DNA of 64,000 nucleotides, taken from the NCBI RefSeq assembly GCF_900112175.1, contig NZ_FOYT01000001.1, positions 868,001-932,000 on the forward strand, given 5' to 3'. Position 1 is the stretch's first letter, and every line of letters starts with the position of its first letter. The stretch is from Halogeometricum rufum (GTDB lineage: Archaea; Halobacteriota; Halobacteria; Halobacteriales; Haloferacaceae). A program made the translations under genes and the position numbers. This document shows positions 1-64,000 of this stretch, in pieces. The notes beneath the pieces are model-generated. The model was not told the DNA's origin, did no database searches, and worked only from the letters and a program-made list of their open reading frames with translations.

Positions 1-473
1 TCGTCCGCGAACTCCGGGAGGCCGAACGCGAGTCGTGGTGGAAGCGCCGCCGCGAGTACGACACCTCCGACTCCCCGCGCGGGTACAGTCGCGGGACGCA
101 GACGCTGGACTACCGCTCCGCGGACGAGTTGCGCGCGGACGAGGAACCGACGGCCGCCGACGTGACGGGGACGGCCCACACCGAGGACATCGAGTCCTCG
201 ATAGCCGACGTCGAGGCCGCGCTCCGCGAACAGTACGGCAACGGCCGCGACGAGGTGCTGTACGCGGAGATTCGGACGGTGACGACGACGCCGGTGACGA
301 CGTACCTCTCGCTTCTGTTCCTCTCGCACCGCGGCGTCGTCCGCCTCCAGCAGGACGACCTGTTCGGCGACCTGTGGGTGCAGGACCCCGAGGCCGTGGA
401 CCCCGACGACGCGGGCGACGACGGCGTGGAGACCGAAGAAGAAGAGGAAGCGGTCGAAGCCATCGCCGACTGA
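1..473 (+). CDS. scpA: Segregation and condensation protein ScpA, C-terminal part
   Basis: The gene runs in from the left edge; 156 residues are visible, with codons starting at base 3. ScpA is the kleisin that bridges SMC heads in chromosome condensation. The visible part has a charged linker and then a C-terminal winged-helix segment (VTTYLSLLFLSHRG, VRLQQDDLFGDLWVQDPE) typical of haloarchaeal ScpA, ending in an acidic tail. smc usually lies just upstream in this group but is outside the window. It converges on the gene at 609. Assignment rests on the C-terminal signature only. Confidence 0.8.
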   Translation, partial: VRELREAERESWWKRRREYDTSDSPRGYSRGTQTLDYRSADELRADEEPTAADVTGTAHTEDIESSIADVEAALREQYGNGRDEVLYAEIRTVTTTPVTTYLSLLFLSHRGVVRLQQDDLFGDLWVQDPEAVDPDDAGDDGVETEEEEEAVEAIAD

Positions 474-608
474 ACCGGCCGCCCGAGTGGGGTCCCTCTG
501 TTCCGTCAGCGCCGTGTCGTCTCGCTCCCGTTCGCCGCACTCGCCGGCGTCCTCGTGGCCGGTTCCGCCTCGACCCGAACGGCTACGAGCGACCCGCCGA
601 GAACGCCG

Positions 609-1847
609 TCAGACGTCTCCCGCGAGGACGTCCGCGACCCGTCGGTGGTCGAACAACTGCTCGCCGGCCCCGAACTCGGGATAGTCGTCGCCGCTCTCGT
701 ACTCGGGCCACGCGCCGAACTGGTCGGGGTAGAGCTGTTTGGCGGTCATCTCGAGTTGGAAGAGGTTCATCAGCGGCCCCTGCCACCGCGTCCCCTGCGG
801 GTACACCCGGCCGTTCCGGACGGCGGTCAGTTCCCCGCCGACCGGGTCGTCTTCGAGGTTCTGCGTCAACGTTCCGAAGTCGAACGTGTCCGTGACCGTC
901 CACAGCGCGAGGACGACGTCCGGGTCGGCCTCCGCCAGCGCCTCCATGTCGACCTGCGCGAACGGCCCCGAGAACTCCTCGCCGCCGAACGCGTCCGTCG
1001 CGCCGAGCGGGCGGGTGTGGGAGTTCCAGTAGCCGGGGGCGTTCAGACGGAGCCGGTAGATGGAGGAGAGGTCCTCCGAGATGGAGAGGTACGCGACGGT
1101 CGGCCGCTCCGACTCCGCCGGGAGCCCGTCTTCGACGGTCTCGAGGAGGTCGTCGTGAACGGACGCGAGCGCCTCGTACCGCGAGCGCTCCCCGTAGAGG
1201 GCGGCGACGCGGCCGAACGTCTCCCACAGCGTGTAGTACTCGTACTCGTCGGCCCACTCGTCCGGGGGGCTGGCGTGATAGCTGCTGTAGTAGTTCCCGA
1301 GCCACGGCCCCACGTTGTCCGCGACTTCGTCGACGTCGTCCCGGGTCCAGTTGTCCTGCGTCGTCACCCACGCCGGGTCCACGAGGTGGAGGTCGCTGTC
1401 CAGTTCGTACAGCCGTTCCTTCGAGAAGCCGTACTCGGTCGCCTCGTCGGCCCACTCGACGTCGAAGCCGTCGAACTCGGCGGTGAAGTAGTCGAGGCCT
1501 GCGGCGGTTCCCTCCCACCAGAGACTGTTGACGGTGTCTCCCCGACCGAGTGCGCTGGCCATGTCCGGGAACCACGGGAAGTGCGTGAAGACGTTCTCGG
1601 GGGGCGAATCGAGCGTGACGCTCCCGACCGGCGCCAGTTCGGTCGCGTAGTTCGACTCCGCCGTCGCCGTCTCCGATTCGGTCTGCTCGGCCGTCACCGC
1701 CTCGGTCGTCGCCGTCTCGGAGTCGGTCGCTGGCGAACTCGTCTCGGTGGTCGCGTCGGAGTCGCCGGAACAACCGGCGACGAGTCCCGCGCCCACGAGG
1801 GCGCCGGTCCGCTTCAGATACGTTCTCCGCGTGGGTGTGTCGGCCAT
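609..1847 (-). CDS. Iron-type ABC transporter substrate-binding lipoprotein
   Basis: 412 residues. The N-terminus has a Tat motif (TRRTYLK, residues 6-12), a hydrophobic stretch and a lipobox (LVAGCS, Cys26), followed by a Ser/Thr/Glu-rich tether to about residue 66. The rest fits a FepB/BtuF-type periplasmic-binding fold that delivers ferric chelates, haem or cobalamin to an ABC importer (ADPDVVLALWT and NGRVYPQGTRWQGPL near the C-terminus). No permease or ATPase gene is adjacent, so it is an orphan binding protein here. A TTTAGG-N4-CCTAAA palindrome lies 5 bp before the ATG and suggests iron-dependent repression. The ligand is inferred from family and operator. Confidence 0.85.
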   Translation of the reverse strand: MADTPTRRTYLKRTGALVGAGLVAGCSGDSDATTETSSPATDSETATTEAVTAEQTESETATAESNYATELAPVGSVTLDSPPENVFTHFPWFPDMASALGRGDTVNSLWWEGTAAGLDYFTAEFDGFDVEWADEATEYGFSKERLYELDSDLHLVDPAWVTTQDNWTRDDVDEVADNVGPWLGNYYSSYHASPPDEWADEYEYYTLWETFGRVAALYGERSRYEALASVHDDLLETVEDGLPAESERPTVAYLSISEDLSSIYRLRLNAPGYWNSHTRPLGATDAFGGEEFSGPFAQVDMEALAEADPDVVLALWTVTDTFDFGTLTQNLEDDPVGGELTAVRNGRVYPQGTRWQGPLMNLFQLEMTAKQLYPDQFGAWPEYESGDDYPEFGAGEQLFDHRRVADVLAGDV

Positions 1848-1851
1848 CTGT

Positions 1852-1867
1852 TTTAGGTAGGCCTAAA
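1852..1867 (-). promoter_or_regulatory. Putative DtxR/SirR-type metal-regulator operator
   Basis: Perfect inverted repeat TTTAGG-tagg-CCTAAA just before the start codon of the solute-binding lipoprotein gene at 609-1847. It resembles the TTAGG...CCTAA operators bound by DtxR-family iron or manganese repressors (IdeR, SirR, haloarchaeal Idr). A TATA-like element on the reverse strand at about 1871-1878 is spaced for a leaderless transcript, so a bound repressor would block initiation. Factor identity is inferred. Confidence 0.7.
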
Positions 1868-1915
1868 CAGAGGTAAATGAGTTCTGGTTCGCGTGAAACG
1901 GCGCGTTCCGGGCGG

Positions 1916-2776
1916 TCAGTCCACGTAGCGGCCGATGAGGGGGCCGAGATCGGACTTCACGTCCTCGGGGATGGCCTCGTCGGGGGTGTTGATGGTCCCC
2001 TCCAGCGAGGTGTGACACGGACACTCGTGGTCTTCGGGGATGGCCTCGATGGCCGCCTCCACCGTCTCCTTGATGGCCGTCTCGTTCTTCGCGGCGTTCT
2101 TCAGCACCTCGTCGAGGGTGACTTCGCTGTCTTCCTTCCAGACGTCGTAGTCGGTGACGCCGGTCACCGTCGCGTACGCCATCTCCGCCTCGCGGGCGAG
2201 TTTCGCCTCCGGGATGGTGGTCATCCCGATGACGTCCCAGCCCTGTTCGCGGTAGAACTCGCTCTCCGCGCGCGTGGAGTACTGCGGCCCCTCGATGCAG
2301 ACGTAGGTGCCGCCGCGGACCACGTCCGCGTCCGTCGCGTCTTCGGCGGCGTCGGCGAGAATCTCGTTCAGTTCCTCGCAGTAGGGGTCGGCGAACGGCT
2401 GGTGGACGACGACGTCCTCGTCGAAGAACGTCAGGTCGCGGTGTTTCGTCCGGTCGTATATCTGGTCGGGAATCACGAGCGTCTGCGGCGGCAGGTCCTC
2501 GCGCAGACTGCCGACGGCGTTCGACGCGAGGACGTGCGTGACGCCCATCTCCTTCAGGGCGAAGACGTTCGCGCGGTACGGGAGCGTCGTCGGCGAGCGC
2601 TGGTGGTCCGGACCGTGCCGCGGGACGAAGACGACTTCGCGGCCGGTGTCGCCGAACTCGCCGACGGTGAGGGGTGCGGAGGGTTCGCCGTACGGCGTCT
2701 CGACGTCGACGGTGCGCGTGTCGTTGAGGGGCAGGGCCTCGTAGATGCCGCTGCCACCGATGAACCCGATGGTCAT
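1916..2776 (-). CDS. mtnP: S-methyl-5'-thioadenosine phosphorylase
   Basis: 286 residues, full length for the family. It phosphorolyses methylthioadenosine to adenine and methylthioribose-1-phosphate in methionine salvage and purine recycling. Visible motifs: GGSGIYE (7-13), phosphate-binding PRHGPDHQRSP (52-62), substrate loop GPQYSTRAES (163-172), MTTIPEAKLAREAEM (185-199) and TDYD (208-211), the Asp pair that prefers 6-aminopurines. A C-terminal CPCH is also seen. The start ATG follows a short gap after the AEC transporter gene on the same strand. Confidence 0.95.
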   Translation of the reverse strand: MTIGFIGGSGIYEALPLNDTRTVDVETPYGEPSAPLTVGEFGDTGREVVFVPRHGPDHQRSPTTLPYRANVFALKEMGVTHVLASNAVGSLREDLPPQTLVIPDQIYDRTKHRDLTFFDEDVVVHQPFADPYCEELNEILADAAEDATDADVVRGGTYVCIEGPQYSTRAESEFYREQGWDVIGMTTIPEAKLAREAEMAYATVTGVTDYDVWKEDSEVTLDEVLKNAAKNETAIKETVEAAIEAIPEDHECPCHTSLEGTINTPDEAIPEDVKSDLGPLIGRYVD

Positions 2777-2848
2777 ACTCGTCCCTGCGGGGGAGAGGAC
2801 GTAAAACGTGGCGGGTCGCGGCGGGTGCGCGGGTCGGTGCCACGCCGC

Positions 2849-3805
2849 TCAGAACAGCAGTCCCGTCTCCAGTAGCGCGATGACCGCCGTGAGGAGGGGG
2901 ACGCTGACCAGCGTCGTGACGAAGACGGCAGTCGAGACGAACTGCGCGACGGGGACGCCCGACACCGTCCCCTCGGAGAACTCGGCGACGAGGATGATGG
3001 GGGTCACCGCCGCCGGCATCGCCGTCTCCAGCACCACCGTCTTCGCCACCGTCGGGTCGGAGATGCCGACGGCGAGGACGGCTCCCAGGCCGACCACCGG
3101 GGCGACGACCATCTTCAGCGCCGTCGCGACGCCGACTTCGCGCAGGGTCGCGCCCACGTCGGTCCGCGAGAGTTGGACGCCGACGATGAGCAGCATCAGC
3201 GGGATGGAGGCGTCGCCGACGAGTTTCAGCGTCACCATCGCCGTCGAGTCGGCGGGCGGGACGACGCCGAGTCCCCGCGCGAGGAGGGCCGCGACGACGG
3301 CGTAGACGAGCGGAATCCGGAAGACGCGCTTCGCGCCGGCCAGTCCGCCGCTCCCGCCGCCGCGGGAGGCGATGAAGACGCCGAGCGTGTAGATGAGGAC
3401 GCCCTGCACGGAGAGGAAGACGACGGCCGTCGCCCGCCCCGCGTCGCCGAACGCGAAGTTCGAGACGGGGATGCCGTAGTTGCCCGAGTTCGAGAACGCC
3501 GAGACGAGGACGAGTGCGCTCAAGAGGGGGTCCGTCTCCCCGAGGAGGCGGCCGACGCCCTCGGCGACGACTATCATCACGAGGTGGTAGGCGGTCACCG
3601 CCGCGACGATGCCGACCAAGGTGGACCCCGCCAGCGTCGTCGTCGCGAGACTGTGGAGGACGAGTGCGGGCGCGAGGACGTAGACGACGACGGTGTTCAG
3701 CGGGTCGGTGTCGACGTCCTTGGTGCGACCGAGGGCGAACCCGACCGCCCCGACGGCGAGTATCGGGAGGATAGCCGTGCCGAAGATAGAGAGTAGCGAA
3801 GCCAC
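2849..3805 (-). CDS. AEC (auxin efflux carrier) family transporter
   Basis: 318 residues with about ten hydrophobic segments and a central glycine-rich loop (SRGGGSGG, near residue 147) between two five-helix halves, as in the AEC/BASS fold. The conserved SNSGNYGIPVSNFAFG segment lies in the first half. Members export or import small organic anions; the substrate cannot be told from sequence. It lies upstream of mtnP on the same strand with about 70 bp between them, so co-transcription is possible. Confidence 0.9.
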   Translation of the reverse strand: MASLLSIFGTAILPILAVGAVGFALGRTKDVDTDPLNTVVVYVLAPALVLHSLATTTLAGSTLVGIVAAVTAYHLVMIVVAEGVGRLLGETDPLLSALVLVSAFSNSGNYGIPVSNFAFGDAGRATAVVFLSVQGVLIYTLGVFIASRGGGSGGLAGAKRVFRIPLVYAVVAALLARGLGVVPPADSTAMVTLKLVGDASIPLMLLIVGVQLSRTDVGATLREVGVATALKMVVAPVVGLGAVLAVGISDPTVAKTVVLETAMPAAVTPIILVAEFSEGTVSGVPVAQFVSTAVFVTTLVSVPLLTAVIALLETGLLF

Positions 3806-3878
3806 GTTCGGGTCTGTCCCGGCACGCTCTCAAACGCTTCGGAGACGGCGCGGCTTACCCGTAGTCGACGAGGTTCCG

Positions 3879-4361
3879 TCACTCCCCGTCGTCGCCGGTT
3901 CCCGACGCGGTGGCGTCGGTACCGGGGTCGTCGGCCTCGCTCGCGTCCTCGTACAGTCGCACCATCCGGTCGAAGAACGCCAGCATGACGACCACCGAGA
4001 CCACCGTCCCGAGTGCCGTCCGGACCGGTCTTCGCGCGGCCGCCGCCCCGAGCGTGTACAGGTACACCGGAGCGGCGAGTACCGCGAACGCCGTCTCCGG
4101 CCGCGACGAACGGAGGCCCCGGTCGAGCCAGACCCGTTCGCCGCGCACGACGCGCGTGGCCCACGCTCGGTCGTCGGCGGGCGGGGAGAACAGCAACGGG
4201 TTCACGGCCACGAACAGGAGCGTTCCGACGAGCAGTCGGCGGTCCCGGCGGTAGACGCTCGGGACCAGCATCGGATACGCCCCGACCAGCGTCCAGACGC
4301 TCCCGGGGTTCTCGTGTCGGGACCAGAAGAAGCGGTCGACGGGGCTCGAACGCTGGGTCAC
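3879..4361 (-). CDS. DUF6653-like membrane protein
   Basis: 160 residues. It opens with a RFFWSRHENPGSVWT motif seen in a haloarchaeal family I recall as DUF6653, followed by about four hydrophobic segments and an acidic C-terminal tail (from about residue 140). No catalytic residues are recognised. It sits alone between the AEC transporter and a phosphoribosyltransferase, all reverse strand. Function unknown. Confidence 0.75.
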   Translation of the reverse strand: MTQRSSPVDRFFWSRHENPGSVWTLVGAYPMLVPSVYRRDRRLLVGTLLFVAVNPLLFSPPADDRAWATRVVRGERVWLDRGLRSSRPETAFAVLAAPVYLYTLGAAAARRPVRTALGTVVSVVVMLAFFDRMVRLYEDASEADDPGTDATASGTGDDGE

Positions 4362-4415
4362 GGTCTCTCGTCCCCGCTTCGTGGGGACGGGTAGTAAGTG
4401 CGCGCCTTCGTCACG

Positions 4416-5129
4416 TCACGCGCCGACGCCGTCGTTCTCGACGAGTCGCCACTCGCCGTCGGGCGTCGCCTCGGCGTAGCCGCGGCGTTCCATCTCGGCC
4501 ATCACCTCGCTCATCCGGTTCGGCTGGGCTATCTCCATCTCGATGCGGTCGACGTCGTGGTACTCCGCGAGGAAGTGGCGGACCGACTCCACGTCGAACG
4601 TCTCCCGGTCGGCCTTCTCCATGACGCCGGTCGTGAGGTCGATCATGTCCTCGATGAAGTTCCACGGGTAGACGACCCACGCCCACTCTTCGAGGCGTTC
4701 GCCGACGAAGTCGGGTTCGAACTCGCTGCTCTGGAGCAGTTGGAGCGTCGCCGTCCGGACTTCGCCCGCGTCGCGTTCGGTCACGTACTCGTAGGCGCGT
4801 TCGATGGACCCGCCGGTGTCGGCGATGTCGTCGATGATGAGCACGTCTTTGCCCTCGACGCTGCCCTCCGGCATCGGGTAGCGCACTTCGGGTTCGCCGG
4901 ACTTCTGGGCCGTTCCGACGTAGTGTTCCATCTTCAGGCTCGTCAGGTCGTCCAGTCCGAGGAAGTCGCAGATGCACCGGCCCGCGAACCACCCGCCGCG
5001 CGCGAGTGCGACGACCACGTCCGGTTCGAATTCGGCGGCCTTCACCTGGTCGCTCACGTCGCGGCACCGGCCGTAGATATACTCCCAGTTCGTGATCGTG
5101 CAGTTAAACTCGTCGGGGAGGTCGCCCAT
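4416..5129 (-). CDS. Phosphoribosyltransferase family protein
   Basis: 237 residues. The type I phosphoribosyltransferase core shows the PPi loop (ALARGG, 41-46) and the PRPP-binding motif DVLIIDDIADTGGS (95-108). It should transfer a ribosyl-phosphate between PRPP and a nucleobase, most likely hypoxanthine, guanine or xanthine. The C-terminal 100 residues are an extension beyond a minimal Hpt/Gpt core, ending in a possible small helical domain (ESVRHFLAEYHDVDRIEMEI, MSEVMAEMERRGYAEATPDG). Base specificity is not readable. A TATA-like element (GTTAAAGG) lies about 40 bp upstream. Confidence 0.88.
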   Translation of the reverse strand: MGDLPDEFNCTITNWEYIYGRCRDVSDQVKAAEFEPDVVVALARGGWFAGRCICDFLGLDDLTSLKMEHYVGTAQKSGEPEVRYPMPEGSVEGKDVLIIDDIADTGGSIERAYEYVTERDAGEVRTATLQLLQSSEFEPDFVGERLEEWAWVVYPWNFIEDMIDLTTGVMEKADRETFDVESVRHFLAEYHDVDRIEMEIAQPNRMSEVMAEMERRGYAEATPDGEWRLVENDGVGA

Positions 5130-5247
5130 GGGCTTCGTTCACCACTACACGAACGGGGCGTTGCCCCCTTTAACGTGTCCGTCTCGCCTCGCGCTCGTCA
5201 ACTCGACGGACGTTTCACGACCCCTACCTATCCGCTACCGAGCACAT

Positions 5248-5258
5248 ACTTTTATACG
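5248..5258 (+). promoter_or_regulatory. TATA box before the small zinc-finger gene
   Basis: ACTTTTATACG is an AT-rich archaeal TATA element in a GC-rich context, 41-51 bp before the ATG at 5299. A transcript would start near 5278, inside the palindrome at 5263-5284. Confidence 0.6.
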
Positions 5259-5262
5259 ACCA

Positions 5263-5284
5263 TGTTGTATGCCAACATACAACA
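5263..5284 (+). promoter_or_regulatory. Palindromic operator or 5'-UTR hairpin
   Basis: Perfect inverted repeat with 9-bp arms TGTTGTATG / CATACAACA around a CCAA centre. It begins 5 bp after the TATA box and covers the expected transcription start. This position suits a repressor site for the gene at 5299; a hairpin at the mRNA 5' end is the alternative. No known haloarchaeal regulator with this motif is recognised. Confidence 0.6.
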
Positions 5285-5298
5285 GGATGTGACGACCC

Positions 5299-5454
5299 AT
5301 GTACACCTGCAACAACTGCGGCGAGTTCGTGACCCGTGACTTCGTGCGCGTCTTCGGCGACACCGAGGACGAAGTGTTCGGCTGCCCCTCGTGCATGAAC
5401 ATGCGCGAGGTGATGGAGGGCGAGGCGTCCCGCCCCGGCGTCGCCACGGAGTGA
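5299..5454 (+). CDS. Small CPxCG-type zinc-finger protein (DUF7563-like)
   Basis: 51 residues. It has two cysteine pairs, CNNCG (4-8) and CPSCM (29-33), separated by 20 residues, forming one treble-clef or ribbon-like zinc site. Haloarchaea carry many such tiny zinc-finger proteins, several implicated in regulation. Start chosen at the first ATG after the TATA box and palindrome. It is monocistronic and divergent from the phosphoribosyltransferase gene. Molecular role unknown. Confidence 0.8.
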   Translation: MYTCNNCGEFVTRDFVRVFGDTEDEVFGCPSCMNMREVMEGEASRPGVATE

Positions 5455-5584
5455 CGCCGCCGTCCGTCGCCGTTCGAGACGCCGACGTCCGGGTCCCGAA
5501 GCCGTCGCCGGTGGGAGGGCGACGGGCGGAGGGGACTCGCTCGAACCGCCGGGATTCTTACCCGCGAGGGCCGTCGAGGGCTCT

Positions 5585-6484
5585 ATGCAGACTCGTCGTA
5601 CGCTCCTCGTCGACGCGTTCTCGGCCGAACCGCTCGCCGGCAACGCCGCCGGCGTCGTCCCCGACGGTGACCTCGCGACCGAACAGATGCGGGCCGTCGC
5701 CCGAGAACTCGCCGTCAGCGAGACGGCGTTCGTCCAGTCGTCGAGCAGTGCGGACCGCCGACTTCGCTTCTTCACGCCGACGCGCGAGATAGACCTCTGC
5801 GGGCACGCTACCATCGCCGCGCACGCGCACCTCCACCGCGACGGCGTCGTCGACGCCGGCACGCACACCGTCGAGACGAACGTCGGCGTCCTCGACGTCG
5901 ACGTCGAAGCCGACGGCACCGTCTGGATGACGCAGGACGCGCCGAGCGTCGACCGCGTGGAACTGGACTACGACAGACTCGGCGACGCCCTCGGCGTCGA
6001 CCCCGCCGCGTTCCGCGACGTGGGCGCGTCCATCCCGCCGGCCGTCGCCTCGACGGGCCTCCCCTTCCTCGTCGTCCCCGTGAACTTCCTCGAACATCTC
6101 GGCGGCGCGGACCCGGACCTGCCCGCCGTCGAGGCTCTCACCGACGAGTACGACGTCGCCGGGGTGTACGTCTTCACTTTCGACGCCCTCGAGGCGGACT
6201 CGACGCTCCACGCGCGGATGTTCGCCCCCGGTATCGGCATCCCCGAAGACCCCGTCACCGGCACCGCCAGCGGTGCCTGCGGCGCGTACCTCCGCCACGT
6301 CGACGCGTTCGACGGCGACGTCCCCGACGAGATGGTCTTCGAACAGGGTCACTTCGTCGACCGACCCGGTCAGGTCCGAGTCCGCGTCGATACCGACGTC
6401 CGAGTCGGCGGCCGGGCAGTCACCGCCCTCGACGGGTCGCTCTCGATTCCCCCGGTCCAAGACGACGACATTCTCGAAGCCTGA
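5585..6484 (+). CDS. PhzF-family isomerase/epimerase-like protein
   Basis: 299 residues. The N-terminal half has VDAFSAEPLAGNAAGV and the putative catalytic acid in AVSETAFVQ (Glu46); DLCGHATIAAHAHL follows. The second half has MFAPGIGIPEDPVTGTASG and CGAYL, the standard PhzF signature. The family uses a diaminopimelate-epimerase-like fold for acid-base isomerisations; the archaeal substrate is not known. A 100-bp spacer separates it from the small zinc-finger gene on the same strand. Confidence 0.9.
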   Translation: MQTRRTLLVDAFSAEPLAGNAAGVVPDGDLATEQMRAVARELAVSETAFVQSSSSADRRLRFFTPTREIDLCGHATIAAHAHLHRDGVVDAGTHTVETNVGVLDVDVEADGTVWMTQDAPSVDRVELDYDRLGDALGVDPAAFRDVGASIPPAVASTGLPFLVVPVNFLEHLGGADPDLPAVEALTDEYDVAGVYVFTFDALEADSTLHARMFAPGIGIPEDPVTGTASGACGAYLRHVDAFDGDVPDEMVFEQGHFVDRPGQVRVRVDTDVRVGGRAVTALDGSLSIPPVQDDDILEA

Positions 6485-6486
6485 CG

Positions 6487-6523
6487 GTACCAGATACGTA
6501 CCATCAATATCAGGATATAATAC
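6487..6523 (+). promoter_or_regulatory. Promoter with GTACCA direct repeats and TATA box
   Basis: Two GTACCA copies (6487-6492 and 6498-6503) are exactly 11 bp apart, about one helical turn. GATATAATAC at 6514-6523 is a good TATA box 25-34 bp before the GTG at 6548. The repeats lie where an activator or the B-recognition element would sit. Confidence 0.5.
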
Positions 6524-6547
6524 ATTCGGGATTGTGTTGATTACGTA

Positions 6548-6868
6548 GTGACACGAGACGCCATCGTGAACGAGCGGTTCGTCGCGTTCGCAGACGCGGT
6601 ACGGCGTCGCATCCTCACGTACCTCTCTCCGGCGTCGAACGGCCCCGACGAGATAGATTTCGACGCGCTGGTGTCGAGGCTCGTCGCCGACGACGAGTCG
6701 GGGCTGAACTCGCCCTCGGTGGCGAGGCTGAACCTCGTCCACGTGCACCTGCCGAAACTGGAACAGGCCGACCTCGTCGAACGTGACGGCGATACGATAC
6801 GACTCACCGTCGCGCCCGACGTGGTGGCCGACGGACTCGACCTCGCGAATCGGTTCGAGACGGCGTAG
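6548..6868 (+). CDS. Winged-helix protein, DUF7344-like
   Basis: 106 residues starting with GTG; the TATA spacing supports a leaderless mRNA beginning at this codon. The sequence RFVAFADAVRRRILTYL ... VHVHLPKLEQADLVERDGDTIRLT matches the layout of a haloarchaeal wHTH domain I recall as DUF7344: a helix, a partner helix, then HLPKL entering the wing. It probably binds DNA as a dimer. A second member lies at 44456-44800. The gene ends one base before the convergent PAC2 gene. Target unknown. Confidence 0.75.
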   Translation: MTRDAIVNERFVAFADAVRRRILTYLSPASNGPDEIDFDALVSRLVADDESGLNSPSVARLNLVHVHLPKLEQADLVERDGDTIRLTVAPDVVADGLDLANRFETA

Positions 6869-6869
6869 C

Positions 6870-7625
6870 TCAGCCGATGTACCGCAGGTCGTCGTCGCTC
6901 ATCCCCTGCTGTTGGTTCTGCATCTCCTGAATCTTGCCGACGACCTCCTTCATCTCCTCGGCGCGTTCCTCAAGCGACTCGAAGCCGACTTCGAAGCCGA
7001 TGGCCTCCTGCAGCACTTCGAGCACCACCTGAGCGCTCTGGGGGTCCACGAGGTAGCCGCTGGTCTCGCCCATCAGACAGGCGACCGAGAGGCCGCGACG
7101 CTCGCCGAGTCCGAGGAGGAGGCCGCTGACGCCGACGATGCCGCCCGCGGGTTCGTCCTCGCGGAACTCCACGCCGGCGTCTTCGAGCGACGCCGCGTCG
7201 TCGGCGTCGGTCACCGCACCGAGGACGGTCGGTTCGTCCACGAGTTCGCCCGTCGGGACGCCGCCGAGGGCGTACCCCTCCTCGACGCCGAACTCCTCGG
7301 CGACGTCGAGGAACGTGTCCGTGAGGTGGTAGTGGCCGGCGTTCGACTGCGCCTGGTGGTCGCCCGTGAGGACGAGCAAGTCCCGGTCGCCCGCGTCGAC
7401 GGCGTAGAACTCCGCGCGGGCCAACTCCGCGACGCTGTCCTCGTCCAGCGTCACCTGCGGTGGGAACTCGTCGGCGTAGACGTACCGGACGGGTTCGCTG
7501 TCGAGTTCTTCGAGAAGGTGTTCGACGGCGAGTTTGCCGACGTGACCGACGCCCGGCAGTCCCTCCACGAGGACCGGGTCACGGAGGTCCGGTTCCGCGA
7601 GCGTCTCCACTTCGATATCTTCCAT
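6870..7625 (-). CDS. PAC2-family proteasome assembly chaperone-like protein
   Basis: 251 residues. PAC2 signature: LVEGLPGVGHVGKLAVEHLLEEL at 18-40, DLLVLTGDHQAQS (82-94), and ALGGVPTGELVDEP. The C-terminus is a charged helix (FESLEERAEEMKEVVGK) ending in YIG, reminiscent of the HbYX-type tails that dock on the 20S proteasome. It is the last gene of the L44e-S27e-eIF2alpha-Nop10 operon, starting 4 bp after nop10. Its role in archaea is inferred from eukaryotic PAC2. Confidence 0.9.
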   Translation of the reverse strand: MEDIEVETLAEPDLRDPVLVEGLPGVGHVGKLAVEHLLEELDSEPVRYVYADEFPPQVTLDEDSVAELARAEFYAVDAGDRDLLVLTGDHQAQSNAGHYHLTDTFLDVAEEFGVEEGYALGGVPTGELVDEPTVLGAVTDADDAASLEDAGVEFREDEPAGGIVGVSGLLLGLGERRGLSVACLMGETSGYLVDPQSAQVVLEVLQEAIGFEVGFESLEERAEEMKEVVGKIQEMQNQQQGMSDDDLRYIG

Positions 7626-7629
7626 GCCC

Positions 7630-7812
7630 CTATTCCCGAACGCGGCGTTTAAGAGCGCGTCGGTACTCTCCGTACGGGTCCTCGGGGTTGAACGGAGCCG
7701 GCGCGCTGTTGACGGCGTCCGCGCCGCAGTCGGGACAGGTGTCAGAAAGCGTGTAGACGGGCCGCTCGTGCGCGTCGCGCCACGCGCTACAGACCCGGAT
7801 GTCCGACTTCAC
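7630..7812 (-). CDS. nop10: H/ACA RNP protein Nop10
   Basis: 60 residues, normal size. Nop10 helps the pseudouridine synthase Cbf5 act in H/ACA guide-RNA particles. The zinc ribbon is partly retained (TCPDCGADA) and the C-terminal PFNPEDPYGEYRRALKRR segment that wraps Cbf5 is clear. Only one CxxC pair is obvious; the first pair is reduced to a single Cys (VCSAW), common in haloarchaea. It is 4 bp from eif2a and 4 bp from the PAC2 gene. Confidence 0.95.
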   Translation of the reverse strand: MKSDIRVCSAWRDAHERPVYTLSDTCPDCGADAVNSAPAPFNPEDPYGEYRRALKRRVRE

Positions 7813-7816
7813 GGTC

Positions 7817-8614
7817 CTACTCGTCGTCTTCGTGCCGTTCGCGGTGGAAGTCGCCGGTGCCGCCCTCGGCCTCGATGACCGACTTCGCGCGTCCGGCGGC
7901 GTCTTCCAGCGCCGTCTCGGCCGTCTTGTAGTCGGGCGCGCGCACCTTGATGCGGTACTCGGGCGCGCCGACGTAGGTGACCTCGAGCTGAATCTCCTCG
8001 GGCACGTCGTCGCCTTCGGCGGCCTTCAGCGCCTCCTTGATGTGGTCGACGCCGTCGCCCGTCGGACACCGGATGTCGACGTAGCCGGTGACGTTGACGT
8101 ACGGCACCGAGACGTTCTGTCGGGCCGTCTCGACTATCGTCTCGACCTCGTCGTCGTCGAGGTCGACGTCGTCGAGGGCGGCCGCGCCGTGGATGGCCGC
8201 CTGCTCGAAGCCGTCGTAGAGCGTCTCGTACTCGGCGAGCACGGCGTTCGCGATGGCGCTGTACTCCTCGTCGGAGACGTCCTCGCCGAACGCGAGACTC
8301 ATCCACTTGTCGGCCTTCTGCTCGTTCTTCCACTCCTGGATCTTCTCCTTGCGCTGGTGCTCGTTGACGTCCTTGATGGAGAGGTCTATCTGCTGGGACC
8401 CCGTGTCGACGTCGAGCACCTTCGCGACGACCGTCTGTCCCTCGCGGACGTGGTCGCGGACGTTCTTGATCCAGCCGCTGGCGACCTCGCTGATGTGGCA
8501 GAGACCGCGCTTGTCTTCGTACTCTTCGAGGTCGACGAAGACCCCGAAGTCGGTTATCTCGTCGACCTTTCCGACGACGAGTTCACCGCTGTCGGGCCAA
8601 CCGCTGTACTTCAT
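7817..8614 (-). CDS. eif2a: Translation initiation factor aIF2 subunit alpha
   Basis: 265 residues, family length. An N-terminal S1 domain ([20 protein letters not shown], then [12 protein letters not shown]) occupies about residues 8-85, followed by the helical middle domain ([12 protein letters not shown]) and the C-terminal alpha/beta domain ([38 protein letters not shown]) that binds the gamma subunit. With beta and gamma it carries initiator Met-tRNA to the ribosome; the initiator tRNA gene is in the same window at 15017. Confidence 0.97.
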
Positions 8615-8638
8615 TTGTAAATACCTCCAGAGGGGAGC

Positions 8639-8824
8639 TTACGCCTCGGCAGAGCGTCGTTCGACCGTCTCGACGACTTCGCCGTGAATCTCGGCGTCAC
8701 CGCCGGTCGGCGTCGCCAGCGTCGTCCCGCAGACGGCGCAGTTGACGACGGACGAGGCCTTGCCGAAGACGACCTGTTCGTTGTCGCAGTCGGTGCACTG
8801 AACGAGGTAGAAGTTACCCGCCAT
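8639..8824 (-). CDS. rps27e: Small ribosomal subunit protein eS27
   Basis: 61 residues. A four-cysteine zinc finger is formed by CTDCDNEQ (10-17) and CAVCG (29-33), followed by the conserved GTTLATPTGG turn. It lies between rpl44e (4 bp upstream) and eif2a on the reverse strand, the standard haloarchaeal order. Confidence 0.96.
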   Translation of the reverse strand: MAGNFYLVQCTDCDNEQVVFGKASSVVNCAVCGTTLATPTGGDAEIHGEVVETVERRSAEA

Positions 8825-8827
8825 GAG

Positions 8828-9109
8828 TTACTCCTGGAACTCCAGTCGGCCGGCGCGCCAGCCCTCGCGCATGTGGGCCTTGCCGCAGTCCGAGCAGATG
8901 TACTTCAGGTGGGTCTTCTTCGTCGGCTTGTCGCCACCGGGAACCTTCGAGAACTTCCCGGCGTTCCCGATGACCGCCTTTCCGCGGCGGGTCTGACGGG
9001 CGTTCCACTTCATCCCCGTCGGACGTCCGGTTCGGACTTTCTCGACCTCGTGTTCGTGGTGCCCGTTGCAGTTCGGGCAGTACGTGTTGAATCGGCGTGG
9101 CATCTGCAT
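8828..9109 (-). CDS. rpl44e: Large ribosomal subunit protein eL42 (L44e)
   Basis: 93 residues. Zinc ligands are CPNC near the N-terminus and CSDC near residue 75. PRRFNTYCP, the basic [17 protein letters not shown] stretch and [15 protein letters not shown] are conserved; the loop contacts the ribosomal E site. The ATG at 9109 (MQMPRRF) is chosen over a longer reading start at 9175, which adds an unconserved basic leader; 9103 is a second candidate. First gene of the five-gene translation operon. Confidence 0.95.
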
Positions 9110-9399
9110 AGATATCGACCTTGTGCGTGTTTCGACACGGCCCGTTAAAACCCGTTTGGTTCGCGGACGCCGCACGAACCGCCGTGGTGAGGTTTCACGT
9201 ACCCGCTCGCCGCTCCGCGCCCGCGGCGTTCATGGGGGCGCGACCGACTGGGGCGACCGACCGGGCGCGACCGACCGAACTCGACGACCGAGGTGAGCGA
9301 CGCCCCGCCGTATCAGTTCCATACTCGTCGGTCGCGCCGGTAATGGACCGCATACTTACCATCCAAACCGCCGTTGGCCGACCCGAGGCCTATGTCACG

Positions 9400-10755
9400 A
9401 TGAGACGGCGGGCGCTGCTCGGCGGCATCGCAGGGACGGTGCTGGCCGGCGGTCTGGCGAATCGGCGAACGAACTGGGGGAGCAACCGGCCGGCGACGAG
9501 TGCGCTCGAAACCGGGCCGTCGGTTCGCCTCGAACCGGTCGCGACCGGGTTCGACCAGCCGCTGGCGTTCGAGTCGGTCCCCGGGCGACCGGAGCGGTAC
9601 GTCGCCGACAAGACCGGTCGCGTCCACCTCCTCGACGGCGACGGCGTCCGATCCGACCCGTTCCTCGACGTCAGCGACCGGATGATGGAACCCGTCTCGT
9701 GGGAGCAGGGGCTCCTCGGGTTCGCACTGCACCCGGAGTTTACGGACACCCGACGGTACTACGTCCGCTACAGCGCACCGCGACGGCCGGGCACGCCGTC
9801 CGGCTACAGCCACACGTTCGTCCTCGCGGAGTTCACCGCGACGGCCGACCTCCGAGACACGGTTCCGGGGTCCGAGCGGACGATTCTGGAGATTCCACAG
9901 CCGGGGCGGAACCACAACGCGGGGGCCGTCGAGTTCGGTCCGGACGGCCACCTCTACGTCGCCGTCGGCGACGGCAACCACGGCACCGGCGACGGGGGTC
10001 GGGGGCACGCGAACGACTGGTATCTGCTGAACAGCGGCGGGAACGGACAGAACCTGACGGACAACCTCCTCGGGAGCGTCCTCCGCATCGACGTGGACGC
10101 GGACGCGGACCCGTACGCCGTCCCCCCGGACAACCCGTTGGTCGGTCGGAGCGGACTCGACGAGCAGTACGCGTGGGGGTTTCGCAACCCCTACCGGATG
10201 TCGTTCGACGGCGACGACCTGTACGTCGGCGACGTGGGCGTCGACCGGTTCGAGGAGATAAACCGCGTGCGGCGGGGCGGGAACTACGGCTGGAACGTGC
10301 GGGAGGGTTCCCGGTGTTTCAGCAATCGGCTCGCGATGGCAGCCCTCGCGAAACTGACGGGCGGCAAGCGCTCGTACCCGGCGTGTCCGACGACGACGCC
10401 GGCGGGCGACCCCCTCGTCGACCCCGTCGTCTGCTACCCCCACCGGCGCGAGGGGACCGAACTCGGCGCGGCCGTCGTGGCGGGCTACAGGTACCGGGGA
10501 GAAGCGGTCCCCGCGCTGGAGGGCGGGTACGTGTTCGGCGACCTGCTCGGCTCGCTGTTCGTCGCGACGCCGAGCGACCGTTCCGGCGACCTGTGGCCGA
10601 TGGCGACGCTCGACCCCTCGACGCCCGGGGCGGACCCGTTCGCGGAGTCGGTCCTGTCGTTCGGCCGCGACGCCGACGGCGAACTGTACGTCCTGACGAC
10701 GGCGTTCGCGCCGGGGTCGGGGCGGGTGTATCGGTTCGGCTCCGCCGCCGACTGA
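9400..10755 (+). CDS. PQQ-dependent sugar dehydrogenase-like beta-propeller protein
   Basis: 451 residues. The N-terminus (MRRRALLGGIAGTVLAGG) is a twin-arginine-type export signal. The body is a GSDH/YliI-type six-bladed propeller: FDQPLAFESVPGRPERYV, EQGLLGFALHPEF, GRNHNAGAVEFGPDGHLYVAVGDG, YAWGFRNPYRMSFD, RGGNYGWNVREG, AVVAGYRYRG and YVFGDLLGSLF. Such enzymes oxidise aldoses outside the cell, with PQQ or another quinone as cofactor. The ATG at 9400 is preferred because the extra upstream reading is not propeller-like and a TATA-like CATACTTACC sits at 9351-9360. Substrate unknown. Confidence 0.88.
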   Translation: MRRRALLGGIAGTVLAGGLANRRTNWGSNRPATSALETGPSVRLEPVATGFDQPLAFESVPGRPERYVADKTGRVHLLDGDGVRSDPFLDVSDRMMEPVSWEQGLLGFALHPEFTDTRRYYVRYSAPRRPGTPSGYSHTFVLAEFTATADLRDTVPGSERTILEIPQPGRNHNAGAVEFGPDGHLYVAVGDGNHGTGDGGRGHANDWYLLNSGGNGQNLTDNLLGSVLRIDVDADADPYAVPPDNPLVGRSGLDEQYAWGFRNPYRMSFDGDDLYVGDVGVDRFEEINRVRRGGNYGWNVREGSRCFSNRLAMAALAKLTGGKRSYPACPTTTPAGDPLVDPVVCYPHRREGTELGAAVVAGYRYRGEAVPALEGGYVFGDLLGSLFVATPSDRSGDLWPMATLDPSTPGADPFAESVLSFGRDADGELYVLTTAFAPGSGRVYRFGSAAD

Positions 10756-10841
10756 CCGCTCTCGCCGTCGACCGACCGCGCCGCCCCCCGCGCCGAACCG
10801 TCTCCGAAGCCGTTAAGCCGCGACTGGCCGAAGCGTCGGGC

Positions 10842-11105
10842 ATGAAGAAGGTCATCATCCGCGGCGACCCCGGCATCCGGCGGGGTGCGACCATCGAACT
10901 CGACGGCGAGGAGGTAATCTGCTTCTCCATCGACCGGCAGGGTGACTACCACGGTCCGGACACCCCCCAACTGTGGTGTACGGTCGGTACCGAAGACGAA
11001 CGCGAAGCGTTCGAGAAGCGCCAGTTCGTCCCGCACTTCCTCGACGTGGAGACCATCGACGCCGACGCCATCACCGTCGTCTCCGACCGCGGCGCCTCGG
11101 CCTGA
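10842..11105 (+). CDS. HAH_0734-type conserved haloarchaeal protein
   Basis: 87 residues, soluble and acidic. The opening KKVIIRGDPGIRRGATIELDGEEVICFSI and QLWCTVGTEDEREAFEKRQFVPHFLDVE match a small family that I recall as HAH_0734, widespread in haloarchaea and without known function. A TATA-like CCGTTAAGC lies about 25 bp before the ATG. It is convergent with the DUF2298 gene. Confidence 0.8.
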   Translation: MKKVIIRGDPGIRRGATIELDGEEVICFSIDRQGDYHGPDTPQLWCTVGTEDEREAFEKRQFVPHFLDVETIDADAITVVSDRGASA

Positions 11106-11137
11106 CGACGGGCCGGCCCGCCCGCCGCGAGACGCGA

Positions 11138-13525
11138 CTATCCTTCGACCGACCCGTTCGCCGCCGGCAGTCGCTCCTGCGTCACCTCGTAGACGGTCAC
11201 CGACCCCGACCGGTGGGCGACGCTGACGCCCTGCATCTCGAACGAGACGTCGCCGTAGCGGGCGCGTTCGCCCGGACCGACCCAGACGTACCGCACGTCG
11301 TACTCGCGGAGCAGTCGCGCCCGCGTCGCCGCGTCGCCGGTGTACATCGCGTCCACGTCGGCGACGCGCCCGTAGTAGGCGTCGGGGCCGCGGTAGCCGA
11401 CTTCGTGCGCCCACCCGGCGACGGTGGGCAGACCGGTCAGACTCGACGCCGGGTTCGCGTTCCAGTTGTACATCACGTCCTCGCGCCCGTCCGTCCCCGA
11501 CGCGTAGAAACTCGTCCCGGGCGCTTCGAGGAGGACGGGCGTCCCCTCGCGTTCGTCCAGCCAATCTATCGCCTCGGCGTACTCGGGGTGTGACGTCTCC
11601 ACGAACTGCGTCGCGTCGAGCGTCGTCCCGCCGGGCGGCCCCCGTTCGACGTGGTTACCGACGGCGACGACGCCGTAGACGCCCGTCGAGGCGACGAGGA
11701 GGCAGGCGAAGGCGACGGCGGCCACGCGGCGCCACGACCGGCCGCCGGCGCCGTCGGTGGCGACGGACGGGGCGGCGTCGCGCACACGCGCGGTGACCCG
11801 TGCGGCCGTCGGGACGCCCCGAATCAGGCCGGGGACGGCCACGCCCATCGCCGTCGCCCACAGCACCCACACCTGCATGTACGTCTTGAACACCGTGTTC
11901 ATCCGGCCGGGGCCGGCCTGTTCGTTGAGGTAGACGAGTTCGACCAGCGTGACGAGTCCGGCACCCGCGACGATGAGGACCGTCTCGTAGCCGACGGGCC
12001 GGTCCGAGCGGAGGGCGACCCAGCCGAACACGAGGAGGGGCACCGAGACGGCGAGGGCGGCCAGTCCGACGTCGAGGCCGACGTACGCGGCGGCGAGGAG
12101 GCCGACGACGAGGTACACCGGACGGCGGACGCGGAGGCGCGAGAGGAGGTACGCGCCGAAGGCGGCGACGAACGCGCCGTGGACGAGGAGGAGGCCGCCG
12201 AGACTGCTCCGCATCTCGGGCCCCAGCAGTTCGACGGTTCGTTCGCTGCCGCTGACGGCCGTCCCGAGGAAGAAGGGCGCGGCGACGGCGAGGGCGACGA
12301 CGACGCCCGCGACGGTGACGCCGAGGGCGACGCCGACGCGCGTCAGTTCCTCGGCGAGTCGAGAGCGCGCCGCGAGTCGGTCGCCGGCGTCGGCGAGTCC
12401 GGGGACGAGCGTCCACGGTGCGGCGGGGGCGAACACCACCGCGAGGGTGCCGAGAGCGAGGACGCTGGGGAAACTCCACGTGTTGTGTATCGCCTGCCAG
12501 CCCGCGACGACGGGGAGCGTCGAGAGGAGGAGGCGACGCCGGCGAACCTCGGCTTCGGGCGTCCGGTAGTAGGCGTAGCCGACGGCGGCCGCGAGGAGGA
12601 GGAACGGCGTCCCCGTCATGTGGGCGTGCAGGTCGCCGTTCAGCCACGCGAACAGGGGGAACTCGTTGATGGTGCCGGGGATGACCCGCGAGGCGTCCCA
12701 GTAGGAGAACGCCGCGGCGCCCTCCAGAATCCCCGAGACGGTGTAGTCCGTGCGCGCGGCGACCATCTGCGCGACCGGTCGCCGCAGGCCCTCGGGGAGG
12801 AACACCAGCGCGAACCGACCCGCGGTGACGAGGTTGCTGGCGAACCCGACGAAGAACGCCGCGAACGCGCCGCTGACCCGCCGCGAGAGGCCGTGGTCCT
12901 CGCCCACCGTCGCGGCGAGTTCGAAGGCGGCCGTCACCAGCGTGGCGTAGAACCCCGCCAGCGCGAGGTTGTAGGCGAACCGCGTCGGCGTCGCCGTCAG
13001 CCACGCGAACAGCGTCGTCACGAGGTGGCCGCCGTAGTAGTACTTCACCGCCTCGCCCGCGAACCAGAGGTCCTCCGGCGGGAGCGTCGGCGCGCGCCGG
13101 AGGCTCTTCAGGAGCCCGAAGTCGAGGAACTTCTCGCCCGCGACGGGGAAGACGCCGGGGTCGAACGCGCGGACGACGAGGAGGAACGCGAACGAGAGGC
13201 CGAACACCACGGCGGCGTCGCCGACGGCGCGCCGCGGCACGTCGACGCCGAGTTCGAGGCGACCCGCGCGGAGGGCGTCGTGGTCGGCGGCCGCGAGGGC
13301 GGACGCGACGAGGAGGACGACGACGCCCGCCAGCAACGCCGGGAGGCCGAACGCGACCTGTCCCACCCAGTAGGCGGGCACCGTGAGCACCAGCGTCGCG
13401 GCGGGGACGGCGAGGCCCGCACCCCGGCCGCGCGCCCCCGGGAGGAGGCGCGCGACGAGGGGGAACCCGGCGGCGAAGAGGGCGGCGTAGAGGACCAACC
13501 AACGAAGGACGAGGGCGTACTCCAT
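11138..13525 (-). CDS. DUF2298 multi-pass membrane protein, probable surface-glycan enzyme
   Basis: 795 residues. About sixteen hydrophobic helices fill residues 1-600, starting with WLVLYAALFAAGFPLVARLLPGA. The region DFGLLKSLRRAPTLPPEDLWFAGEAVKYYYGGH and FAWLNGDLHAHMTGTPF matches the Chlor_Arch_YYY (DUF2298) family. The C-terminal 200 residues form an extracellular domain (YAEAIDWLDEREGTPVLLEA, YNWNANPASSLTGLPTVAGW). The fold resembles GT-C glycosyltransferases that use lipid-linked sugars. A divergent GT2 glycosyltransferase and GtrA next door support a cell-surface glycan role, which is inference. Confidence 0.85.
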   Translation of the reverse strand: MEYALVLRWLVLYAALFAAGFPLVARLLPGARGRGAGLAVPAATLVLTVPAYWVGQVAFGLPALLAGVVVLLVASALAAADHDALRAGRLELGVDVPRRAVGDAAVVFGLSFAFLLVVRAFDPGVFPVAGEKFLDFGLLKSLRRAPTLPPEDLWFAGEAVKYYYGGHLVTTLFAWLTATPTRFAYNLALAGFYATLVTAAFELAATVGEDHGLSRRVSGAFAAFFVGFASNLVTAGRFALVFLPEGLRRPVAQMVAARTDYTVSGILEGAAAFSYWDASRVIPGTINEFPLFAWLNGDLHAHMTGTPFLLLAAAVGYAYYRTPEAEVRRRRLLLSTLPVVAGWQAIHNTWSFPSVLALGTLAVVFAPAAPWTLVPGLADAGDRLAARSRLAEELTRVGVALGVTVAGVVVALAVAAPFFLGTAVSGSERTVELLGPEMRSSLGGLLLVHGAFVAAFGAYLLSRLRVRRPVYLVVGLLAAAYVGLDVGLAALAVSVPLLVFGWVALRSDRPVGYETVLIVAGAGLVTLVELVYLNEQAGPGRMNTVFKTYMQVWVLWATAMGVAVPGLIRGVPTAARVTARVRDAAPSVATDGAGGRSWRRVAAVAFACLLVASTGVYGVVAVGNHVERGPPGGTTLDATQFVETSHPEYAEAIDWLDEREGTPVLLEAPGTSFYASGTDGREDVMYNWNANPASSLTGLPTVAGWAHEVGYRGPDAYYGRVADVDAMYTGDAATRARLLREYDVRYVWVGPGERARYGDVSFEMQGVSVAHRSGSVTVYEVTQERLPAANGSVEG

Positions 13526-13671
13526 TCTCTACCGGAGGCACCGTAGCCGGGCGGCATACGTCTTATGATGCGGTATCCGCGTCCGCCGCCGGCGACTGAG
13601 ACCGCCGCGTCGTCGTCGGATTGCCGCCGCCGGCGTCGGCGTTTCCGCCGGTCCGAGACGCGAGCGATTCG

Positions 13672-13680
13672 TTTTTTATC
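13672..13680 (+). promoter_or_regulatory. TATA box of the glycosyltransferase-gtrA operon
   Basis: TTTTTTATC stands out in GC-rich sequence 23-31 bp before the ATG at 13703, so the mRNA is probably leaderless or nearly so. Confidence 0.6.
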
Positions 13681-13702
13681 CTCCCTCTCGGTACTCCACC
13701 CA

Positions 13703-14497
13703 ATGACTCGCTCCGTCGGTATCGTGGTCCCGGCTTACCGACCGGACCTCGAACGTCTCGCCGACTACGTCGCGGCACTCCGGTCGGCGCTCTCGCCTGC
13801 GGTCGTCCGAATCGAACTCGACGCGCCGCGCCCCGACGCCCTCGAACGCCTCGCGGACGTGCCGGCGACGGTGAACGCCGTCGACGCCCGACGCGGCAAG
13901 GGCGCGGCCATCACCGCGGGGTTCGAGGCGATAGCGGACGACGTGGACGTGCTGGCGTTCGCCGACGCGGACGGGAGCACGCCCGCGCCGTCGTTGGCGT
14001 CCGTGGTCGAACCGGTCGTCGAGGGCGACGCAGACCTCTCCGTGGGGTCGCGACGCCACCCGGCGGCCGACATCGCGTCGCACCAGACGTTCGCGCGGCG
14101 ACGCCTCGGCGACGGCTTCGCGTGGATGGCGCGCCGCCTCCTCGACGAACAGCTCTACGACTACCAGTGCGGCGCGAAAGCGCTCACGACGACGGCGTGG
14201 CGGTCGGTCCGCCCGCACCTCTACGAGGCCGGGTTCGCGTGGGACATCGAACTCATCGCCGTCGCCGGCGCACTCGGGGAACGCATCGTCGAGGTGCCGG
14301 TCCGCTGGGAGGACCGCCCCGGTTCGACCGTCTCCACCGTCGACACGTCGTACCGACTCGCACGCGCGCTGTTCAGTTCGCGCCACCGCGCACGCCTCAT
14401 CAAAGAGCACAGCCTCCACACGTTCATCGAATCGACGCGGGACCACGAACCCGCGCTCGTGGACCGACTGGGTGAGACGGCCGAGACTCCCGAATGA
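13703..14497 (+). CDS. GT2-family glycosyltransferase, dolichyl-phosphate sugar synthase-like
   Basis: 264 residues. GT-A fold motifs: VGIVVPAYRPDLERLADYV at the start, DARRGKGAAITAGFEAI, metal-binding FADADGSTPAPSL (DxD), DYQCGAKALT and GFAWDIELIAVA. This pattern is close to DPM1 and AglD/AglJ-type enzymes that load hexoses onto dolichyl phosphate for S-layer N-glycosylation. No membrane anchor is fused; the next gene, overlapping by 4 bp (ATGA), is a GtrA membrane protein, a common split of that function. Sugar identity unknown. Confidence 0.88.
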   Translation: MTRSVGIVVPAYRPDLERLADYVAALRSALSPAVVRIELDAPRPDALERLADVPATVNAVDARRGKGAAITAGFEAIADDVDVLAFADADGSTPAPSLASVVEPVVEGDADLSVGSRRHPAADIASHQTFARRRLGDGFAWMARRLLDEQLYDYQCGAKALTTTAWRSVRPHLYEAGFAWDIELIAVAGALGERIVEVPVRWEDRPGSTVSTVDTSYRLARALFSSRHRARLIKEHSLHTFIESTRDHEPALVDRLGETAETPE

Positions 14498-14946
14498 GCA
14501 ACAGCAGACTCACAGCCCTCCTCTCCGGCGTCCGCTTCGGGAAGTTCGCCTCCGTGGGAGCCGTCGGCGCGGTGTTCGACGTGACGACGACGACGGCGCT
14601 CATCGTCCTGTTCGACGTGCTGAACGAGTACGCCAAACTCGCCGGCGCGGAGGTGGCCATCGTCGTGATGTTCTTCATCAACGAGCACTGGACGTTCGCC
14701 GACGCGGGGACGGCCGAGGGAGTCCTCCCGACGCTTCGGCGACTCCTCACCTCGAACGTCGTCAGAAGCGGTGGCCTCGCCGTCCAGTTCCTCGTCGTCC
14801 GCGCGTTCCGCGAGGCCGGGTTCTCCTATCTCGTCCTCGGGTTCGACGTCTGGGAGTTGCTGCCGATTCCGCTCGCCATCGGGGCGTCGATGCTCCTGAA
14901 CTACGTCGCCGAGAGCGTGTTCACGTGGCGCATCGCTGGGGCGTGA
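14494..14946 (+). CDS. GtrA family membrane protein
   Basis: 150 residues with four hydrophobic helices: FASVGAVGAVFDVTTTTALI, LAGAEVAIVVMFFINEHWTF, SGGLAVQFLVVRA, IPLAIGASMLLNYVAESVFTW. The F-x-NEHWTF and NYVAESVFTW motifs are typical of GtrA proteins, proposed to flip or position lipid-linked sugars. The start overlaps the stop of the glycosyltransferase gene by 4 bp, so the two are translated together. Confidence 0.88.
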   Translation: MSNSRLTALLSGVRFGKFASVGAVGAVFDVTTTTALIVLFDVLNEYAKLAGAEVAIVVMFFINEHWTFADAGTAEGVLPTLRRLLTSNVVRSGGLAVQFLVVRAFREAGFSYLVLGFDVWELLPIPLAIGASMLLNYVAESVFTWRIAGA

Positions 14947-15016
14947 GTCGAGGTGGAAACTACCACACGGCGGTCGAATCACAACCCTTAACCGTAACCC
15001 ACGGTTTCGTTGATGT

Positions 15017-15091
15017 AGCGGGATGGGATAGCCAGGAGATTCCGCCGGGCTCATAACCCGGAGATCGGTAGTTCAAATCTACCTCCCGCTA
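15017..15091 (+). tRNA. Initiator tRNA-Met (anticodon CAT)
   Basis: 75 nt. Acceptor arms AGCGGGA/TCCCGCT pair fully, beginning with the A1-U72 pair of archaeal initiators. The anticodon stem CCGGG/CCCGG has the three G-C pairs typical of initiators, around CTCATAA. T-arm GGTAG-TTCAAAT-CTACC is intact. The discriminator A is at 15091; CCA is not encoded. A TATA-like ACCCTTAACC lies at about 14983-14992. A TTTT at 15095-15098 just after the gene is a likely terminator. Confidence 0.95.
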
Positions 15092-15455
15092 TGGTTTTGC
15101 CGAACTCACTCCCCCCAAGCGAGGCGTTTCATCGCCGAGCGACGGCCGAGTTCGGCACCGTAGCGCAGAGTAGATTTGAACCGGAGAGTGACGCGAGCGT
15201 CAGCGAGCGGCACGAACGAGGTTCAAATCTACCTCCCGCGATGGTTTTGCCGAACTCGACCTCCGAGCGAGGCGTCTCGTCGCCGAGTGACGGCGAGTTC
15301 GGTACCGTAGCGCAGAGTAGATTTGAATCAGAGAGTGACGCGAGCGTCAGCGAGCGAAACGAACGAGGTTCGAATCTACCTCCCGCGATGGTTTTGCCGA
15401 ACTCGACCTCCGAGCGAGGCGTCTCGTCGCCGAGCGACGGCGAGTTCGGTACCGG
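15071..15455 (+). repeat. Tandem repeats derived from the 3' end of initiator tRNA-Met
   Basis: The stretch from the tRNA T-loop onward is repeated in tandem: unit 1 at 15071-15220 (150 bp, sharing its first 20 bases with the real tRNA), unit 2 at 15221-15367 (147 bp), partial unit 3 at 15368-15455. Each starts with GTTCRAATCTACCTCCCGC and ATGGTTTTGCCGAACTC, so T-arm half, acceptor strand and T-tract terminator are copied. Units also hold inverted copies (GTAGATTTGAA against TTCAAATCTAC; GAGTTCGG against CCGAACTC), so each can fold into a long hairpin. The gap between the tRNA and 15584 has no other gene. Confidence 0.85.
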
Positions 15456-15583
15456 CGCGTCGGGCCCGTTCGAAGAGCGACGGGGGGTGCGACCGGCGTC
15501 GAACCGACTCCCCGAACGGCACCCACCCGACATCCGCGTCCGTTACGTCAACACTTACGTCCGGCCCGACTAGAGAATCGAGT

Positions 15584-15748
15584 ATGTCTGCAATATCAGA
15601 ACGTCACGAAGTGAGAAAGAACGCGGGCATGGTGAGTCTCGGAATCGTCGTCGGTGCTGTCGCGGCGTTCCTGACCGAGATTCCGACCGCCGCCGTCTTC
15701 GTCATCGCGTTCGCGGCGTTCGCGGTTCAGAAGTACGCCGAACCGTGA
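15584..15748 (+). CDS. Small membrane protein
   Basis: 54 residues. After a polar start (MSAISERHEVRKNAG) there are two closely spaced hydrophobic stretches (MVSLGIVVGAVAAFLTEIP and AAVFVIAFAAFAVQ). Start chosen at the ATG after the AT-richer CAACACTTACG. It is monocistronic, between the tRNA repeat region and a convergent Rieske gene. No family recognised. Confidence 0.6.
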   Translation: MSAISERHEVRKNAGMVSLGIVVGAVAAFLTEIPTAAVFVIAFAAFAVQKYAEP

Positions 15749-15790
15749 CCGACCGCGCGTCCGCCGGCACGAACCGCGGCGACGACCGTC

Positions 15791-16210
15791 TCAACTGCCG
15801 GTGAAGTCGATTCGACTGCCCGACGACAGGTCGTCGTCGCCGGACCCGCCGAGTCCCTCGAACGCGAACGCGTCGTCGGTCAGGTAGACGTCGCCCTCCT
15901 CGACGGTCACGTCGAACGTCGAGAGGATCGACCCCTCGCAGGGGCCGAAGTCGCAGTACCCCGTGTCGCGTTGGAACGTCGCGCCGTGCTTCTGGCAGAC
16001 CAGTTCGCCGTTTCTGACGTACGCCCCGGACCCCTTGTCGAGGCGGACGTCGGTCCAGTGCGGGCAGGCGTTCTCGAAGGCGACGATGGCCCCGTCGTCG
16101 AGTTTCGTGAGGATGGCTTCGACTGTTTCCGACCCGTTCCGGAGCGTGAAGAGCACCGTCCCGTCCGACGGCACCTCGTCGGCGGCGACGATGCGTCGCG
16201 CGTCGTCCAT
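15791..16210 (-). CDS. Rieske [2Fe-2S] ferredoxin-like protein
   Basis: 139 residues. The cluster ligands are CPH (49-51, in ENACPHWTDV) and CQKHG (near residue 72), the C-x-H ... C-x2-H Rieske pattern. A second Cys pair follows (GYCDFGPCEG). No membrane segment or oxygenase catalytic domain is present, so it is a soluble Rieske electron carrier of the NirD/toluene-dioxygenase-ferredoxin type. Its partner is unknown. The C-terminal 25 residues are acidic and flexible. Confidence 0.88.
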   Translation of the reverse strand: MDDARRIVAADEVPSDGTVLFTLRNGSETVEAILTKLDDGAIVAFENACPHWTDVRLDKGSGAYVRNGELVCQKHGATFQRDTGYCDFGPCEGSILSTFDVTVEEGDVYLTDDAFAFEGLGGSGDDDLSSGSRIDFTGS

Positions 16211-16275
16211 ACCCCGCGTAAGGGGGTGGGCGGTTCAAAGGTAGCGGTATCGGCGGTCGCTGCGCCTCGCCTCCC

Positions 16276-17256
16276 TCAGTCGCCGTAGTGCGCCCGTTCC
16301 ACGCGGGCGTCGAACAGGCGCGAGAGGAGCGTCGTCACCGGACCTCCGGGGGACGAGGTCCCCCGTGCCTCCGACCCCGAGGGCTCGGAGACGCCGCCGA
16401 GTTCGATGCCGTCCACCGCGGCGACGGGGCGGAGTTCCCACGTCGTGTTCGTGACGAACGCCTCCGTCGCCTCGCGCAGGTCGTCCGGGCGGTAGCGACC
16501 TTCTCGGACCGGAATCCCCTCCTCGCGGGCGATGTCCAGCACCTCGGCGCGGGTGACGCCCGGCAGGACCGGGCCTTCGAGACTCGGCGTGCAGAGGGCG
16601 TCGTCGCGGACGAAGAAGAGGTTGCTCGTCGCGCCCTCGGCGAGGTGGCCGTCGTCGTCGAGCATCACCGCCTCGTCGGCGTCGCTGACGCGGAGTTCCA
16701 GACGGGCGAGGATGCCGTTCAGGTAGTTGTGCGTCTTCGCCCGCGCGGGAATCGCCCGGTCGGGGACGCGCCGCGTCTTCACCGTCTGCAACGTCGCCGG
16801 CGCGTCCCACACGGGGTCGCTCCCTCGGCCGCCGCGGGGCAGGGGTTTCACCTGCACGACGACGGTCGGGTCCACCTCGGGGTCCGGGGTCAGCTTCCCC
16901 GGTTGGACGCCGCGCGTCACCGAGAGTTTGACGTAGGCGTCCGAGAGGCCGTTCGCCGCCAGCGTCTCGTCCACGCGGCGCTTCAGGTCGGCGTCCGACA
17001 GTCCGTGGTCGAGTTGCAGGGCGCCGGCGCCCTCGTCGAGGCGGTTCGCGTGCGCCTCCCAGCGGAACACCTCGCCGCCGTAGGCGCGGAGCGTCTCGAA
17101 CAGGGCGTCGCCGTACGCGAACCCCCTGTCGCGCACGTTCACCGTCGCCTCGGACGCGGGGACGAGTTCGCCGTCCACGTGGAACAGGAGTCGGTCTCCG
17201 TCTCCGCTCTCGCCGGCAGCGTCGGCGTCGCCGGTCGAGTCACCGCCGTCAGTCAT
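16276..17256 (-). CDS. pabC: Class IV aminotransferase, probable 4-amino-4-deoxychorismate lyase
   Basis: 326 residues. Fold type IV PLP enzyme: VNVRDRGFAYGDALFETLRAYGG near the N-terminus, PLP lysine in ARAKTHNYLNGILARLE, and the conserved AEGATSNLFFVRDD and LPGVTRAEVL. It probably releases pyruvate from aminodeoxychorismate to give p-aminobenzoate for the haloarchaeal folate pathway. Third gene of the operon; its start overlaps the pabA stop by 8 bp. A branched-chain or D-amino-acid aminotransferase role is the alternative; operon context decides. Confidence 0.85.
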   Translation of the reverse strand: MTDGGDSTGDADAAGESGDGDRLLFHVDGELVPASEATVNVRDRGFAYGDALFETLRAYGGEVFRWEAHANRLDEGAGALQLDHGLSDADLKRRVDETLAANGLSDAYVKLSVTRGVQPGKLTPDPEVDPTVVVQVKPLPRGGRGSDPVWDAPATLQTVKTRRVPDRAIPARAKTHNYLNGILARLELRVSDADEAVMLDDDGHLAEGATSNLFFVRDDALCTPSLEGPVLPGVTRAEVLDIAREEGIPVREGRYRPDDLREATEAFVTNTTWELRPVAAVDGIELGGVSEPSGSEARGTSSPGGPVTTLLSRLFDARVERAHYGD

Positions 17257-17836
17257 CGTCTCCCCCGCAGGCCGCGACGAAGTTCTCGACGATTCGCTTC
17301 CCGCCGTCGGTGAGGATGCTCTCGGGGTGGAACTGGACGCCGACGTGCGGTCTGTCGCGACGGCGGACGCCCATCACGACGCGCCGGTCGTCGTCGGTCC
17401 ACGCCGTCTCGACCAGTTCGTCGGGGACGTCCGCGCGTTCGACGGCCAGCGAGTGGTAGCGGCCCACCTCGAACCGGTCGGGGAGGCCGGCGAACACGCC
17501 CTCGCCGTCGTGGCGTATCTCCGACGGCTTGCCGTGGACCACCTCCGGGGCGTGGCCGACGGGCGCGCCGAGGGCCGCACAGAGCGCCTGATGGCCGAGA
17601 CAGACGCCGAGCGTCGGGTACGAGAGGTCGCGGAACACCGGGACGGAGACGCCCGCGTCCGCCGGCGTGCCGGGGCCGGGCGAGACGACGACGCCGTCGG
17701 GGTCCAGTTCGCGGATTCCCGCCACGTCGACGGCGTCGTTGCGGCGGACGACCACCCCGTCCGCGAACTCGCCGACGTACTGGACGAGGTTGTACGCGAA
17801 CGAGTCGTAGTTGTCCACGACGAGGACGGTGGTCAT
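17249..17836 (-). CDS. pabA: Aminodeoxychorismate/anthranilate synthase glutamine amidotransferase
   Basis: 195 residues. Class I glutamine amidotransferase triad: nucleophile Cys in [10 protein letters not shown] (near residue 79), with His and Glu in [10 protein letters not shown]. The oxyanion-loop [12 protein letters not shown] is present. It supplies ammonia to the chorismate-binding partner encoded just upstream, whose stop overlaps this start by 4 bp. It could serve anthranilate synthase too; the operon with a class IV aminotransferase favours pABA. Confidence 0.9.
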
Positions 17837-19446
17837 TCCGCACCTCCCGTGGGAGCGCCTCGCTCTCGGTCCCCGTCCGCGTCGCCGTCATCGACGACCC
17901 GCATCCCGCGCCCCTCCGCGGCGAGTGCCTCGTCGACGGCGTTCACGAGGGCGCGGCCCTTCGCCATCGTCTCGTCGTACTCGGCGTCGGGGTCCGAGTC
18001 GTGGACGACGCCCGCGCCGACACGGAGGTGGTACTCCTCGCCGACGCGGACGAGCGTCCGGATGACGATGTTGAGCGTCGCCCGGTCGTCGAAGCCGAAC
18101 GCGGCGATGCTCCCCGTGTAGGGCCCGCGGCGGGTCGATTCGACCTCGTCGATGAGTTCCATGGTGCGCGGTTTCGGCGCGCCGGTGATGGTGCCGCCGG
18201 GGAAGACGGCCGCCACCGCGTCGGCGACGGAGACGTCCGGGCGGCGACGGCCCGCCACGACGCTGACGAGGTGCATCACCTCGGAGTAGCGGTCCACGCG
18301 GCGGTACTCGGACACCTCGACGCTGCCGTACTCGCTCACCTTCCCGAGGTCGTTGCGTTCGAGGTCCACCAGCATCGCGTGTTCGGCGCGTTCCTTCTCG
18401 TCGGTCGTCAGGTCGCGTTCCAGTTCGGCGTCCTCGGCGTCGGTCGCCCCGCGCGGCCGCGTCCCGGCGATGGGTTCGGTGACGAGTCGGTCGCCCGCGA
18501 CGTGGACGAGCAGTTCCGGACTCGCGCTCACGAGGTCCGCCTCGGGGAACTCCACCAGCCCGGAGTACGGCGCGGGGTTCACCCGTCTGAGGGCGTCGTA
18601 GGCCGCGACGGGGTGGACGACGGCGGGAGCGACCAGACGCTGCGAGACGTTCGCCTGGAACGTGTCGCCGTCGCGGACGGACCGCTTGATTCGCTCGACG
18701 CGGTCACGGAACGCCGCGCGGCCGCAGTCGCTCTCGAACGTCGCTTCGTCGCCCGCGACGGGCGCGTCCGGAACGCTCGAATCGCCGGCCACGGCCCGGT
18801 CGGCCAGTTCGCGCGCCCGTTCGACGGCGCGGTCGTACAGGTCGTCGAGTCGCCCGTCGGCCGGGTCGTCGCAGCCGTCGGGGACCGTCGGACACGCCGT
18901 CACGCGGAGCGTCGTCGCCTCCTCGTCCCGCGGTTCCTCCCACGCCGCGACGCGGTCGAACAGTCCCAGCCGGAGGTGCGGGAGGTTCCGGTCGTCGGCC
19001 GCCAGCGACGGCAGCGATTCGAGTTCGCGCGCCACGTCGTAGGAGAGCCACCCGAACAGGCCGCAGGGGTACGGCACCTCGACGCCCGTCTCGCCGCGGA
19101 CCAGCGACTCCGCGTCGAGGGCGGCGTCGAGCGTCGAGAGCGACGGCGACGCCGCCGCGGTCGGCCCTCGCCCCTCGTCACCGTCGGCCACCGTCTCCGC
19201 GTCGGGGCCGACGCGGATTCGCTCCACGGGGTCGACGCCGAAGTAGCCCCACCCCGACTGGCCGCCGGTCGTCTCCAGGAAGAAGCCGTCGCCGTCGTCG
19301 TCGCGGGCGCGGCGGTACGCGTCGAACGGGTCGTCGACCGTGCGGTGGAGTTCGACGGGGACCCGCGCACCCGCGGGGGCGTCCGCGGCGGCGGCGCGGA
19401 ACGTCTCCCGTCGGGTGACGACGCTCGGCGCGGACGAGTCGGTCAT
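17833..19446 (-). CDS. pabB: Aminodeoxychorismate synthase component I (chorismate-binding)
   Basis: 537 residues. The chorismate-binding domain shows [54 protein letters not shown] and [12 protein letters not shown]. It converts chorismate, with ammonia from PabA, to 4-amino-4-deoxychorismate. The active-site motif reads PIAGT, not the PIKGT of E. coli PabB; PIAGT is the anthranilate synthase form, so product assignment leans on the pabC neighbour. The first 160 residues are a more variable acidic lobe. First gene of the pabB-pabA-pabC operon. Confidence 0.83.
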
Positions 19447-19506
19447 GTCCAGAGGTACGCGGGTACGGAGTAAACGGTTTCGCGTTCGCGGCAGGCGGAG
19501 CCGTCT

Positions 19507-20439
19507 CTACGCGCCGTCGGTCGCGCGGTCGATCCACCGCTGGACGCGCTTCTCGGAGACGTCTATCTCCTCGGCGAGCGACCCGGCGTCGGCGTCCGCC
19601 AGGTCGGCCACCGTCTCGACGCCGGCGTCGGCGAGGCGTTCGGCGTAGGCCGGTCCGATGCCCTTCAGGTTCTCGACCGGTTCGCCGGCGGCACCGCCGT
19701 CGTCGGCCGTCTCGTCGGCACCCTCGCTCTCGTCCGTCTCGGGTTCACCCTCGGCACCGGCCGCCTCCTCTCCGGTCGGTGGCTGTCCGGCGGCCTCCGC
19801 GGGTTCGGCCCGTTCGGTCGGTTCGTCGGCGTTCTCCTCGTCCACGAGCGACTCGGTGGACGCGGCGGCGTCCGTCTCGGCGGCGACGGACTCCTCGGAC
19901 GTCTCCTCCGTGCCGTCGGCCGCCTCGGCGTCGGCCTCGACCTCCTCGACGGACGACGTCTCGCCGACGGCTTCGGCGGGTTCGGCGGCCTCTGCGGGTT
20001 CGGTATCGTCGTCCACCATGGAGTCCGTGGACGCGGCCGACTCCGCCTCGCCCGTCGCGGCCGCCTCGTCCTCGGCGGCCGTGTCGCTCTCGGCGGCCGT
20101 CTCGCCGTCGTCGCCGGCGGCGTCGGCGGGTTCGGCCTCCTCGATGACGTCTTCGGTGCCCGCATCCTCGCCGACGCCCGTGCCGTCGTCGACGCCTTCG
20201 ACCGCTTCGCCGGGTTCGCGACCCGCTTCTTCGTCCACCAGCGTTTCCGTCGACGCCGCCGCGTCCGTCTCCTCGGAGACGGGTTCTTTCACGGCGGATT
20301 CGGACTCCGTATCGACCTCCTCTCGCGTGTCCCGTTCGACGGAGACGCGGGTTTCTCGCTGGGACGACGCGGTAGAAGACCCTTCGTCGCGGCCGAGAAG
20401 CGACCGCAGCGACGACTTAATCGAGTCGAATATGCCCAT
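19507..20439 (-). CDS. Acidic repeat protein with C-terminal helix-hairpin-helix domain
   Basis: 310 residues. The N-terminal MGIFDSIKSSLRSLLGRDE can form an amphipathic helix. Residues 30-250 are extremely acidic and Ala/Thr/Glu-rich, without predicted fold, but carry a motif three times: AAASTETLVDEE (60-71), SAASTDSMVDDD (134-145) and AAASTESLVDEE (191-202), roughly 70 and 57 residues apart. Residues 254-306 form a Rad51/helicase-type HhH unit (VENLKGIGPAYAERLADAGV ... SEKRVQRWIDRA). It may hold DNA or a partner through the HhH while the motifs recruit something else. Function unknown. Confidence 0.8.
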   Translation of the reverse strand: MGIFDSIKSSLRSLLGRDEGSSTASSQRETRVSVERDTREEVDTESESAVKEPVSEETDAAASTETLVDEEAGREPGEAVEGVDDGTGVGEDAGTEDVIEEAEPADAAGDDGETAAESDTAAEDEAAATGEAESAASTDSMVDDDTEPAEAAEPAEAVGETSSVEEVEADAEAADGTEETSEESVAAETDAAASTESLVDEENADEPTERAEPAEAAGQPPTGEEAAGAEGEPETDESEGADETADDGGAAGEPVENLKGIGPAYAERLADAGVETVADLADADAGSLAEEIDVSEKRVQRWIDRATDGA

Positions 20440-20460
20440 TGTGTTCCCGTATGAACGCCG

Positions 20461-20473
20461 ATTATTTAAAAAT
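20461..20473 (-). promoter_or_regulatory. TATA box of the HhH protein gene
   Basis: Reverse-strand ATTTTTAAATAAT, 22-34 bp before the start at 20439, is one of the most AT-rich promoters in the window and suggests strong, leaderless transcription. Confidence 0.6.
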
Positions 20474-20491
20474 CGTTACCTCGCCGTCTCT

Positions 20492-21298
20492 TCATTCGAG
20501 GGCGGCGCGAAGCGCGTCGTTCATCGCGTCGACGGGCGCGTCCCGCCCCGTCCACCGCTCGAACGCCTCGACGCCCTGAAACAGGAGCATCCACGCGCCG
20601 TCAATTGCCGTCGCCCCGGCGGCCGCCGCGTCGCGGAGGAGGCGCGTCTCCACGGGGGAGTACACCGCGTCGAGGACGGCCAGTCTCTCGTGGAGGTGCT
20701 CCCGCGGGACCGGCGTCTCGTCGGACTCCATCCCGACGCTGGTCGCGTTCACGAGGACGTCGGCCCGTTCGATTCGGTCCAGTTCGGCCAGTCCGCTTCC
20801 GGTGGCGCCCGGAACGTCTTCGGCGAGTTCGACGGCGCGTTCGGCCGTCCGGTTCGCCACGTGGACCGCCGCGCCCGCGTCGGCGAGGGCGAACGCCGCC
20901 GCCCGACCCGCGCCGCCGGCGCCGACGACGACGGCGTCCCGCCCGTCGAGTTCGACGCCGTGGTGGGCGAACGACCGGCGGACGCCCGCCGCGTCGGTGT
21001 TGTACCCCCGCGGCGTCTCGCCCCCGAAGTCGACGGTGTTCACCGCGCCGATTCGCGCGGCGAGTTCGTCCGGTTCGACGACCGAGAGGACGTCCTGCTT
21101 GAACGGGATGGTCACGTTCAGGCCCGCGATACCGAGGGCGTCCGCGCCCGCGACGGCCGCCTCGACGTCGTCGGGCGACGGTTCGAAGGTGACGTAGCGC
21201 GCGTCCATCCCGCAGACGTCGTACGCCGCCTCGTGCATCGGCGGCGACAGCGAGTGGCCGACGGGGTTGCCGACGAGTCCGAACACCTGCATGCTCAT
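20492..21298 (-). CDS. aroE: Shikimate dehydrogenase
   Basis: 268 residues. NADPH-dependent reduction of 3-dehydroshikimate. Visible: substrate loop [17 protein letters not shown] (10-26), catalytic Lys in [10 protein letters not shown] (near 66), GAVNTVDF and GYNTDAAG with the catalytic Asp, [13 protein letters not shown] for NADP, and [14 protein letters not shown] at the C-terminus. It feeds chorismate, the substrate of the neighbouring pab genes. MSMQV could also start at the second Met. Confidence 0.95.
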
Positions 21299-21493
21299 GG
21301 TCGGACTGGGGCCGGGCGCGGATTAAAAGGAACCGAGGCGGCCGGACTTGCGGCCACGTCTGCCGCGGCACCGAGGACGGTCGGTTCGTCGCGCGGATGC
21401 GACGCGCCGCGGGGAGACCGTGCGACGAGTTGACGAACCGGGCGCGGACCGGCGGACTTTTTCTCCCGTGCCGCCTCCGTGCGACTCCGAACA

Positions 21494-22453
21494 ATGGCCT
21501 CGTCCGTCCTCCTCTCCGTCGACACGGTTCTGCTCCTCCTCGGTGTCGCCGCACTGTACGTCGGGGCGGAACTGCTGGTGCGCGCCGCCTCCCGACTCGC
21601 CATCGGCTTCGGCGTCCGCGCCGCCGTCGTCGGCGTCACAGTCGTCGCCTTCGCCACGACGGCCCCCGAACTGGCCGTCGCCCTCCTCAGCGGATTCTCC
21701 TACTCGACGGACCTCGGCATCGGCGCCATCGTCGGGTCCAACATCGCGAACATCGGCCTCGTCCTCGGCATCTCCGCGCTCGTCAGGCCGCTCGACGTCG
21801 ACGAGGGCGTCCTCGTCCGGCACGTCCCGTTCATGGTCGCGGCGGCCGCGCTCCTCGTCCTCCTCGGGATGGACGGCCGACTCGGCGCGTTCGACGGCGT
21901 CGTCCTCCTCGCGGTGCTCGCCGTCTTCACCGGCTACCTGCTCTACCGCATCCGGGCGAGCAGACCCGACGCGATACCCGTCGAGGAGGTGGACGTCGAC
22001 GGCGTCAACACCGTGAGCGCGCGGGACGTGGCACTCCTCCTCGCGGGCCTCGTCCTCCTGCTGGTCGGGTCGCGCTGGCTCATCCAGGGCGGACAGAGCG
22101 TCCTCCAGGCGTACGGCTTCGACGAACGGTTCGTCGGTCTCACCGTCCTCGCCTTCGGGACGTCGCTCCCGGAACTCGCCGCCAGCATCGTCAGCGCCGT
22201 CAAGGGCGAGTCGCAGTTCAGCATCGGCAACGTCGTCGGGTCGAACATCTACAACGTCCTCGCCGTCCTCGGCGTCCTCTCGGTGCTCGTCCCCGTCGGC
22301 GTCCCCGTCGAGACGCTCGCGTTCGACTTCCCCGCCCTCGTCGCGTTCACCGTCGTCGGCGTCGCCCTGATGGCGTACGGTCGGACCGTCTCGCGCGCCG
22401 ACGGCGCCGTCCTCGTCGTCGGCTACCTCGCCTTCTTCTCGCTGCTCCTGTGA
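21494..22453 (+). CDS. Calcium/sodium antiporter, CaCA family (YrbG-like)
   Basis: 319 residues with ten hydrophobic helices in two inverted halves. Alpha-repeats that form the cation site: TAPELAVALLSG ... GAIVGSNIANIGLVLG in the first half and TSLPELAASIVSAVKG ... GNVVGSNIYNVLAVLG in the second. It exchanges Ca2+ for Na+ or H+ across the membrane. The ATG at 21494 is chosen; a GTG at 21479 would add five residues. A second, more divergent exchanger gene follows 64 bp downstream. Confidence 0.92.
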   Translation: MASSVLLSVDTVLLLLGVAALYVGAELLVRAASRLAIGFGVRAAVVGVTVVAFATTAPELAVALLSGFSYSTDLGIGAIVGSNIANIGLVLGISALVRPLDVDEGVLVRHVPFMVAAAALLVLLGMDGRLGAFDGVVLLAVLAVFTGYLLYRIRASRPDAIPVEEVDVDGVNTVSARDVALLLAGLVLLLVGSRWLIQGGQSVLQAYGFDERFVGLTVLAFGTSLPELAASIVSAVKGESQFSIGNVVGSNIYNVLAVLGVLSVLVPVGVPVETLAFDFPALVAFTVVGVALMAYGRTVSRADGAVLVVGYLAFFSLLL

Positions 22454-22517
22454 CCCGCCCCGGCGGGGAGCGCCGAAAGCACAAGAGATAGGCGTGGTGG
22501 GCCTCGTACCACGGACG

Positions 22518-23837
22518 ATGAGTTCACGTCTCAGCCATCCGCTCACCGCCGTCGCCGTGGCGGTGGTGCTGTCGCTCCCGTGGGTCTTCACGTGGGCGAC
22601 CGGCACCGTGTCGGGGCTCTCCCACCTCGGGACCGTCGCGGTAAGCGGGCTGGCGGTCCTCGGCGCATCGTTCCTCCTCGCGTGGGGAGCAGAGACGGCG
22701 GAGAAAGACGTCCCCCGCGCGTTCGCACTCGCCGTCCTCGCCGTCCTCGCCGTCGCCCCCGAGTACGCGGTGGACGCCCTCTACGCGTGGCAGGCGGCGT
22801 CCGACCCCTCGAAGGCGAATCTCGCCGTCGCCAACATGACAGGCGCGAACCGCATCCTCATCGGACTGGGCTGGTCGGGCATCGCCCTGTTCTCCATCTA
22901 CAAGGCCACGCAGGGCCGCGACGACTCGAGCGTCGTGAACCGCGACGGCTACCTCCGCGACGCCGTCAGACTCGACCCCAGCATCTCGACGGAGATTCTG
23001 TTCCTGTTCGCCGCCACCCTCTACGCGTTCTTCGTCCCCTTCAACGGGGGCATCGACTGGGTCGACATGGTCGTCCTCGTCGGCCTCTACTTCACCTACA
23101 TCGGCATCATCGTCCGCGGCGACGTGGACGAACACGACGAGCAGGTGGGCGTGCCCGCGTACTTCCAGGCGAAGTCGCGGGCCGTCCGGACCGCCGTCGT
23201 CCTGACGCTGTTCGCCTACTCCGCGTTCCTCATCATCACCGCCGTCGAACCGTTCGCGCACGGGCTGGAGGCGCTCGGCCTGCAGTTCGGCATCCCCGAG
23301 TTCTTCATGATACAGTGGATCGCGCCGCTGGCCTCCGAGAGTCCCGAACTCATCGTGACGGCCTACCTCGTGAACAAGGCGCGTTCGACCGCGGCGTTCA
23401 ACGCCCTCATCTCCTCGAAGCTGAACCAGTGGACGCTGCTCATCGGGACGCTCGTCCTCGTCTACAGCGTCGCGCTCGGCCGCTACGGAGCGCTCCCGTT
23501 CGACTTCAAGCAGTCGGCCGAGATATGGCTCACCGCCGCGCAGAGCTTCTTCGCGCTGGCGGTCCTCGTGAACTTCCGCATCGACGTGCGCGAGGCCGTG
23601 ACGCTCTTGGTCCTGTTCGTCTCGCAGGTGGTGTTCGAGTTCGCCATCATCCAGACGGTGCCCGAGCCCACCGCCACGCAGTACTCCATCGACCTCCTCC
23701 TCGGCTACACGGCGCTCTACCTCCTCATCGGCTCCGGGTTGCTCGTCAGCCGGCGGACGGACCTGCGTCGGCTGGCCCGCCTGACGGTCAGGAACGTCCG
23801 CGGCGAACCGACGCCCGAACCCGGCCGGGCGGACTGA
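22518..23837 (+). CDS. Sodium/calcium or cation/proton exchanger, CaCA superfamily
   Basis: 439 residues, about eleven hydrophobic helices. Alpha-repeats are recognisable but diverged: VAPEYAVDALYAW ... ANMTGANRILIGLG and LASESPELIVTAYLV ... ISSKLNQWTLLIG. The central polar loop (KATQGRDDSSVVNRDGYL) and a second cytosolic loop separate the halves. Ion specificity cannot be read; its tandem position after a standard Ca2+/Na+ antiporter suggests a shared role in ion balance. It has its own ATG, preceded by a GGGCCTCG-rich spacer. Confidence 0.85.
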   Translation: MSSRLSHPLTAVAVAVVLSLPWVFTWATGTVSGLSHLGTVAVSGLAVLGASFLLAWGAETAEKDVPRAFALAVLAVLAVAPEYAVDALYAWQAASDPSKANLAVANMTGANRILIGLGWSGIALFSIYKATQGRDDSSVVNRDGYLRDAVRLDPSISTEILFLFAATLYAFFVPFNGGIDWVDMVVLVGLYFTYIGIIVRGDVDEHDEQVGVPAYFQAKSRAVRTAVVLTLFAYSAFLIITAVEPFAHGLEALGLQFGIPEFFMIQWIAPLASESPELIVTAYLVNKARSTAAFNALISSKLNQWTLLIGTLVLVYSVALGRYGALPFDFKQSAEIWLTAAQSFFALAVLVNFRIDVREAVTLLVLFVSQVVFEFAIIQTVPEPTATQYSIDLLLGYTALYLLIGSGLLVSRRTDLRRLARLTVRNVRGEPTPEPGRAD

Positions 23838-23881
23838 CCGGCTTCGACGCGTTTTAGCCCGTCGCCCGGTCACTCTCGCTC

Positions 23882-25204
23882 GTGATTGCCGTCGTCGTCA
23901 GTCGCGCCGACAGCGCATCGGTCCACATCGGCGAGCGACTGCTGGAACTCGGCGAGTGGGAGGAACTGACCGACGAGTCGCGCCCCGACGAGGCGGGGGG
24001 CGGGACGTACTACCGCCGCGGCGAGTTCGAACTCCGCGAGTTCGACGCGCTCCACCTCGAACTCGACGGCGTCGCCGACGCGTTCTCCGAGTCCCCGGCG
24101 TTCGTCGCGTTCGTCTCCAGACACTCCGGCGACACCGGACCGCTCCTCACCGCCCACTTCACCGGGAACTTCGGTCCCGCCGAGTACGGCGGCGAGTCGG
24201 GCGCGTTCGCCCGCGCCTGCCCGAACGCCCAGAAGGCCGTCGTCGAGGCGTTCGACCGACACGCGCCGGACGGCTACGAGGTGGGAATCGAGTGCACCCA
24301 CCACGGCCCCACGGACGTCGGCGCCCCCGCGATGTTCGTCGAACTCGGGAGCGACGAGGAGGCGTGGGCGGACCCCGACGGGGCCCGCGCCGTCGCCCGG
24401 GCCGTCCTCGACCTCACGGGCGTCGCCGCCGACCGGGACCGCCACCTCGTCGGCTTCGGCGGCGGCCACTACGCCCCGCGGTTCGAGCGCATCGTCCGCG
24501 AGACGGACTGGGCCGTCGGCCACGTCGGCGCCGACTGGCCCCTCGACGCGATGGGGTCGCCCGCGGCGAACCGCGACGTGCTCCGCCGCGCGTTCGAGGC
24601 GTCGGCGGCCGAGTACGCCGTCGTCGAGGGCGACCGACCGGAACTGGTCGAGACGCTGGCGTCGCTCGGCTACCGCGTCGTCAGCGAGACGTGGGTCGTC
24701 GAGAGCGAGGGCGTCGCCGCGGACCGACTGGAGACGCTGGAGGCCGACCTCTCGCCCGTCGAGGAGGGGCTTCGCCTCGGCGCCGACGCCGACGCGGACG
24801 ACTACGCGGTCGTCTCCCTGCCGGACGACTTGCTCGTCGAGGCGGCGGGCATCGACCTCGACGCGGCCCGCGAGGCGGTCCACGCGAACGCCGTCGCCTA
24901 CGAGACGAGAGAGGGCGGGACGAAGGCGTCGGGTCGCGCGGCGGTCGCCGACGAGGACCGGTACGACGCCGTGGTCGACGCCCTCGCCGCGATTCTCCGC
25001 GAGAAGTACGACGAGGTGCGGCGCGAACGGACCGCCGTCGTCGCCACCCGCCAGTCGTTCGACGCCGCCGCGGCCGCCGAGTTGGGCGTCCCCGAGGGCC
25101 CCGCGTTCGGGAAACTCTCCGCGGGCCGGTCCGTCGAAGTCGAGGGGCGCGAGGTGACTCCCGCGGACGTTCGTTCCGAGGAGACGGTCGCGTTCAAAAT
25201 ATAG
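23882..25204 (+). CDS. dtdA: D-aminoacyl-tRNA deacylase (archaeal DtdA/GEK1 type)
   Basis: 440 residues starting at GTG. It hydrolyses D-amino acids from mischarged tRNAs. Signatures: IAVVVSRADSASVHIGERLLEL at the N-terminus, VEAFDRHAPDGYEVGIECTHHGPTD, and the zinc-site GFGGGHYAPRF. A C-terminal region (from about residue 290) is the extension common in euryarchaeal members. Next gene downstream is ftsZ1, 180 bp away, with its own promoter. Confidence 0.92.
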   Translation: MIAVVVSRADSASVHIGERLLELGEWEELTDESRPDEAGGGTYYRRGEFELREFDALHLELDGVADAFSESPAFVAFVSRHSGDTGPLLTAHFTGNFGPAEYGGESGAFARACPNAQKAVVEAFDRHAPDGYEVGIECTHHGPTDVGAPAMFVELGSDEEAWADPDGARAVARAVLDLTGVAADRDRHLVGFGGGHYAPRFERIVRETDWAVGHVGADWPLDAMGSPAANRDVLRRAFEASAAEYAVVEGDRPELVETLASLGYRVVSETWVVESEGVAADRLETLEADLSPVEEGLRLGADADADDYAVVSLPDDLLVEAAGIDLDAAREAVHANAVAYETREGGTKASGRAAVADEDRYDAVVDALAAILREKYDEVRRERTAVVATRQSFDAAAAAELGVPEGPAFGKLSAGRSVEVEGREVTPADVRSEETVAFKI

Positions 25205-25317
25205 TCGCGGCCGGGAGCCAGTCGGCGGCGCGCCGGACGCAGTCGGTCGGCGGAGCCGGCGAGCGCGCCGAACTCGCCGGTTGGGGTCAATCGGCAGACA
25301 GGTAGCGACTCCCGCGA

Positions 25318-25339
25318 ACGTCGGACAGGCGTCCGACGT
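25318..25339 (+). promoter_or_regulatory. Perfect palindrome upstream of the ftsZ1 promoter
   Basis: Arms ACGTCGGAC and GTCCGACGT (9 bp each) around AGGC. It sits 9 bp before the TATA-like AAGATAATT (25348-25356) and 46-67 bp before the ftsZ1 ATG. Position suits an activator or repressor site. There is no T-tract after it, so a terminator for dtdA is less likely. The bound factor is unknown. Confidence 0.6.
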
Positions 25340-25384
25340 GAGGGGGAAAGATAATTAGGCTCCATTCGGTAAGGACGCTCATAA

Positions 25385-26542
25385 ATGGACTCGATCGTCG
25401 ACGAAGCAATAGACGAGGCCGAGGAGACGGGGGATGGGAGGACCGTCGACGGGCTCGAAGACGAACAGGTGCGACGCAGCGGAACGATGACCGACGACGA
25501 ACTGAAGGACGTTCTGCAGGACCTGCAGACGGACATCACCGTGGTCGGCTGCGGCGGTGCGGGCGGGAACACCGTCAACCGCATGCAGGAAGAGGGAATC
25601 AAGGGCGCGAAACTGGTCGCCGCCAACACCGACGTGCAACACCTCGTCGAAATCGAGGCCGACACGAAGATACTGATGGGCGAGCAGAAGACGCAGGGCC
25701 GCGGTGCCGGGTCGCTCCCCCAGGTCGGCGAGGAGGCCGCCCTCGAATCTCAGGAGGAGATTTACGACGCCATCGAGGGTTCCGACATGGTGTTCGTCAC
25801 CGCCGGTCTCGGCGGCGGCACCGGAACTGGGTCGGCCCCCGTGGTCGCCAAGGCCGCCCGCGAGTGCGGTGCGCTCACCATCGCCATCGTGACGACGCCG
25901 TTCACCGCCGAGGGTGAGGTCCGTCGCACGAACGCCGAAGCCGGTCTCGAACGTCTCCGCGACGTGGCCGACACGGTCATCGTCGTCCCCAACGACCGCC
26001 TCCTCGACGCGGTGGGCAAACTCCCCGTTCGGCAGGCGTTCAAGGTGTCCGACGAGGTGCTGATGCGCTCGGTGAAGGGCATCACAGAACTCATCACCAA
26101 GCCCGGTCTCGTCAACCTCGACTTCGCCGACGTGAAGACGGTGATGGAACGCGGCGGCGTCGCCATGATCGGTCTCGGCGAGTCCGACTCCGACTCGAAG
26201 GCGCAGGACTCCGTCAAGAGCGCCCTCCGGTCGCCGCTTCTCGACGTGGACATCTCCGGTGCCAACTCCGCGCTCGTGAACGTCACGGGCGGGTCCGACA
26301 TGAGCATCGAAGAGGCCGAGGGCGTCGTCGAGGAGATTTACGACCGCATCGACCCCGACGCGCGCATCATCTGGGGCACGTCCGTCGACGAGGAACTCGA
26401 CGGCACGATGCGGACGATGATAGTCGTCACCGGCGTCGAGTCACCGCAGATATACGGTCGCAGCGACGGCGGCGAGGAGATGCACAACGCGCCGCAACCG
26501 CAGGCGGCCCAACAGGGACAGGACATCGACTACGTCGACTAA
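25385..26542 (+). CDS. ftsZ1: Cell division GTPase FtsZ1
   Basis: 385 residues. Tubulin-fold GTPase that assembles the mid-cell ring. GTP-binding: [15 protein letters not shown], the tubulin signature [16 protein letters not shown], and the T7-loop segment [11 protein letters not shown] that completes the neighbour's active site. N-terminal 45 residues are an acidic extension found in haloarchaeal FtsZ1; the C-terminal tail ends IDYVD. A second tubulin-superfamily gene, a CetZ, is at 53089. The synteny ftsZ1-secE-spt5 is the standard haloarchaeal order. Confidence 0.97.
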
Positions 26543-26707
26543 CGGACGCCGCGCCGGCCTCCCGTCTCGTCGCCCGGTCCCCGTCTCCCGGGTTCGTGAC
26601 CGACTCGGATTCTCCCGCGGAGCGACGTCTGTGACGGTTTCTCGTACCGCAGGTCTCCCGATTGCATCAATAGATAGAAAAAGCCCGGCGTACAAGCCAC
26701 GGCTAAC

Positions 26708-26881
26708 ATGGACGTCAAGTACGACCTGAACAGTTACGTGCGGGTGCTGAAACTGGCGAGCACCCCCTCCTGGGAGGAGTTCTCCCAGATCGGTCTCATC
26801 GCCGGCGCCGGCATCTTCCTCGTCGGCTTCATGGGGTTCGTCATCTTCGCACTCATGAGTTTCCTCCCCGGAGGTGTCTAG
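26708..26881 (+). CDS. secE: Protein translocase subunit SecE (Sec61 gamma)
   Basis: 57 residues. A short amphipathic helix ([21 protein letters not shown]) is followed by one transmembrane helix ([23 protein letters not shown]), the minimal SecE. It clamps SecY in the translocon. The spt5 gene begins 1 bp after its stop. A TATA-like TAGATAGAAAAAG lies at about 26671-26683. Confidence 0.95.
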
Positions 26882-26882
26882 G

Positions 26883-27329
26883 GTGCCCATCTTCGCCGTC
26901 AAGACGACCGCGCGACAGGAGCAGACTGTCGCCGACATGATAGCCACCCGTGAGGAACCGGAGATACACGCCGTCCTCGCCCCCGACTCGCTGACGAGTT
27001 ACGTGATGGTCGAGGCGGACAACAACGCGGTCATCAACCGCGTCCTCGAAGAGATTCCGCACGCCCGCGGACTCGTCGGCGACGGGCAGGCCACCTCCAG
27101 CATGGCCGAAGTCGAGCACTTCCTCTCGCCGACGCCGGACGTGGAGGGCATCGCGGAGGGCGACATCGTCGAACTCGTCGCCGGCCCGTTCAAGGGCGAG
27201 AAGGCGCGCGTCCAGCGCATCGACGAGACGAAAGACCAGGTCACCGTCGAACTGTACGAGGCGACGGTCCCGATTCCGGTCACCGTCCGCGGCGACCAGA
27301 TTCGCGTGCTGGATAGCGAGGAGCGCTGA
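26883..27329 (+). CDS. spt5: Transcription elongation factor Spt5 (NusG-like)
   Basis: 148 residues. NGN domain ([46 protein letters not shown]) and KOW domain ([27 protein letters not shown]). With Spt4 it clamps RNA polymerase on DNA. Start set at the GTG at 26883 (MPIFAVKTT), which matches the family's usual N-terminus; a GTG at 26874 would overlap secE. The pair is translated from one mRNA. Confidence 0.96.
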
Positions 27330-27332
27330 GAG

Positions 27333-27350
27333 CGCACCTCGGGCGGTGCG
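27333..27350 (+). terminator. Possible hairpin terminator after spt5
   Basis: CGCACC and GGTGCG flank a six-base loop just after the spt5 stop. No clear T-run follows, so termination here is weakly supported. Confidence 0.3.
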
Positions 27351-27446
27351 AGCGGCGTCCCCGCGCGTTTCCAACGCCGACCGTTTCTGCGGGTGACTCC
27401 CCGTCTCGTTCTCGACCCTCACCACGAGCGTCGCCGCCGGCGACGG

Positions 27447-27749
27447 CTACAGTGCGCCGCGCTCTTTCAGCGTCTCCACGACCGACTGCAGGTCGGCCTC
27501 CGACTCCACCTCGCGCTTGACACGCTCCCGTTCGCGCACGTCGGAGGAGTTGGCGTCGTACGCGCGGACGAACTCGGCGCGGGAGTGTTCCTCGAACGCG
27601 TGGCGGATGGCGAAGTAGCCTTCGGGGACGATGGTGCCGCACACCTTGCACTCGTGACGCTCGTGTTCGACCGTCTGGTGGATGATGGCGTCCTCCACCT
27701 CCTCGAACCGCCCGTCACACTCGGCGACGCCGCACTTCCACAGGGACAT
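27447..27749 (-). CDS. Zinc-finger protein (DUF7565-like)
   Basis: 100 residues. Cysteines and histidines are arranged as two finger-like units: CGVAEC with HQTVEHERHEC and CKVCG followed by HAFEEH. The C-terminal half is a charged helix (DVRERERVKREVESEADLQSVVETLKER). The layout suggests a tandem C2H2-like domain for nucleic acid or protein binding; I recall a haloarchaeal family DUF7565 of this type. It is convergent with spt5. Confidence 0.75.
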   Translation of the reverse strand: MSLWKCGVAECDGRFEEVEDAIIHQTVEHERHECKVCGTIVPEGYFAIRHAFEEHSRAEFVRAYDANSSDVRERERVKREVESEADLQSVVETLKERGAL

Positions 27750-27874
27750 ACTGGCGGAGACGGATACCGGGGACTAAACCGTTCCGCAGGCCGGCCGGAC
27801 GCCCCGTCGGCCGACTGTCACGTGCCGCCGCCGGGACCGACGGACGCCACCCGCCAATCGGTCGGAAGATAGTA

Positions 27875-28687
27875 ATGACTAACCACGACGGCACCGCATC
27901 GGGAGACGTGACCGCTACGTCCGCGTCTCCCCCTGCGTCCACGCGCGTCGATATGCACGTGAAGATTCTGGACGAGCGCGTCGCGTCCCGGGCGAAAGCC
28001 CGCGGCATCGACGTGCTGGTGTACGCTCCGCACTTCGAACGCCTGCCCGACATCCGGGAGACGGCCGCGAAGTTCACCGACGACGAGTTGCTGGTGGTTC
28101 CGGCGCGGGAGGTGTTCACCGGGACGTGGCGGCAGCGTCGGCACCTCCTCGCCCTCGGCCTCTCCTCGCCCGTGCCGGACTTCATCACGATGGAAGCCGC
28201 GTTCGCCACCTTCGCGCGGCAGGAGGCGGCGGTCCTCGTCCCTCACCCCGGCTTCCTCAACGTGAGCCTCGGCCGCGAGGAGGTCCGCGCGCACGCCGAC
28301 GAGATACACGCCATCGAGACGTACAACGGGAAGCTGTTCTCCGGGCAGAACCGACTGGGGCGGGAGTTGTCCGCGGCGTTCGGCATCCCCGGCTTCGCCT
28401 CCTCGTACGCCCACCTCAGCGGTAGCGTCGGCGAGGCGTGGACGGAGTTCGACCGGGCCATCGAATCGACCGAGGACCTCGTGACGGCCCTTCGCGAGGG
28501 CGCTCCTCGACGCGTCATGTACCGCTCGGGCGTCGGCCACGGCCTGCGCACCGCCCTCGAGTTCGCGCACCTCGGGTTCGAGAACTCGTGGGGGAAGATA
28601 GACCGACTGTTCCTCTCGGGGATGGAGCCGACCCACCCCGGTCACATCGCCTACGACGGCGACTTCGACGACGTGCGGGAGTACTGA
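27875..28687 (+). CDS. PHP-domain protein with altered metal site
   Basis: 270 residues. PHP-fold elements: STRVDMHVKILDE (about 22-34), IDVLVYAPHFERLPDI, VVPAREVFTG, VLVPHPGFLN, AIETYNGKLFSGQNRL and SSYAHLSGSVGEAWTEF. The usual metal-binding HxH reads HVK here, and the usual SDAH reads SYAH, so at least two metal ligands are changed. A phosphoesterase role is possible but activity may be lost or altered. N-terminal 22 residues are a polar extension. Confidence 0.8.
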   Translation: MTNHDGTASGDVTATSASPPASTRVDMHVKILDERVASRAKARGIDVLVYAPHFERLPDIRETAAKFTDDELLVVPAREVFTGTWRQRRHLLALGLSSPVPDFITMEAAFATFARQEAAVLVPHPGFLNVSLGREEVRAHADEIHAIETYNGKLFSGQNRLGRELSAAFGIPGFASSYAHLSGSVGEAWTEFDRAIESTEDLVTALREGAPRRVMYRSGVGHGLRTALEFAHLGFENSWGKIDRLFLSGMEPTHPGHIAYDGDFDDVREY

Positions 28688-28708
28688 CCGCGACGCCGGC
28701 GGGGCGGG

Positions 28709-28984
28709 CTACCGTCGAGCGACGACGAGGTAGAGGACGAGGACGATGCCGGCACCGACGAGGTTGCCGACGAGGCCGGCGAGGAACGTCGCCGCCGTCC
28801 ACGCGAGGCGGTTCGGAACACGGTTTCGCTTGGCGTCGTAGTAGACGAACAGCGCCGGCGCGATACCGACGAGGACCAGAATCAGGAACAGGACGAGCAG
28901 TTCCGGACCGCCCGGGAGACCCGGGAACAGCGGTATCGACCGGAACGCGGCGACCGACTGGAGGGACTGTAGAACGACCGACAT
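28709..28984 (-). CDS. Small two-helix membrane protein
   Basis: 91 residues. Two hydrophobic segments (LLVLFLILVLVGIAPALFVYY and WTAATFLAGLVGNLVGAGIVLVLYLVVA) flank a basic loop YDAKRNRVPNRL. Start chosen at the ATG at 28984; a GTG at 28999 would add five residues. It lies upstream of the YdjM-like gene's 3' end on the same strand. No function recognised. Confidence 0.65.
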   Translation of the reverse strand: MSVVLQSLQSVAAFRSIPLFPGLPGGPELLVLFLILVLVGIAPALFVYYDAKRNRVPNRLAWTAATFLAGLVGNLVGAGIVLVLYLVVARR

Positions 28985-29038
28985 ACTCGCGCCGTTCACG
29001 AGCGTCGTGTTAATGGGTGGCGATACGGAACCGTCGCC

Positions 29039-29572
29039 TCAGAACAGGCCGAGGAGCGCGGCGGCCTCCGCGAACGACGTGTCGAGGGCGAACACGTAGT
29101 AGTGGACGGCGGCGAGGACGGCGAGTTCGACGGCGGTGACGACGAACGTGACCGGGTTGGCCCACTTGCTGGAGGTGGCGACGCCCGTCGGCAGGTCGTA
29201 CTCCTGCGAGGAGAGCGGGTAGAACAGCGCGATGCCGCGCTTGGACCCCACCACGTCGAGGACGTAGTGCGTCGCCACGCCCACCCAGACGAACTGCAGG
29301 TTGCCGAAGACGTACGGGAAGGCGACGAAGACGGCGAGGACGGGGAGGTTGTGTAGCGTCTTGCGGTGCTTGCCGAACGCGGTGTCCACGTCGGGGAACA
29401 GTGCACCGAGGATGACCGGGAGCGACAGTTCGGCGACTCTCGTGCCCGCTTCGAGGGCGAGGGCCGCGGGCGTCTCCTCGACGAGGGGTCCCGACGTCGG
29501 GTCGACGGCGAGGATGACGCCCAGTCCGACGGCCAACAGCGCGCCGTTCGTCACGTGCCCTTCTTTGTTCAT
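29039..29572 (-). CDS. YdjM-type membrane-bound metal-dependent hydrolase-like protein
   Basis: 177 residues, about four to five hydrophobic segments. Family motifs: NKEGHVTNG at the N-terminus, GALFPDVDTAFGKHRKTLHN, and HYVLDVVGSKRGIALFYPLS. His and Asp residues are placed for metal binding at the membrane face. LexA-regulated YdjM of E. coli is the namesake; archaeal role unknown. ATG 29572 (MNKEGH) preferred over an upstream start that adds 14 unconserved residues. Confidence 0.82.
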   Translation of the reverse strand: MNKEGHVTNGALLAVGLGVILAVDPTSGPLVEETPAALALEAGTRVAELSLPVILGALFPDVDTAFGKHRKTLHNLPVLAVFVAFPYVFGNLQFVWVGVATHYVLDVVGSKRGIALFYPLSSQEYDLPTGVATSSKWANPVTFVVTAVELAVLAAVHYYVFALDTSFAEAAALLGLF

Positions 29573-29636
29573 GAAGCGACTGTCTGCGCGCCGAGAACAC
29601 AAGCGTTGTGCCACGGCCGGAATCGTCTGCCGTCCG

Positions 29637-30158
29637 TCAGACGCCCCGCGATTCGACGGCGGTCAGCACCGTCTCCAGCGCTCGGCGGGCTATCTGCTCC
29701 TTTATCGCCGTTCTGTCGCCGTCGAACTCGTGTCGGTCGACCGTCGTGTACGACGCGCCCGTCCCCCAGTCGCCGCGGTGCGCCAGTCCGACGAACACCG
29801 TCCCGACCGGTTTCTCCTCGGTGCCGCCCTCGGGGCCGGCGATGCCCGTCGTCGCCACCGCCCAGTCCGTGCCGGCGGTGTCGCGGACGCCGGCGGCCAT
29901 CTGTCGGGCGACGGGTTCGGAGACGGCGCCGTGTTCGTCCAGCGACTCCCGTGAGACGGCCAACGCGCGCAGTTTCGCGTCGTACGAGTAGGTGACGACG
30001 GAGCGGTCGAAGTAGTCCGACGACCCCGGCACGTCGGTGAGCAGCGACCCGACGAGTCCGCCCGTGCACGACTCGGCGACGGCCAGCGTCTCCCCCGCCT
30101 CGCGGAGGGCGTCGCCGACGCGGACTTCGACCGGCGGGTCCGTTGCGAACTCTCGCAT
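29637..30158 (-). CDS. CinA C-terminal domain protein (nicotinamide mononucleotide deamidase-type)
   Basis: 173 residues. AESCTGGLVGSLLTDVPGSS and TTGIAGPEGGTEEKPVGTVFVGL are the CinA/PncC signatures. PncC-type enzymes hydrolyse NMN amide to recycle NAD breakdown products. Stand-alone domain, with no molybdopterin-like N-terminal half. ATG 30158 is preferred because the upstream extension is basic and unconserved. It is divergent from the aminotransferase gene at 30267. Confidence 0.88.
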   Translation of the reverse strand: MREFATDPPVEVRVGDALREAGETLAVAESCTGGLVGSLLTDVPGSSDYFDRSVVTYSYDAKLRALAVSRESLDEHGAVSEPVARQMAAGVRDTAGTDWAVATTGIAGPEGGTEEKPVGTVFVGLAHRGDWGTGASYTTVDRHEFDGDRTAIKEQIARRALETVLTAVESRGV

Positions 30159-30266
30159 ACGTGCGTCGAGGGGCGGCGTCGACAAAAAGGCCCTCCGCCG
30201 GCGGCCGCGCGCCGACCTGCCGATGGCGAAAGAGCCACGACCCTCCACTCCGAGCACTCGGACGAG

Positions 30267-31376
30267 ATGGGCGACGACGCTTACGACGAACCGCTGTTCT
30301 TTCAGGTGATGCAGTACGCCGCGCGGGCCGACAGAGACGTCGTGGGCATGGTCTCTGGCGACCCCGACTGGGAACCGCCGCAGGCGCTCCGAGACGGCCT
30401 TCGGGAGTACGCCGACGCCGACTCCGACCAGTTCCAGTACCCGCCGAGCGAGGGCCTCCGCGAACTCCGAGCGGAGATAGCGGAGCGACGGAACGTCGAC
30501 CCCGCGCGCGTCGTCGTGACGAACGGCGCGGGCGAGGCGAACTACCTCACGATGGCGCGCGCGATGGAGCGCGGGTCGGGGTCGGAGTTCCTCCTCACCG
30601 ACCCGGTGTACCCGTACTACCCGGGGAAGGCGACGATGCTCGGCGGCGAGGCGACGAAAGTGCCGGTGCTGGAGAGCGGCGACCCGGACGTGGCGGCGAT
30701 GCGCGAGGCGGCCTCGCCGGAGACGGCGGCCATCCTCGTCAACACGCCGAACAACCCGACCGGCGCGGTGTACGACCGCGAGACGGTCGAGGCGCTACAC
30801 GACGTCGCCGCCGAGAACGACGCCCTCCTCCTCGTCGACGAGGTGTACGACCACTTCGACTTCTCCGGCGACTTCGAGAGCGCCCTCACCCTCGACTCCG
30901 ACCGGGTGCTCGTCACCTCGGGCTACTCGAAGTCGATGGCGATAACGGGCTTCCGCGTCGGCTACGCCGTCTTCCCCGAGGAACTCGTCCCCGAGGCGAA
31001 GACGCGGCACATGCTGGTGAACGTCGCAACGAACCGCCCCGGGCAGGTGGCCGTCCTCCGCGCACTCCGGGAGACGTCCCCGGACTACTACGAGGGGACC
31101 CGCGACATGCTCCGGGAGCGAATCGGCTCGTTCACCGACGCCCTCGACGCGGCGGGGGCCGCCTACACGAGTCCGCGGGGGGCGTTCTACGTGCTGGCGC
31201 GCTTCGAGGACTTCCCCGGGACGCTGTCGAACGTCGAGACGCTGATAGACGAGGCGGGCGTCGCGGGGATGCCCGGCGAGGCGTTCGGCGACGCGTACGC
31301 GGACTGGATTCGGTTCGCCCTCGTGACGCCGCGGGCGGACGAGGCGGCGTCGCGTCTCGCCGACTACTTCGCCTGA
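30267..31376 (+). CDS. PLP-dependent class I/II aminotransferase
   Basis: 369 residues. PLP-binding motifs: NGAGEANYLTMARA, NTPNNPTG, LLLVDEVYDHF, SGYSKSMAITGFRVGY (Schiff-base Lys) and a C-terminal Arg in DWIRFALV that binds substrate carboxylate. Aspartate, tyrosine or branched-chain substrates are all possible. No biosynthetic cluster surrounds it. Get3/ArsA follows 65 bp downstream. Confidence 0.9.
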   Translation: MGDDAYDEPLFFQVMQYAARADRDVVGMVSGDPDWEPPQALRDGLREYADADSDQFQYPPSEGLRELRAEIAERRNVDPARVVVTNGAGEANYLTMARAMERGSGSEFLLTDPVYPYYPGKATMLGGEATKVPVLESGDPDVAAMREAASPETAAILVNTPNNPTGAVYDRETVEALHDVAAENDALLLVDEVYDHFDFSGDFESALTLDSDRVLVTSGYSKSMAITGFRVGYAVFPEELVPEAKTRHMLVNVATNRPGQVAVLRALRETSPDYYEGTRDMLRERIGSFTDALDAAGAAYTSPRGAFYVLARFEDFPGTLSNVETLIDEAGVAGMPGEAFGDAYADWIRFALVTPRADEAASRLADYFA

Positions 31377-31441
31377 GAGACTGCCGACAGGTCGCTCCGC
31401 GGACCGACGAGTACACAAGTCCCCACCGCGTGCGTCCCGCT

Positions 31442-32689
31442 ATGACGAACATCGACGTCGAACCCGTAGACCACGTCGAAGGCGAAGGCGACGGCTCCGA
31501 CGGCGACGACGCGGCGGCCGACGACACGGAACTCTCGGTGGACGTGGAGACGCGGACGACCGACGAGACGGACCTGCCGGAGTACGTCGACGCCCCCGAG
31601 TACGTCCTCTACGGCGGGAAGGGCGGCGTCGGTAAGACGACGATGGCGGCGGCGACGGCGCTCTCCTCGGCCGCCGCCGGGACGGCCACGCTCGTCGTCT
31701 CGACGGACCCGGCGCACTCCCTCTCGGACACGCTCGGGACGCCGGTGCCCGCCGAACCCGCGCAGATACGCGACGACATGCCCCTGTACGCCGCCGAAAT
31801 CGACCCCGACGAGGTTATCGAGGGCCCGTTCGCCACCGAGGAGGGCGCGGGCGGGTTCGACGCCGCCGACCTGGACGCGGACGACAACCCCTTCGAGGAC
31901 GACGGCGACGACGCCGCGAACGACGGCCCGTTCGGCGGGCCGGGCGGACAGGCCGGCGACGCCGGCGCTGGGAACCCCTTCGGGATGGACATGGGCGGGA
32001 TGGAGGACGTCCTCGGCGACATGATGGGGCCGGGGTCGATGCCCGGCGCGGACGAGGCGGCGGCGATGCAGCAGTTGGTGGCGTACCTCGACGACCCGCG
32101 GTTCGACCGCGTCGTCGTGGACACCGCGCCGACGGGCCACACGCTCCGCCTGTTGGAGTTGCCCGAACTGATGGACTCGATGCTCGGCCGCATCGCCCGC
32201 ATGCGCCAGAAGTTCTCCGGGATGATGGACAACCTCAAGGGGATGTTCGGCGCGGGGGGCCCCCAGCAGGCGGGGATGGCGGACTTGGACGAGTTGCGCG
32301 AGCGAATCGAACGCCTGCGCGCGGTCCTCCGCGACCCGGAGCGGACCGACTTCCGCGTCGTGATGATACCCGAGGAGATGAGCGTCGTCGAGTCGAAACG
32401 CCTCGTCGACCGACTCGACGACTACGACATCCCGGTGCAGACGCTCGTCGTCAACCGCGTCATGGAGAACCTCGCGGACGTGACGACGACGCCCGTCGAC
32501 TCGGAGTGGGTCGTCTCGCCGAACCTCGAGGAGTGCGAGTTCTGTCAGCGGCGGTGGAGAGTCCAGCAGAACGCCCTCCAGCGTGCGACCGACCTGTTCC
32601 GCGGGCGGAACGTCAAGCGCGTGCCCCTCCTCGCCGACGAGGTGAGCGGCGAGGCGGCCCTGCGCGTCGTCGCCGCCTGTCTGGCGTAG
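31442..32689 (+). CDS. Get3/ArsA-family ATPase
   Basis: 415 residues. Signature P-loop GGKGGVGKTTMAAATAL (near 58-74), switch I STDPAHSLSDTLG, switch II DTAPTGHTLRLLELPELMD, and a CEFCQRRW zinc-type CxxC near residue 363. It lacks a second ATPase half, as in Get3/TRC40, which targets tail-anchored proteins, and single-domain ArsA. N-terminal 50 residues are an acidic extension. Residues 135-200 hold a Gly/Met/Asp-rich insertion (GGPGGQAGDAGAG, GMDMGGMEDVLGDMMG) in the client-binding region. No arsenic-resistance genes are nearby, which favours a Get3-like role. Confidence 0.88.
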   Translation: MTNIDVEPVDHVEGEGDGSDGDDAAADDTELSVDVETRTTDETDLPEYVDAPEYVLYGGKGGVGKTTMAAATALSSAAAGTATLVVSTDPAHSLSDTLGTPVPAEPAQIRDDMPLYAAEIDPDEVIEGPFATEEGAGGFDAADLDADDNPFEDDGDDAANDGPFGGPGGQAGDAGAGNPFGMDMGGMEDVLGDMMGPGSMPGADEAAAMQQLVAYLDDPRFDRVVVDTAPTGHTLRLLELPELMDSMLGRIARMRQKFSGMMDNLKGMFGAGGPQQAGMADLDELRERIERLRAVLRDPERTDFRVVMIPEEMSVVESKRLVDRLDDYDIPVQTLVVNRVMENLADVTTTPVDSEWVVSPNLEECEFCQRRWRVQQNALQRATDLFRGRNVKRVPLLADEVSGEAALRVVAACLA

Positions 32690-32766
32690 GTCCGATCTGG
32701 AGTCCCTCCTATCAGCGGTGATATTCGGTACCAAGCTTTATCAACGTACTCGGTGACGGAGAGTCG

Positions 32767-32787
32767 AAAGTGGGGGATTACCACTTT
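32767..32787 (+). promoter_or_regulatory. Inverted repeat in the leader of the transducer gene
   Basis: AAAGTGG and CCACTTT flank a 7-base spacer, 20 bp before the ATG at 32807. A TATA-like AGCTTTATCAA lies at 32734-32744, placing the expected transcription start near 32762, so the repeat would be at the 5' end of the mRNA. It could be an operator or a leader hairpin. Confidence 0.5.
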
Positions 32788-32806
32788 TTCGACGACAGGT
32801 GCAAAC

Positions 32807-34189
32807 ATGCTACGACGTATTCAGAGGCTCTTTCGGGGCGCGAGACGCGACCCGTCAGAGATGGGAAACGACGCACAGAGGGGGACAGCGAGGGGAAAAA
32901 CGAAGGGTGACCTGCGGAACGACGGCGGTGCCGTAACGGCGCAACCGACAGACGGCGCCGACGACCGGGCCGACGTAGAATTGCTCGTCGAGTACCAGTC
33001 CGCCGTCCTCGACAGTCTCGGGCGGGACGCTGAACGCCTCGCGAAGGGGGACCTGACCGTGACGTTCGACCTCCCCGACCCGCCGACGGACTCGGGCGCT
33101 CTGACGGACGCGCAGGCCGACTTCGACCGTTTCGCGGGCGACCTACGGACGGCGACAGAGAACGTCCGCGCCGTCGTCGACGACGCCACCGCGGTGTCCG
33201 AGGGCGTCGCCGTCGCGGGCGAACGGGTCGGGTCGACGACGGAGGAGGTGACGAACTCCATCGAGGAGATAGAGTCCTCGACGACGGAACTCGCGACGGG
33301 GGTGGACGGACTCGCGGACCAGTCCGAGGAGGTGACCGAGACGGTGGCCGACCTCTCGGCCTCCATCGAGGAGATAACGGCCTCGACGGAGACGATTCGA
33401 CGGCAGTCCGACGAGACGACCAGCATCGCCGCCGAGGGGGAAGCGGAGGTCGACCGGGCGCTCACGCGAATCCGGACGGCGACGGAGTCGTCGGCCTCGG
33501 CGGCCGACGAGATGGACCAACTGGAGACGCGCATCGCCCGCGTCGAGGAGATACTCGACGTCATCGCCGGCATCGCCGACCAGACGAACCTGCTCGCACT
33601 CAACGCGAACATCGAGGCGGCGCGGGCGGGCGACGCCGGCGAGGGGTTCGCCGTCGTCGCGAACGAGGTCAAGACGCTGGCGACCGACTCGCAGGCGTCG
33701 GCGGACGAGATAACGAGCATCATCGAGGACCTCCGCGACCAGACCAACAGGGTCACCGACCGCATCCGGCAGGCGAACGACGAGATACGCGACGGGACGA
33801 CGGCAGTCGCCGACGCGGCGACGACGCTGGACACGGTCCGCGAGACGGTCGACGCCACCGACGACGGCCTCGAAGAGATAGCCGAGGCGGTGTCGCGACA
33901 GGCCGACAACGCGCAGGCGGTGAGCACGCTGGTCGACGACGTCTCGACCACCGCGAACCAGATGAGCGCCTCGCTCCAGCAGGTGGCCGCCGGGGTGGAC
34001 GAACAGACGACGGCGATGGACGCCGTCGCACAGGTCGCGGTGGGCCTCGGCGACGACGGCGAACTGCTCCACGAACTGGTCGACGCGTTCAAAGTCGACG
34101 ACGACGAGTCGGCCGCCCTCGACGAGGTGGACCTCGACGCGGCGGAGACGAACATCGAGGCGGAGTCGGAACTACTCGAAGAGGTCTAG
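32807..34189 (+). CDS. Cytoplasmic methyl-accepting chemotaxis transducer without sensor domain
   Basis: 460 residues, no transmembrane helix. After about 75 polar residues, a HAMP-like segment ([17 protein letters not shown]) leads into a long coiled coil with Gln/Glu methylation-type sites ([28 protein letters not shown]). The signalling tip is [30 protein letters not shown], where CheA and CheW dock. No PAS, GAF, globin or periplasmic domain is seen. It probably reads a cytosolic or energy signal directly, or through a partner. ATG 32807 preferred over 32753. Confidence 0.9.
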
Positions 34190-34194
34190 CGCTC

Positions 34195-35043
34195 TCACGC
34201 GAGTTTTCTGAGGTAGCTGTACGCCGTGTCGAGCCACGAACGCGGGAGGAAGCGCGCAAGCGCGGCGACGCGCGCGGGCGTGCCGGGGTAGTAGCGAGCG
34301 CGGGGTTTCGTCGAGGACGCGGCGTCGACGATGTCCTCCGCGACCCGTTCGGGGGGGATGGCCGCCGGCCCGCCGCCGCCGAGCAGTTGCGTGTCCGAGA
34401 GCAGTTCGTAGAACGACTCGTACGCGCCCGAGCGCTCGATACCGGGAATCTCCTCGCCGCCGTCCACCTCCGTCTCGACGCGGTCCGTGAAGTTCGTGGC
34501 GACAGGCCCCGGTTGGACGAGGACGGCGTCCACGTCGTACTCCGCCACCTCGTTCCGGAGCGCGTCGGTCATCGCGCCGAGCGCCGACTTCGACCCGGCG
34601 TAGACGCCGCCGCCGGGGAAGGAGATGTCGCCGGCGACGCTGGAGACGTTCACGACGGTGCCCTCGCCCTGCCGGCGCATGTGGGGCAGGGCGGCGCGAA
34701 TCAGGCGATGCGGGCCGTAGACGTTCACGTCGAACTGTCGGTGGACTTGTTCGGTCGGCACGTCTTCCAGCGGGCCGAACTGGCCGTAGCCCGCGTTGTT
34801 GACGACGCAGGTGAGATGTCCCTCCTCCTCGACGATTCGGTCGACGACGCGTTCGACGTCGTCGTCGTCGGTCACGTCGAGCGTCGCCAACTCACAGCCC
34901 TTCTCGCCCAGCGTCTCGATGTCTGCCGGGTTGCGGGCCGTCGCGTAGACGCGCCAGTCCTCCTCGAGGAACGACAGCGCGGTGGCGCGACCGATGCCGG
35001 ACGAACAGCCGGTGATGAGGACCGTCTTCGGATGCACGTTCAC
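34195..35043 (-). CDS. Short-chain dehydrogenase/reductase
   Basis: 282 residues. Classical SDR: TGCSSGIGRA (cofactor), NNAGYGQ, catalytic VNVSSVAG (Ser) and YAGSKSAL (Tyr-x3-Lys). ATARNP after the second strand suits NADP(H) or NAD(H). The C-terminal 60 residues extend the fold. The substrate is unknown. Convergent with the transducer gene, 5 bp between stops. Confidence 0.9.
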   Translation of the reverse strand: MNVHPKTVLITGCSSGIGRATALSFLEEDWRVYATARNPADIETLGEKGCELATLDVTDDDDVERVVDRIVEEEGHLTCVVNNAGYGQFGPLEDVPTEQVHRQFDVNVYGPHRLIRAALPHMRRQGEGTVVNVSSVAGDISFPGGGVYAGSKSALGAMTDALRNEVAEYDVDAVLVQPGPVATNFTDRVETEVDGGEEIPGIERSGAYESFYELLSDTQLLGGGGPAAIPPERVAEDIVDAASSTKPRARYYPGTPARVAALARFLPRSWLDTAYSYLRKLA

Positions 35044-35112
35044 GCTGTCTCCCCGCGGCGAGTTAATTGTACGCGGTTCGGCGACGGCGTGCGACGCGGC
35101 CGCAGCGACTGC

Positions 35113-35880
35113 CTATCGGTACTCTGCCTTCGCCTCGTCGGCGTACGCGTCCGCTCGCCGGGTCGGTTCCGGGAGCTTGTAGCCGCCGCAGAGGCGAGAG
35201 ACGAGGTCCGTCGCCGTCGGCACGGAGACGCGGTGGCCGGGGCTGACGTACAGCGGGTTGATTATCGGCTCCGAGTCGTACTGCCGGGACTGGTAGGCGT
35301 GGCCGATGACCTCGCCGGGGTCGGCGTTCTCGACGGTGTCGTCGGCGACGACGTCGGTCCGCCAGCCCTCGGGGCGGCCGTCCACGTCCTCGGTCGGGCG
35401 GCCGCACAGCAGGCTCTTGGCGACGCCGACGCTCGGCCTGTCGAAGACGACGCCGAGGTGGGTGGCGAGGCCGGCCTGCCTGAAGTGGATCCGGCCGCTA
35501 CCGTCGAACAGCAGCAGGTCCGGGTCGCAGGAGAGTTTCTCGAGGGCGGCGACGATGGGCCCGCCCTCGCGGAAGGAGAGCAGACCGGGGACGTACGGGA
35601 TTTCGAGGTCTGTCACGGCGTGGACGCGTTCGACTACGGTGTCGCCGCGGGAGACGACGACGGCGCTCACGCCTCTGTCGCCGAGGAACGCCTGGTCGAC
35701 GCCCGCGACGAGGGGTCGCTCGCCGGTCAGCGACGCCTCGGTGCCGAGCGACACGTCGCGCGGGTCGAAGTCGAACGCGTCGGTCCAGTCGGCGGCCGCG
35801 GCGACGTCGAACTGGAGCGTCTCCATCTCCTCGCGGGAGAGCGCGGGGTCGGGGAGGAACTCGGGGCGGACGGGTCGCAT
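35113..35880 (-). CDS. nfi: Endonuclease V (deoxyinosine 3' endonuclease)
   Basis: 255 residues. Cleaves next to deoxyinosine in damaged DNA. Catalytic Asp in AGVDQAF, second acidic residue in VVERVHAVTDLEIPYVPGLLSFREG, and DGSGRIHFRQAGLATHLGVVFDRPSVGVAKS, where canonical HPR reads HFR. It ends 4 bp before the rhomboid gene stop and shares its direction, so they may be one operon. Confidence 0.9.
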   Translation of the reverse strand: MRPVRPEFLPDPALSREEMETLQFDVAAAADWTDAFDFDPRDVSLGTEASLTGERPLVAGVDQAFLGDRGVSAVVVSRGDTVVERVHAVTDLEIPYVPGLLSFREGGPIVAALEKLSCDPDLLLFDGSGRIHFRQAGLATHLGVVFDRPSVGVAKSLLCGRPTEDVDGRPEGWRTDVVADDTVENADPGEVIGHAYQSRQYDSEPIINPLYVSPGHRVSVPTATDLVSRLCGGYKLPEPTRRADAYADEAKAEYR

Positions 35881-35883
35881 CGG

Positions 35884-36801
35884 TCAGAACCTGCGGCCGG
35901 GGCCGCCCATCCCGCCGCCGCCACCGCCGCCGCCGAAGGAGAGCTTGTTCGGCACGCGGAAGCGACCTTTGACCCGGCGGCCGTACGCCAGTCCGATGAC
36001 GAGGCCGACGAGGTGGGCGAAGTGGGCGACGTTGCCCTGTCCGAGGTTGCCCGCCGCGCCGGGTTGGAGGAAGAACACCACCGAGATGCCCGCGAACCCG
36101 AGGGTGAACAGCCAGAGCGGGACCGGGATGAGGAAGTAGAGGTATATCTTCAGGCTCGGGTTCAGCACGGTGAGGACGCCGAGGACGGCGAATATCGCGC
36201 CGGAGGCGCCGAGGACGGCCGTCGGGACGCCGGGTTCGAGGAGTATCCCGATACCGACGTGCGACAGGCCTGCGAGGATACCGCTCCCGAGGAACAGCGC
36301 GGCGAACTTCCGGGAGCCGATGTACTTCTCGACGAGTGGGCCGAAGAAGTACAGCACGATGCTGTTGCCGACGATGTGGAAGAAGTTGTACGGACTGTGG
36401 GCGAAGACGGACGTGAACCACGTCCAGACGTAGAACGGATTCGACGAGGAGAGCGCGAAGATGTCGATGAACGTCCGCTGACCGGCGAGGAGGAGGACGA
36501 CCCACTCCAGGGCGAACGTCACCCACATCAGGCCGAGGAAGACGAACGCCATGTTGTCGCGGAAGTAGCCCAACGGGCCGCCGGTGCTGGTCAGTCGCTC
36601 GACGACGCCTTCGGAACCGCCGGCGTCGTTCACCGAGTCGTCGAAACCGCTGTCGAACACCCCCGAGGGGTCGTCCCACTCCGAGAGGCCGGGACAGGCG
36701 TGGTTCTCCGGCAGTCGGTGCTCCGCGCAGAACGTCTGCCCGCACCGCCGACACTGGTACGGCAGATTCTCGTGCTTCCCACACTCGTCGCACGTAGCCA
36801 T
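35884..36801 (-). CDS. Rhomboid intramembrane serine protease with AN1 zinc finger
   Basis: 305 residues. An N-terminal AN1-type zinc finger (CDECGKHENLPYQCRRCGQTFC, HRLPENHAC; residues 4-36) is followed by a linker and six transmembrane helices. The catalytic Ser lies in GASGAIFAV and His in HFAHLVGLVIGLAYGRR. The C-terminus is glycine-rich (FGGGGGGGGMGG). AN1-rhomboid fusions are typical of haloarchaea. The zinc finger probably recruits ubiquitin-like or other substrates. Confidence 0.92.
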   Translation of the reverse strand: MATCDECGKHENLPYQCRRCGQTFCAEHRLPENHACPGLSEWDDPSGVFDSGFDDSVNDAGGSEGVVERLTSTGGPLGYFRDNMAFVFLGLMWVTFALEWVVLLLAGQRTFIDIFALSSSNPFYVWTWFTSVFAHSPYNFFHIVGNSIVLYFFGPLVEKYIGSRKFAALFLGSGILAGLSHVGIGILLEPGVPTAVLGASGAIFAVLGVLTVLNPSLKIYLYFLIPVPLWLFTLGFAGISVVFFLQPGAAGNLGQGNVAHFAHLVGLVIGLAYGRRVKGRFRVPNKLSFGGGGGGGGMGGPGRRF

Positions 36802-36904
36802 TGTGCAGGGCTAGTCGCGGCGGGCTAAAAGCGGTTCCCCTCTCGCGTCCGGCGGTCGCACAGGCGGTTCCCGGGGGCGTCGCCGGTCTCGGGCGCGCGG
36901 GCCG

Positions 36905-37051
36905 TCAGGCGTCGCCGTCGGCGACGGGGTCCGTCCCGTCCGTTCCCGTCCCCTCGGTGGCGTCGCCGCCCGGACGGTAGTTGCTCGGGACGACCGTCGC
37001 GTGTGCGATGCCGACGCGGTCGTCGCGGTCGGTGGGCTGTTTCGTTGCCAT
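36905..37051 (-). CDS. Small hypothetical protein
   Basis: 48 residues, acidic and Asp/Gly-rich towards the end. The start is supported by a reverse-strand TATA-like GGTAATTATTAGG at about 37081-37093. No family or fold is recognised; it may be a disordered peptide. Coding status is only moderately supported. Confidence 0.45.
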   Translation of the reverse strand: MATKQPTDRDDRVGIAHATVVPSNYRPGGDATEGTGTDGTDPVADGDA

Positions 37052-37214
37052 CTCTACTCGAACGTTGCCGCGCCACCGCCTAATAATTACCCATGCGCAT
37101 AATTCATTCCGAACGCGGGAACGGATAACTCGTGCGTATGACTCCCGGCGGCGACTCGGCGCGCGTCGGGGGCGGCGCCGTCGCTGGCGGCGTGAAAAAA
37201 CGGAGAGAGGGCGG

Positions 37215-37748
37215 TTACGCGAAGTTCTCTTCGTAGAGGTCCATCGCGTGTTCGATGGCGTCCTTGGCGGCCTGCGCGTCCTCCCAACCGAGCGTCTCGA
37301 CTTCCTTGCCCTTCTCGAGGTTCTTGTACGTCTCGAAGAACTCCGCAATCTCGCGCTTCTGCTGGTCCGAGAGGTCGTCGACGTCCTGCACGTCGTCGTA
37401 GCGCGGGTCCTCGGTGGGGACGGCGATGACCTTGTCGTCCTTCTCGCCGTCGTCGTCCATGCCCATCAGCGCGACGGGGCGGGCCTCGATGACGCACCCG
37501 GGGAACGTCTGGTCCTCGACGAGGACGAGGACGTCGAAGGGGTCTTCGTCGTCGTAGTACGTCTGCGGCATGAAACCGTAGTCGGAGGGATAGTGGACGT
37601 TGGAGTGGAGCACTCGGTCGAGGACGACGCCGGGGACGTCCTTGTCGTACTCGTACTTGTTGCGCTCTCCCTTCAGGCACTCGACGACCGCGTAGACCAC
37701 GTCGGGTGCGTCGGGACCGGTCTCCAAGTCTTCCCAGAGATTCGTCAT
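37215..37748 (-). CDS. ppa: Inorganic pyrophosphatase
   Basis: 177 residues. Family I enzyme: ECLKGERNKYEYDKDVPG, SNVHYPSDYGFMPQTY, metal-binding DEDPFDVLVLVED and DDGEKDDKVIAVP. It hydrolyses PPi from biosynthesis. ATG 37748 (MTNLWEDL) is preferred; the longer reading adds a basic leader. Region 37749-38058 upstream holds its promoter (TATA-like GACTTTTTCCG near 37770-37782). Confidence 0.95.
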   Translation of the reverse strand: MTNLWEDLETGPDAPDVVYAVVECLKGERNKYEYDKDVPGVVLDRVLHSNVHYPSDYGFMPQTYYDDEDPFDVLVLVEDQTFPGCVIEARPVALMGMDDDGEKDDKVIAVPTEDPRYDDVQDVDDLSDQQKREIAEFFETYKNLEKGKEVETLGWEDAQAAKDAIEHAMDLYEENFA

Positions 37749-38058
37749 ACGTCTTGCCTCTCGCACAACGCGGAAAAAGTCCTTTCGCATCCCGTACTGA
37801 CGGGCGACCGCACACGCGCAGGTGAAAACCACCGGACAGTCGTTGCTGAACTGCCTAGCGGACGTGGAATAATCCCCGTGGAATCTCCGGGTCGTATCGA
37901 TTAATGAACGGATAAGCGCACAGATAGTCGAAATGAGGCATCAGCGACGGTTACTGTGTATCGTCGTCCTGAAATCATCTCGGGGGAATCCCGAAATAAT
38001 CTCTGCAACAAAGCGTCAGTTGAGAAGCGTTAAATAGTTAGGTGACATTTCCCCGACT
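37749..38058. other. Intergenic region between ppa and the PadR gene
   Basis: Holds the ppa promoter on the left side and the padR TATA box (GTTAAATAGTTA, 38029-38040, about 25 bp before its ATG) on the right. A small inverted repeat TCGGG-N5-CCCGA lies at 37980-37994. No credible gene or stable RNA was recognised in the middle. Confidence 0.6.
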
Positions 38059-38415
38059 ATGTCAGAGGCACAAACAGTCAACGACTCGGGCCTGGCACGC
38101 GATCTGACCGCGTTCCAGCAGAACATCCTCGTCATCCTGGCCGAGGAACCGATGTACGGACTCGCTATCAAGCGCAATCTCGAAGACTACTACGGGACGG
38201 AGGTCAACCACGGCCGCCTGTACCCCAACCTCGACGACCTGGTCGAGATGGGTCTCGTAGAGAAGAGCGAACTCGACAAGCGGACGAACCAGTACGAACT
38301 GACCGAGAAGGGCCACGACGCGGTCCTCGACCGCTTCGCGTGGATGCTCGACAAGTTCGTCACCGACGAGACGCGCGCGGACGAAGTGCGCGAACTCATC
38401 GACGCCAACCTGTAA
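38059..38415 (+). CDS. PadR-family transcriptional regulator
   Basis: 118 residues. Winged helix: FQQNILVILAEEPMYGLAIKRNLEDYYGTEVNHGRLYPNLDDLVEMGLVEKSE, then a wing (NQYELTEKGHDAVL). The C-terminal helix (FAWMLDKFVTDETRADEVRELI) is for dimerisation. Such proteins repress by sensing ligands. It is monocistronic and leaderless by its TATA spacing; target unknown, autoregulation likely. Confidence 0.9.
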   Translation: MSEAQTVNDSGLARDLTAFQQNILVILAEEPMYGLAIKRNLEDYYGTEVNHGRLYPNLDDLVEMGLVEKSELDKRTNQYELTEKGHDAVLDRFAWMLDKFVTDETRADEVRELIDANL

Positions 38416-38442
38416 CGACGACGCGACCGAAGGGAGAGTTCG

Positions 38443-39051
38443 TCAGAACTCGGGCACGTCCGCGTCGGCGGCTTCGAACACGCGTTCGACGCTCTCGCGG
38501 ACGACGGTTTCCTGTTTTTTCGACGGCCACGCGTTCCGTGGATAGTACTCCGTGAGGAACTCCTGTATCTCGTCGCGCGAGGCGGCGTCGGCCCGGCGCA
38601 GGTAGTGGTTGCCCATGAAGTCCGCGAAGATACGGGCGTTCGCGGCGTGCGTCGCGCCGTCCTCCGCCTCGACGGCGTCGACGAGTTCGGCGTTGTGTTC
38701 CTCGACGGCGTCCCAGTCGCCGTCCACGTCGGCCCCGGTCAGCGGAATCTCGTACGCCCGGCCGGTGTCCTCGATGCGTTCGACGCGGACGACGCCATCG
38801 TCCATCCACTCGGCGGGGTGCAGTACCAGCGTCTCGTCCTCCTCGCGGATGCGGGACGTGAAGTCGTGGTCGGCCAGCATCTCCGCGCGCCGGCCGCGGT
38901 ACGCCGCCGCCTCGTTCTCGTCCACCGCGTCGCGGGCGAGTCGGGTCAGGCGCGCCGCGCCGTCCACGACGGCCTCGGGTAGTTCGCCCGTCTCGCTGTC
39001 TGCCGCCTCGCCGTCCGTCGCTTCGCCGTCTCTCCGTGTCTCCTCATGCAT
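38443..39051 (-). CDS. rnhA-operon protein (DUF7108-like)
   Basis: 202 residues, acidic. It overlaps the RNase HI gene end by 8 bp and lies downstream of it. Conserved-looking parts: LTRLARDAVDENEAAAYRGRRAEMLADHDFTSRIREEDETLVLHP and NARIFADFMGNHYLRRADAASRDEIQEFL. It is known only as a companion of rnhA in haloarchaea; I recall DUF7108. No catalytic motif is recognised. Confidence 0.75.
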   Translation of the reverse strand: MHEETRRDGEATDGEAADSETGELPEAVVDGAARLTRLARDAVDENEAAAYRGRRAEMLADHDFTSRIREEDETLVLHPAEWMDDGVVRVERIEDTGRAYEIPLTGADVDGDWDAVEEHNAELVDAVEAEDGATHAANARIFADFMGNHYLRRADAASRDEIQEFLTEYYPRNAWPSKKQETVVRESVERVFEAADADVPEF

Positions 39052-39637
39052 GGTCGAGGGCCTCGTTCGCTAGTGAGTCGGCGCGGTCGTTTATCTCTCG
39101 CGGAACGTGTTCGAGCGACCACCGGTCGAACTTCTCCAGCAGTTCGCGGACGCGCACGCGACGTTCGCGGAGTTCGGGGTTGTTCGTGTCGTACTCGCCG
39201 CGCACCTGTTTGACGATGAGTTCGGAGTCTCCGCGGACGTCCACCTCGTCGAAGCCGTACTCCGCGGCGACTTCGAGGGCGCGGACGAGCGCCTCGTACT
39301 CCGCGCGGTTGTTCGTCGTCTTCCCGATGGTGTCGGAGCCCTCGCCGACGATGCCCTCGGAGGTGACGATGGCCCATCCGATGGCGGCGGGGCCGGGGTT
39401 GCCCCGACTCGCGCCGTCGAAGTAGACGTGCGCCCGCCCCCCACGTTCCTGCAGGAGAGCGAGGAGGTCCGACGGCCGCGCCCCCTGCACGACCACCTTG
39501 TCGTCGTACGCGACGGCGTTTGCGTCGCCGCGGGACGCCCGCCAGCGTTCGTACTCGGTGTGTCCCTCCTCGACGGTGACGCCGGCCTCGGTCAACCGTC
39601 GTCGGGCCTCCTCGGGGTCGCAGTCTACGGTCGGCAT
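39044..39637 (-). CDS. rnhA: Ribonuclease HI
   Basis: 197 residues. Removes RNA from RNA-DNA hybrids. Catalytic carboxylates: YFDGASRGNPGPAAIGW (Asp), NNRAEYEAL (Glu), RGDSELIVKQ (Asp) and NDRADSLAN (Asp). The first 65 residues form an N-terminal domain common to haloarchaeal RnhA that includes VDCDPEEARRRL. ATG 39637 is preferred over 39721. Confidence 0.93.
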   Translation of the reverse strand: MPTVDCDPEEARRRLTEAGVTVEEGHTEYERWRASRGDANAVAYDDKVVVQGARPSDLLALLQERGGRAHVYFDGASRGNPGPAAIGWAIVTSEGIVGEGSDTIGKTTNNRAEYEALVRALEVAAEYGFDEVDVRGDSELIVKQVRGEYDTNNPELRERRVRVRELLEKFDRWSLEHVPREINDRADSLANEALDHA

Positions 39638-39736
39638 ACCGGACGAAGACCGAGTGCAGAAAAGAAGGGTTCGGTCCACCCCGACCGTCCGCGGTCGACG
39701 CAAACGGTTATGTGCGGCCATTTCACACTACGTGCA

Positions 39737-41614
39737 ATGAAAACAGAAAGTACGGGGAACGACGATATCCTCGAACTACTCTCCCGGCGGGACGAAGTCG
39801 CCGACGACGTCGAACGCCGGGGGGAGGTGGTCGTCGACCGGACGGAGACGGCCGAACTGACCCGACACCGACGGGTCCACGTCGTGGAGTCGGAGTCGTC
39901 GGAGACGCTGCCGCGGTCGACGTACGAGAGCGAGCGACGCCGGCGGACGCTCCGACCGAACCGGTGGGAGCACGCGCCGTCGAAGTTCCGTTCGATGGAC
40001 ATCGACTACGTCACCGACGAGTCGCCCGACGAGTGTTCGGGGTGCGGCGGTGCGGGACGGACTCCGTGTCCGACGTGCGACGGGTCGGCGGAGGAGACGT
40101 GCCCCGACTGCGACGCGACGGGCGTCGTCGACTGCGAGGGATGCGGGGGTGCCGGACGGAACGACTGCAGTACCTGCCACGGGTCCGGGACGGTGACCGA
40201 ACGGGTCGACCGGCCCTGCGGACAGTGCGACGGCAACACGTCGATACGCTGCCCGTCGTGCCTCGGCGACGACGACGACTGTCTCAAGTGTACCGGTGAC
40301 GGGGTCGTCTCGTGTCCTCGGTGCCGCGGACGCGGAACGGAGACCGAGGCTCGGGACCGCCGGTGCGGCAACTGCGAGGGCACGGGATGGCGGACTTGCG
40401 GGGATTGCGGTGGCGAGAAGACGCAACGATGCGGCCGGTGCGAGGGCGGCGGCCACATCACGTGCCGGGAGTGTTCGGGCGCGGGCGACGTCGAGTGCGA
40501 ACGGTGCGAGGGAGACGGCGAGACGGTGACGGCGACCCTCGGAACGATGGCCTTCTCGAGTTCGAAGGAGTTCGAGGTCGACGCCGCTCACGTTCCCGAG
40601 TCGCGGTTCAAGAAGACGGACGGCGACGGCGTCTCGACGACGTGTCCCGTCGACGGCGACCGACCGCCGGCCGAGAACTGGTCGGGGACCCACCTGTACC
40701 GACACGAGACGAGTCGGTCGAACGCCGACTGCCAGCACCTCGTGTACGCGTACGACGACGACCGGTACACCGCGTCGCTCGTGGACGGGGAACTCCGGTA
40801 CGACGACTTCCCGAACGACCCCGACCACCTCGACGAGATGATATCGTCGGCGTTGAACCGCGGTTACTTCGATCTCCTCTCGCCGACGGACGACCCGGAC
40901 GGAGTCGCGGCCGCCTTCCGCCGTGCTGTCGGCGACGCGGTCAAGTTCCTTCTCGTCTCCGCCCTCGCTTTCGGCGCGCTGTTCGCCGCGACGACTCTCG
41001 CCGGGGCGGACCTGTTCACGGCTGTCGGCGTCGTCGTCCTCGCACTCGTCGCGGTCGCCGTCGCCGCCATCCTCGTGGGCGACCGCGACTACTCGGGACA
41101 CGGTACCGATCGGAGTTCACCCGTGTGTTCGCCCCTGGACTTCGCGCCGTCGGCCCTCGCTGGTCTCGGGGCGGCCCTCACCTTCGTCCTCGACGTGGGG
41201 TCGGTACAGGACCGGTGGCTGGTCGTCGCGTTCGCGGTCGGACTCTGGGCCGCGCACGGCAGGCGATGGCTCGATTTCGAGGCGCGGAGACTCGCGTTCA
41301 GATCCGCCCGGCGCGCTGCGTTGCTCGACCGTCTCACGACGGACGAGGAGACGCTCTCGAAGTTCGCTCTGGGCGACCGGCTCCCGCCCGCGAACCCGAC
41401 TCCCGGCGCGTGGTTCTACGACAGGTCGAGTACCGCCGTCTTCACCGTCGGCTGGATGGGGAGCGCCGTCTGTTTCGCGGCCGCTCTCGTCGCGGGGGGC
41501 GACGGGGGGACGGCGACCGGAGCGGCGAACGGCGTCCTGTCGCTTCTGGCCGTCCTCGCCGTCGCCGTCGCCGTCGCGCTCTCGACGGTACTGCTCGGAG
41601 AGTCCGACGATTGA
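39737..41614 (+). CDS. Large membrane protein with fourteen CxxC motifs
   Basis: 625 residues. Residues 1-90 are basic and helical. Residues 97-260 hold a DnaJ-type array of 14 CxxC motifs in CxxCxG style (CSGCGG, CPTCDG, CPDCDA, CEGCGG ... CERCEG), enough to bind about seven zinc ions. A non-cysteine domain follows (HVPESRFKKTDGDG to about 390), then six hydrophobic helices in the C-terminal third (FLLVSALAFGALFAA, FTAVGVVVLALVAVAVAA, and others). DnaJ zinc fingers hold partly unfolded proteins, but no J-domain is present. Divergent from rnhA; unknown function. Confidence 0.8.
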   Translation: MKTESTGNDDILELLSRRDEVADDVERRGEVVVDRTETAELTRHRRVHVVESESSETLPRSTYESERRRRTLRPNRWEHAPSKFRSMDIDYVTDESPDECSGCGGAGRTPCPTCDGSAEETCPDCDATGVVDCEGCGGAGRNDCSTCHGSGTVTERVDRPCGQCDGNTSIRCPSCLGDDDDCLKCTGDGVVSCPRCRGRGTETEARDRRCGNCEGTGWRTCGDCGGEKTQRCGRCEGGGHITCRECSGAGDVECERCEGDGETVTATLGTMAFSSSKEFEVDAAHVPESRFKKTDGDGVSTTCPVDGDRPPAENWSGTHLYRHETSRSNADCQHLVYAYDDDRYTASLVDGELRYDDFPNDPDHLDEMISSALNRGYFDLLSPTDDPDGVAAAFRRAVGDAVKFLLVSALAFGALFAATTLAGADLFTAVGVVVLALVAVAVAAILVGDRDYSGHGTDRSSPVCSPLDFAPSALAGLGAALTFVLDVGSVQDRWLVVAFAVGLWAAHGRRWLDFEARRLAFRSARRAALLDRLTTDEETLSKFALGDRLPPANPTPGAWFYDRSSTAVFTVGWMGSAVCFAAALVAGGDGGTATGAANGVLSLLAVLAVAVAVALSTVLLGESDD

Positions 41615-41700
41615 GGAACGGCGGCGTCCGACGGTCGACCGCCCTACCCGAAATCCGGCCAAGGGTTTAAGTTCGACGCGACAGCGAATATAAAAATGCG

Positions 41701-42684
41701 ATGACACGGCCTACTCGCCAGCGGGAGCGAGACAGTGATAGAACACGGTGGCAGGGTGAACGCGAGGAGGACGCTGCCGAAGACGAGGACGATATCGACA
41801 TCGAGGACATGGACGAGGAGGACCTCGTCCGGACCGGGGACGGTGAACTCATCCACGAACCGACCGGCATCGTCGTCGAGGAAGAACAGATAGACCCCGG
41901 TCCGGAGTGGCGGGCGTTCAACCACTCCGAACGCCAGTCGAAGTCCCGCGTCGGCGCGCCGACGACGCAGACGATGCACGACAAGGGACTGACGACGACC
42001 ATCGACTGGAAGGACAAAGACGCCTACGGTCGGTCTATCTCCTCGCGGAAGCGCTCGCAGATGCACCGCCTCCGCAAGTGGCAGGAACGCATCCGCACGA
42101 AGGACGCGGGCGAGCGCAACCTGCAGTTCGCGCTCTCCGAAATCGACCGGATGGCCTCCGCGCTGGGCGTCCCCCGGTCGGTTCGCGAGGTGGCGTCGGT
42201 CATCTACCGCCGCGCCCTGAACGAGGACCTCATCCGGGGACGCTCCATCGAGGGCGTCGCCACCTCCGCGCTCTACGCCGCCTGTCGGAAGGAAGGTATC
42301 CCCCGTTCGCTCGAGGAGATTTCCGACGTCTCGCGGGTCGAACGGAAGGAGATCGGTCGGACGTACCGCTACATCTCGCAGGAACTCGGCCTCGAGATGA
42401 AGCCGGTCGACCCCAAGAAGTACGTCCCGCGGTTCTCCTCGGAACTGGACCTCTCGAAGGAGGTGCAGTCGAAGGCCAACGAGATAATCGAGACGACGGC
42501 CGAGAAGGGTCTGCTCTCGGGCAAGTCCCCGACCGGGTACGCCGCCGCCGCCATCTACGCCGCCTCCCTGCTCTGCAACGAGAAGAAGACCCAGCGCGAA
42601 GTCGCCGACGTGGCGCAGGTGACCGAAGTCACCATCCGCAACCGGTATCAGGAACAGATCGAAGCGATGGGCATCCACGGCTGA
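41701..42684 (+). CDS. tfb: Transcription factor TFB without zinc-ribbon cysteines
   Basis: 327 residues. The two cyclin-like repeats are complete: [17 protein letters not shown] ... [11 protein letters not shown] ... SALYAACRK and [32 protein letters not shown] ... [11 protein letters not shown], plus HTH ([21 protein letters not shown]). The B-finger/linker region [17 protein letters not shown] is present. The N-terminal ribbon has lost all four zinc cysteines: the equivalent stretch is acidic ([22 protein letters not shown]). TFB recruits RNA polymerase to TATA-bound TBP. One of several paralogues expected in the genome. Confidence 0.93.
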
Positions 42685-42708
42685 CCGACGCCGTTCGAAC
42701 ACCGCTCG

Positions 42709-42776
42709 CGTTCTCCGCGTCTCTCCGTTCTCCGCGTCTCTCCGTTCTCCGCGTCTCTCCGTTCTCCGCGCCTCTC
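42709..42776 (+). repeat. Four tandem copies of a 17-bp repeat
   Basis: CGTTCTCCGCGTCTCTC is repeated exactly at 42709, 42726 and 42743 and once with a T-to-C change at 42760. The unit is purine-free-strand rich (pyrimidine bias on the + strand) and lies just after tfb. It could arise by slippage; no function is evident. Confidence 0.85.
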
Positions 42777-42898
42777 CGTTGCTCCGTTTTCTCTCTGGCC
42801 GGTCTCCGACGCGCACCGACGCCGAACGGTCGCGTCGCCGTCGTTCGGCGCGTCCGCGACAGGTTCAAGCGACTCCCGTCGCTACCTCCGACGAGTAG

Positions 42899-44164
42899 AT
42901 GCGCCTCGACGAGTACATGGACATCGCGGCGGAGTCCGACCGCGCGAAGCGTCGCCGCCTCGCCCAGGAGAAGTCCTACGACGTCCTCGACCACCTGGAG
43001 ACGTTCCAGAACCGGTTCGAGGAGACGGTACAGGGTGACTCGCTGTTCGGGAGCGTCTCCCCGTCCATCTTCGTCGGCCGGTCGAACTACCCGAACGTCT
43101 CGACGGGCATCCTCTCGCCCGTCGGCCGCGAGGAAGACGCCGCGAAGTTCGAGACGTCCGCCGGGTGGTACGAGGAGGGCGTCTCCATCGGCGACGTGTT
43201 TCAGCGTCGGACGAGTCTCCTGAACTCCAACCGACCGACCGAGGTGCAGAACGTCGACGACGCGTGGGACGGCTTCCTCGGCGTCCAGCGCGAAGTCGCC
43301 ATCGCCGACCGGCCGGTGAGCGTCGAAATCGGGCTGGACGGCCGCCCGGACGTGGACTTCGACGTGAGTCCCGACGACGTGGGCACGCCCGTCGGCCCGC
43401 GCGCCCGCGCCCAGTCGGCGGACCTGGCGGAGAACCCGCACGTCCCCCGGCCCGTCCAGAAGACGCTGGAGGACGACGACTGGAACGCGCAGGGCGCGAT
43501 GAACTACCTGTACCGGCGCGGGTTCGACGTGTACGACATCAACACCATCCTCTCGGCCGGCGCACTCGGACGCGGCGAGAACCGCCGTCTCGTCCCCACG
43601 CGGTGGTCCATCACCGCCGTGGACGACACGGTGGGGCAGTTCCTCCGGGGACGCATCCGGACGAACCCGAGCGTCGACGCCGTCGAGATTCACCGCAACG
43701 AGTTCCTCGGCAACGCCTTCTGGGTGATTCTCGCGCCCGGCGACTGGGAGTTCGAGTTGGTCGAGATGAAGGCGCCGGGCAGCGTCTGGAACCCCGACCC
43801 GGCGGCGGGGATGTATCTGGCCGCCGACGGCGAGGGGTTCGAGGGGCGGACGGGCTACGTCGAGGAGACGGCGGGCGCGTACCACGCCTCCCGTCTCGGC
43901 GTGTTGGAGCATCTCGACGGGCGGGGGCGACAGGCGAAGGTACTCGTCCTCCGCCACGTCTCCGACGACTACTGGGGGCCGGTCGGCGTCTGGCAGGTTC
44001 GCGAGTCGGTCAGGGACGCCTTCGACGGCGAACGCGCCGAGGCGGAGACGTTCGCCGCCGCCGTCCGGCAGGTGACGGAGTACCTCCCCGTCACTCTCGG
44101 CGACTTGCGCAGGAAGTCCACGATGGCCTCGGGTCTGCAGACGAACCTCGGCGACTTCTCGTGA
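42899..44164 (+). CDS. nreA: DNA repair protein NreA
   Basis: 421 residues. Nre family, unique to archaea and linked to repair of mitomycin-C damage. Family regions: SVSPSIFVGRSNYPNVSTGILSPVG, AQGAMNYLYRRGFDVYDINTILSAG, RRLVPTRWSITAVDDTVGQ and GPVGVWQVRESVRDAF. The C-terminus GLQTNLGDFS carries a PCNA-interaction-like motif (QTNLGDF). No N-terminal zinc motif is seen in this copy. Start ATG at 42899 follows the pyrimidine repeat. Confidence 0.92.
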   Translation: MRLDEYMDIAAESDRAKRRRLAQEKSYDVLDHLETFQNRFEETVQGDSLFGSVSPSIFVGRSNYPNVSTGILSPVGREEDAAKFETSAGWYEEGVSIGDVFQRRTSLLNSNRPTEVQNVDDAWDGFLGVQREVAIADRPVSVEIGLDGRPDVDFDVSPDDVGTPVGPRARAQSADLAENPHVPRPVQKTLEDDDWNAQGAMNYLYRRGFDVYDINTILSAGALGRGENRRLVPTRWSITAVDDTVGQFLRGRIRTNPSVDAVEIHRNEFLGNAFWVILAPGDWEFELVEMKAPGSVWNPDPAAGMYLAADGEGFEGRTGYVEETAGAYHASRLGVLEHLDGRGRQAKVLVLRHVSDDYWGPVGVWQVRESVRDAFDGERAEAETFAAAVRQVTEYLPVTLGDLRRKSTMASGLQTNLGDFS

Positions 44165-44212
44165 CGTTTCTGACCACCAACAGTTTTCCCGCCGCCCGTC
44201 GTCCCCTCCCGC

Positions 44213-44401
44213 ATGGTCCCGTTCGTCCTCCAGTTCGGCGTGCCCGGCGGTGTCGAGATACTGATTCTGTTCCTCGTGTACGGCCTGTTCGGACTCATCC
44301 CCGTCGTCGCCGCCCTCGTGGTGGTCTACTACATCTACAAGATTCGACAGGACACGAACCGGATGGCCGAGTCACTCGAACGAATCGCGGAACGACTGTG
44401 A
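44213..44401 (+). CDS. Small membrane protein
   Basis: 62 residues. A single strongly hydrophobic region (GVEILILFLVYGLFGLIPVVAALVVVYYIYK) spans one or two helices, followed by a polar helix (DTNRMAESLERIAERL). Small anchor of unknown partner. It lies just upstream of the AT-rich regulatory patch. Confidence 0.6.
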   Translation: MVPFVLQFGVPGGVEILILFLVYGLFGLIPVVAALVVVYYIYKIRQDTNRMAESLERIAERL

Positions 44402-44431
44402 CTGGTTGCGATTGTGGTGCCATTTCAATAT

Positions 44432-44445
44432 CATGGTCTACCATG
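44432..44445 (+). promoter_or_regulatory. Palindrome 1, CWTGGT-NN-ACCAWG operator
   Basis: CATGGT-ct-ACCATG, a perfect 14-bp palindrome between a TATA-like TTTCAATATC and the ATG at 44456. A bound repressor would block initiation of the DUF7344-like gene. The same consensus appears at 45527 and 45597. Confidence 0.65.
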
Positions 44446-44455
44446 GTGTGAAAAT

Positions 44456-44800
44456 ATGTACGCGGAGGGCGTCCCTCGATTCGAGATGGACGACCTCTCT
44501 CAGGAGTTCGGCATCCTTTCACAACGACGCCGGCTCACCGCTCTCGTCGTTCTGAAGGAGTTCGATAGACCGATGACACTGTCCGAACTCGTCACGGAAG
44601 TAGCGGTCAGGGAGTTAGAGGTTCCACGTGACGATATCAGCGACGATCAGCACAGGCAGATACGCTCGTCGTTCCACCACGTCCATCTTCCGAAACTGGT
44701 CGACGCCGACCTCGTTCAGTACTCGACGACCGGGGAGATGCTTCGACTGAACGATTCGGCCGCGACCGTCGGTCGAATCATCGACGCCGTCTTCGCGTGA
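44456..44800 (+). CDS. Winged-helix regulator-like protein, DUF7344 type
   Basis: 114 residues. GILSQRRRLTALVVLKEFDRPMTLSELVTEVAVRELEV ... SSFHHVHLPKLVDADLVQYSTTGEMLRLN matches the haloarchaeal wHTH domain I recall as DUF7344; compare 6548-6868, which shares the HVHLPKL...ADLV core. ATG 44456 is chosen over an in-frame GTG at 44414 because TATA and palindrome precede it. The gene faces the Bat-type regulator gene end to end, and both carry the same palindrome in their promoters. Confidence 0.78.
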   Translation: MYAEGVPRFEMDDLSQEFGILSQRRRLTALVVLKEFDRPMTLSELVTEVAVRELEVPRDDISDDQHRQIRSSFHHVHLPKLVDADLVQYSTTGEMLRLNDSAATVGRIIDAVFA

Positions 44801-44825
44801 CGACGCGCCCCCGAGCGCCGTGTTT

Positions 44826-45479
44826 TTACTTCGACTCCACTTCCAGCAGTGCGTTCGTCACCAGGGTGACGATGGCCCGCCGCAGGCGTTCGGTCACCGC
44901 CTGGTCGGAGACGCCCAGTCTGTCGGCGAGTTCGACCGTGGTGATTCGACGCGGAATGTCGTAGTACCCCTCCTCGACGGCCAAGAGGAGCGTCTCTCGC
45001 TGTCGAATCGTGAGGCCGTACCACGGGCCAGCGTCGGGCTTCGTCGGGTTGTAGATGCGGTGTACGTCGACGTCGATTCGCGCGTCGCGGCACGACTGCT
45101 TGAAGTCGTTCAAGTCCTCGTACTTCTCGAACCGGCACTCGAACTCCCACGTGTCCGTGGTGCCCGTCGCTTCGAGGATGTGGCCGGCGTTCTCGTGGAT
45201 GCTCCGAAAGACGACGTCGTCGGCGATGTGCCAGTCGAGGCCGAACAGAATCTTTCCATCGTGTTCGTCCACTTCGGTGATGCTCTCGACGGCGTCGTGC
45301 GAGCGCACCGAGTCGAGAAATCGGTCCTTGTCGGCGTCGTACACCCAGAAGAACGGAACCGCCTTCTCACCGATGGGGACCAGCGTTTCGAGTTCGATAC
45401 TCGTCTCCGACCGCATCGAGAGAATCCGACCTAGCGCGAACTGAGAGGAAGGGATACGAAGGTCTGCGATAACGCTCAT
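44826..45479 (-). CDS. Bat-type helix-turn-helix regulator
   Basis: 217 residues. The C-terminal bacterio-opsin-activator HTH is typical: GPWYGLTIRQRETLLLAVEEGYYDIPRRITTVELADRLGVSDQAVTERLRRAIVTLVTNAL. The N-terminal 140 residues are a GAF-like/bacterioopsin-activator sensor part (ETSIELETLVPIGEKAVPFFWVY, ECRFEKYEDLNDFKQSCRDARIDVDVHRIYNPTK). Such proteins activate genes under redox or light control. Two palindromes (45527, 45597) flank its promoter; TATA is GGTTTATCC on the reverse strand near 45556-45566. Confidence 0.88.
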   Translation of the reverse strand: MSVIADLRIPSSQFALGRILSMRSETSIELETLVPIGEKAVPFFWVYDADKDRFLDSVRSHDAVESITEVDEHDGKILFGLDWHIADDVVFRSIHENAGHILEATGTTDTWEFECRFEKYEDLNDFKQSCRDARIDVDVHRIYNPTKPDAGPWYGLTIRQRETLLLAVEEGYYDIPRRITTVELADRLGVSDQAVTERLRRAIVTLVTNALLEVESK

Positions 45480-45526
45480 GATAACTCGACAGTTGTGATA
45501 CCCGACCCGGCCGTATCATTTGGTGG

Positions 45527-45540
45527 CTTGGTACACCATG
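45527..45540 (-). promoter_or_regulatory. Palindrome 2, CWTGGT-NN-ACCAWG operator
   Basis: CTTGGT-ac-ACCATG on the + strand. It covers the expected transcription start (about 45535) of the Bat-type gene, given TATA near 45561. Confidence 0.6.
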
Positions 45541-45596
45541 TAGTAGCCGTTCCAGAGGGATAAACCGTCGTTCCCTCGTTCTGACAGGGAGAGATG

Positions 45597-45610
45597 CATG
45601 GTATACCAAG
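45597..45610. promoter_or_regulatory. Palindrome 3, CWTGGT-NN-ACCAWG operator
   Basis: CATGGT-at-ACCAAG, 70 bp from palindrome 2 and about 30 bp upstream of the Bat-type TATA. With palindrome 2 it flanks that promoter. It may also act on the forward gene at 45756, about 145 bp away. Confidence 0.55.
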
Positions 45611-45755
45611 TTACAGTTGGAAAGTCTACAATAGTGTTAACCGTGCATAGTTCATCCTGTGAGACACGTTCCTGATGCGTGTCGATTCTGTTCAGGGCGT
45701 CTTCGGACGGTCCGGGACTCCGCGTCGGTCACCGGATGTCGTCTCACAGCATACC

Positions 45756-45956
45756 ATGACATCTCCGCCCTCTTCGGACGAGTCGATACAGACGAGCGAA
45801 CGGTTCGCTACCGCCCTCGAACGAATCGTCCGAGAAGCGCATCGGAACGGCGTCGACGTCGAGGGGGGATGGGAGTGCTCCATCCAGGACGCCGACATCG
45901 AGTACGACGTCGTCGTCACCAGAATCGGTCGCAGAGCGGAGACGGCAGAAGAGTAA
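45756..45956 (+). CDS. Small hypothetical protein
   Basis: 66 residues, acidic (TSPPSSDESIQTSERFATALERIVREAHRNG, then a beta-rich VEGGWECSIQDADIEYDVVVTRIG). No family is recognised with certainty. An in-frame ATG at 45675 would give 93 residues and has a TATA-like element upstream (GTGCATAGTTC, near 45645), so the start is uncertain. It is convergent with the DUF302 gene. Confidence 0.55.
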   Translation: MTSPPSSDESIQTSERFATALERIVREAHRNGVDVEGGWECSIQDADIEYDVVVTRIGRRAETAEE

Positions 45957-45967
45957 GCGGTCGGTCG

Positions 45968-46420
45968 TTACTCGGCGGCGTCGAGGTTCGAGAACGCCTC
46001 GTCGACGAGTTCGCCCGTGTCGGCGACGATGTCGGCCATCGTCTCGTCGTCGGGCGCCATCCCGACGAGGCGGGCGATGCGCATGATGCTCACGTGGTAG
46101 ACAGTCTGGACGCCGGGTTCCTCCTGCCAGACGACGACGTTGCAGGGGAACAGGCCGCCCATCTTCTTCTCGGAGGCGTCGAGCGCTCTGTCGGCCATGT
46201 TGGGGTTGCACGCCCCCAGCACGTAGTAGGGGTCGCGGCCGGCGTCGACTTTCTCGTTGAGCATGTCCGAGGCGGAGAACTCGGTGGCGACGCCGAACCC
46301 GGCGTCGGTGAACGCCTCGCGGACGTGTTCGACGGCCTCCTCGTGGTCCATGTTGAGCGTCGCGCGTTCTTCGCCGATGTCGGACGAACTGACGGCTGAC
46401 GGGTCGATGGGAAGCGTCAT
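45968..46420 (-). CDS. DUF302-domain protein
   Basis: 150 residues. DUF302 fold: HVREAFTDAGFGVATEFSASDMLNEKVDAG, DPYYVLGACNPNMADRALDASEKKMGGLFPCNVVVWQEEPGVQTVYHVS. Ser/Glu and Cys positions (GACNP and FPCNVVV) are conserved; some members bind haem or other ligands, and a redox or stress role is often proposed. It has its own start; the gene at 46492 precedes it on the same strand by 70 bp. Confidence 0.88.
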   Translation of the reverse strand: MTLPIDPSAVSSSDIGEERATLNMDHEEAVEHVREAFTDAGFGVATEFSASDMLNEKVDAGRDPYYVLGACNPNMADRALDASEKKMGGLFPCNVVVWQEEPGVQTVYHVSIMRIARLVGMAPDDETMADIVADTGELVDEAFSNLDAAE

Positions 46421-46491
46421 CGCTCGACGCTACGACGCGGACGCTGGAAAAGGTATGGAAGTGTCCGGAGCGCACACGACCGGCTCGTCGC

Positions 46492-47181
46492 TCAGAGCGG
46501 AATCGGGAGCCAGCGAAGCCACCCGAGCACCGTCTCCGTGGGGATGAGTGGGTCGTGCAGGACCAACCAGTCCAGCAGTCCCAGCCCCAGTCCGTGTGCG
46601 ACGATGGACGGGAGGATGGAGTCGCTGTCGTAGTCGACGGCGCCGAACAGCACGTCCGTCGGCGCAGACAGCACCAGTTCTATCGGCGGCTTGCCGACGT
46701 GGTGGAAGGCGTAGATGACGGGACTGATGAAGACGCTCTTGAAGCCGAACTCCTCGCCGACGCCGACGCAGAGGAGGCCGCGGTAGTACGTCTCCGCGGC
46801 CACGACGACGACCAACTGCTGGAGGGCGTGCGGCAGGAACGCCGCGAGCGCCGGACTCGTCTGCCACATCGGGTAGTACGCGCGGATGCTCGGCAGCGAC
46901 GACCCGACGACGTAGAACGGGAGGACGATGGCCGAGATGACGAGGGTGTTCCGTATCGCTCGCCGGTTCACCCGCCACCCGAGGTTGCGGCCGTGCGTGA
47001 CGGCCAGCGCCATCGGGAGTACGAGGAAGACGACGGCGTCGCGGAACGCGCGGTAGGTCAGGTCGCTCGTCGGGACGGTCCACGCCCCCCACAGAATGCT
47101 CAGAAACAGCCCCCACAGTAGCGACTTCTGGAGCCACGAGAGGCGACTGATGGTATCGCGGAGGCGGGAGTACCCGGACAC
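46492..47181 (-). CDS. CPBP-like intramembrane protein, active-site variant
   Basis: 229 residues, about seven hydrophobic segments. It matches the CPBP (Abi, CaaX-protease) family: VVAAETYYRGLL in the position of EExxxR and SIVAHGLGLGLLDW in the position of the later His motif. The first Glu of EExxxR reads Ala here (AETYYR), and the F-x3-H motif is VIYAFHH. The protease could be inactive or use a changed mechanism. Function unknown. Confidence 0.75.
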   Translation of the reverse strand: MSGYSRLRDTISRLSWLQKSLLWGLFLSILWGAWTVPTSDLTYRAFRDAVVFLVLPMALAVTHGRNLGWRVNRRAIRNTLVISAIVLPFYVVGSSLPSIRAYYPMWQTSPALAAFLPHALQQLVVVVAAETYYRGLLCVGVGEEFGFKSVFISPVIYAFHHVGKPPIELVLSAPTDVLFGAVDYDSDSILPSIVAHGLGLGLLDWLVLHDPLIPTETVLGWLRWLPIPL

Positions 47182-47201
47182 GAGAATGCTCGGCGGCGCG
47201 G

Positions 47202-47489
47202 CTACTTCGTCTCGACGGGGCCGGTGCCGACGACGGACTGTACCGCTTCGACGAAGTCCTGCCGCGTCTCGAAGTAGTCGGCGTCGACCCGTTCGAGCAC
47301 GTCCGAGAGCGTCTGCGGGCCGGACGCCGTTCGGACGACGCTGTCACCCTCCTGGTCGAGGATGCGGGGCTTCTCGTGCGGCCACGTCAACCGCGAGGCG
47401 ACCCGTGCGAGCGGTTGGCCCTCGACGGGCGTCTCCTCGCCCAGTTCGACGACGGGTCCCTCGTCCTCGTTTTCGTCCTCGTCTGCCAT
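47202..47489 (-). CDS. DUF5789 family protein
   Basis: 95 residues, acidic. Haloarchaeal signature: GPVVELGEETPVEGQPLARVASRLTWPHEKPRILDQEGDSVVRTASGPQTLSDVLERVD ... YFETRQDFVEAVQSVVGTGPV. The fold is small and beta-rich, function unknown. It diverges from the DUF7139-like gene at 47646. Confidence 0.85.
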   Translation of the reverse strand: MADEDENEDEGPVVELGEETPVEGQPLARVASRLTWPHEKPRILDQEGDSVVRTASGPQTLSDVLERVDADYFETRQDFVEAVQSVVGTGPVETK

Positions 47490-47645
47490 GTCGTGCGCTT
47501 TGCCACCGCCGGCAATAATCCCTTCGACACGCCGGAGGCCGCCGTCGTCCCCGAGTCGCCGGCGACTGGCTTCTCGCGAGCACCGCTCGGCGTCACACGT
47601 GCGTCTGACGCATCGTTTTGTGTGTTGGGGAACAACCCCACGCGC

Positions 47646-48545
47646 ATGACCAGTCTCTCGGAGGCCTATCACAGCGGAGAGCGCGCCGGGCCGAGCCTCC
47701 GGCGACTGACTCTCGGACTCGGAACGTTCCTCGTCGGCGTCCTCCTCGTCCTCGCCGGCATCGTCGTCGCGACGACGGGCGTCCTCCGCGGCGACGGCAT
47801 GACGCTCGGCGACGTGCGCGAACTGGGCGGCATCCTCGCGGGCGTCGGCGTCCCGATGGTGTTCCTCGGCATCTTCACCGTCACGCCGTCGGGGCGACTG
47901 ACGAAGGCCGCCGCCGTCGTCGGCGCGGGCATCGCACTCGTCGGCGTCGCCCTGTTCTGGCACGCCTACCCCTGCCAGTGGTCCGGTTCGACGTGCGGCG
48001 CGGGCCTGCAGGACCTGACGCTCCTGACCGTGAGCGTCTACTTCCTCGGCACGCTGACGACGTTCTGGTGTCTGTTCGTCGGCGTCGCCAACTTCAAGAC
48101 GCGCAACGCGCCCGGCGGCACCGCCACCGTCGAGGTGACGAAGAAGGGCGAGACGCGGTACGTCGAAGTCGACCGCTCCCGCGGCGGCCTCGGCGGCATC
48201 GGCTTCCTCGGCGGCACCCCCGACGGGGAGACGGAGACGCAGACGGCCGCCGAACGAGGGTCGCAGTCGGGCACCGTCTCCGACGGCGGCACCGACGCGG
48301 ACGCCATCGCCTCGCCGGGCGGCCGGCAGTCGTCGCCGCAGTCCCAGCAACGCGGCCCGCAGTCCCAGTCACCGTCGCGGCCACAGTCCCAGTCGCAGAT
48401 GTCGGGCGACGCCTACTGCGGCAACTGCGCGCACTTCGACTACGTCCGAACGGAGGACGGCATCCAACCCCACTGCGGCTACCACCAGGAACTCATGGAC
48501 GACATGGACCCCTGCGAGGAGTGGACGAGCAAGGGCGGCCGCTGA
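47646..48545 (+). CDS. DUF7139-like membrane protein with C-terminal zinc-ribbon-like motif
   Basis: 299 residues. Four hydrophobic helices in residues 20-145 (LTLGLGTFLVGVLLVLAGIVVATTG, ILAGVGVPMVFLGIF, AAAVVGAGIALVGVALFW, LLTVSVYFLGTLTTFWCLFVGVA) are followed by a basic loop, a Gln/Ser-rich linker (residues 215-260), and a C-terminal CGNCAHFDYVR ... PHCGYHQELMDDMDPCEEW with four cysteines. Similar proteins are haloarchaeal; function unknown. Confidence 0.75.
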   Translation: MTSLSEAYHSGERAGPSLRRLTLGLGTFLVGVLLVLAGIVVATTGVLRGDGMTLGDVRELGGILAGVGVPMVFLGIFTVTPSGRLTKAAAVVGAGIALVGVALFWHAYPCQWSGSTCGAGLQDLTLLTVSVYFLGTLTTFWCLFVGVANFKTRNAPGGTATVEVTKKGETRYVEVDRSRGGLGGIGFLGGTPDGETETQTAAERGSQSGTVSDGGTDADAIASPGGRQSSPQSQQRGPQSQSPSRPQSQSQMSGDAYCGNCAHFDYVRTEDGIQPHCGYHQELMDDMDPCEEWTSKGGR

Positions 48546-48581
48546 CGCCGACCGACGACTGCCGTTCTCTCACCCCTACTC

Positions 48582-49127
48582 TCACTCTCCGGCGTCGATT
48601 CTGCGCGCCACGTCGTCCCAGTGACTCCCCTTCCAGAACACCTGTCCGCAGTCTCGACACCGCCAGAGCGACCGGTCGCCGGGGTCGGGTGCGTACGCCG
48701 GGACGGACTCGTCGGGACCGACGGCGTCGAGGGGACCGTTGCACGCGCCGCACCGCACCGGACCCTCCCGCAGTTCGACCGCGTACCCCGCCGCGGCGAA
48801 CTCGTCGAGTTGGTCCGTCACCGCCCGCGCCGTGACGAGGACGCCGTCGTCGGCGCGTCCGGCGAGTTGCTCGTCCCGCGTCACGAGCGTCCGGCCCTCC
48901 GTCCGCGCCCGTTCGAGGAGCGCTTCGTCGCCGGGGTCCGGGCCGTCGTCGAGGACGTAGGCCGTGTCGTAGCCGCACATCCGCAGGTACGTCGCCAACT
49001 TGCCGAGCATCGCGTCGAGGAGGAGTCGGTCGGTCACGTCGTCGTCTTCGGCCCCGTCGCCTTCGGTTCTGTCGCCGCCGACCCCGTCGCCATCCCGGGT
49101 CTCGCCGCCGCCGGGCGCGTCGACCAT
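48582..49127 (-). CDS. Mut7-C RNase-domain protein with zinc ribbon
   Basis: 181 residues. Mut7-C/NYN-like nuclease core: RLLLDAMLGKLATYLRMCGYDTAYV and EGRTLVTRDEQLAGRA with conserved Asp residues, then a zinc ribbon (CGACNGPL ... WRCRDCGQVFWKGSHWDDV). The start overlaps the PolX stop (TGATG), so the two are coupled. The first 25 residues are acidic and variable. Probable RNA-degrading role. Confidence 0.85.
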   Translation of the reverse strand: MVDAPGGGETRDGDGVGGDRTEGDGAEDDDVTDRLLLDAMLGKLATYLRMCGYDTAYVLDDGPDPGDEALLERARTEGRTLVTRDEQLAGRADDGVLVTARAVTDQLDEFAAAGYAVELREGPVRCGACNGPLDAVGPDESVPAYAPDPGDRSLWRCRDCGQVFWKGSHWDDVARRIDAGE

Positions 49128-50875
49128 CAGTGGAGGAACGACCGGACGTCTTCGAGGAGTCGGGCGTTCAGCACGTCGTCGGCCTCGCACCACCCGCGCC
49201 GGGCGGTGTGGACGCCGTACCGGACGTAGTCGAGTGCGCCCGGCGCGTGCGCGTCGGTGTTCGCGACGACGGTCGCGCCGGCTTCCAGCGCCACCTTCAC
49301 GAGTTCGCCGCGCAGGTCCAGTCGCGCCGGGTCGGCGTTGATTTCGAGGGCGACGCCGTTCGCCGCGGCGGCCTCGGCGAGTCGCTCCACGTCGACGTCC
49401 AGCCCCCGTCGCTCGTTGATGAGGCGACCGGTCGGGTGGCCGAGGATGTCGACCGCGGGGTGTTCGACCGCCCTGACGAGTCGGTCGGTCGCCGTCTCGC
49501 GGTCCTGGTCGAGTGCCGCGTGCGGCGAGGCGACGACGAGGTCGAGTTCGTCGAGGACGTCGTCGCCGACGGAGATGCCCCCCTCGGCGTCCACGTTCGC
49601 CTCGACGCCGTGGAGGAGTTCGAGGCTCGCGTCCGCGGCCACCTCGGCCACGGCGTCCATCTGGTCGCGGAGTTCGTCGTCATCGAGGCCGACGCCGCCG
49701 ACCATCCCCGGCCCCGTGGCGTGGTCGGCCACGGCGTAGTAGTCGTAGCCGCGTTCCTCGGCGGCGGCGACCATCTCCGATAGGGAGTACCGCCCGTCGG
49801 ACCAGTCGGTGTGCGTGTGCAGGTCCCCGCGCACGTCGCCCTCCTCGACCAGCGTCGGAAGCGTGCCCTCCCGGGCCGCCTCCACCTCGCCGGTGTTCTC
49901 GCGGAGTTCCGGCGGGACGAACGGCAGATCGAGCGCCTCGTACATCGACGCCTCCGTCTCGCCGGCGACTCGGTCGCCCGCGCGCTGGTCGGCGTCGGGG
50001 TCCTCGACTTCGCTCACGTCGAAGACGCCGTACTCGTTCATCTTCAGCGCCCGGTCGATGGCGATGTTCCGGAGAACGACGTTGTGGTCCTTGTTCCCGG
50101 TGAAGTACTGCAGGGCCGCGCCGAACTCCTCGGGGACGACGACGCGCAGGTCCACGCGGATGCCGTTCGACCGGACGCTCGCCTTCCCAGTGCCCGCCTC
50201 GATGACGGTGTTGGCGGCGGGCCAGTCCGTGAACGCTTCGACGACGGCTTCGCCGGACTCGCTGGCGACGAGGACGTCCACGTCGCCGATGGTGTCGCGC
50301 CAGCGCCGAATCGACCCGGCGACTTCGGCCCGCCGGACGTGTTCGTCGTCGCGGAGGTACGCGAGGACGTCGTCGGCGAGGGGGCGGGCGTCGCCGAGGC
50401 GTTCGCGCTCCTGCGACTCGCGGGCGAACGGGACGTTCTCGCGGATGTTCTCCTCGGTCTTCGGACCGAACCCCTTCACCTCGCGTATCTTCCCCTCCTC
50501 GGCCGCGCGTTCGAGTTCGTCCAGCGTCGTGACGCCGAGTTCCTCGTACAGTCGCCCGACGGTCTTCGGGCCGACGCCCTCGACGCTGGTGAGCGTCGCC
50601 ATGTCGACGGGCAGTTCCGCGCGGAGTTCGTCCAACTCCTCGATGGACCCGGTCTCGAAGTACTCGACGACTTTCGCCGAGATGGCGTCGCCGACGCCCT
50701 GTATCTCGCCGACGGCGTCCCCGCCCTCGGCGGCGAGTTCCTCGACGGGTCGCGGGTAGTCGCGGATGTTCTCCGCGGCCCGCCGGTAGGTGTTCGGCTT
50801 GTACTCGACGTCCTGCGCCTCCAGGAGGTCCGCGAACTCCTCGAACAGCGACGCGACTTCGTCGTTTCGGCTCAC
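49127..50875 (-). CDS. polX: PolX-type DNA polymerase with PHP exonuclease domain
   Basis: 582 residues. Family X polymerase: helix-hairpin-helix (VEGVGPKTVGRLYEELGV), catalytic GSIRRWRDTIGDVDVLVAS and RVDLRVVVPEEFG (Asp triad). The C-terminal PHP domain (GDLHTHTDWSDGRYSLSEM, YAVADHATGPGMVGG, VVASPHAALDQDRETATDRL) gives 3'-5' exonuclease activity. Fits base-excision or strand-break repair. Start is a GTG at 50875, overlapping the DUF5788 stop; the long upstream reading is not conserved. Confidence 0.93.
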   Translation of the reverse strand: MSRNDEVASLFEEFADLLEAQDVEYKPNTYRRAAENIRDYPRPVEELAAEGGDAVGEIQGVGDAISAKVVEYFETGSIEELDELRAELPVDMATLTSVEGVGPKTVGRLYEELGVTTLDELERAAEEGKIREVKGFGPKTEENIRENVPFARESQERERLGDARPLADDVLAYLRDDEHVRRAEVAGSIRRWRDTIGDVDVLVASESGEAVVEAFTDWPAANTVIEAGTGKASVRSNGIRVDLRVVVPEEFGAALQYFTGNKDHNVVLRNIAIDRALKMNEYGVFDVSEVEDPDADQRAGDRVAGETEASMYEALDLPFVPPELRENTGEVEAAREGTLPTLVEEGDVRGDLHTHTDWSDGRYSLSEMVAAAEERGYDYYAVADHATGPGMVGGVGLDDDELRDQMDAVAEVAADASLELLHGVEANVDAEGGISVGDDVLDELDLVVASPHAALDQDRETATDRLVRAVEHPAVDILGHPTGRLINERRGLDVDVERLAEAAAANGVALEINADPARLDLRGELVKVALEAGATVVANTDAHAPGALDYVRYGVHTARRGWCEADDVLNARLLEDVRSFLH

Positions 50876-51315
50876 TACCGACCGCCTCGCTTCGACGCGC
50901 CGCCGTCGCGGCCGAGCGCCTGTTTCAGGAAGTTCATCCACCGCTTCTGGTCCTGCGCCTCCTGCAACTGCGCCTCCTGTTCGAGGTTCGCGGGTCGCAG
51001 TTGTTCGAGGGCGTTCAGCGCCCGGTCGATGCCGACGATGCTCTCGACCAACCGCCGACCCTCCTCGTAGCTCACCTCGTTCTCCTCGATTCGCTGGAGT
51101 CGCTGGAGGCGTTCGCGCCGGAGGTTCTTCTTCGCCCGGTCGACGCGTTCCTTCTCGCCGTCGGGAACCGTCTCGCGCCGCTTTATCTCGAAGACGAAGT
51201 CGCGCAGTTCGACCTCCTCGCCCTGCACGTCGATTCGGTCGGGGATGTCCACGCCGATGGTCGCCCCCTCGCGGTTGACGCGTTCCAGCAACTGCTTTCG
51301 TTCGAACTCCTTCAC
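50875..51315 (-). CDS. DUF5788 family protein
   Basis: 146 residues, charged and helical. ERKQLLERVNREGATIGVDIPDRIDVQGEEVELRDFVFEIKRRETVPDGEKERVDRAKKNLRRERLQRLQRIEENEVSYEEGRRLVESIVGIDRALNAL is the recognised haloarchaeal core region. No fold is known. It starts the operon DUF5788-polX-Mut7-C, with 1-bp stop/start overlaps, so a link to repair or RNA decay is inferred. Confidence 0.8.
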   Translation of the reverse strand: MKEFERKQLLERVNREGATIGVDIPDRIDVQGEEVELRDFVFEIKRRETVPDGEKERVDRAKKNLRRERLQRLQRIEENEVSYEEGRRLVESIVGIDRALNALEQLRPANLEQEAQLQEAQDQKRWMNFLKQALGRDGGASKRGGR

Positions 51316-51524
51316 GGCTCTCGGTCCACGGTAGGGCGGGGCGACACTTCGCTCCTTCGCCCCGGGCCCCCTCGGCGCGTGGCCGTCTCCAGTCCGCCGA
51401 CGGACGCATCCCCCTCGTCTCGGCGTCGACGGCGCTGGACTCTTCGATTCTCTGCTCGTCGCAGTCGGCGGCAGCCGTTCGGAAGTAGAAGAAGGTTCTT
51501 ATGCGTCTCCACGGAAGGGAGCGT

Positions 51525-52874
51525 ATGGGTTTGTTCGACCGACTACGCGGACAAGACGACCCGCGTGTCGCTTTCATCGGAATCGACGGCGTCCCATTTA
51601 GTCTCCTCGCCGACAACCCCGACGAGTTCCCCAACATGGCCGCGTTGGCCGAGTCGGGGAGCGCCGGCGCCATCGAGAGCATCGTTCCGCCGGAGTCCTC
51701 CGCCTGTTGGCCCTCGCTCACGACCGGGGTCAACCCCGGCGAGACCGGCGTGTACGGATTTCAGGACCGCGAGAACGGGTCGTACGAGACGTACGTCCCG
51801 ATGGGTCGCGACGTGCAGGCGACGCGCGTCTGGGACCGCGTGACGGAGGCCGGCCGGAAGGCAACCGTGATGAACGTCCCCGTGACGTTCCCGCCGCAGC
51901 GAAACGTCCAGCGGATGGTCTCGGGCTTCCTCTCGCCGAGCGTCGACAAGGCCGCCCACCCCGACGACTTCCGCGACCAACTGGAGTCGATGGACTACAT
52001 CATCGACGTGAACGCGAAACTCGGGCACAAGGACGACAAGACCGAGTTCGCCGAGAACGCCCACAAGACCATCGACCGGCGGTTCGAGGCGTTCAGCCAC
52101 TACCTCCAGCAGGACGACTGGGACCTGTTCTTCGGCGTCTTCATGACGACCGACCGGGTGAACCACTTCCTGTTCAAGGACTACGAGAACGGCACGTCGG
52201 ACCGGGAGGCGTTCATGGAGTTCTACCGCAAGGTGGACGACTACCTCGGACAGATTCGCGAGATGCTGCCCGACGACGTGACGCTCGTCGTCGCCTCCGA
52301 CCACGGCTTCACCTCGCTGAACTACGAGGTGCACTGCAACGCGCTCCTCGAACAGGAGGGGTGGCTCTCCTACGAGGACGACGACCACGAGCAACTCGAG
52401 GACATCTCCGACGACACGCTGGCGTACTCGCTCATCCCCGGCCGGTTCTACCTCAATCTGGAGGGCCGCGAACCGGACGGCGTCGTCCCCGAGGACGAGT
52501 ACGACCAACGTCGCGACGAACTGAAGGAGATGCTGGAGGACCTCGAAGGGCCCGACGGCAACAAAGTCGCGGCGCGCGTCGTCGAGAAGGAGGAAGCGTT
52601 CCGCGGCGACCACGACGACATCGCGCCTGACCTCGTCGTCGTTCCCAACCACGGCTTCGACCTGAAGTCCGGCTTCAAGGGGAAAGACGACGTGTTCGGG
52701 CAGGGCCCCCGCAACGGGATGCACAGTTTCGACAACGCGTCGCTCTACATCGACGACCCCGACGCGACCATCGAGGACGCCGACCTGTACGACATCGCGC
52801 CGACCATCCTCGACCTGATGGAAGTCGAGTACAGTCGCACCGACTTCGACGGCGCCAGTCTCGTCACGCAGTAG
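51525..52874 (+). CDS. Alkaline-phosphatase-superfamily phosphodiesterase/phosphomutase-like enzyme
   Basis: 449 residues. Metal-binding and nucleophile signatures: FIGIDGVPFSLL (Asp), PESSACWPSLTTGVNPGETGVYGF (Ser/Thr nucleophile zone), TTDRVNHFLF, and VVASDHGFTSLNYEVHCN (Asp-His). Resembles nucleotide pyrophosphatase or phosphomutase-type enzymes. The ATG at 51525 follows a TATA-like TTCTTATG about 29 bp upstream. Substrate unknown. A run of six T residues after the gene is a probable terminator. Confidence 0.85.
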   Translation: MGLFDRLRGQDDPRVAFIGIDGVPFSLLADNPDEFPNMAALAESGSAGAIESIVPPESSACWPSLTTGVNPGETGVYGFQDRENGSYETYVPMGRDVQATRVWDRVTEAGRKATVMNVPVTFPPQRNVQRMVSGFLSPSVDKAAHPDDFRDQLESMDYIIDVNAKLGHKDDKTEFAENAHKTIDRRFEAFSHYLQQDDWDLFFGVFMTTDRVNHFLFKDYENGTSDREAFMEFYRKVDDYLGQIREMLPDDVTLVVASDHGFTSLNYEVHCNALLEQEGWLSYEDDDHEQLEDISDDTLAYSLIPGRFYLNLEGREPDGVVPEDEYDQRRDELKEMLEDLEGPDGNKVAARVVEKEEAFRGDHDDIAPDLVVVPNHGFDLKSGFKGKDDVFGQGPRNGMHSFDNASLYIDDPDATIEDADLYDIAPTILDLMEVEYSRTDFDGASLVTQ

Positions 52875-52917
52875 GTCCGTCCCGCGGTAGATCCGTCGCG
52901 CAGTAGTTCGCCCCGTC

Positions 52918-52923
52918 TTTTTT
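52918..52923 (+). terminator. Oligo-T terminator after the phosphatase-fold gene
   Basis: TTTTTT in GC-rich DNA, 44 bp after the stop at 52874. Archaeal RNA polymerase terminates at T-runs like this. Confidence 0.5.
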
Positions 52924-53088
52924 GCCCGCGTTGGCTCGTCGAGAGCGCCTGCGCCGGCGACGTCGGCGGTTCGCTCGGACGGTCGACGATGCGCTCAGAC
53001 GCTCGGTAGTCCGCTCAGACGGCCGCGCGGCGAGGACGGCCGCGTCGCTCCGACGGCCCCCGAGCGAGGACGGGTGCCGACCGCTCCC

Positions 53089-54174
53089 CTAGATGAGGTC
53101 GTCGAGTTCGTCGTTACTCCACGCGCTGGCGGGGTCCTCGCGTTCCTCGGCCGCCTCGGCCTCCTCGACGGCGTCCTTCGCTCGCTGCATGAACGCTTCG
53201 AGGCGGTCCGACCGCTCGACGCCGCCGAGGAGGATGAGCGAGGCGATGCGCCCGGAGTCGAGGGGGAAGTCGCCGCCGCGGACCTGGAGGCTGCCCGTCT
53301 CCTCCTCGACCCAGCGACGGGCGCGTTCGACGCCCTTCCGCGGTATCGTGTCCGGTTTCCCGGCGACGACGAGGAGCGCGGCGTCTGCCTCCGTCGCCTC
53401 GGGCAGACTCGTGCCGGTGAGCAGGGCGCGCCGCGTCGTGCTCATCACGGCGTTGATGTTGCCCTCGGCGTCCTCGGCGGACTCGGCGGCGGCGTATCCG
53501 AGTGCGGCGATGCCGCCCGACCGGAGCGTGTTGATGACCTCCGAGGAGTCCACGACGCTCTCGGCGACGCCCTCGACCGCTTCGCCGGAGGCGAACAGGA
53601 GGCCGATTCGCTGCGCGATGGCCTCGTTGATGGCGTCGAACCCCTGTTCGAGGCTCTCGCCGGAACTCCGGAAGGCGTCGTTGTCCACGAGGAGCAGCGA
53701 GTCCGCCTCGCGGGCGACGGTCTTCAGCGACCGACCCGCGTTCACCTGATACATCGCCCCCTCGTCGTCCCCGGGGAGGATGCCGAGGGCGTAGACGGGC
53801 ACGTCGTAGATGCGCTTGAGTTCCTTCACGAGGACCGGCGCGCCGCCGCTCCCAGTGCCGCCGCCGAGTCCGGCGACGACGAAGATGGCCTCCGCCTCGG
53901 CGGTGACGCGGCCGTCGAGGGCGGACAGCACCTCTCGCTTGTCGGCCTGCATGACTTCCGCGCCGAGTTCGTTGTCGCCGCCGACCCCGTGGCCCTTCAC
54001 GCGGTCCTGCCCGACGAGAATCGTCTCGAACGGGATGTCGCGGAGGTCGGCCTCGGCGGAGTTGACGGCGACTGCGTCGAGTATCGCGCCGAACCCCATT
54101 CGATCGTCGAACGCGACCAGTTCGCGGGTGAGTTTCCCGCCGGCCTGGCCGACGCCTATCAGGACGGTCTTCAT
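53089..54174 (-). CDS. cetZ: CetZ-type tubulin/FtsZ-family cytoskeletal GTPase
   Basis: 361 residues. GTPase motifs: [59 protein letters not shown] and a C-terminal FtsZ domain (SSLILLGGVERSDRLEAF). CetZ proteins shape haloarchaeal cells and support motility, unlike FtsZ1 at 25385. The C-terminal tail is acidic. ATG 54174 (MKTVLIG) is chosen; a longer reading adds 58 basic residues. Divergent from the coiled-coil gene at 54251. Confidence 0.88.
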   Translation of the reverse strand: MKTVLIGVGQAGGKLTRELVAFDDRMGFGAILDAVAVNSAEADLRDIPFETILVGQDRVKGHGVGGDNELGAEVMQADKREVLSALDGRVTAEAEAIFVVAGLGGGTGSGGAPVLVKELKRIYDVPVYALGILPGDDEGAMYQVNAGRSLKTVAREADSLLLVDNDAFRSSGESLEQGFDAINEAIAQRIGLLFASGEAVEGVAESVVDSSEVINTLRSGGIAALGYAAAESAEDAEGNINAVMSTTRRALLTGTSLPEATEADAALLVVAGKPDTIPRKGVERARRWVEEETGSLQVRGGDFPLDSGRIASLILLGGVERSDRLEAFMQRAKDAVEEAEAAEEREDPASAWSNDELDDLI

Positions 54175-54221
54175 ATCCGACGAATCGGGAGTACCTACCT
54201 TCAACTTTCCCCACCGAGGCC

Positions 54222-54227
54222 TTTTAT
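54222..54227 (+). promoter_or_regulatory. TATA box of the pilus-like locus
   Basis: TTTTAT, 24-29 bp before the ATG at 54251. It lies in a 76-bp divergent gap shared with cetZ. Confidence 0.5.
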
Positions 54228-54250
54228 GGGATGACGGGGCCAGTCGCCCC

Positions 54251-54706
54251 ATGCCCGACGACACGACCGACCTCGCGACGCTCGCCTCCCGCCTCGACGC
54301 CGTCGAACGCGCCCTGACCGACGAGAACGCCGCGGCGCGTTCGACCACCGGCGGCGACTCGGCTGCCGACCCGTCGACGGACGCTCCCGCGACCGTCGCG
54401 GAACTCGAACGCTCGGTCGCGGAACTCGAACGCTCGGTCGCCGACCTGTCCGCCGAACTCGACGCGGTTCGGGGACTGCTGGGCGGCGTCCGGGCGGTGA
54501 ACGACTCCGTCGAACGCCGCGCGGACCTCGCACTCTCGCTCGTCGAACGCCTCGATCGGGACCGCGAGGCGGACGGGCTGGTCGCCGAACGCCTGCCGGA
54601 CGAGGCGGCGGCGTCGGTGGACCCGGCGGACGCGTTCGGCGACGCCGCCGACGCGGACGAGTCCGACGTCGAGTCGCTCGCCGCCCGCCTGCGCGAGGCG
54701 CTGTGA
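54251..54706 (+). CDS. Coiled-coil protein of the pilus-like locus (DUF7310-like)
   Basis: 151 residues, acidic. A coiled coil is evident at 55-85 (AELERSVAELERSVADLSAELDAVRGLL). The first gene of a nine-gene forward run with secretion ATPase and membrane protein genes. I recall a haloarchaeal family DUF7310 here. It may organise the assembly ring, which is inference. Confidence 0.75.
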   Translation: MPDDTTDLATLASRLDAVERALTDENAAARSTTGGDSAADPSTDAPATVAELERSVAELERSVADLSAELDAVRGLLGGVRAVNDSVERRADLALSLVERLDRDREADGLVAERLPDEAAASVDPADAFGDAADADESDVESLAARLREAL

Positions 54707-54707
54707 A

Positions 54708-55211
54708 GTGATTCGCGCCGTCCTCGCGGCGGTTCTCACCACGGCGGTGCTCGCCGCGTCGCTGCCGGCGGTCGAGGACGCGCGGGCCGACCGGACGGCG
54801 ACGGCGATAGACGCCTCGACCGAACGGCTCTCGGCCGCCGGGTCGGCACTCGCGTTCGAGTCCGACCCGACGCGGGACCCCGCCGTCGCGCCGACGCGCG
54901 CGGTGACGTTCTCGCTCCCGCCGCCGACGTGGACGACTGCGGGCGTCGGCTTCGTCGCCGTCGGCGGGCCGCCGGACGGCCCCGGCAACCGGTCGGTCGT
55001 GACGTACGCCGTCGGCGACGGCCGGCCGACGACCCGGCGACTGTCGGTGCCGCTTCCGCTCCGGACGCCCGACGGACCAGTCGTCCTCCGGGGGCGCGGC
55101 GACCGGTCGGTGACGGTGTCGCTCCGGCGAACGCCCGCCGGTCCCGCCCTCGTCGTCGGCCGCCCCACCGCCGACGGGGCCGCCGAGTCGGCGGGCCGCG
55201 CCGCCGCCTGA
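54708..55211 (+). CDS. Exported small protein of the pilus-like locus (DUF7311-like)
   Basis: 167 residues starting at GTG, one base after the previous stop. The first 20 residues are hydrophobic (AVLAAVLTTAVLAASLPAVEDA) and look like a signal or anchor helix. The rest is beta-rich and Ala/Thr/Gly-rich. Translational coupling to both neighbours suggests it joins the same complex. The DUF number is from memory. Confidence 0.72.
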   Translation: MIRAVLAAVLTTAVLAASLPAVEDARADRTATAIDASTERLSAAGSALAFESDPTRDPAVAPTRAVTFSLPPPTWTTAGVGFVAVGGPPDGPGNRSVVTYAVGDGRPTTRRLSVPLPLRTPDGPVVLRGRGDRSVTVSLRRTPAGPALVVGRPTADGAAESAGRAAA

Positions 55212-55243
55212 GATTTAAGTACGGAGACGCGGCCAGCGCCCCC

Positions 55244-57211
55244 ATGTCACTCGACTTCACCGGCGTCGTCGCCGCCGCGAGTGCGGCGCTCTCGACCGTC
55301 ACCGGTGCCGCTGGACCGGACGCCGACCGCCGCCGCGACGCCGCCCACGCCTCCTGCCGGTGTCGGCACGCGTTCGAGACGCCGACCGGGCGGTCGACCG
55401 ACCGGACGGAACTCGTCGTGGACGCCGCCGACTGCCCCGGCGGCGGCGACCTGGCGCGCGCCCCGGCGTGTCGCGCCGCCGTCGTCGGCGCACTCGCCGA
55501 CAGGGACGCCGACGTGGTCCGCGTGCGCGCGGACGGATTCGAACGGACGTACGACGACGACGCGGCGGGCGTCCTCCTCGCGGCGGGCCGGTTCGTCGAA
55601 CGCGTCGCGTTCCACGACGAGTCGCTGGCGGACCGCGCCCGCCGCGACCCGGTGGCGGCGGTCCGCCGCGCGACGGGGCGTGCGGGACCGGTGGCTCGAA
55701 TCGCCGCCGAGACGGGCCTCGCCGCGGGCGTCGAACGCGCCGACGACTACGAGACCCTCCTGCGGAGTTACGTCGGCCCGTCGGTGGCCCGGTCCCGCGT
55801 CGCCCGCCGCCCGCCGGCGGACGCCGTCCTCCTCGACCGCCGCGAACTCGACACCGGCGCGACGGTGCGACTCTACGACACCGGGGCAGGCCAGCTATAC
55901 CACCTCACGCCCGTCGCCCACGAACTCGACGCGGCGGCGACGGCGACGCTCTCGGCGGCGCACGAGTGCCTCGCGCGCGGCGTCGTGCGGGGCGGCGAAC
56001 GCGCCCCGGGCCGGGCGGTACGCCACGTCGCCGACGAGGACGACCCGGTCGAGGCGCTGTCGGCCGTCCTCGACCGCCACACCCGCGGCAACGGCGTCCT
56101 CGACGACCTGTTCGCCGACCCGCGGGTGACGGACGTGGTCGCGTCGGCGCCGGTCGAGTCGACCCCCGTTCGCGTCGCTCTCGACGGCGAACGCGTCCGC
56201 ACGAACGTCCGTCTCACCCCGGACGGCGCCGCCGCCCTCGCCTCGCGGTTCCGACACGCCAGCGGTCGCGGGTTCTCCCGCGCCTCGCCCGCACTCGACG
56301 CCGCCGTCGACGCGCCGGACGGGTCCCGAGTCCGCGTCGCCGGCGTCACCGCCCCCGCCAGCGACGGCATCGGGTTCGCCTTCCGCGCCCACGGCGACGG
56401 CGCGTGGACGCTTCCGGGCCTCGTCGCCGCCGGGACGCTCCCGGCGGAGACGGCGGCGTTCCTCTCGCTCGCCGTCGAACGCGGCGCGACCGGACTCGTC
56501 GCCGGAACCCGCGGGGCCGGCAAGACCACGCTCCTCTCCGCCCTCCTGTGGGAACTCCCCGCGACGACGCGCCTCGTCACCGTCGAGGACACCCCCGAAC
56601 TCCCCGCCGAAGCGCTCAGAGACGCCGGGCGCGACGTGCAGGCGCTCCACACGGACCTCGCGGACGACGGCTCGTTCTCGCCGACAGACGCGGTCCGCAC
56701 CGCGCTCCGACTCGGCGACGGCGCTCTCGTCGTCGGCGAGGTGCGCGGCGAGGAGGCGAGCGCCCTGTACGAGGCGATGCGCGTCGGCGCGCACGGTCAC
56801 GCCGTGCTGGGGACGATACACGGCGACTCGCCCGCGGCCGTCCAGGAACGCGTCGTCTCGGACCTCGGCGTCCCCGAGTCTTCGTTCGCGGCGACTGACC
56901 TCGTCGTCACCTGCGCCCGCGACGGCGGGGACAGGCGCGTCGAGACGGTCGCCGAAGTCCGACGGAGCGACGACGGCGTCCGCTTCGAGTCGCTGTACGA
57001 ACGCGACGGTGACGACGTGTGCGAGACGGGCGTCGTCGCCCGCGGCGACAGTTCGCTGGTCGCCGCGCTCGCCCGGCACGACGAGTCCTACGCGGACGTG
57101 CTGGACGCGCTCGACCGCCGAACCGCGACGCTCGCCCACCTCGCGGAGACGGACCAGACGCGCCCGGACGACCGGTCGAACGTCGGCGGCGACGACGGAG
57201 GGCGTCGATGA
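55244..57211 (+). CDS. PilB-type secretion/pilus assembly ATPase
   Basis: 655 residues. A type II/IV secretion ATPase: Walker A GTRGAGKTTLL (near 421), Asp-box VEDTPELPAEAL, Walker B GDGALVVGEVRGEEA (near 495) and HAVLGTIHGDSPAAVQERV. The N-terminal 100 residues hold four cysteines (38, 40, 64, 76), a possible metal site absent in minimal PilB. ATP hydrolysis drives fibre assembly with the membrane protein encoded next. TATA AGATTTAAG lies at 55211-55219. Its stop overlaps the next start by 4 bp. Confidence 0.92.
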   Translation: MSLDFTGVVAAASAALSTVTGAAGPDADRRRDAAHASCRCRHAFETPTGRSTDRTELVVDAADCPGGGDLARAPACRAAVVGALADRDADVVRVRADGFERTYDDDAAGVLLAAGRFVERVAFHDESLADRARRDPVAAVRRATGRAGPVARIAAETGLAAGVERADDYETLLRSYVGPSVARSRVARRPPADAVLLDRRELDTGATVRLYDTGAGQLYHLTPVAHELDAAATATLSAAHECLARGVVRGGERAPGRAVRHVADEDDPVEALSAVLDRHTRGNGVLDDLFADPRVTDVVASAPVESTPVRVALDGERVRTNVRLTPDGAAALASRFRHASGRGFSRASPALDAAVDAPDGSRVRVAGVTAPASDGIGFAFRAHGDGAWTLPGLVAAGTLPAETAAFLSLAVERGATGLVAGTRGAGKTTLLSALLWELPATTRLVTVEDTPELPAEALRDAGRDVQALHTDLADDGSFSPTDAVRTALRLGDGALVVGEVRGEEASALYEAMRVGAHGHAVLGTIHGDSPAAVQERVVSDLGVPESSFAATDLVVTCARDGGDRRVETVAEVRRSDDGVRFESLYERDGDDVCETGVVARGDSSLVAALARHDESYADVLDALDRRTATLAHLAETDQTRPDDRSNVGGDDGGRR

Positions 57212-58926
57212 CGGACCTCGCTCGCGCGGCGGCGTCGCTCGCGCGCCTGTACCCGCGACCGGTCGAACCCGCGGACGACGTTCGCGCCGCGCTGTCGTAC
57301 CTCGGGAGCGACGCCGACGCGGCGACGGTCGTTCGCGCCGGCTACGCGCTGTCACTCCCGCTGGCCGTCGCCGCGTTCGCCGTCGTCGTCCTCGTCGCCC
57401 CCGGTGCTTCGCTCGTCGCCGGTCTCGCCGGCTCCCTCGCCGTCGGCCTCGCGGCCGCGCACGCCGCGCATCGACTGCCGGTCGTCGCCGCCCGACTCCG
57501 CCGGACGCGCGCGCTGGGCGAGTCGGCGGCGCTGGTTGGTCGCGCGACCCTCCGGATGCGACTCGGGCCGACGCCGGAACGCGCCGCGTCGTTCGCCGCC
57601 CACACCGCGGACGGACCGCTGGCCGACAGCCTCGCGGCGCACGTCCGGCGCGCGCGCGGCACTCCGGACTCCGGGTTCGAGACGTTCGCCGCCGAGTGGC
57701 GCGACCGGTTTCCGGCGCTGGACCGCGCCGTCTCGCTCCTCCTCGCCAGCGCCGACGCGCGGGCCGAGGACCGCGAACGCGGCCTCGACCGCGCGCTCGA
57801 CGCCGTTCTCGACGGCACGCGCGACGAACTCGCGACGTTCGCGGCGGACGTCCGCGGTCCGACGACGGGCGTCTACGCCTTCGGCGTCCTCCTCCCCCTC
57901 GCCCTGGTGGGCGTCCTGCCGGCGGCCCGCGCGGGCGGCGTGTCGGTTCCGACGGCCGCCTTCGTGGCCGTCTACGACCTGCTCCTCCCGGCCGGACTCG
58001 TCGCCGCGAGCGCGTGGATTCTGCTCCGCCGCCCCGTCGCCCTCGCCCCGCCGCGCGTCGACGCCGCGCACCCCGACGTACCGTCGTCGCTCCTCCCGGC
58101 CGGACTCGTCGCCGTCGTCGCCGCCGGCGTCGGCTGGGTCGTCGGCGCGACAGTCGCGCCGTGGGCCGACGCCCTCACCGCCGTCGGCGCGGGCGTCGGG
58201 TCGGGACTGGTCGCGCGGTACTACCCGATGGCGCGGGTCAGAGCGCGCGTGCGCGCCGTCGAGGACGGACTCGACGACGTGCTCTCGCTCGTCGGGCGGC
58301 GCGTCACGGCGGGCGACTCGGTGGAAGTCGCCGTCGAGTCCGCGGCGGACGCGGTGTCGACGCCGGCGGGCGACGTGTTCGCCGACGCCGCCGGCGTCCG
58401 CCGCCGCCTCCGCGTCGGCGTCCGCGAGGCGTTTCTCGGGCGTTACGGCGTCCTCTCGGACCTCCCCAGTCCGCGGGCGCGGAGCGCCGCCGCACTGCTC
58501 GCCGTCGCGGCGACGGAAGGGCGGCCCGCGGGGCGGGCCGTCGTCGCCACCGCCGACCACCTCCGCGAACTCCGACGGGTCGAGAGCGAGGCTCGTCGGG
58601 AACTCGCGTCGGTGACGGGCACGCTGTCGAACACCGCCGCCCTGTTCGCACCGCTGGTCGGCGGCGCGACGGTGGCGATGGCGGCGCGGATGGGCGCCGC
58701 AGAGACGGCGCTGGTCGAGGGCGGCGCGAGGACGCTCGGTCCGTCCCTCCTCGGCGTCGCCGTCGGAGCCTACGTCCTCGCTCTGGCCGTCGTCCTGACC
58801 GCGCTCTCGACGGGTCTCGACCGCGGACTCGACCGGACGCTCGTCGGCTACCGCGTCGGCCTCGCCCTCCTGTCGGCGACGGCGGCCTACCTCGCGGCGT
58901 TCCGCGGGGCGGCGCTGGTGTTCTGA
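57208..58926 (+). CDS. PilC/GspF-type membrane platform protein
   Basis: 572 residues, with about eight hydrophobic helices in two halves and cytosolic loops. SLVGRRVTAGDSVEVAVESAADAVSTPAGDVF and LAVAATEGRPAGRAVVATADHLRELRRVESEARRELASVTGTLSNTAALFAPL resemble the two GspF-like domains. It would be the inner-membrane platform driven by the ATPase. Strong Ala/Arg/Val bias. Coupled to the ATPase (ATGA overlap). Confidence 0.88.
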   Translation: MTDLARAAASLARLYPRPVEPADDVRAALSYLGSDADAATVVRAGYALSLPLAVAAFAVVVLVAPGASLVAGLAGSLAVGLAAAHAAHRLPVVAARLRRTRALGESAALVGRATLRMRLGPTPERAASFAAHTADGPLADSLAAHVRRARGTPDSGFETFAAEWRDRFPALDRAVSLLLASADARAEDRERGLDRALDAVLDGTRDELATFAADVRGPTTGVYAFGVLLPLALVGVLPAARAGGVSVPTAAFVAVYDLLLPAGLVAASAWILLRRPVALAPPRVDAAHPDVPSSLLPAGLVAVVAAGVGWVVGATVAPWADALTAVGAGVGSGLVARYYPMARVRARVRAVEDGLDDVLSLVGRRVTAGDSVEVAVESAADAVSTPAGDVFADAAGVRRRLRVGVREAFLGRYGVLSDLPSPRARSAAALLAVAATEGRPAGRAVVATADHLRELRRVESEARRELASVTGTLSNTAALFAPLVGGATVAMAARMGAAETALVEGGARTLGPSLLGVAVGAYVLALAVVLTALSTGLDRGLDRTLVGYRVGLALLSATAAYLAAFRGAALVF

Positions 58927-58960
58927 CTACCCCTGGCCGCGCCGGGGACTCGCACGAGTG

Positions 58961-58969
58961 TTTATATAC
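58961..58969 (+). promoter_or_regulatory. TATA box inside the pilus-like locus
   Basis: TTTATATAC, 22-30 bp before the ATG at 58991. It is the best TATA match in the locus and suggests the downstream four-gene module has separate expression. Confidence 0.6.
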
Positions 58970-58990
58970 CGAACCGCGGCCAGACGGCCC

Positions 58991-59470
58991 ATGCTCGACC
59001 TCCCACTCGACTCGTGGTACGCGTGGCTGGGCCTCTCGCTGGCGGGCGTCGCTCTCGTCGGCGCGGCGTCCGGACTGCCGACGGTGCCGCCGCCGAACGC
59101 TGACTCGGCGGCCGCGACGGTGGACCGCGTGGCCGCCGCCGAGTACGCGGCGACGGCCGAACACCCGCTGGACGCGACGGCGGTCAGACTCGGCACGCGC
59201 CGCCTCGCACTCCGGAACGACGCCGGCACCGCGCACGCGACGCTCGCGTTCGGTCCGGTCACGCCCGTCCCGACGAACGACTCGGCGCTTCGGGACGTGG
59301 TTCACGGCGCGCACCCCTCGACCGCGTTCGACACGCCGGAGGCGTTCCGGCAGGCGATAATCGACGCCCGCGCCCGCGGCGGCGACGCGCCGTGGCGCGC
59401 GGTGGACCGCACGCTTCTCGTCCGCAGAACGACCTGGGAGGGGGTCGATGTCGTCCTCGTGGACGCGTGA
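58991..59470 (+). CDS. Envelope protein of the pilus-like locus (DUF7283-like)
   Basis: 159 residues. An N-terminal hydrophobic helix (WLGLSLAGVALVGAASGL, about 11-30) is followed by an extracytoplasmic domain (DATAVRLGTRRLALRNDAGTAHATLAFGPVTPV ... HPSTAFDTPEAFRQAI). No processing site before the helix is clear. It overlaps the next gene by 23 bp, so order and dosage are tightly linked. DUF number from memory. Confidence 0.72.
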   Translation: MLDLPLDSWYAWLGLSLAGVALVGAASGLPTVPPPNADSAAATVDRVAAAEYAATAEHPLDATAVRLGTRRLALRNDAGTAHATLAFGPVTPVPTNDSALRDVVHGAHPSTAFDTPEAFRQAIIDARARGGDAPWRAVDRTLLVRRTTWEGVDVVLVDA

Positions 59471-59855
59471 GGCGCGCCGCAGGGCGCAGGCCTCGCCGAT
59501 AGCCGCGCTGGCCGCCCTGTTCGCCGTCTGCGCGGGGCTGAGTCTCTACGCGACGGTGCTCGGCGGGTCCGTGCCCCTCGTTCAGGGGGGCGGCGTCGCC
59601 GACCCGACGCTGGACCGCGTCCACGACGCCGCGACGGACGGCGGCGTGGCCGCCCCAGACCGACTCGACCGGGCGGCGACTCGGGGACCGGACGGTCACC
59701 GTCTCAACGTCTCGCTGACCGTCGCGGACGAGGCGTGGACGGTCGGTCCGTCCGTCCCGGGAGGCGCGACCGACCGCGCGAGTCGCCTCGTGAGCGTCCG
59801 TCTCGCGCCGGGCCGGGTCGAACCCGGTCGCCTGTCGGTGGTGGTGTGGTCGTGA
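59448..59855 (+). CDS. Pilin-like protein with class III signal (DUF7285-like)
   Basis: 135 residues. REARRRAQASPIAALAALFAVCAGLSLYATVL looks like a class III (prepilin-peptidase) signal: a basic leader, then RAQ before ASPI and a hydrophobic helix. The mature part is short and beta-rich. Likely minor pilin or pseudopilin. It overlaps both neighbours (23 bp upstream, 4 bp GTGA downstream). Confidence 0.7.
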   Translation: MSSSWTREARRRAQASPIAALAALFAVCAGLSLYATVLGGSVPLVQGGGVADPTLDRVHDAATDGGVAAPDRLDRAATRGPDGHRLNVSLTVADEAWTVGPSVPGGATDRASRLVSVRLAPGRVEPGRLSVVVWS

Positions 59856-60724
59856 ACGCCGCCGTCGACGCCGCCGTCTTCCTCCTCCTCCTCGGAGCGG
59901 CCGTCGTGGGCCTCACCGCCGCCGACGCGGGGCCGGGAGCGGCCGACGCCGACGCCGACGGCGACGCGGACGCCGTCGCGAACGTCCTCGCGACCAGTAC
60001 CGCGACGGTGAACTACACGCTCTCGCCCGGCGCGCGACGCGCGGCCGAGAGCGGGGCCGACTTCGAGCGAACCGCCGGCCCGGAGTTCGAACGGACCACG
60101 CACGGGTCGCTCGCGGGCCTCCTCGCTCGCGCCGCCGTCGGAACCGCGGGGTTCGGCGACGACCCCGTGACGCACGCCCGCGACGACTTCCGGTCGGCCG
60201 TCCGGGACGCCGTGGCCGCCCGTCTCGAACCGGTCGGCCTCCGCGTCGACGCCGTCTGGCGCCCGTATCCCGATTCACCGGTCGAGGGACGCGTCGCGGT
60301 GGGTGAGGTCCCACCGGCGACGGCGACGACCGACACGGCGACGCTGTCGGTGCCGGCGGGGACGCGATCGCTGGCCGCGAACGAGACGCGCGACTTCTCG
60401 TCGCTGTCGAGCGCCGTCGCCCGCCGTACCGTCGAGACGCTCGCGCCCGCCGGACAGATGCGACTCGCCCTCCGCGGCGACGCGCCCGTCTCCACGCTCG
60501 TCGGGTATCGATACGACCGCCTCGCCGCGGAACTGAACACGTCCGTCGACTCGCGGACGGCCGACGCCGACACCGAGGCGGCGAACCGGCGTCTCGCGGC
60601 CGCCCTCGCGCCGCGCGTCGAGTCCGACCTGCGGGCGCGCTACGACTCCCCCGAGGACGCCGCGGCCGCCGTCGGCGTCGCGGAGGTTCGAATCGTCGTC
60701 CGGACGTGGGAGGCGGGTCGCTGA
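59852..60724 (+). CDS. Envelope protein of the pilus-like locus (DUF7284-like)
   Basis: 290 residues starting at GTG. One N-terminal hydrophobic segment (AAVFLLLLGAAVVGLTAADA) without a clear prepilin motif, then an Ala/Thr-rich external region with YTLSPGARRAAE and LSLAPAGQMRLALRGDAPVSTLVGYRYD-like beta elements. It ends one base inside the start of the large protein gene. Function unknown. Confidence 0.7.
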   Translation: MNAAVDAAVFLLLLGAAVVGLTAADAGPGAADADADGDADAVANVLATSTATVNYTLSPGARRAAESGADFERTAGPEFERTTHGSLAGLLARAAVGTAGFGDDPVTHARDDFRSAVRDAVAARLEPVGLRVDAVWRPYPDSPVEGRVAVGEVPPATATTDTATLSVPAGTRSLAANETRDFSSLSSAVARRTVETLAPAGQMRLALRGDAPVSTLVGYRYDRLAAELNTSVDSRTADADTEAANRRLAAALAPRVESDLRARYDSPEDAAAAVGVAEVRIVVRTWEAGR

Positions 60725-63700
60725 TGCGTCTCGCTGACGACGAACGGGCGCGCGTGCCGTTCGCCCTCGTCGGCGTCCTCCTCCTCGTCGGCAGTTCGAC
60801 GTTCGCCGCGTCGCTGGCATCGCCCGACGCGGGCGTCGTGGACCGCTCGACGGACGTGGCGATGGACCGCGCGGACGCCGAGACGACCGCAGCGCTCCGC
60901 GTCGCCGCCCGCGAGGCGGCCCGCGCCGCGGCGAGGGACCCCGTGACGACGCCCGCGAACAACTCGGTCGGGCGAGCGCTCGGACCGAACGAGACGTTCC
61001 GGAACTACCTGCGCCTCCGCGTCGCAGTCGCCGCCCGCGACGCCCTCTCGACGGTCGAACACCGGCGCGGCACGACGACGGCGCGGGCGTCGCTGCCGCC
61101 CCTGTCGAACGGCCCCGGCGCGGCGATTCGGAACGTCTCCGTCGCGGGCGAGGACGGCCGCCGCGCCCTCTCCGTGACGGTTCGCAACGTCTCGCTGGTC
61201 GCGAGCAGAGACGGGCGCGTCGTCGCCGACCGGACGGTGACGCGGCGCGTGACCGTCGCGGTGCCGGTGCTCGCACTCCACGCGCGCACGACCGACTACC
61301 AGAGACGGCTGAATCGGTCGCCCGTGTACGCGCCGGGACTGGCCCGCCGGACGACGGCCGGACTCCTCGCGGTCACGCAGGCGCGTGCGGTCGCCCAGTA
61401 CGGCGGCGTCCCCGTCGAGAACGTCCTCGCGAACCGGCACGTCGAACTGTCGACCAACGCCGGCGTCCTCGCGGCCCAGCGCGCGTCGTTCGGCCGGGTG
61501 GACCCCGACGCCGAACGCGGCGTTCGCGCGGCCACGCTCCGCACCGGCGTCGCCGACGTCGGTGCCGTCGCCGGCGGCGGCCCGGCGACCGGCCGCGTCG
61601 TCTCGGCGATGCCGAGTCCGAACCCGCGCCCCTCGCCCCGGCAGTTACCGACGCAGACGCTCGCAGTCGGCGTGAACGAGACGGCGGACGACGCCTTCCT
61701 CGCGTTCCTCCGCGGGTCCGACGCGCCGACGCGGCCGGGACTGGACGCCGTCGTCGGCGACGGCTACGCACCGAACCTGACCGTCGTCGCGGCGGTGACC
61801 GAGGCGCGCGAGGGGCACCGACCGGCACCGGACGCGCCCGGTCCGTCGTGGTCGCTCGTCACCGAGGACGTGGCGACGACGGTCACCGTCGACGACGCCG
61901 AGGGGGCCGCGACGCCGCCGGCCGTCGGCGTCGGCGAACGAGCGTTCGAGACGACGGCCCGGCGGGTCCACAGCAGCCACACGGTCACGCGGACGTGGCG
62001 CGCGGCGAACCGGTCGCGGCGGACGACGACCGCCGAGTGGACCGACCGCCATCGCGTCCGCGTGGCCGTCGTCGGGTCGCTTCGGACGCTCCCCGGTCCA
62101 CGTCGGCCGGTCGACCCCCTGTTCGACCGCGGCGGCGCGCTCTCGGGGCCGAACCTCGAGTCCGTCCCGCGTCGCGCCCGCGCGGAACTCGCCTCTCGGG
62201 GCGGCGCGGACGCCGTCGCCCGGCGGGCGGTGACGGGCGACGCGAACCGCGCGCCGGCACCGGTCGCCGCGCCCCGGCCGTCCGGCCTCCGCCCGTGGGT
62301 GTACGAGGACGTGGCGACACTCCGCGAGACGGTTCGGAACGTCTCCGTGGAGGTGGACGCGCGCGACACCGCCACCGGCCGGGCCAACGCGGCGGCCGAA
62401 CTCGCCGCGACCCTGCGGGACCGCAGAGCGGAACTCGTGGGCGCGCCGGCGACGTACGACGGCGTCGCGGACCGGGTTCGCGTCGCCGCGCGGGCGGCGT
62501 ACCTCGACGCGGTCCTCGCGAGACTCGACGAACGCGCCGCCGCGGCCGACGGTCGGAACGGCCGTCTCCGCGACGCCCTCGCGTCTCGCGGCGTGAACGC
62601 CACCCGGGTGAGCGCTCACCTGTCGAGTCGTATCGACGCCGGTGGTCGCGGTTCGGCCGCGCCGAACGACTCCGCCGCACCGAACGACTCCGCCGCGTTC
62701 GTCCCCGACGGCGACCCCGCCTATCTCTCGCTGTCGGGCGTGGACGGACGCGCGGTCGACGGCGTCGCCGACGGCGCGACGTACACCCCGCTTGCGACCC
62801 GCAACACGAACCTGTTCACGCTCCCGTACGGCGACCTCGCGAACGCCGTCGTCGGGAGCGCCCTCGGCCCCGGCGGCGACGTGTCGCTCAGAACCGCCGG
62901 CCGCGCCCTCGCCGCCGCGAACCGGACGCTCGCGGTCCGCGACGACGCGACGCTCCGCGCCAGACGCGACGGACTGCAAGACGACGTCGAACGCTCGTTC
63001 GGGTCCGTCAGTCGGACGGCCGCCGCGACGGTCGAACGCGAGACGGACCTGACGCGCGCGGAGAGCGAGAGGGTCGTCGCCGCCGGACTCGCCCGGTGGG
63101 ACGGCGTCGGCCGCCGGGCCGTCGCCGCGGCGAACGGGTCGCTCGCGGCCGCCGTCGCCGCGGAGTCTGGGGTGCGCGGTGTGATGGCTCGCGACCGACT
63201 GGCGACGACGCTGCGGGTCGACCTGCGGGAGGCGACGACGGCGTCGCGGGTTCGCGTCTCCGAGGCGGCCGTGAACGACACCGTGACGCGGACCCGAACC
63301 GTCGCGAAGGAACTCGCTCGGGAGGCGGCCTCCCGCGCCGCGGACCGGGCCACCGGTCGCGTCCTGAACGGGACGCTCGGCGCCGTCCCGGCGGGCCTGC
63401 CGCTCTCGCCGACGCTGAGTCCGTGGGTCGCCACGACGAACCTCTGGGTGGTACAGGCGCGCGGCGCGTACGCGCGGTTCAGTGTCTCCGCCGGCGACGG
63501 GGCGGTGCCGACGACGTACGTCCGCGACGGCAGCGCGGTCCGTCTGGACGCGGACGGGGACGGTAGCCGAGAACTCGTCGGGTCGAACGACCGCGTCGGA
63601 TTCCGGTTGCGGACCGTCGTCGTCGCGGCGGTCCCGCCCGGCGGGAACGGCGTCGGCGACGTGGACGGCGTCGCGTCCGAGACGTCTCCGGCGTGGACCG

Positions 63701-63756
63701 GCCCCGCGCCCGGGCCGCGGTGCGACACGTCGACGGGGCGGTGCCGGCGGGAGTGA
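60724..63756 (+). CDS. Giant surface protein of the pilus-like locus (DUF7286-like)
   Basis: 1010 residues. A single N-terminal hydrophobic helix (VPFALVGVLLLVGSSTFAASLA) anchors a long extracytoplasmic region rich in Ala, Arg, Thr and Asn (many NxS/T sites, e.g. NNS, NVS, NLT, NRS). Only local features are visible, including a duplicated NDSAAP segment from an 18-bp repeat at 62656-62691 and conserved-looking RVTVAVPVLALHARTTDY and RNTNLFTLPYGDLANAVVG. It is as long as the ATPase and PilC-like genes combined. It may be the main surface fibre or tip protein, which is inference. Confidence 0.7.
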   Translation: MRLADDERARVPFALVGVLLLVGSSTFAASLASPDAGVVDRSTDVAMDRADAETTAALRVAAREAARAAARDPVTTPANNSVGRALGPNETFRNYLRLRVAVAARDALSTVEHRRGTTTARASLPPLSNGPGAAIRNVSVAGEDGRRALSVTVRNVSLVASRDGRVVADRTVTRRVTVAVPVLALHARTTDYQRRLNRSPVYAPGLARRTTAGLLAVTQARAVAQYGGVPVENVLANRHVELSTNAGVLAAQRASFGRVDPDAERGVRAATLRTGVADVGAVAGGGPATGRVVSAMPSPNPRPSPRQLPTQTLAVGVNETADDAFLAFLRGSDAPTRPGLDAVVGDGYAPNLTVVAAVTEAREGHRPAPDAPGPSWSLVTEDVATTVTVDDAEGAATPPAVGVGERAFETTARRVHSSHTVTRTWRAANRSRRTTTAEWTDRHRVRVAVVGSLRTLPGPRRPVDPLFDRGGALSGPNLESVPRRARAELASRGGADAVARRAVTGDANRAPAPVAAPRPSGLRPWVYEDVATLRETVRNVSVEVDARDTATGRANAAAELAATLRDRRAELVGAPATYDGVADRVRVAARAAYLDAVLARLDERAAAADGRNGRLRDALASRGVNATRVSAHLSSRIDAGGRGSAAPNDSAAPNDSAAFVPDGDPAYLSLSGVDGRAVDGVADGATYTPLATRNTNLFTLPYGDLANAVVGSALGPGGDVSLRTAGRALAAANRTLAVRDDATLRARRDGLQDDVERSFGSVSRTAAATVERETDLTRAESERVVAAGLARWDGVGRRAVAAANGSLAAAVAAESGVRGVMARDRLATTLRVDLREATTASRVRVSEAAVNDTVTRTRTVAKELAREAASRAADRATGRVLNGTLGAVPAGLPLSPTLSPWVATTNLWVVQARGAYARFSVSAGDGAVPTTYVRDGSAVRLDADGDGSRELVGSNDRVGFRLRTVVVAAVPPGGNGVGDVDGVASETSPAWTGPAPGPRCDTSTGRCRRE

Positions 63757-63791
63757 GAAACCGTTTTGCCCGAGGCGCGGCGAGTGCAGGT

Positions 63792-64000
63792 ATGCTCTAC
63801 GACGCGGCCGACGACCCGGCGTCGCTATCGAGGACCGAGTTGCGAGAGGCGTACGAGCGACAGATTCGAGACGTGGTCGACGGCGTCGGCGTCGAGACGG
63901 CGGCGGCCGAGTCCGGCGTGGACGCGGACCTGGTCGCCGACGTCGCCGCGGGCGAAGTCCCCGAGATGCGCGTCGAGGAGGCGGCGGCCCTGTTGGCGCT
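63792..64000 (+). CDS. DUF5791-like protein, N-terminal part
   Basis: 69 residues visible; the gene runs past the right edge. MLYDAADDPASLSRTELREAYERQIRDVVDGVGVETAAAESGVDADLVADVAAGEVPEMRVEEAAALLA fits a small haloarchaeal helical family I recall as DUF5791, with a helix-turn-helix-like pattern. It follows the giant protein by 35 bp. Partner and role unknown. Confidence 0.65.
   Translation, partial: MLYDAADDPASLSRTELREAYERQIRDVVDGVGVETAAAESGVDADLVADVAAGEVPEMRVEEAAALLA

Follow-up and report, generated by a model that had tools for sequence, protein, structure and literature searches.

Mirror-image spacing of a fourteen-motif CxxC array points to a possible J-domain-less DnaJ-type protein with a predicted membrane region in Halogeometricum rufum

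The presence of 14 consecutive CxxC motifs in a single gene of Halogeometricum rufum, with 28 cysteines falling within 158 residues, raises the question as to what kind of protein carries such an array. The gene lies in a stretch of 64,000 nucleotides of contig NZ_FOYT01000001.1 that was analysed as a whole (hereafter the window), and an initial annotation had described 14 motifs without a J-domain, a separate middle domain and six C-terminal membrane helices. The motif number, the missing J-domain and the middle domain were borne out by the translation and by Pfam and NCBIfam searches; the conserved N-terminal domain and the mirror-image spacing described below come in addition. The start codon of the gene is uncertain, with an alternative in-frame ATG at 39710, and the listed ORF start of the neighbouring rnhA is probably too early.

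Table 1 Features of the array gene and its borders (positions in the window)
Feature	Position	Strand	Residues	Description
rnhA, left border	39044..39721	-		RNase H-type gene; Pfam RVT_3 88.1 bits, RNase_H 41.1 bits
Whole gene	39737..41614	+	625 aa	N-domain, 14-motif CxxC array, middle domain, five or six predicted membrane helices
N-terminal domain	39737..40033	+	1-99	Acidic; kept across the family (profile search)
CxxC array	40034..40507	+	100-257	14 motifs
First long spacer, left arm	40178..40216	+	148-160	Mirror partner is 40325-40363
Inner four-motif cap, motifs 6-9	40217..40324	+	161-196	Core common to relatives
Second long spacer, right arm	40325..40363	+	197-209	From the spacing count
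Middle domain	40508..40891	+	258-385	Beta-rich (low-confidence model), VDGxLRYDD-like conserved stretch, then short helix
Membrane region	40946..41599	+		Predicted from Kyte-Doolittle and low-confidence AlphaFold model
Transcription factor B gene (TFB), right border	41701..42684	+		Pfam TFIIB 179.9 bits

No Pfam or NCBIfam family reached its cut-off in the window protein, the best match, to PF00684 (DnaJ_CXXCXGXG), scoring 19.8 bits where 32.7 are required. A sequence search for the DnaJ C-terminal families CTD1 and CTD2 returned none in Pfam up to E = 1, PADLOC gave no match, and the one match in PHROGs was phrog_28723, a family of unknown function, at 24.6 bits over 47 residues. The initial view that no described family matches the protein thus stands as far as coverage by Pfam, NCBIfam and PADLOC goes, and needs amending in that patchily distributed haloarchaeal relatives exist. 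A profile built from 19 N-domains of these relatives with the array excluded matched 34 of 6609 ORFs, mostly its own training rows or copies thereof, and all 34 bear an array.

The claim of six membrane helices fared less evenly. A Kyte-Doolittle scan of hand-picked C-terminal regions gave candidate helices at residues 404-422, 429-447, 472-490, 488-506, 568-586 and 603-621, five of which are clearly hydrophobic (means of 1.62-3.15 in 19-residue windows) while the sixth, 488-506, is marginal at 1.03 and overlaps the third. A basic loop (507-567; 11 R+K, 8 D+E) lies within the region. A full-length AlphaFold model built on three alignment rows draws six long helices in the C-terminal part at low overall confidence (pLDDT 37.5, pTM 0.32), and we accordingly regard six helices as likely, short of certain. 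An array-only model was also of low confidence (pLDDT 31.9, pTM 0.19); both were discarded as too poor, and the hairpin and its base proposed below are what we infer from the sequence. In both models the two long spacers appear as strands, an observation that we did not count as evidence.

The order of the spacers in the array is far from arbitrary. In the window protein they run 11,11,11,11,17,11,10,11,17,11,11,11,11, a perfect palindrome, and across 28 clusters of arrays the summed mismatch between the two arms was 53 as compared with 262.6 +/- 19.5 for shuffled spacings, whose minimum was 151 and none of which reached the observed value in 100,000 trials. Motif number is even in 26 of the 28 clusters, and the two odd-numbered ones become even, with arm differences of 3 and 2, once one degenerate CxC is counted. 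Long spacers follow the same pattern in the 25 clusters in which they were counted (set aside were L037, which repeats the window's spacing, L081 and L088): a single long spacer was exactly central in all 17 arrays having one, and in the eight arrays with several, every off-centre long spacer (22/22) had its mirror partner. Such spacing suggests a chain that folds back on itself into an enlarged version of the DnaJ zinc finger, and the array part does resemble the solved zinc domains of DnaJ and BSD2. The motifs would then pair as 1-14, 2-13, 3-12, 4-11, 5-10, 6-9 and 7-8, and since motif i would face motif 15-i the array would form a ladder with seven zinc sites.

Orthologues in Halobellus salinus (G053) and in a second genome with the same genus label (G685) share 41.5% identity over 578 residues and 43.3% over 589, respectively. 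Both keep all 14 motifs counted at first annotation, with spacing identical to that of the window array, and both sit between rnhA and TFB, so that the layout is, on the evidence of the sequences, beyond chance. The 11,10,11 core between two long spacers recurs in these two and in five Halobaculum-type relatives. Otherwise the gene is patchy, being present in 9 of 170 genomes of the family and in none of the four others of the genus, and its relatives are scattered through the haloarchaea with 4-20 motifs. A family search matched 24 of 392 genomes, but three of the matches (L070, L071, L072) turned out to be ordinary DnaJ, leaving at least 21 with at most two candidates scored per genome; a figure of 246/294 was rejected as a prevalence as most of the matches listed cover the array alone in DnaJ-sized frames. 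Scans of GTDB contigs confirmed 0 of 73 candidates at first and then 2 of 280. In viral sequences, searches with the window and tail-anchored clades confirmed none, and a scan with the clade adjoining J-domain genes found 19 loci. Similar arrays in phage contigs carry 6-20 motifs, and three Halobaculum copies were found in the plasmid collection.

Seven arrays held out until later set limits to the mirror pattern. Three were perfect palindromes (L134, L170, L173), and by strict count four departed from it, namely L094 (arm difference 30), L168 (34, with seven motifs), L171 (42) and L172 (25), which rules out an exceptionless rule. The summed arm difference was 131 against 161.5 +/- 17.0 for shuffled spacings, a weaker result than the first test. 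When the degenerate motifs of L172 (one CxC and one CxxxxC) are included by hand, its 31-residue centre is flanked by eight motifs on either side and the arm difference falls to 5; in L094 an ISH6 element may have removed part of the left arm. Both readings are post hoc and were kept out of the counts. We had tentatively entertained a general folding rule by which even-numbered DnaJ-type CxxCxG arrays of 4 to 20 motifs would be nested zinc ladders growing one rung for each motif added to each arm, with exceptions due to degenerate motifs or a lost arm. The scaffold would serve phages as well as archaea, both haloarchaea and others of their phylum, and the window clade would have turned it into a membrane chaperone or receptor, linked directly in Halobaculum to a DNA-binding domain. 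As four of the seven held-out arrays break the pattern, we lowered our estimate and now think this rule doubtful. Were it to hold, sequence alone would tell, for most cysteines of a long CxxCxG array, which others share their zinc, and the window protein would be, to our knowledge, the first DnaJ-type hairpin to hold seven zincs.

With a view to function, chaperone, zinc store and redox sensor had all been suggested at the outset, and the first of these is best supported by the DnaJ-like hairpin array and by the genes found beside some relatives. J-domain-like or Hsp70-like genes are fused, adjacent or within 2.4 kb at 11 of 27 loci (5 of 17 clusters), several of the matches being marginal. 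J-domain genes adjoin L089-L091, and L047 has both a J-domain gene and an Hsp70 gene nearby. The J-like region fused in L085 scored 25.7 bits, under the cut-off of 27.8, the J-like match at L087 scored 14.9 bits, and L086 had no Pfam match. Hsp70-like genes lie directly upstream of L044 (20.1 bits, cut-off 20.6), L080 (12.2 bits) and L079, the last with no Hsp70 match in Pfam. A profile search for the Hsp70-like genes hit 3 of 392 genomes, two of them the source genomes of the profile and the third a match of 38 residues, and so did not extend the association.

Given the likeness of the array to an enlarged DnaJ zinc hairpin and the J-domain or Hsp70-type genes beside or fused to some relatives, we read the window protein as a J-domain-less, membrane-anchored DnaJ-type zinc-finger chaperone, with a probability of about one half. 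The 14 motifs would form one long nested hairpin, its seven rungs holding one zinc apiece, the two 17-residue spacers lying opposite each other and motifs 6-9 making the tip. The N-terminal and middle domains would form the base, much as the DnaJ zinc finger protrudes from CTD1, and the C-terminal helices would anchor the protein to the membrane on its cytoplasmic side. As a chaperone, it would most likely hold clients in or near the membrane, as holdases do, or guard their thiols, and then hand them on to the ordinary DnaK/DnaJ of the cell. Against this reading stand the held-out exceptions, the low-confidence models, the window locus having no J-domain-like or Hsp70-like neighbour, the marginal matches elsewhere, the lack of a DnaJ C-terminal family, one marginal helix and published data on the J-less protein ZnJ2 discussed below.

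The winged helix of the Halobaculum-type relatives also counts against a chaperone and points to regulation, and it is what keeps the suggestion of a sensor alive. On this account, which we hold unlikely, oxidation or loss of zinc would open the ladder, and the membrane helices would relay the signal to a DNA-binding partner that is part of the same chain in the Halobaculum-type relatives and, for the window protein, separate or missing. In the alignment all five of these relatives carry a winged-helix-like domain after the membrane region, and that of L041 matched PadR at 32.9 bits, over the Pfam cut-off of 27; the other four fell under their cut-offs (L042 PadR 18.6, L039 HTH_45 16.6, L038 AbiEi_4 16.6, L040 none at E 0.01), and such a domain is missing from the window protein and from both orthologues. 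A PadR gene (65.5 bits) does lie three genes upstream in the window, at 38059-38415, but it is unspecific, since the PPase-PadR-DUF7108-rnhA-TFB block is found without an array gene at the rnhA-TFB place in 7 of 11 genomes, and it was ruled out as a specific partner.

Rather improbable is a membrane-anchored thiol-disulfide exchanger for membrane-protein clients in which the CxxC pairs are redox centres with no holding activity. Such activity is described for J-less membrane DnaJ-type zinc fingers, the plant LQY1 (PMC6805722) and the algal ZnJ6 (PMC7865324), whereas J-less ZnJ2 held clients but formed no disulfides (PMC5818400); no sequence feature of the window protein tells thiol exchange from holding. 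A role unrelated to folding, as part of the accessory equipment of a mobile element or conflict system, would fit the patchy presence, the Halobaculum plasmid copies, the phage-contig arrays and the other genes that occupy the rnhA-TFB place in 3 of 11 genomes; we consider it very improbable, the PADLOC result being negative and the three orthologues, which share one location and are about 41-43% identical, looking like inheritance with loss. Least probable is a plain store or metallothionein-like zinc buffer on the membrane, to which the density of cysteines and the variable motif number would be suited, but which would require neither the mirror spacing nor the recurring glycines nor the conservation of the flanking domains, and which has no zinc transporter among the seven window neighbours scanned with Pfam.

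If the mirror pattern holds, the window protein would also bring to the archaea a type familiar from plastids, the Hsp40-type protein that lacks a J-domain and is anchored in the membrane, with unusual Hsp70-like genes as neighbours of some of its relatives. The part of the open literature covered, judged mainly from listings, contained no prior description.

The closest parallel is DnaJ of class A, which shares motifs of the CxxCxGxG type and a finger with a domain on both sides, and whose nested pairing (1-4, 2-3) is what mirror spacing suggests for the window array. Cys143 pairs with Cys201 and Cys162 with Cys185 in Ydj1 (PMC6584821), and zinc site 1 of Salmonella DnaJ consists of C147, C150, C200 and C203 (PMC8262869). 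DnaJ differs in having four motifs, an N-terminal J-domain with HPD and C-terminal beta-sandwich domains, neither of which has a match in the window protein, while the latter has a membrane region. The haloarchaeal DnaJ spacing of 17,26,14 is longest in the middle and mirrored inexactly. Plastid DnaJE proteins (LQY1, ORANGE, PSA2, BSD2, ZnJ2, ZnJ6) have a DnaJA-type zinc finger and no J-domain; several are membrane-associated, with holdase or thiol activity reported. By this definition the window protein has no J-domain match and an array like those of DnaJ and BSD2, yet its PF00684 score is under the cut-off. DnaJE proteins carry four CxxCxGxG repeats as compared with 14, and LQY1 and ORANGE are described with the membrane segment before the finger, not after the array. 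Four-motif ZnJ2 gave up a single zinc instead of two and did not act in synergy with DnaK (PMC5818400). The window protein differs further in its own N-terminal and middle domains, the BSD2 match being confined to the array part.

PadR-type winged-helix regulators have their counterpart in the domain that ends the Halobaculum-type relatives, Pfam finding none in the window protein. SSUH2 (fls485), a putative metazoan chaperone in which the array sits between an N-domain and a C-domain, is not known to carry a J-domain or a membrane region. L129, an archaeal protein from beyond the haloarchaeal order, presumably resembles SSUH2; it matched the family middle-domain profile weakly (12.6 bits, E 0.038) and the N-domain profile not at all. 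Compared by description only, SSUH2 differs from the window protein in array length and shares CXXCXGXG repeats and a proposed chaperone role with thiol activity (PMC2838759, PMC7818184). Finally, CXXCXGXG motifs are described in a protein of phage Riggi (PMC3853051) and in DNA polymerases of HMO-2011-type phages, the latter having two (PMC9038755); against the two motifs of published phage proteins, the phage arrays found here carry 6-20.

The array gene of the window encodes a protein in which all fourteen CxxC motifs reported in the initial annotation were located by residue, starting at positions 100, 111, 122, 133, 144, 161, 172, 182, 193, 210, 221, 232, 243 and 254. The array is preceded by an acidic N-terminal domain of 99 residues and followed by a middle domain, whose separate existence between array and membrane region is borne out by the translated layout, and then by hydrophobic segments. 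Of the six membrane helices proposed five are clear and the sixth is marginal, and the hydrophobicity windows of helices 3 and 4 overlap. Assuming six helices, a topology with both termini inside would fit the loop charges, with 11 R+K in the basic loop at residues 507-567, no R or K in the loops following helices 1 and 5 and little topology information in the loop following helix 2 (2 R+K and 4 D+E).

The motif-to-motif distances of this array (11,11,11,11,17,11,10,11,17,11,11,11,11) form a perfect palindrome. Mirror spacing was assessed in 44 array proteins from haloarchaea, other archaea of the phylum and phage contigs, which were grouped into 28 clusters with thresholds of 50% identity and 60% coverage of the shorter chain; three viral duplicates (L144, L146 and L156), L070-L072, which are ordinary DnaJ, and L134, which is short, were excluded from the 44, and single linkage merged Halobaculum arrays with some phage arrays in one cluster. 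The mismatch between mirrored spacings summed to 53 over the 28 clusters compared with 262.6 +/- 19.5 after shuffling within each array, and none of 100,000 shuffles reached this value (shuffle minimum 151), although such fractions are not strict probabilities because the arrays are to some degree kin by descent. Perfect palindromes were found in 15 clusters and a difference of 2 or less in 24. The motif number is even in 26 of the 28, the odd cases being L081 and L088 (differences 17 and 14), each of which has one CxC in register that, if counted, makes the number even and brings the differences to 3 and 2. L087 and L089 have differences of 7 and 3. Long spacers were tested in 25 of the 28 clusters: in arrays with several (n = 8) all 22 off-centre long spacers were mirrored (null mean 27%), and in arrays with one it was exactly central in 17/17. 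In a previous test covering 11 lineages the sum was 13, compared with 102.8 +/- 11.4. Ordinary haloarchaeal DnaJ, spaced 17,26,14, has a difference of 3.

Seven arrays were held out, of which three are perfect palindromes, namely L134, L170 from a Halobiforma plasmid (11,11,15,12,15,11,11) and L173 from a phage record. The remaining four are not mirrored: L094 from Halobacterium plasmids (16 motifs, difference 30), L168 from Streptomyces plasmids (7 motifs, difference 34) and the phage arrays L171 (20 motifs, difference 42) and L172 (14 motifs, difference 25). The held-out sum was 131 against 161.5 +/- 17.0, with 4.6% of shuffles equally low. Since the two sets added arithmetically give 184 against about 424, while four of the seven held-out arrays fail, the mirror tendency is strong yet has exceptions.

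The sole match to the array protein at E <= 0.001 in the window genome (4.19 Mb, 7 contigs) is itself. Nine of the 170 genomes of its GTDB family, a label that groups it with Halobellus salinus and the Halobaculum relatives, match the post-array part; they are spread over 4 of 28 genera, and none of the four further genomes from the genus of the window genome matches. Three of the nine (the window genome, H. salinus and G685) carry orthologues, about 41-43% identical to one another, whose motif spacing is the same throughout and which share a place between rnhA and the transcription factor B gene (TFB); the orthologue search and motif count suggested in the initial annotation gave 14 motifs in both of the others. 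Five are of the Halobaculum type, in which the array has 18 or 20 motifs and the C-terminus is a winged-helix-like domain; PadR exceeds the Pfam cut-off there in L041 only, and the remaining four have a sub-threshold match or none. Three of these five copies are in the plasmid collection, and six further genomes of this group searched with the post-array part gave no match. The ninth genome, G035, has 8 motifs. Distant members occur in at least 21 of 392 genomes across the haloarchaeal order, three ordinary DnaJ having been taken out; L044, L045 and L047 have one hydrophobic segment, at the extreme chain end, and others, judged by eye, apparently have none.

Arrays were also seen on mobile elements. 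The eight-motif array L170, on Halobiforma lacisalsi plasmid pHLAJ5I, lies where the PLSDB table has no gene, and those on Streptomyces plasmids (L168, L169) are annotated as hypothetical proteins, with seven strict motifs and non-mirrored spacing. Viral contigs (L142-L160) and three records of uncultured phages, each about 635-642 kb long (L171-L173), hold CxxCxG arrays of 6-20 motifs with, by eye, varying flanking sequence; most IMG/VR arrays are mirrored and two of the three large-phage arrays are not.

The genes flanking the window array are, by Pfam, a pyrophosphatase, PadR, DUF7108, an RNase H-type protein, TFIIB and Nre. Among 11 genomes in which the TFB region was fetched, the rnhA-TFB gap is 93-185 bp in seven, two of which (G102 and G038) have a family array gene elsewhere; three same-genus genomes have two other genes there (about 2.7 kb), and in one rnhA was not found within the fetched stretch. 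As the gap is short in 7/11 and holds other genes in 3/11, this place takes up genes and PadR belongs to the conserved block, and the PadR gene was rejected as a partner of the array gene.

A J-domain-like or Hsp70-like gene is fused, adjacent or within 2.4 kb at 11 of 27 loci scanned (5 of 17 clusters); this count leaves out L041, whose nearest J-domain gene lies at 5.1 kb. Four loci are well supported, all with HPD in the J-domain: adjoining J-domain genes at L089 and L090 (Pfam 59.4 and 66.0 bits) and L091 (123.7 bits by a profile built for this analysis), and at L047 a J-domain gene (74.5 bits) 1.2 kb away with an Hsp70 gene (519 bits) at 2.3 kb. HPD is absent from the J-like regions of L085, fused N-terminally and marginal (25.7 bits against a cut-off of 27.8; NCBIfam TIGR02349 DnaJ_bact 40 bits, far below the full-length cut-off), of L087, also marginal (14.9 bits), and of L086, likewise marginal and matched by a profile built for this analysis, with zero Pfam matches. 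Marginal too is the Hsp70-like gene immediately upstream of the array gene at L044, L079 and L080, for which Pfam gives 20.1 bits, nothing and 12.2 bits, both scores below cut-off; in a profile comparison it aligned with haloarchaeal Hsp70 (probability 85.8, E 5.4e-6). Together with the tail-anchored array gene it is possibly a dedicated two-gene system. Neither kind of neighbour was found for the window, H. salinus or Halobaculum copies or at the remaining scanned loci.

Coordinates of the array gene, its surroundings and features at related loci
Location	Strand	Feature	Observation
Window 39640-41700		rnhA-TFB stretch	array gene here in 3 genomes
Window 39737-41614	+	array gene	625 residues
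Window 39710		in-frame ATG	alternative start; open frame extends farther upstream
Window 56001-64000	both	long overlapping frames	G+C up to about 76% (64-73% elsewhere)
L044:6160-7293		divergent Hsp70-like gene	overlaps start of tail-anchored array gene
L079:6365-7507		divergent Hsp70-like gene	overlaps start of tail-anchored array gene
L080:6975-8111		divergent Hsp70-like gene	overlaps start of tail-anchored array gene
L045:8894-10052		Hsp70-like gene upstream of array gene	split over several frames; broken or assembly error
L085:6872-8935		J-like region without HPD (N-terminal), membrane segments, array, middle domain	neighbours named by eye: Ser/Thr kinases, PP2C-type phosphatase, vWA protein
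L094:6962-7990, L096:4962-6200		array relative on Halobacterium salinarum plasmids pNRC200 and PHS2	16 strict motifs, non-mirrored; no gene in PLSDB table; ISH6 element on 5' side
L133 (G500:C21:30462-30842)		short probable lipoprotein, nearly all eight-motif array	mirror spacing 11,11,19,28,19,11,11; host of same phylum, outside haloarchaeal order

Four-motif DnaJ-type fingers have nested zinc sites, with motifs 1 and 4 holding one zinc and motifs 2 and 3 the other. In Ydj1 Cys143 pairs with Cys201 and Cys162 with Cys185 (PMC6584821), and zinc site 1 of Salmonella DnaJ comprises C147, C150, C200 and C203 (PMC8262869). Across a nested hairpin, facing loops would be expected to match in length and motifs to be even in number. 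We infer that the window array may form such a ladder, motif i pairing with motif 15-i in seven zinc sites, and that two opposed 17-residue spacers set off its tip of four motifs. The identical spacing of the three diverged orthologues fits this arrangement; structure predictions of the full-length window protein and the array only (three alignment rows) failed. Four-motif proteins are reported to bind two zinc in LQY1 (PMC6805722), ZnJ6 (PMC7865324) and Ydj1 (PMC6584821) and one in ZnJ2 (PMC5818400).

The absence of a J-domain from the window protein was upheld by Pfam and NCBIfam searches. That no described family matches closely held in part: Pfam gives DnaJ_CXXCXGXG below threshold (19.8 vs 32.7 bits), two weaker matches and nothing else, and NCBIfam and PADLOC give none, but relatives exist in other haloarchaea. 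PHROGs returned a single family of unknown function (24.6 bits), and a profile of the family, compared with solved structures, aligned through its array part to the zinc domains of DnaJ and BSD2 and to a few further proteins. Titles and abstract openings listed by one open library yielded no description of the array family or its mirror spacing; two CXXCXGXG motifs are reported in proteins of two phage papers (PMC9038755, PMC3853051).

We favour the window protein as a membrane-anchored holdase or thiol-guarding chaperone, with a probability of roughly 0.5. A sensor is a doubtful second reading. Among J-less plastid proteins, thylakoid-anchored LQY1, with two zinc bound, has disulfide isomerase activity (PMC6805722) and thylakoid-associated ZnJ6 has oxidizing activity (PMC7865324), while ZnJ2 holds clients and makes no disulfides (PMC5818400); that the window protein is purely a thiol exchanger seems unlikely. 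ZnJ2 also shows no synergy with DnaK/DnaJ/GrpE (PMC5818400), which disfavours the view that clients are generally passed on to DnaK. An accessory role is improbable. A zinc store is the least probable. ORANGE proteins have two predicted membrane segments ahead of the finger and holdase activity (PMC12063368). In DnaJ the zinc finger juts out of CTD1 (PMC12799103).

L129 is a protein from the same phylum, encoded by an archaeon that does not belong to the haloarchaeal order. The middle-domain profile of the haloarchaeal proteins reaches it only at E 0.038, and their N-domain profile does not match it. The order of N-domain, CxxCxG array and C-domain is reminiscent of metazoan SSUH2, and L129 looks closer still to SSUH2. 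SSUH2 (fls485) carries CXXCXGXG repeats and has been described as a putative chaperone (PMC2838759, PMC7818184), and kinship of the array family with it may be regarded as a lead. Closest to the window protein are the J-less plastid DnaJE proteins, given its DnaJ-type array, lack of a J-domain, membrane anchor and conserved flanking domains, and the position of some relatives beside J/Hsp70 genes.
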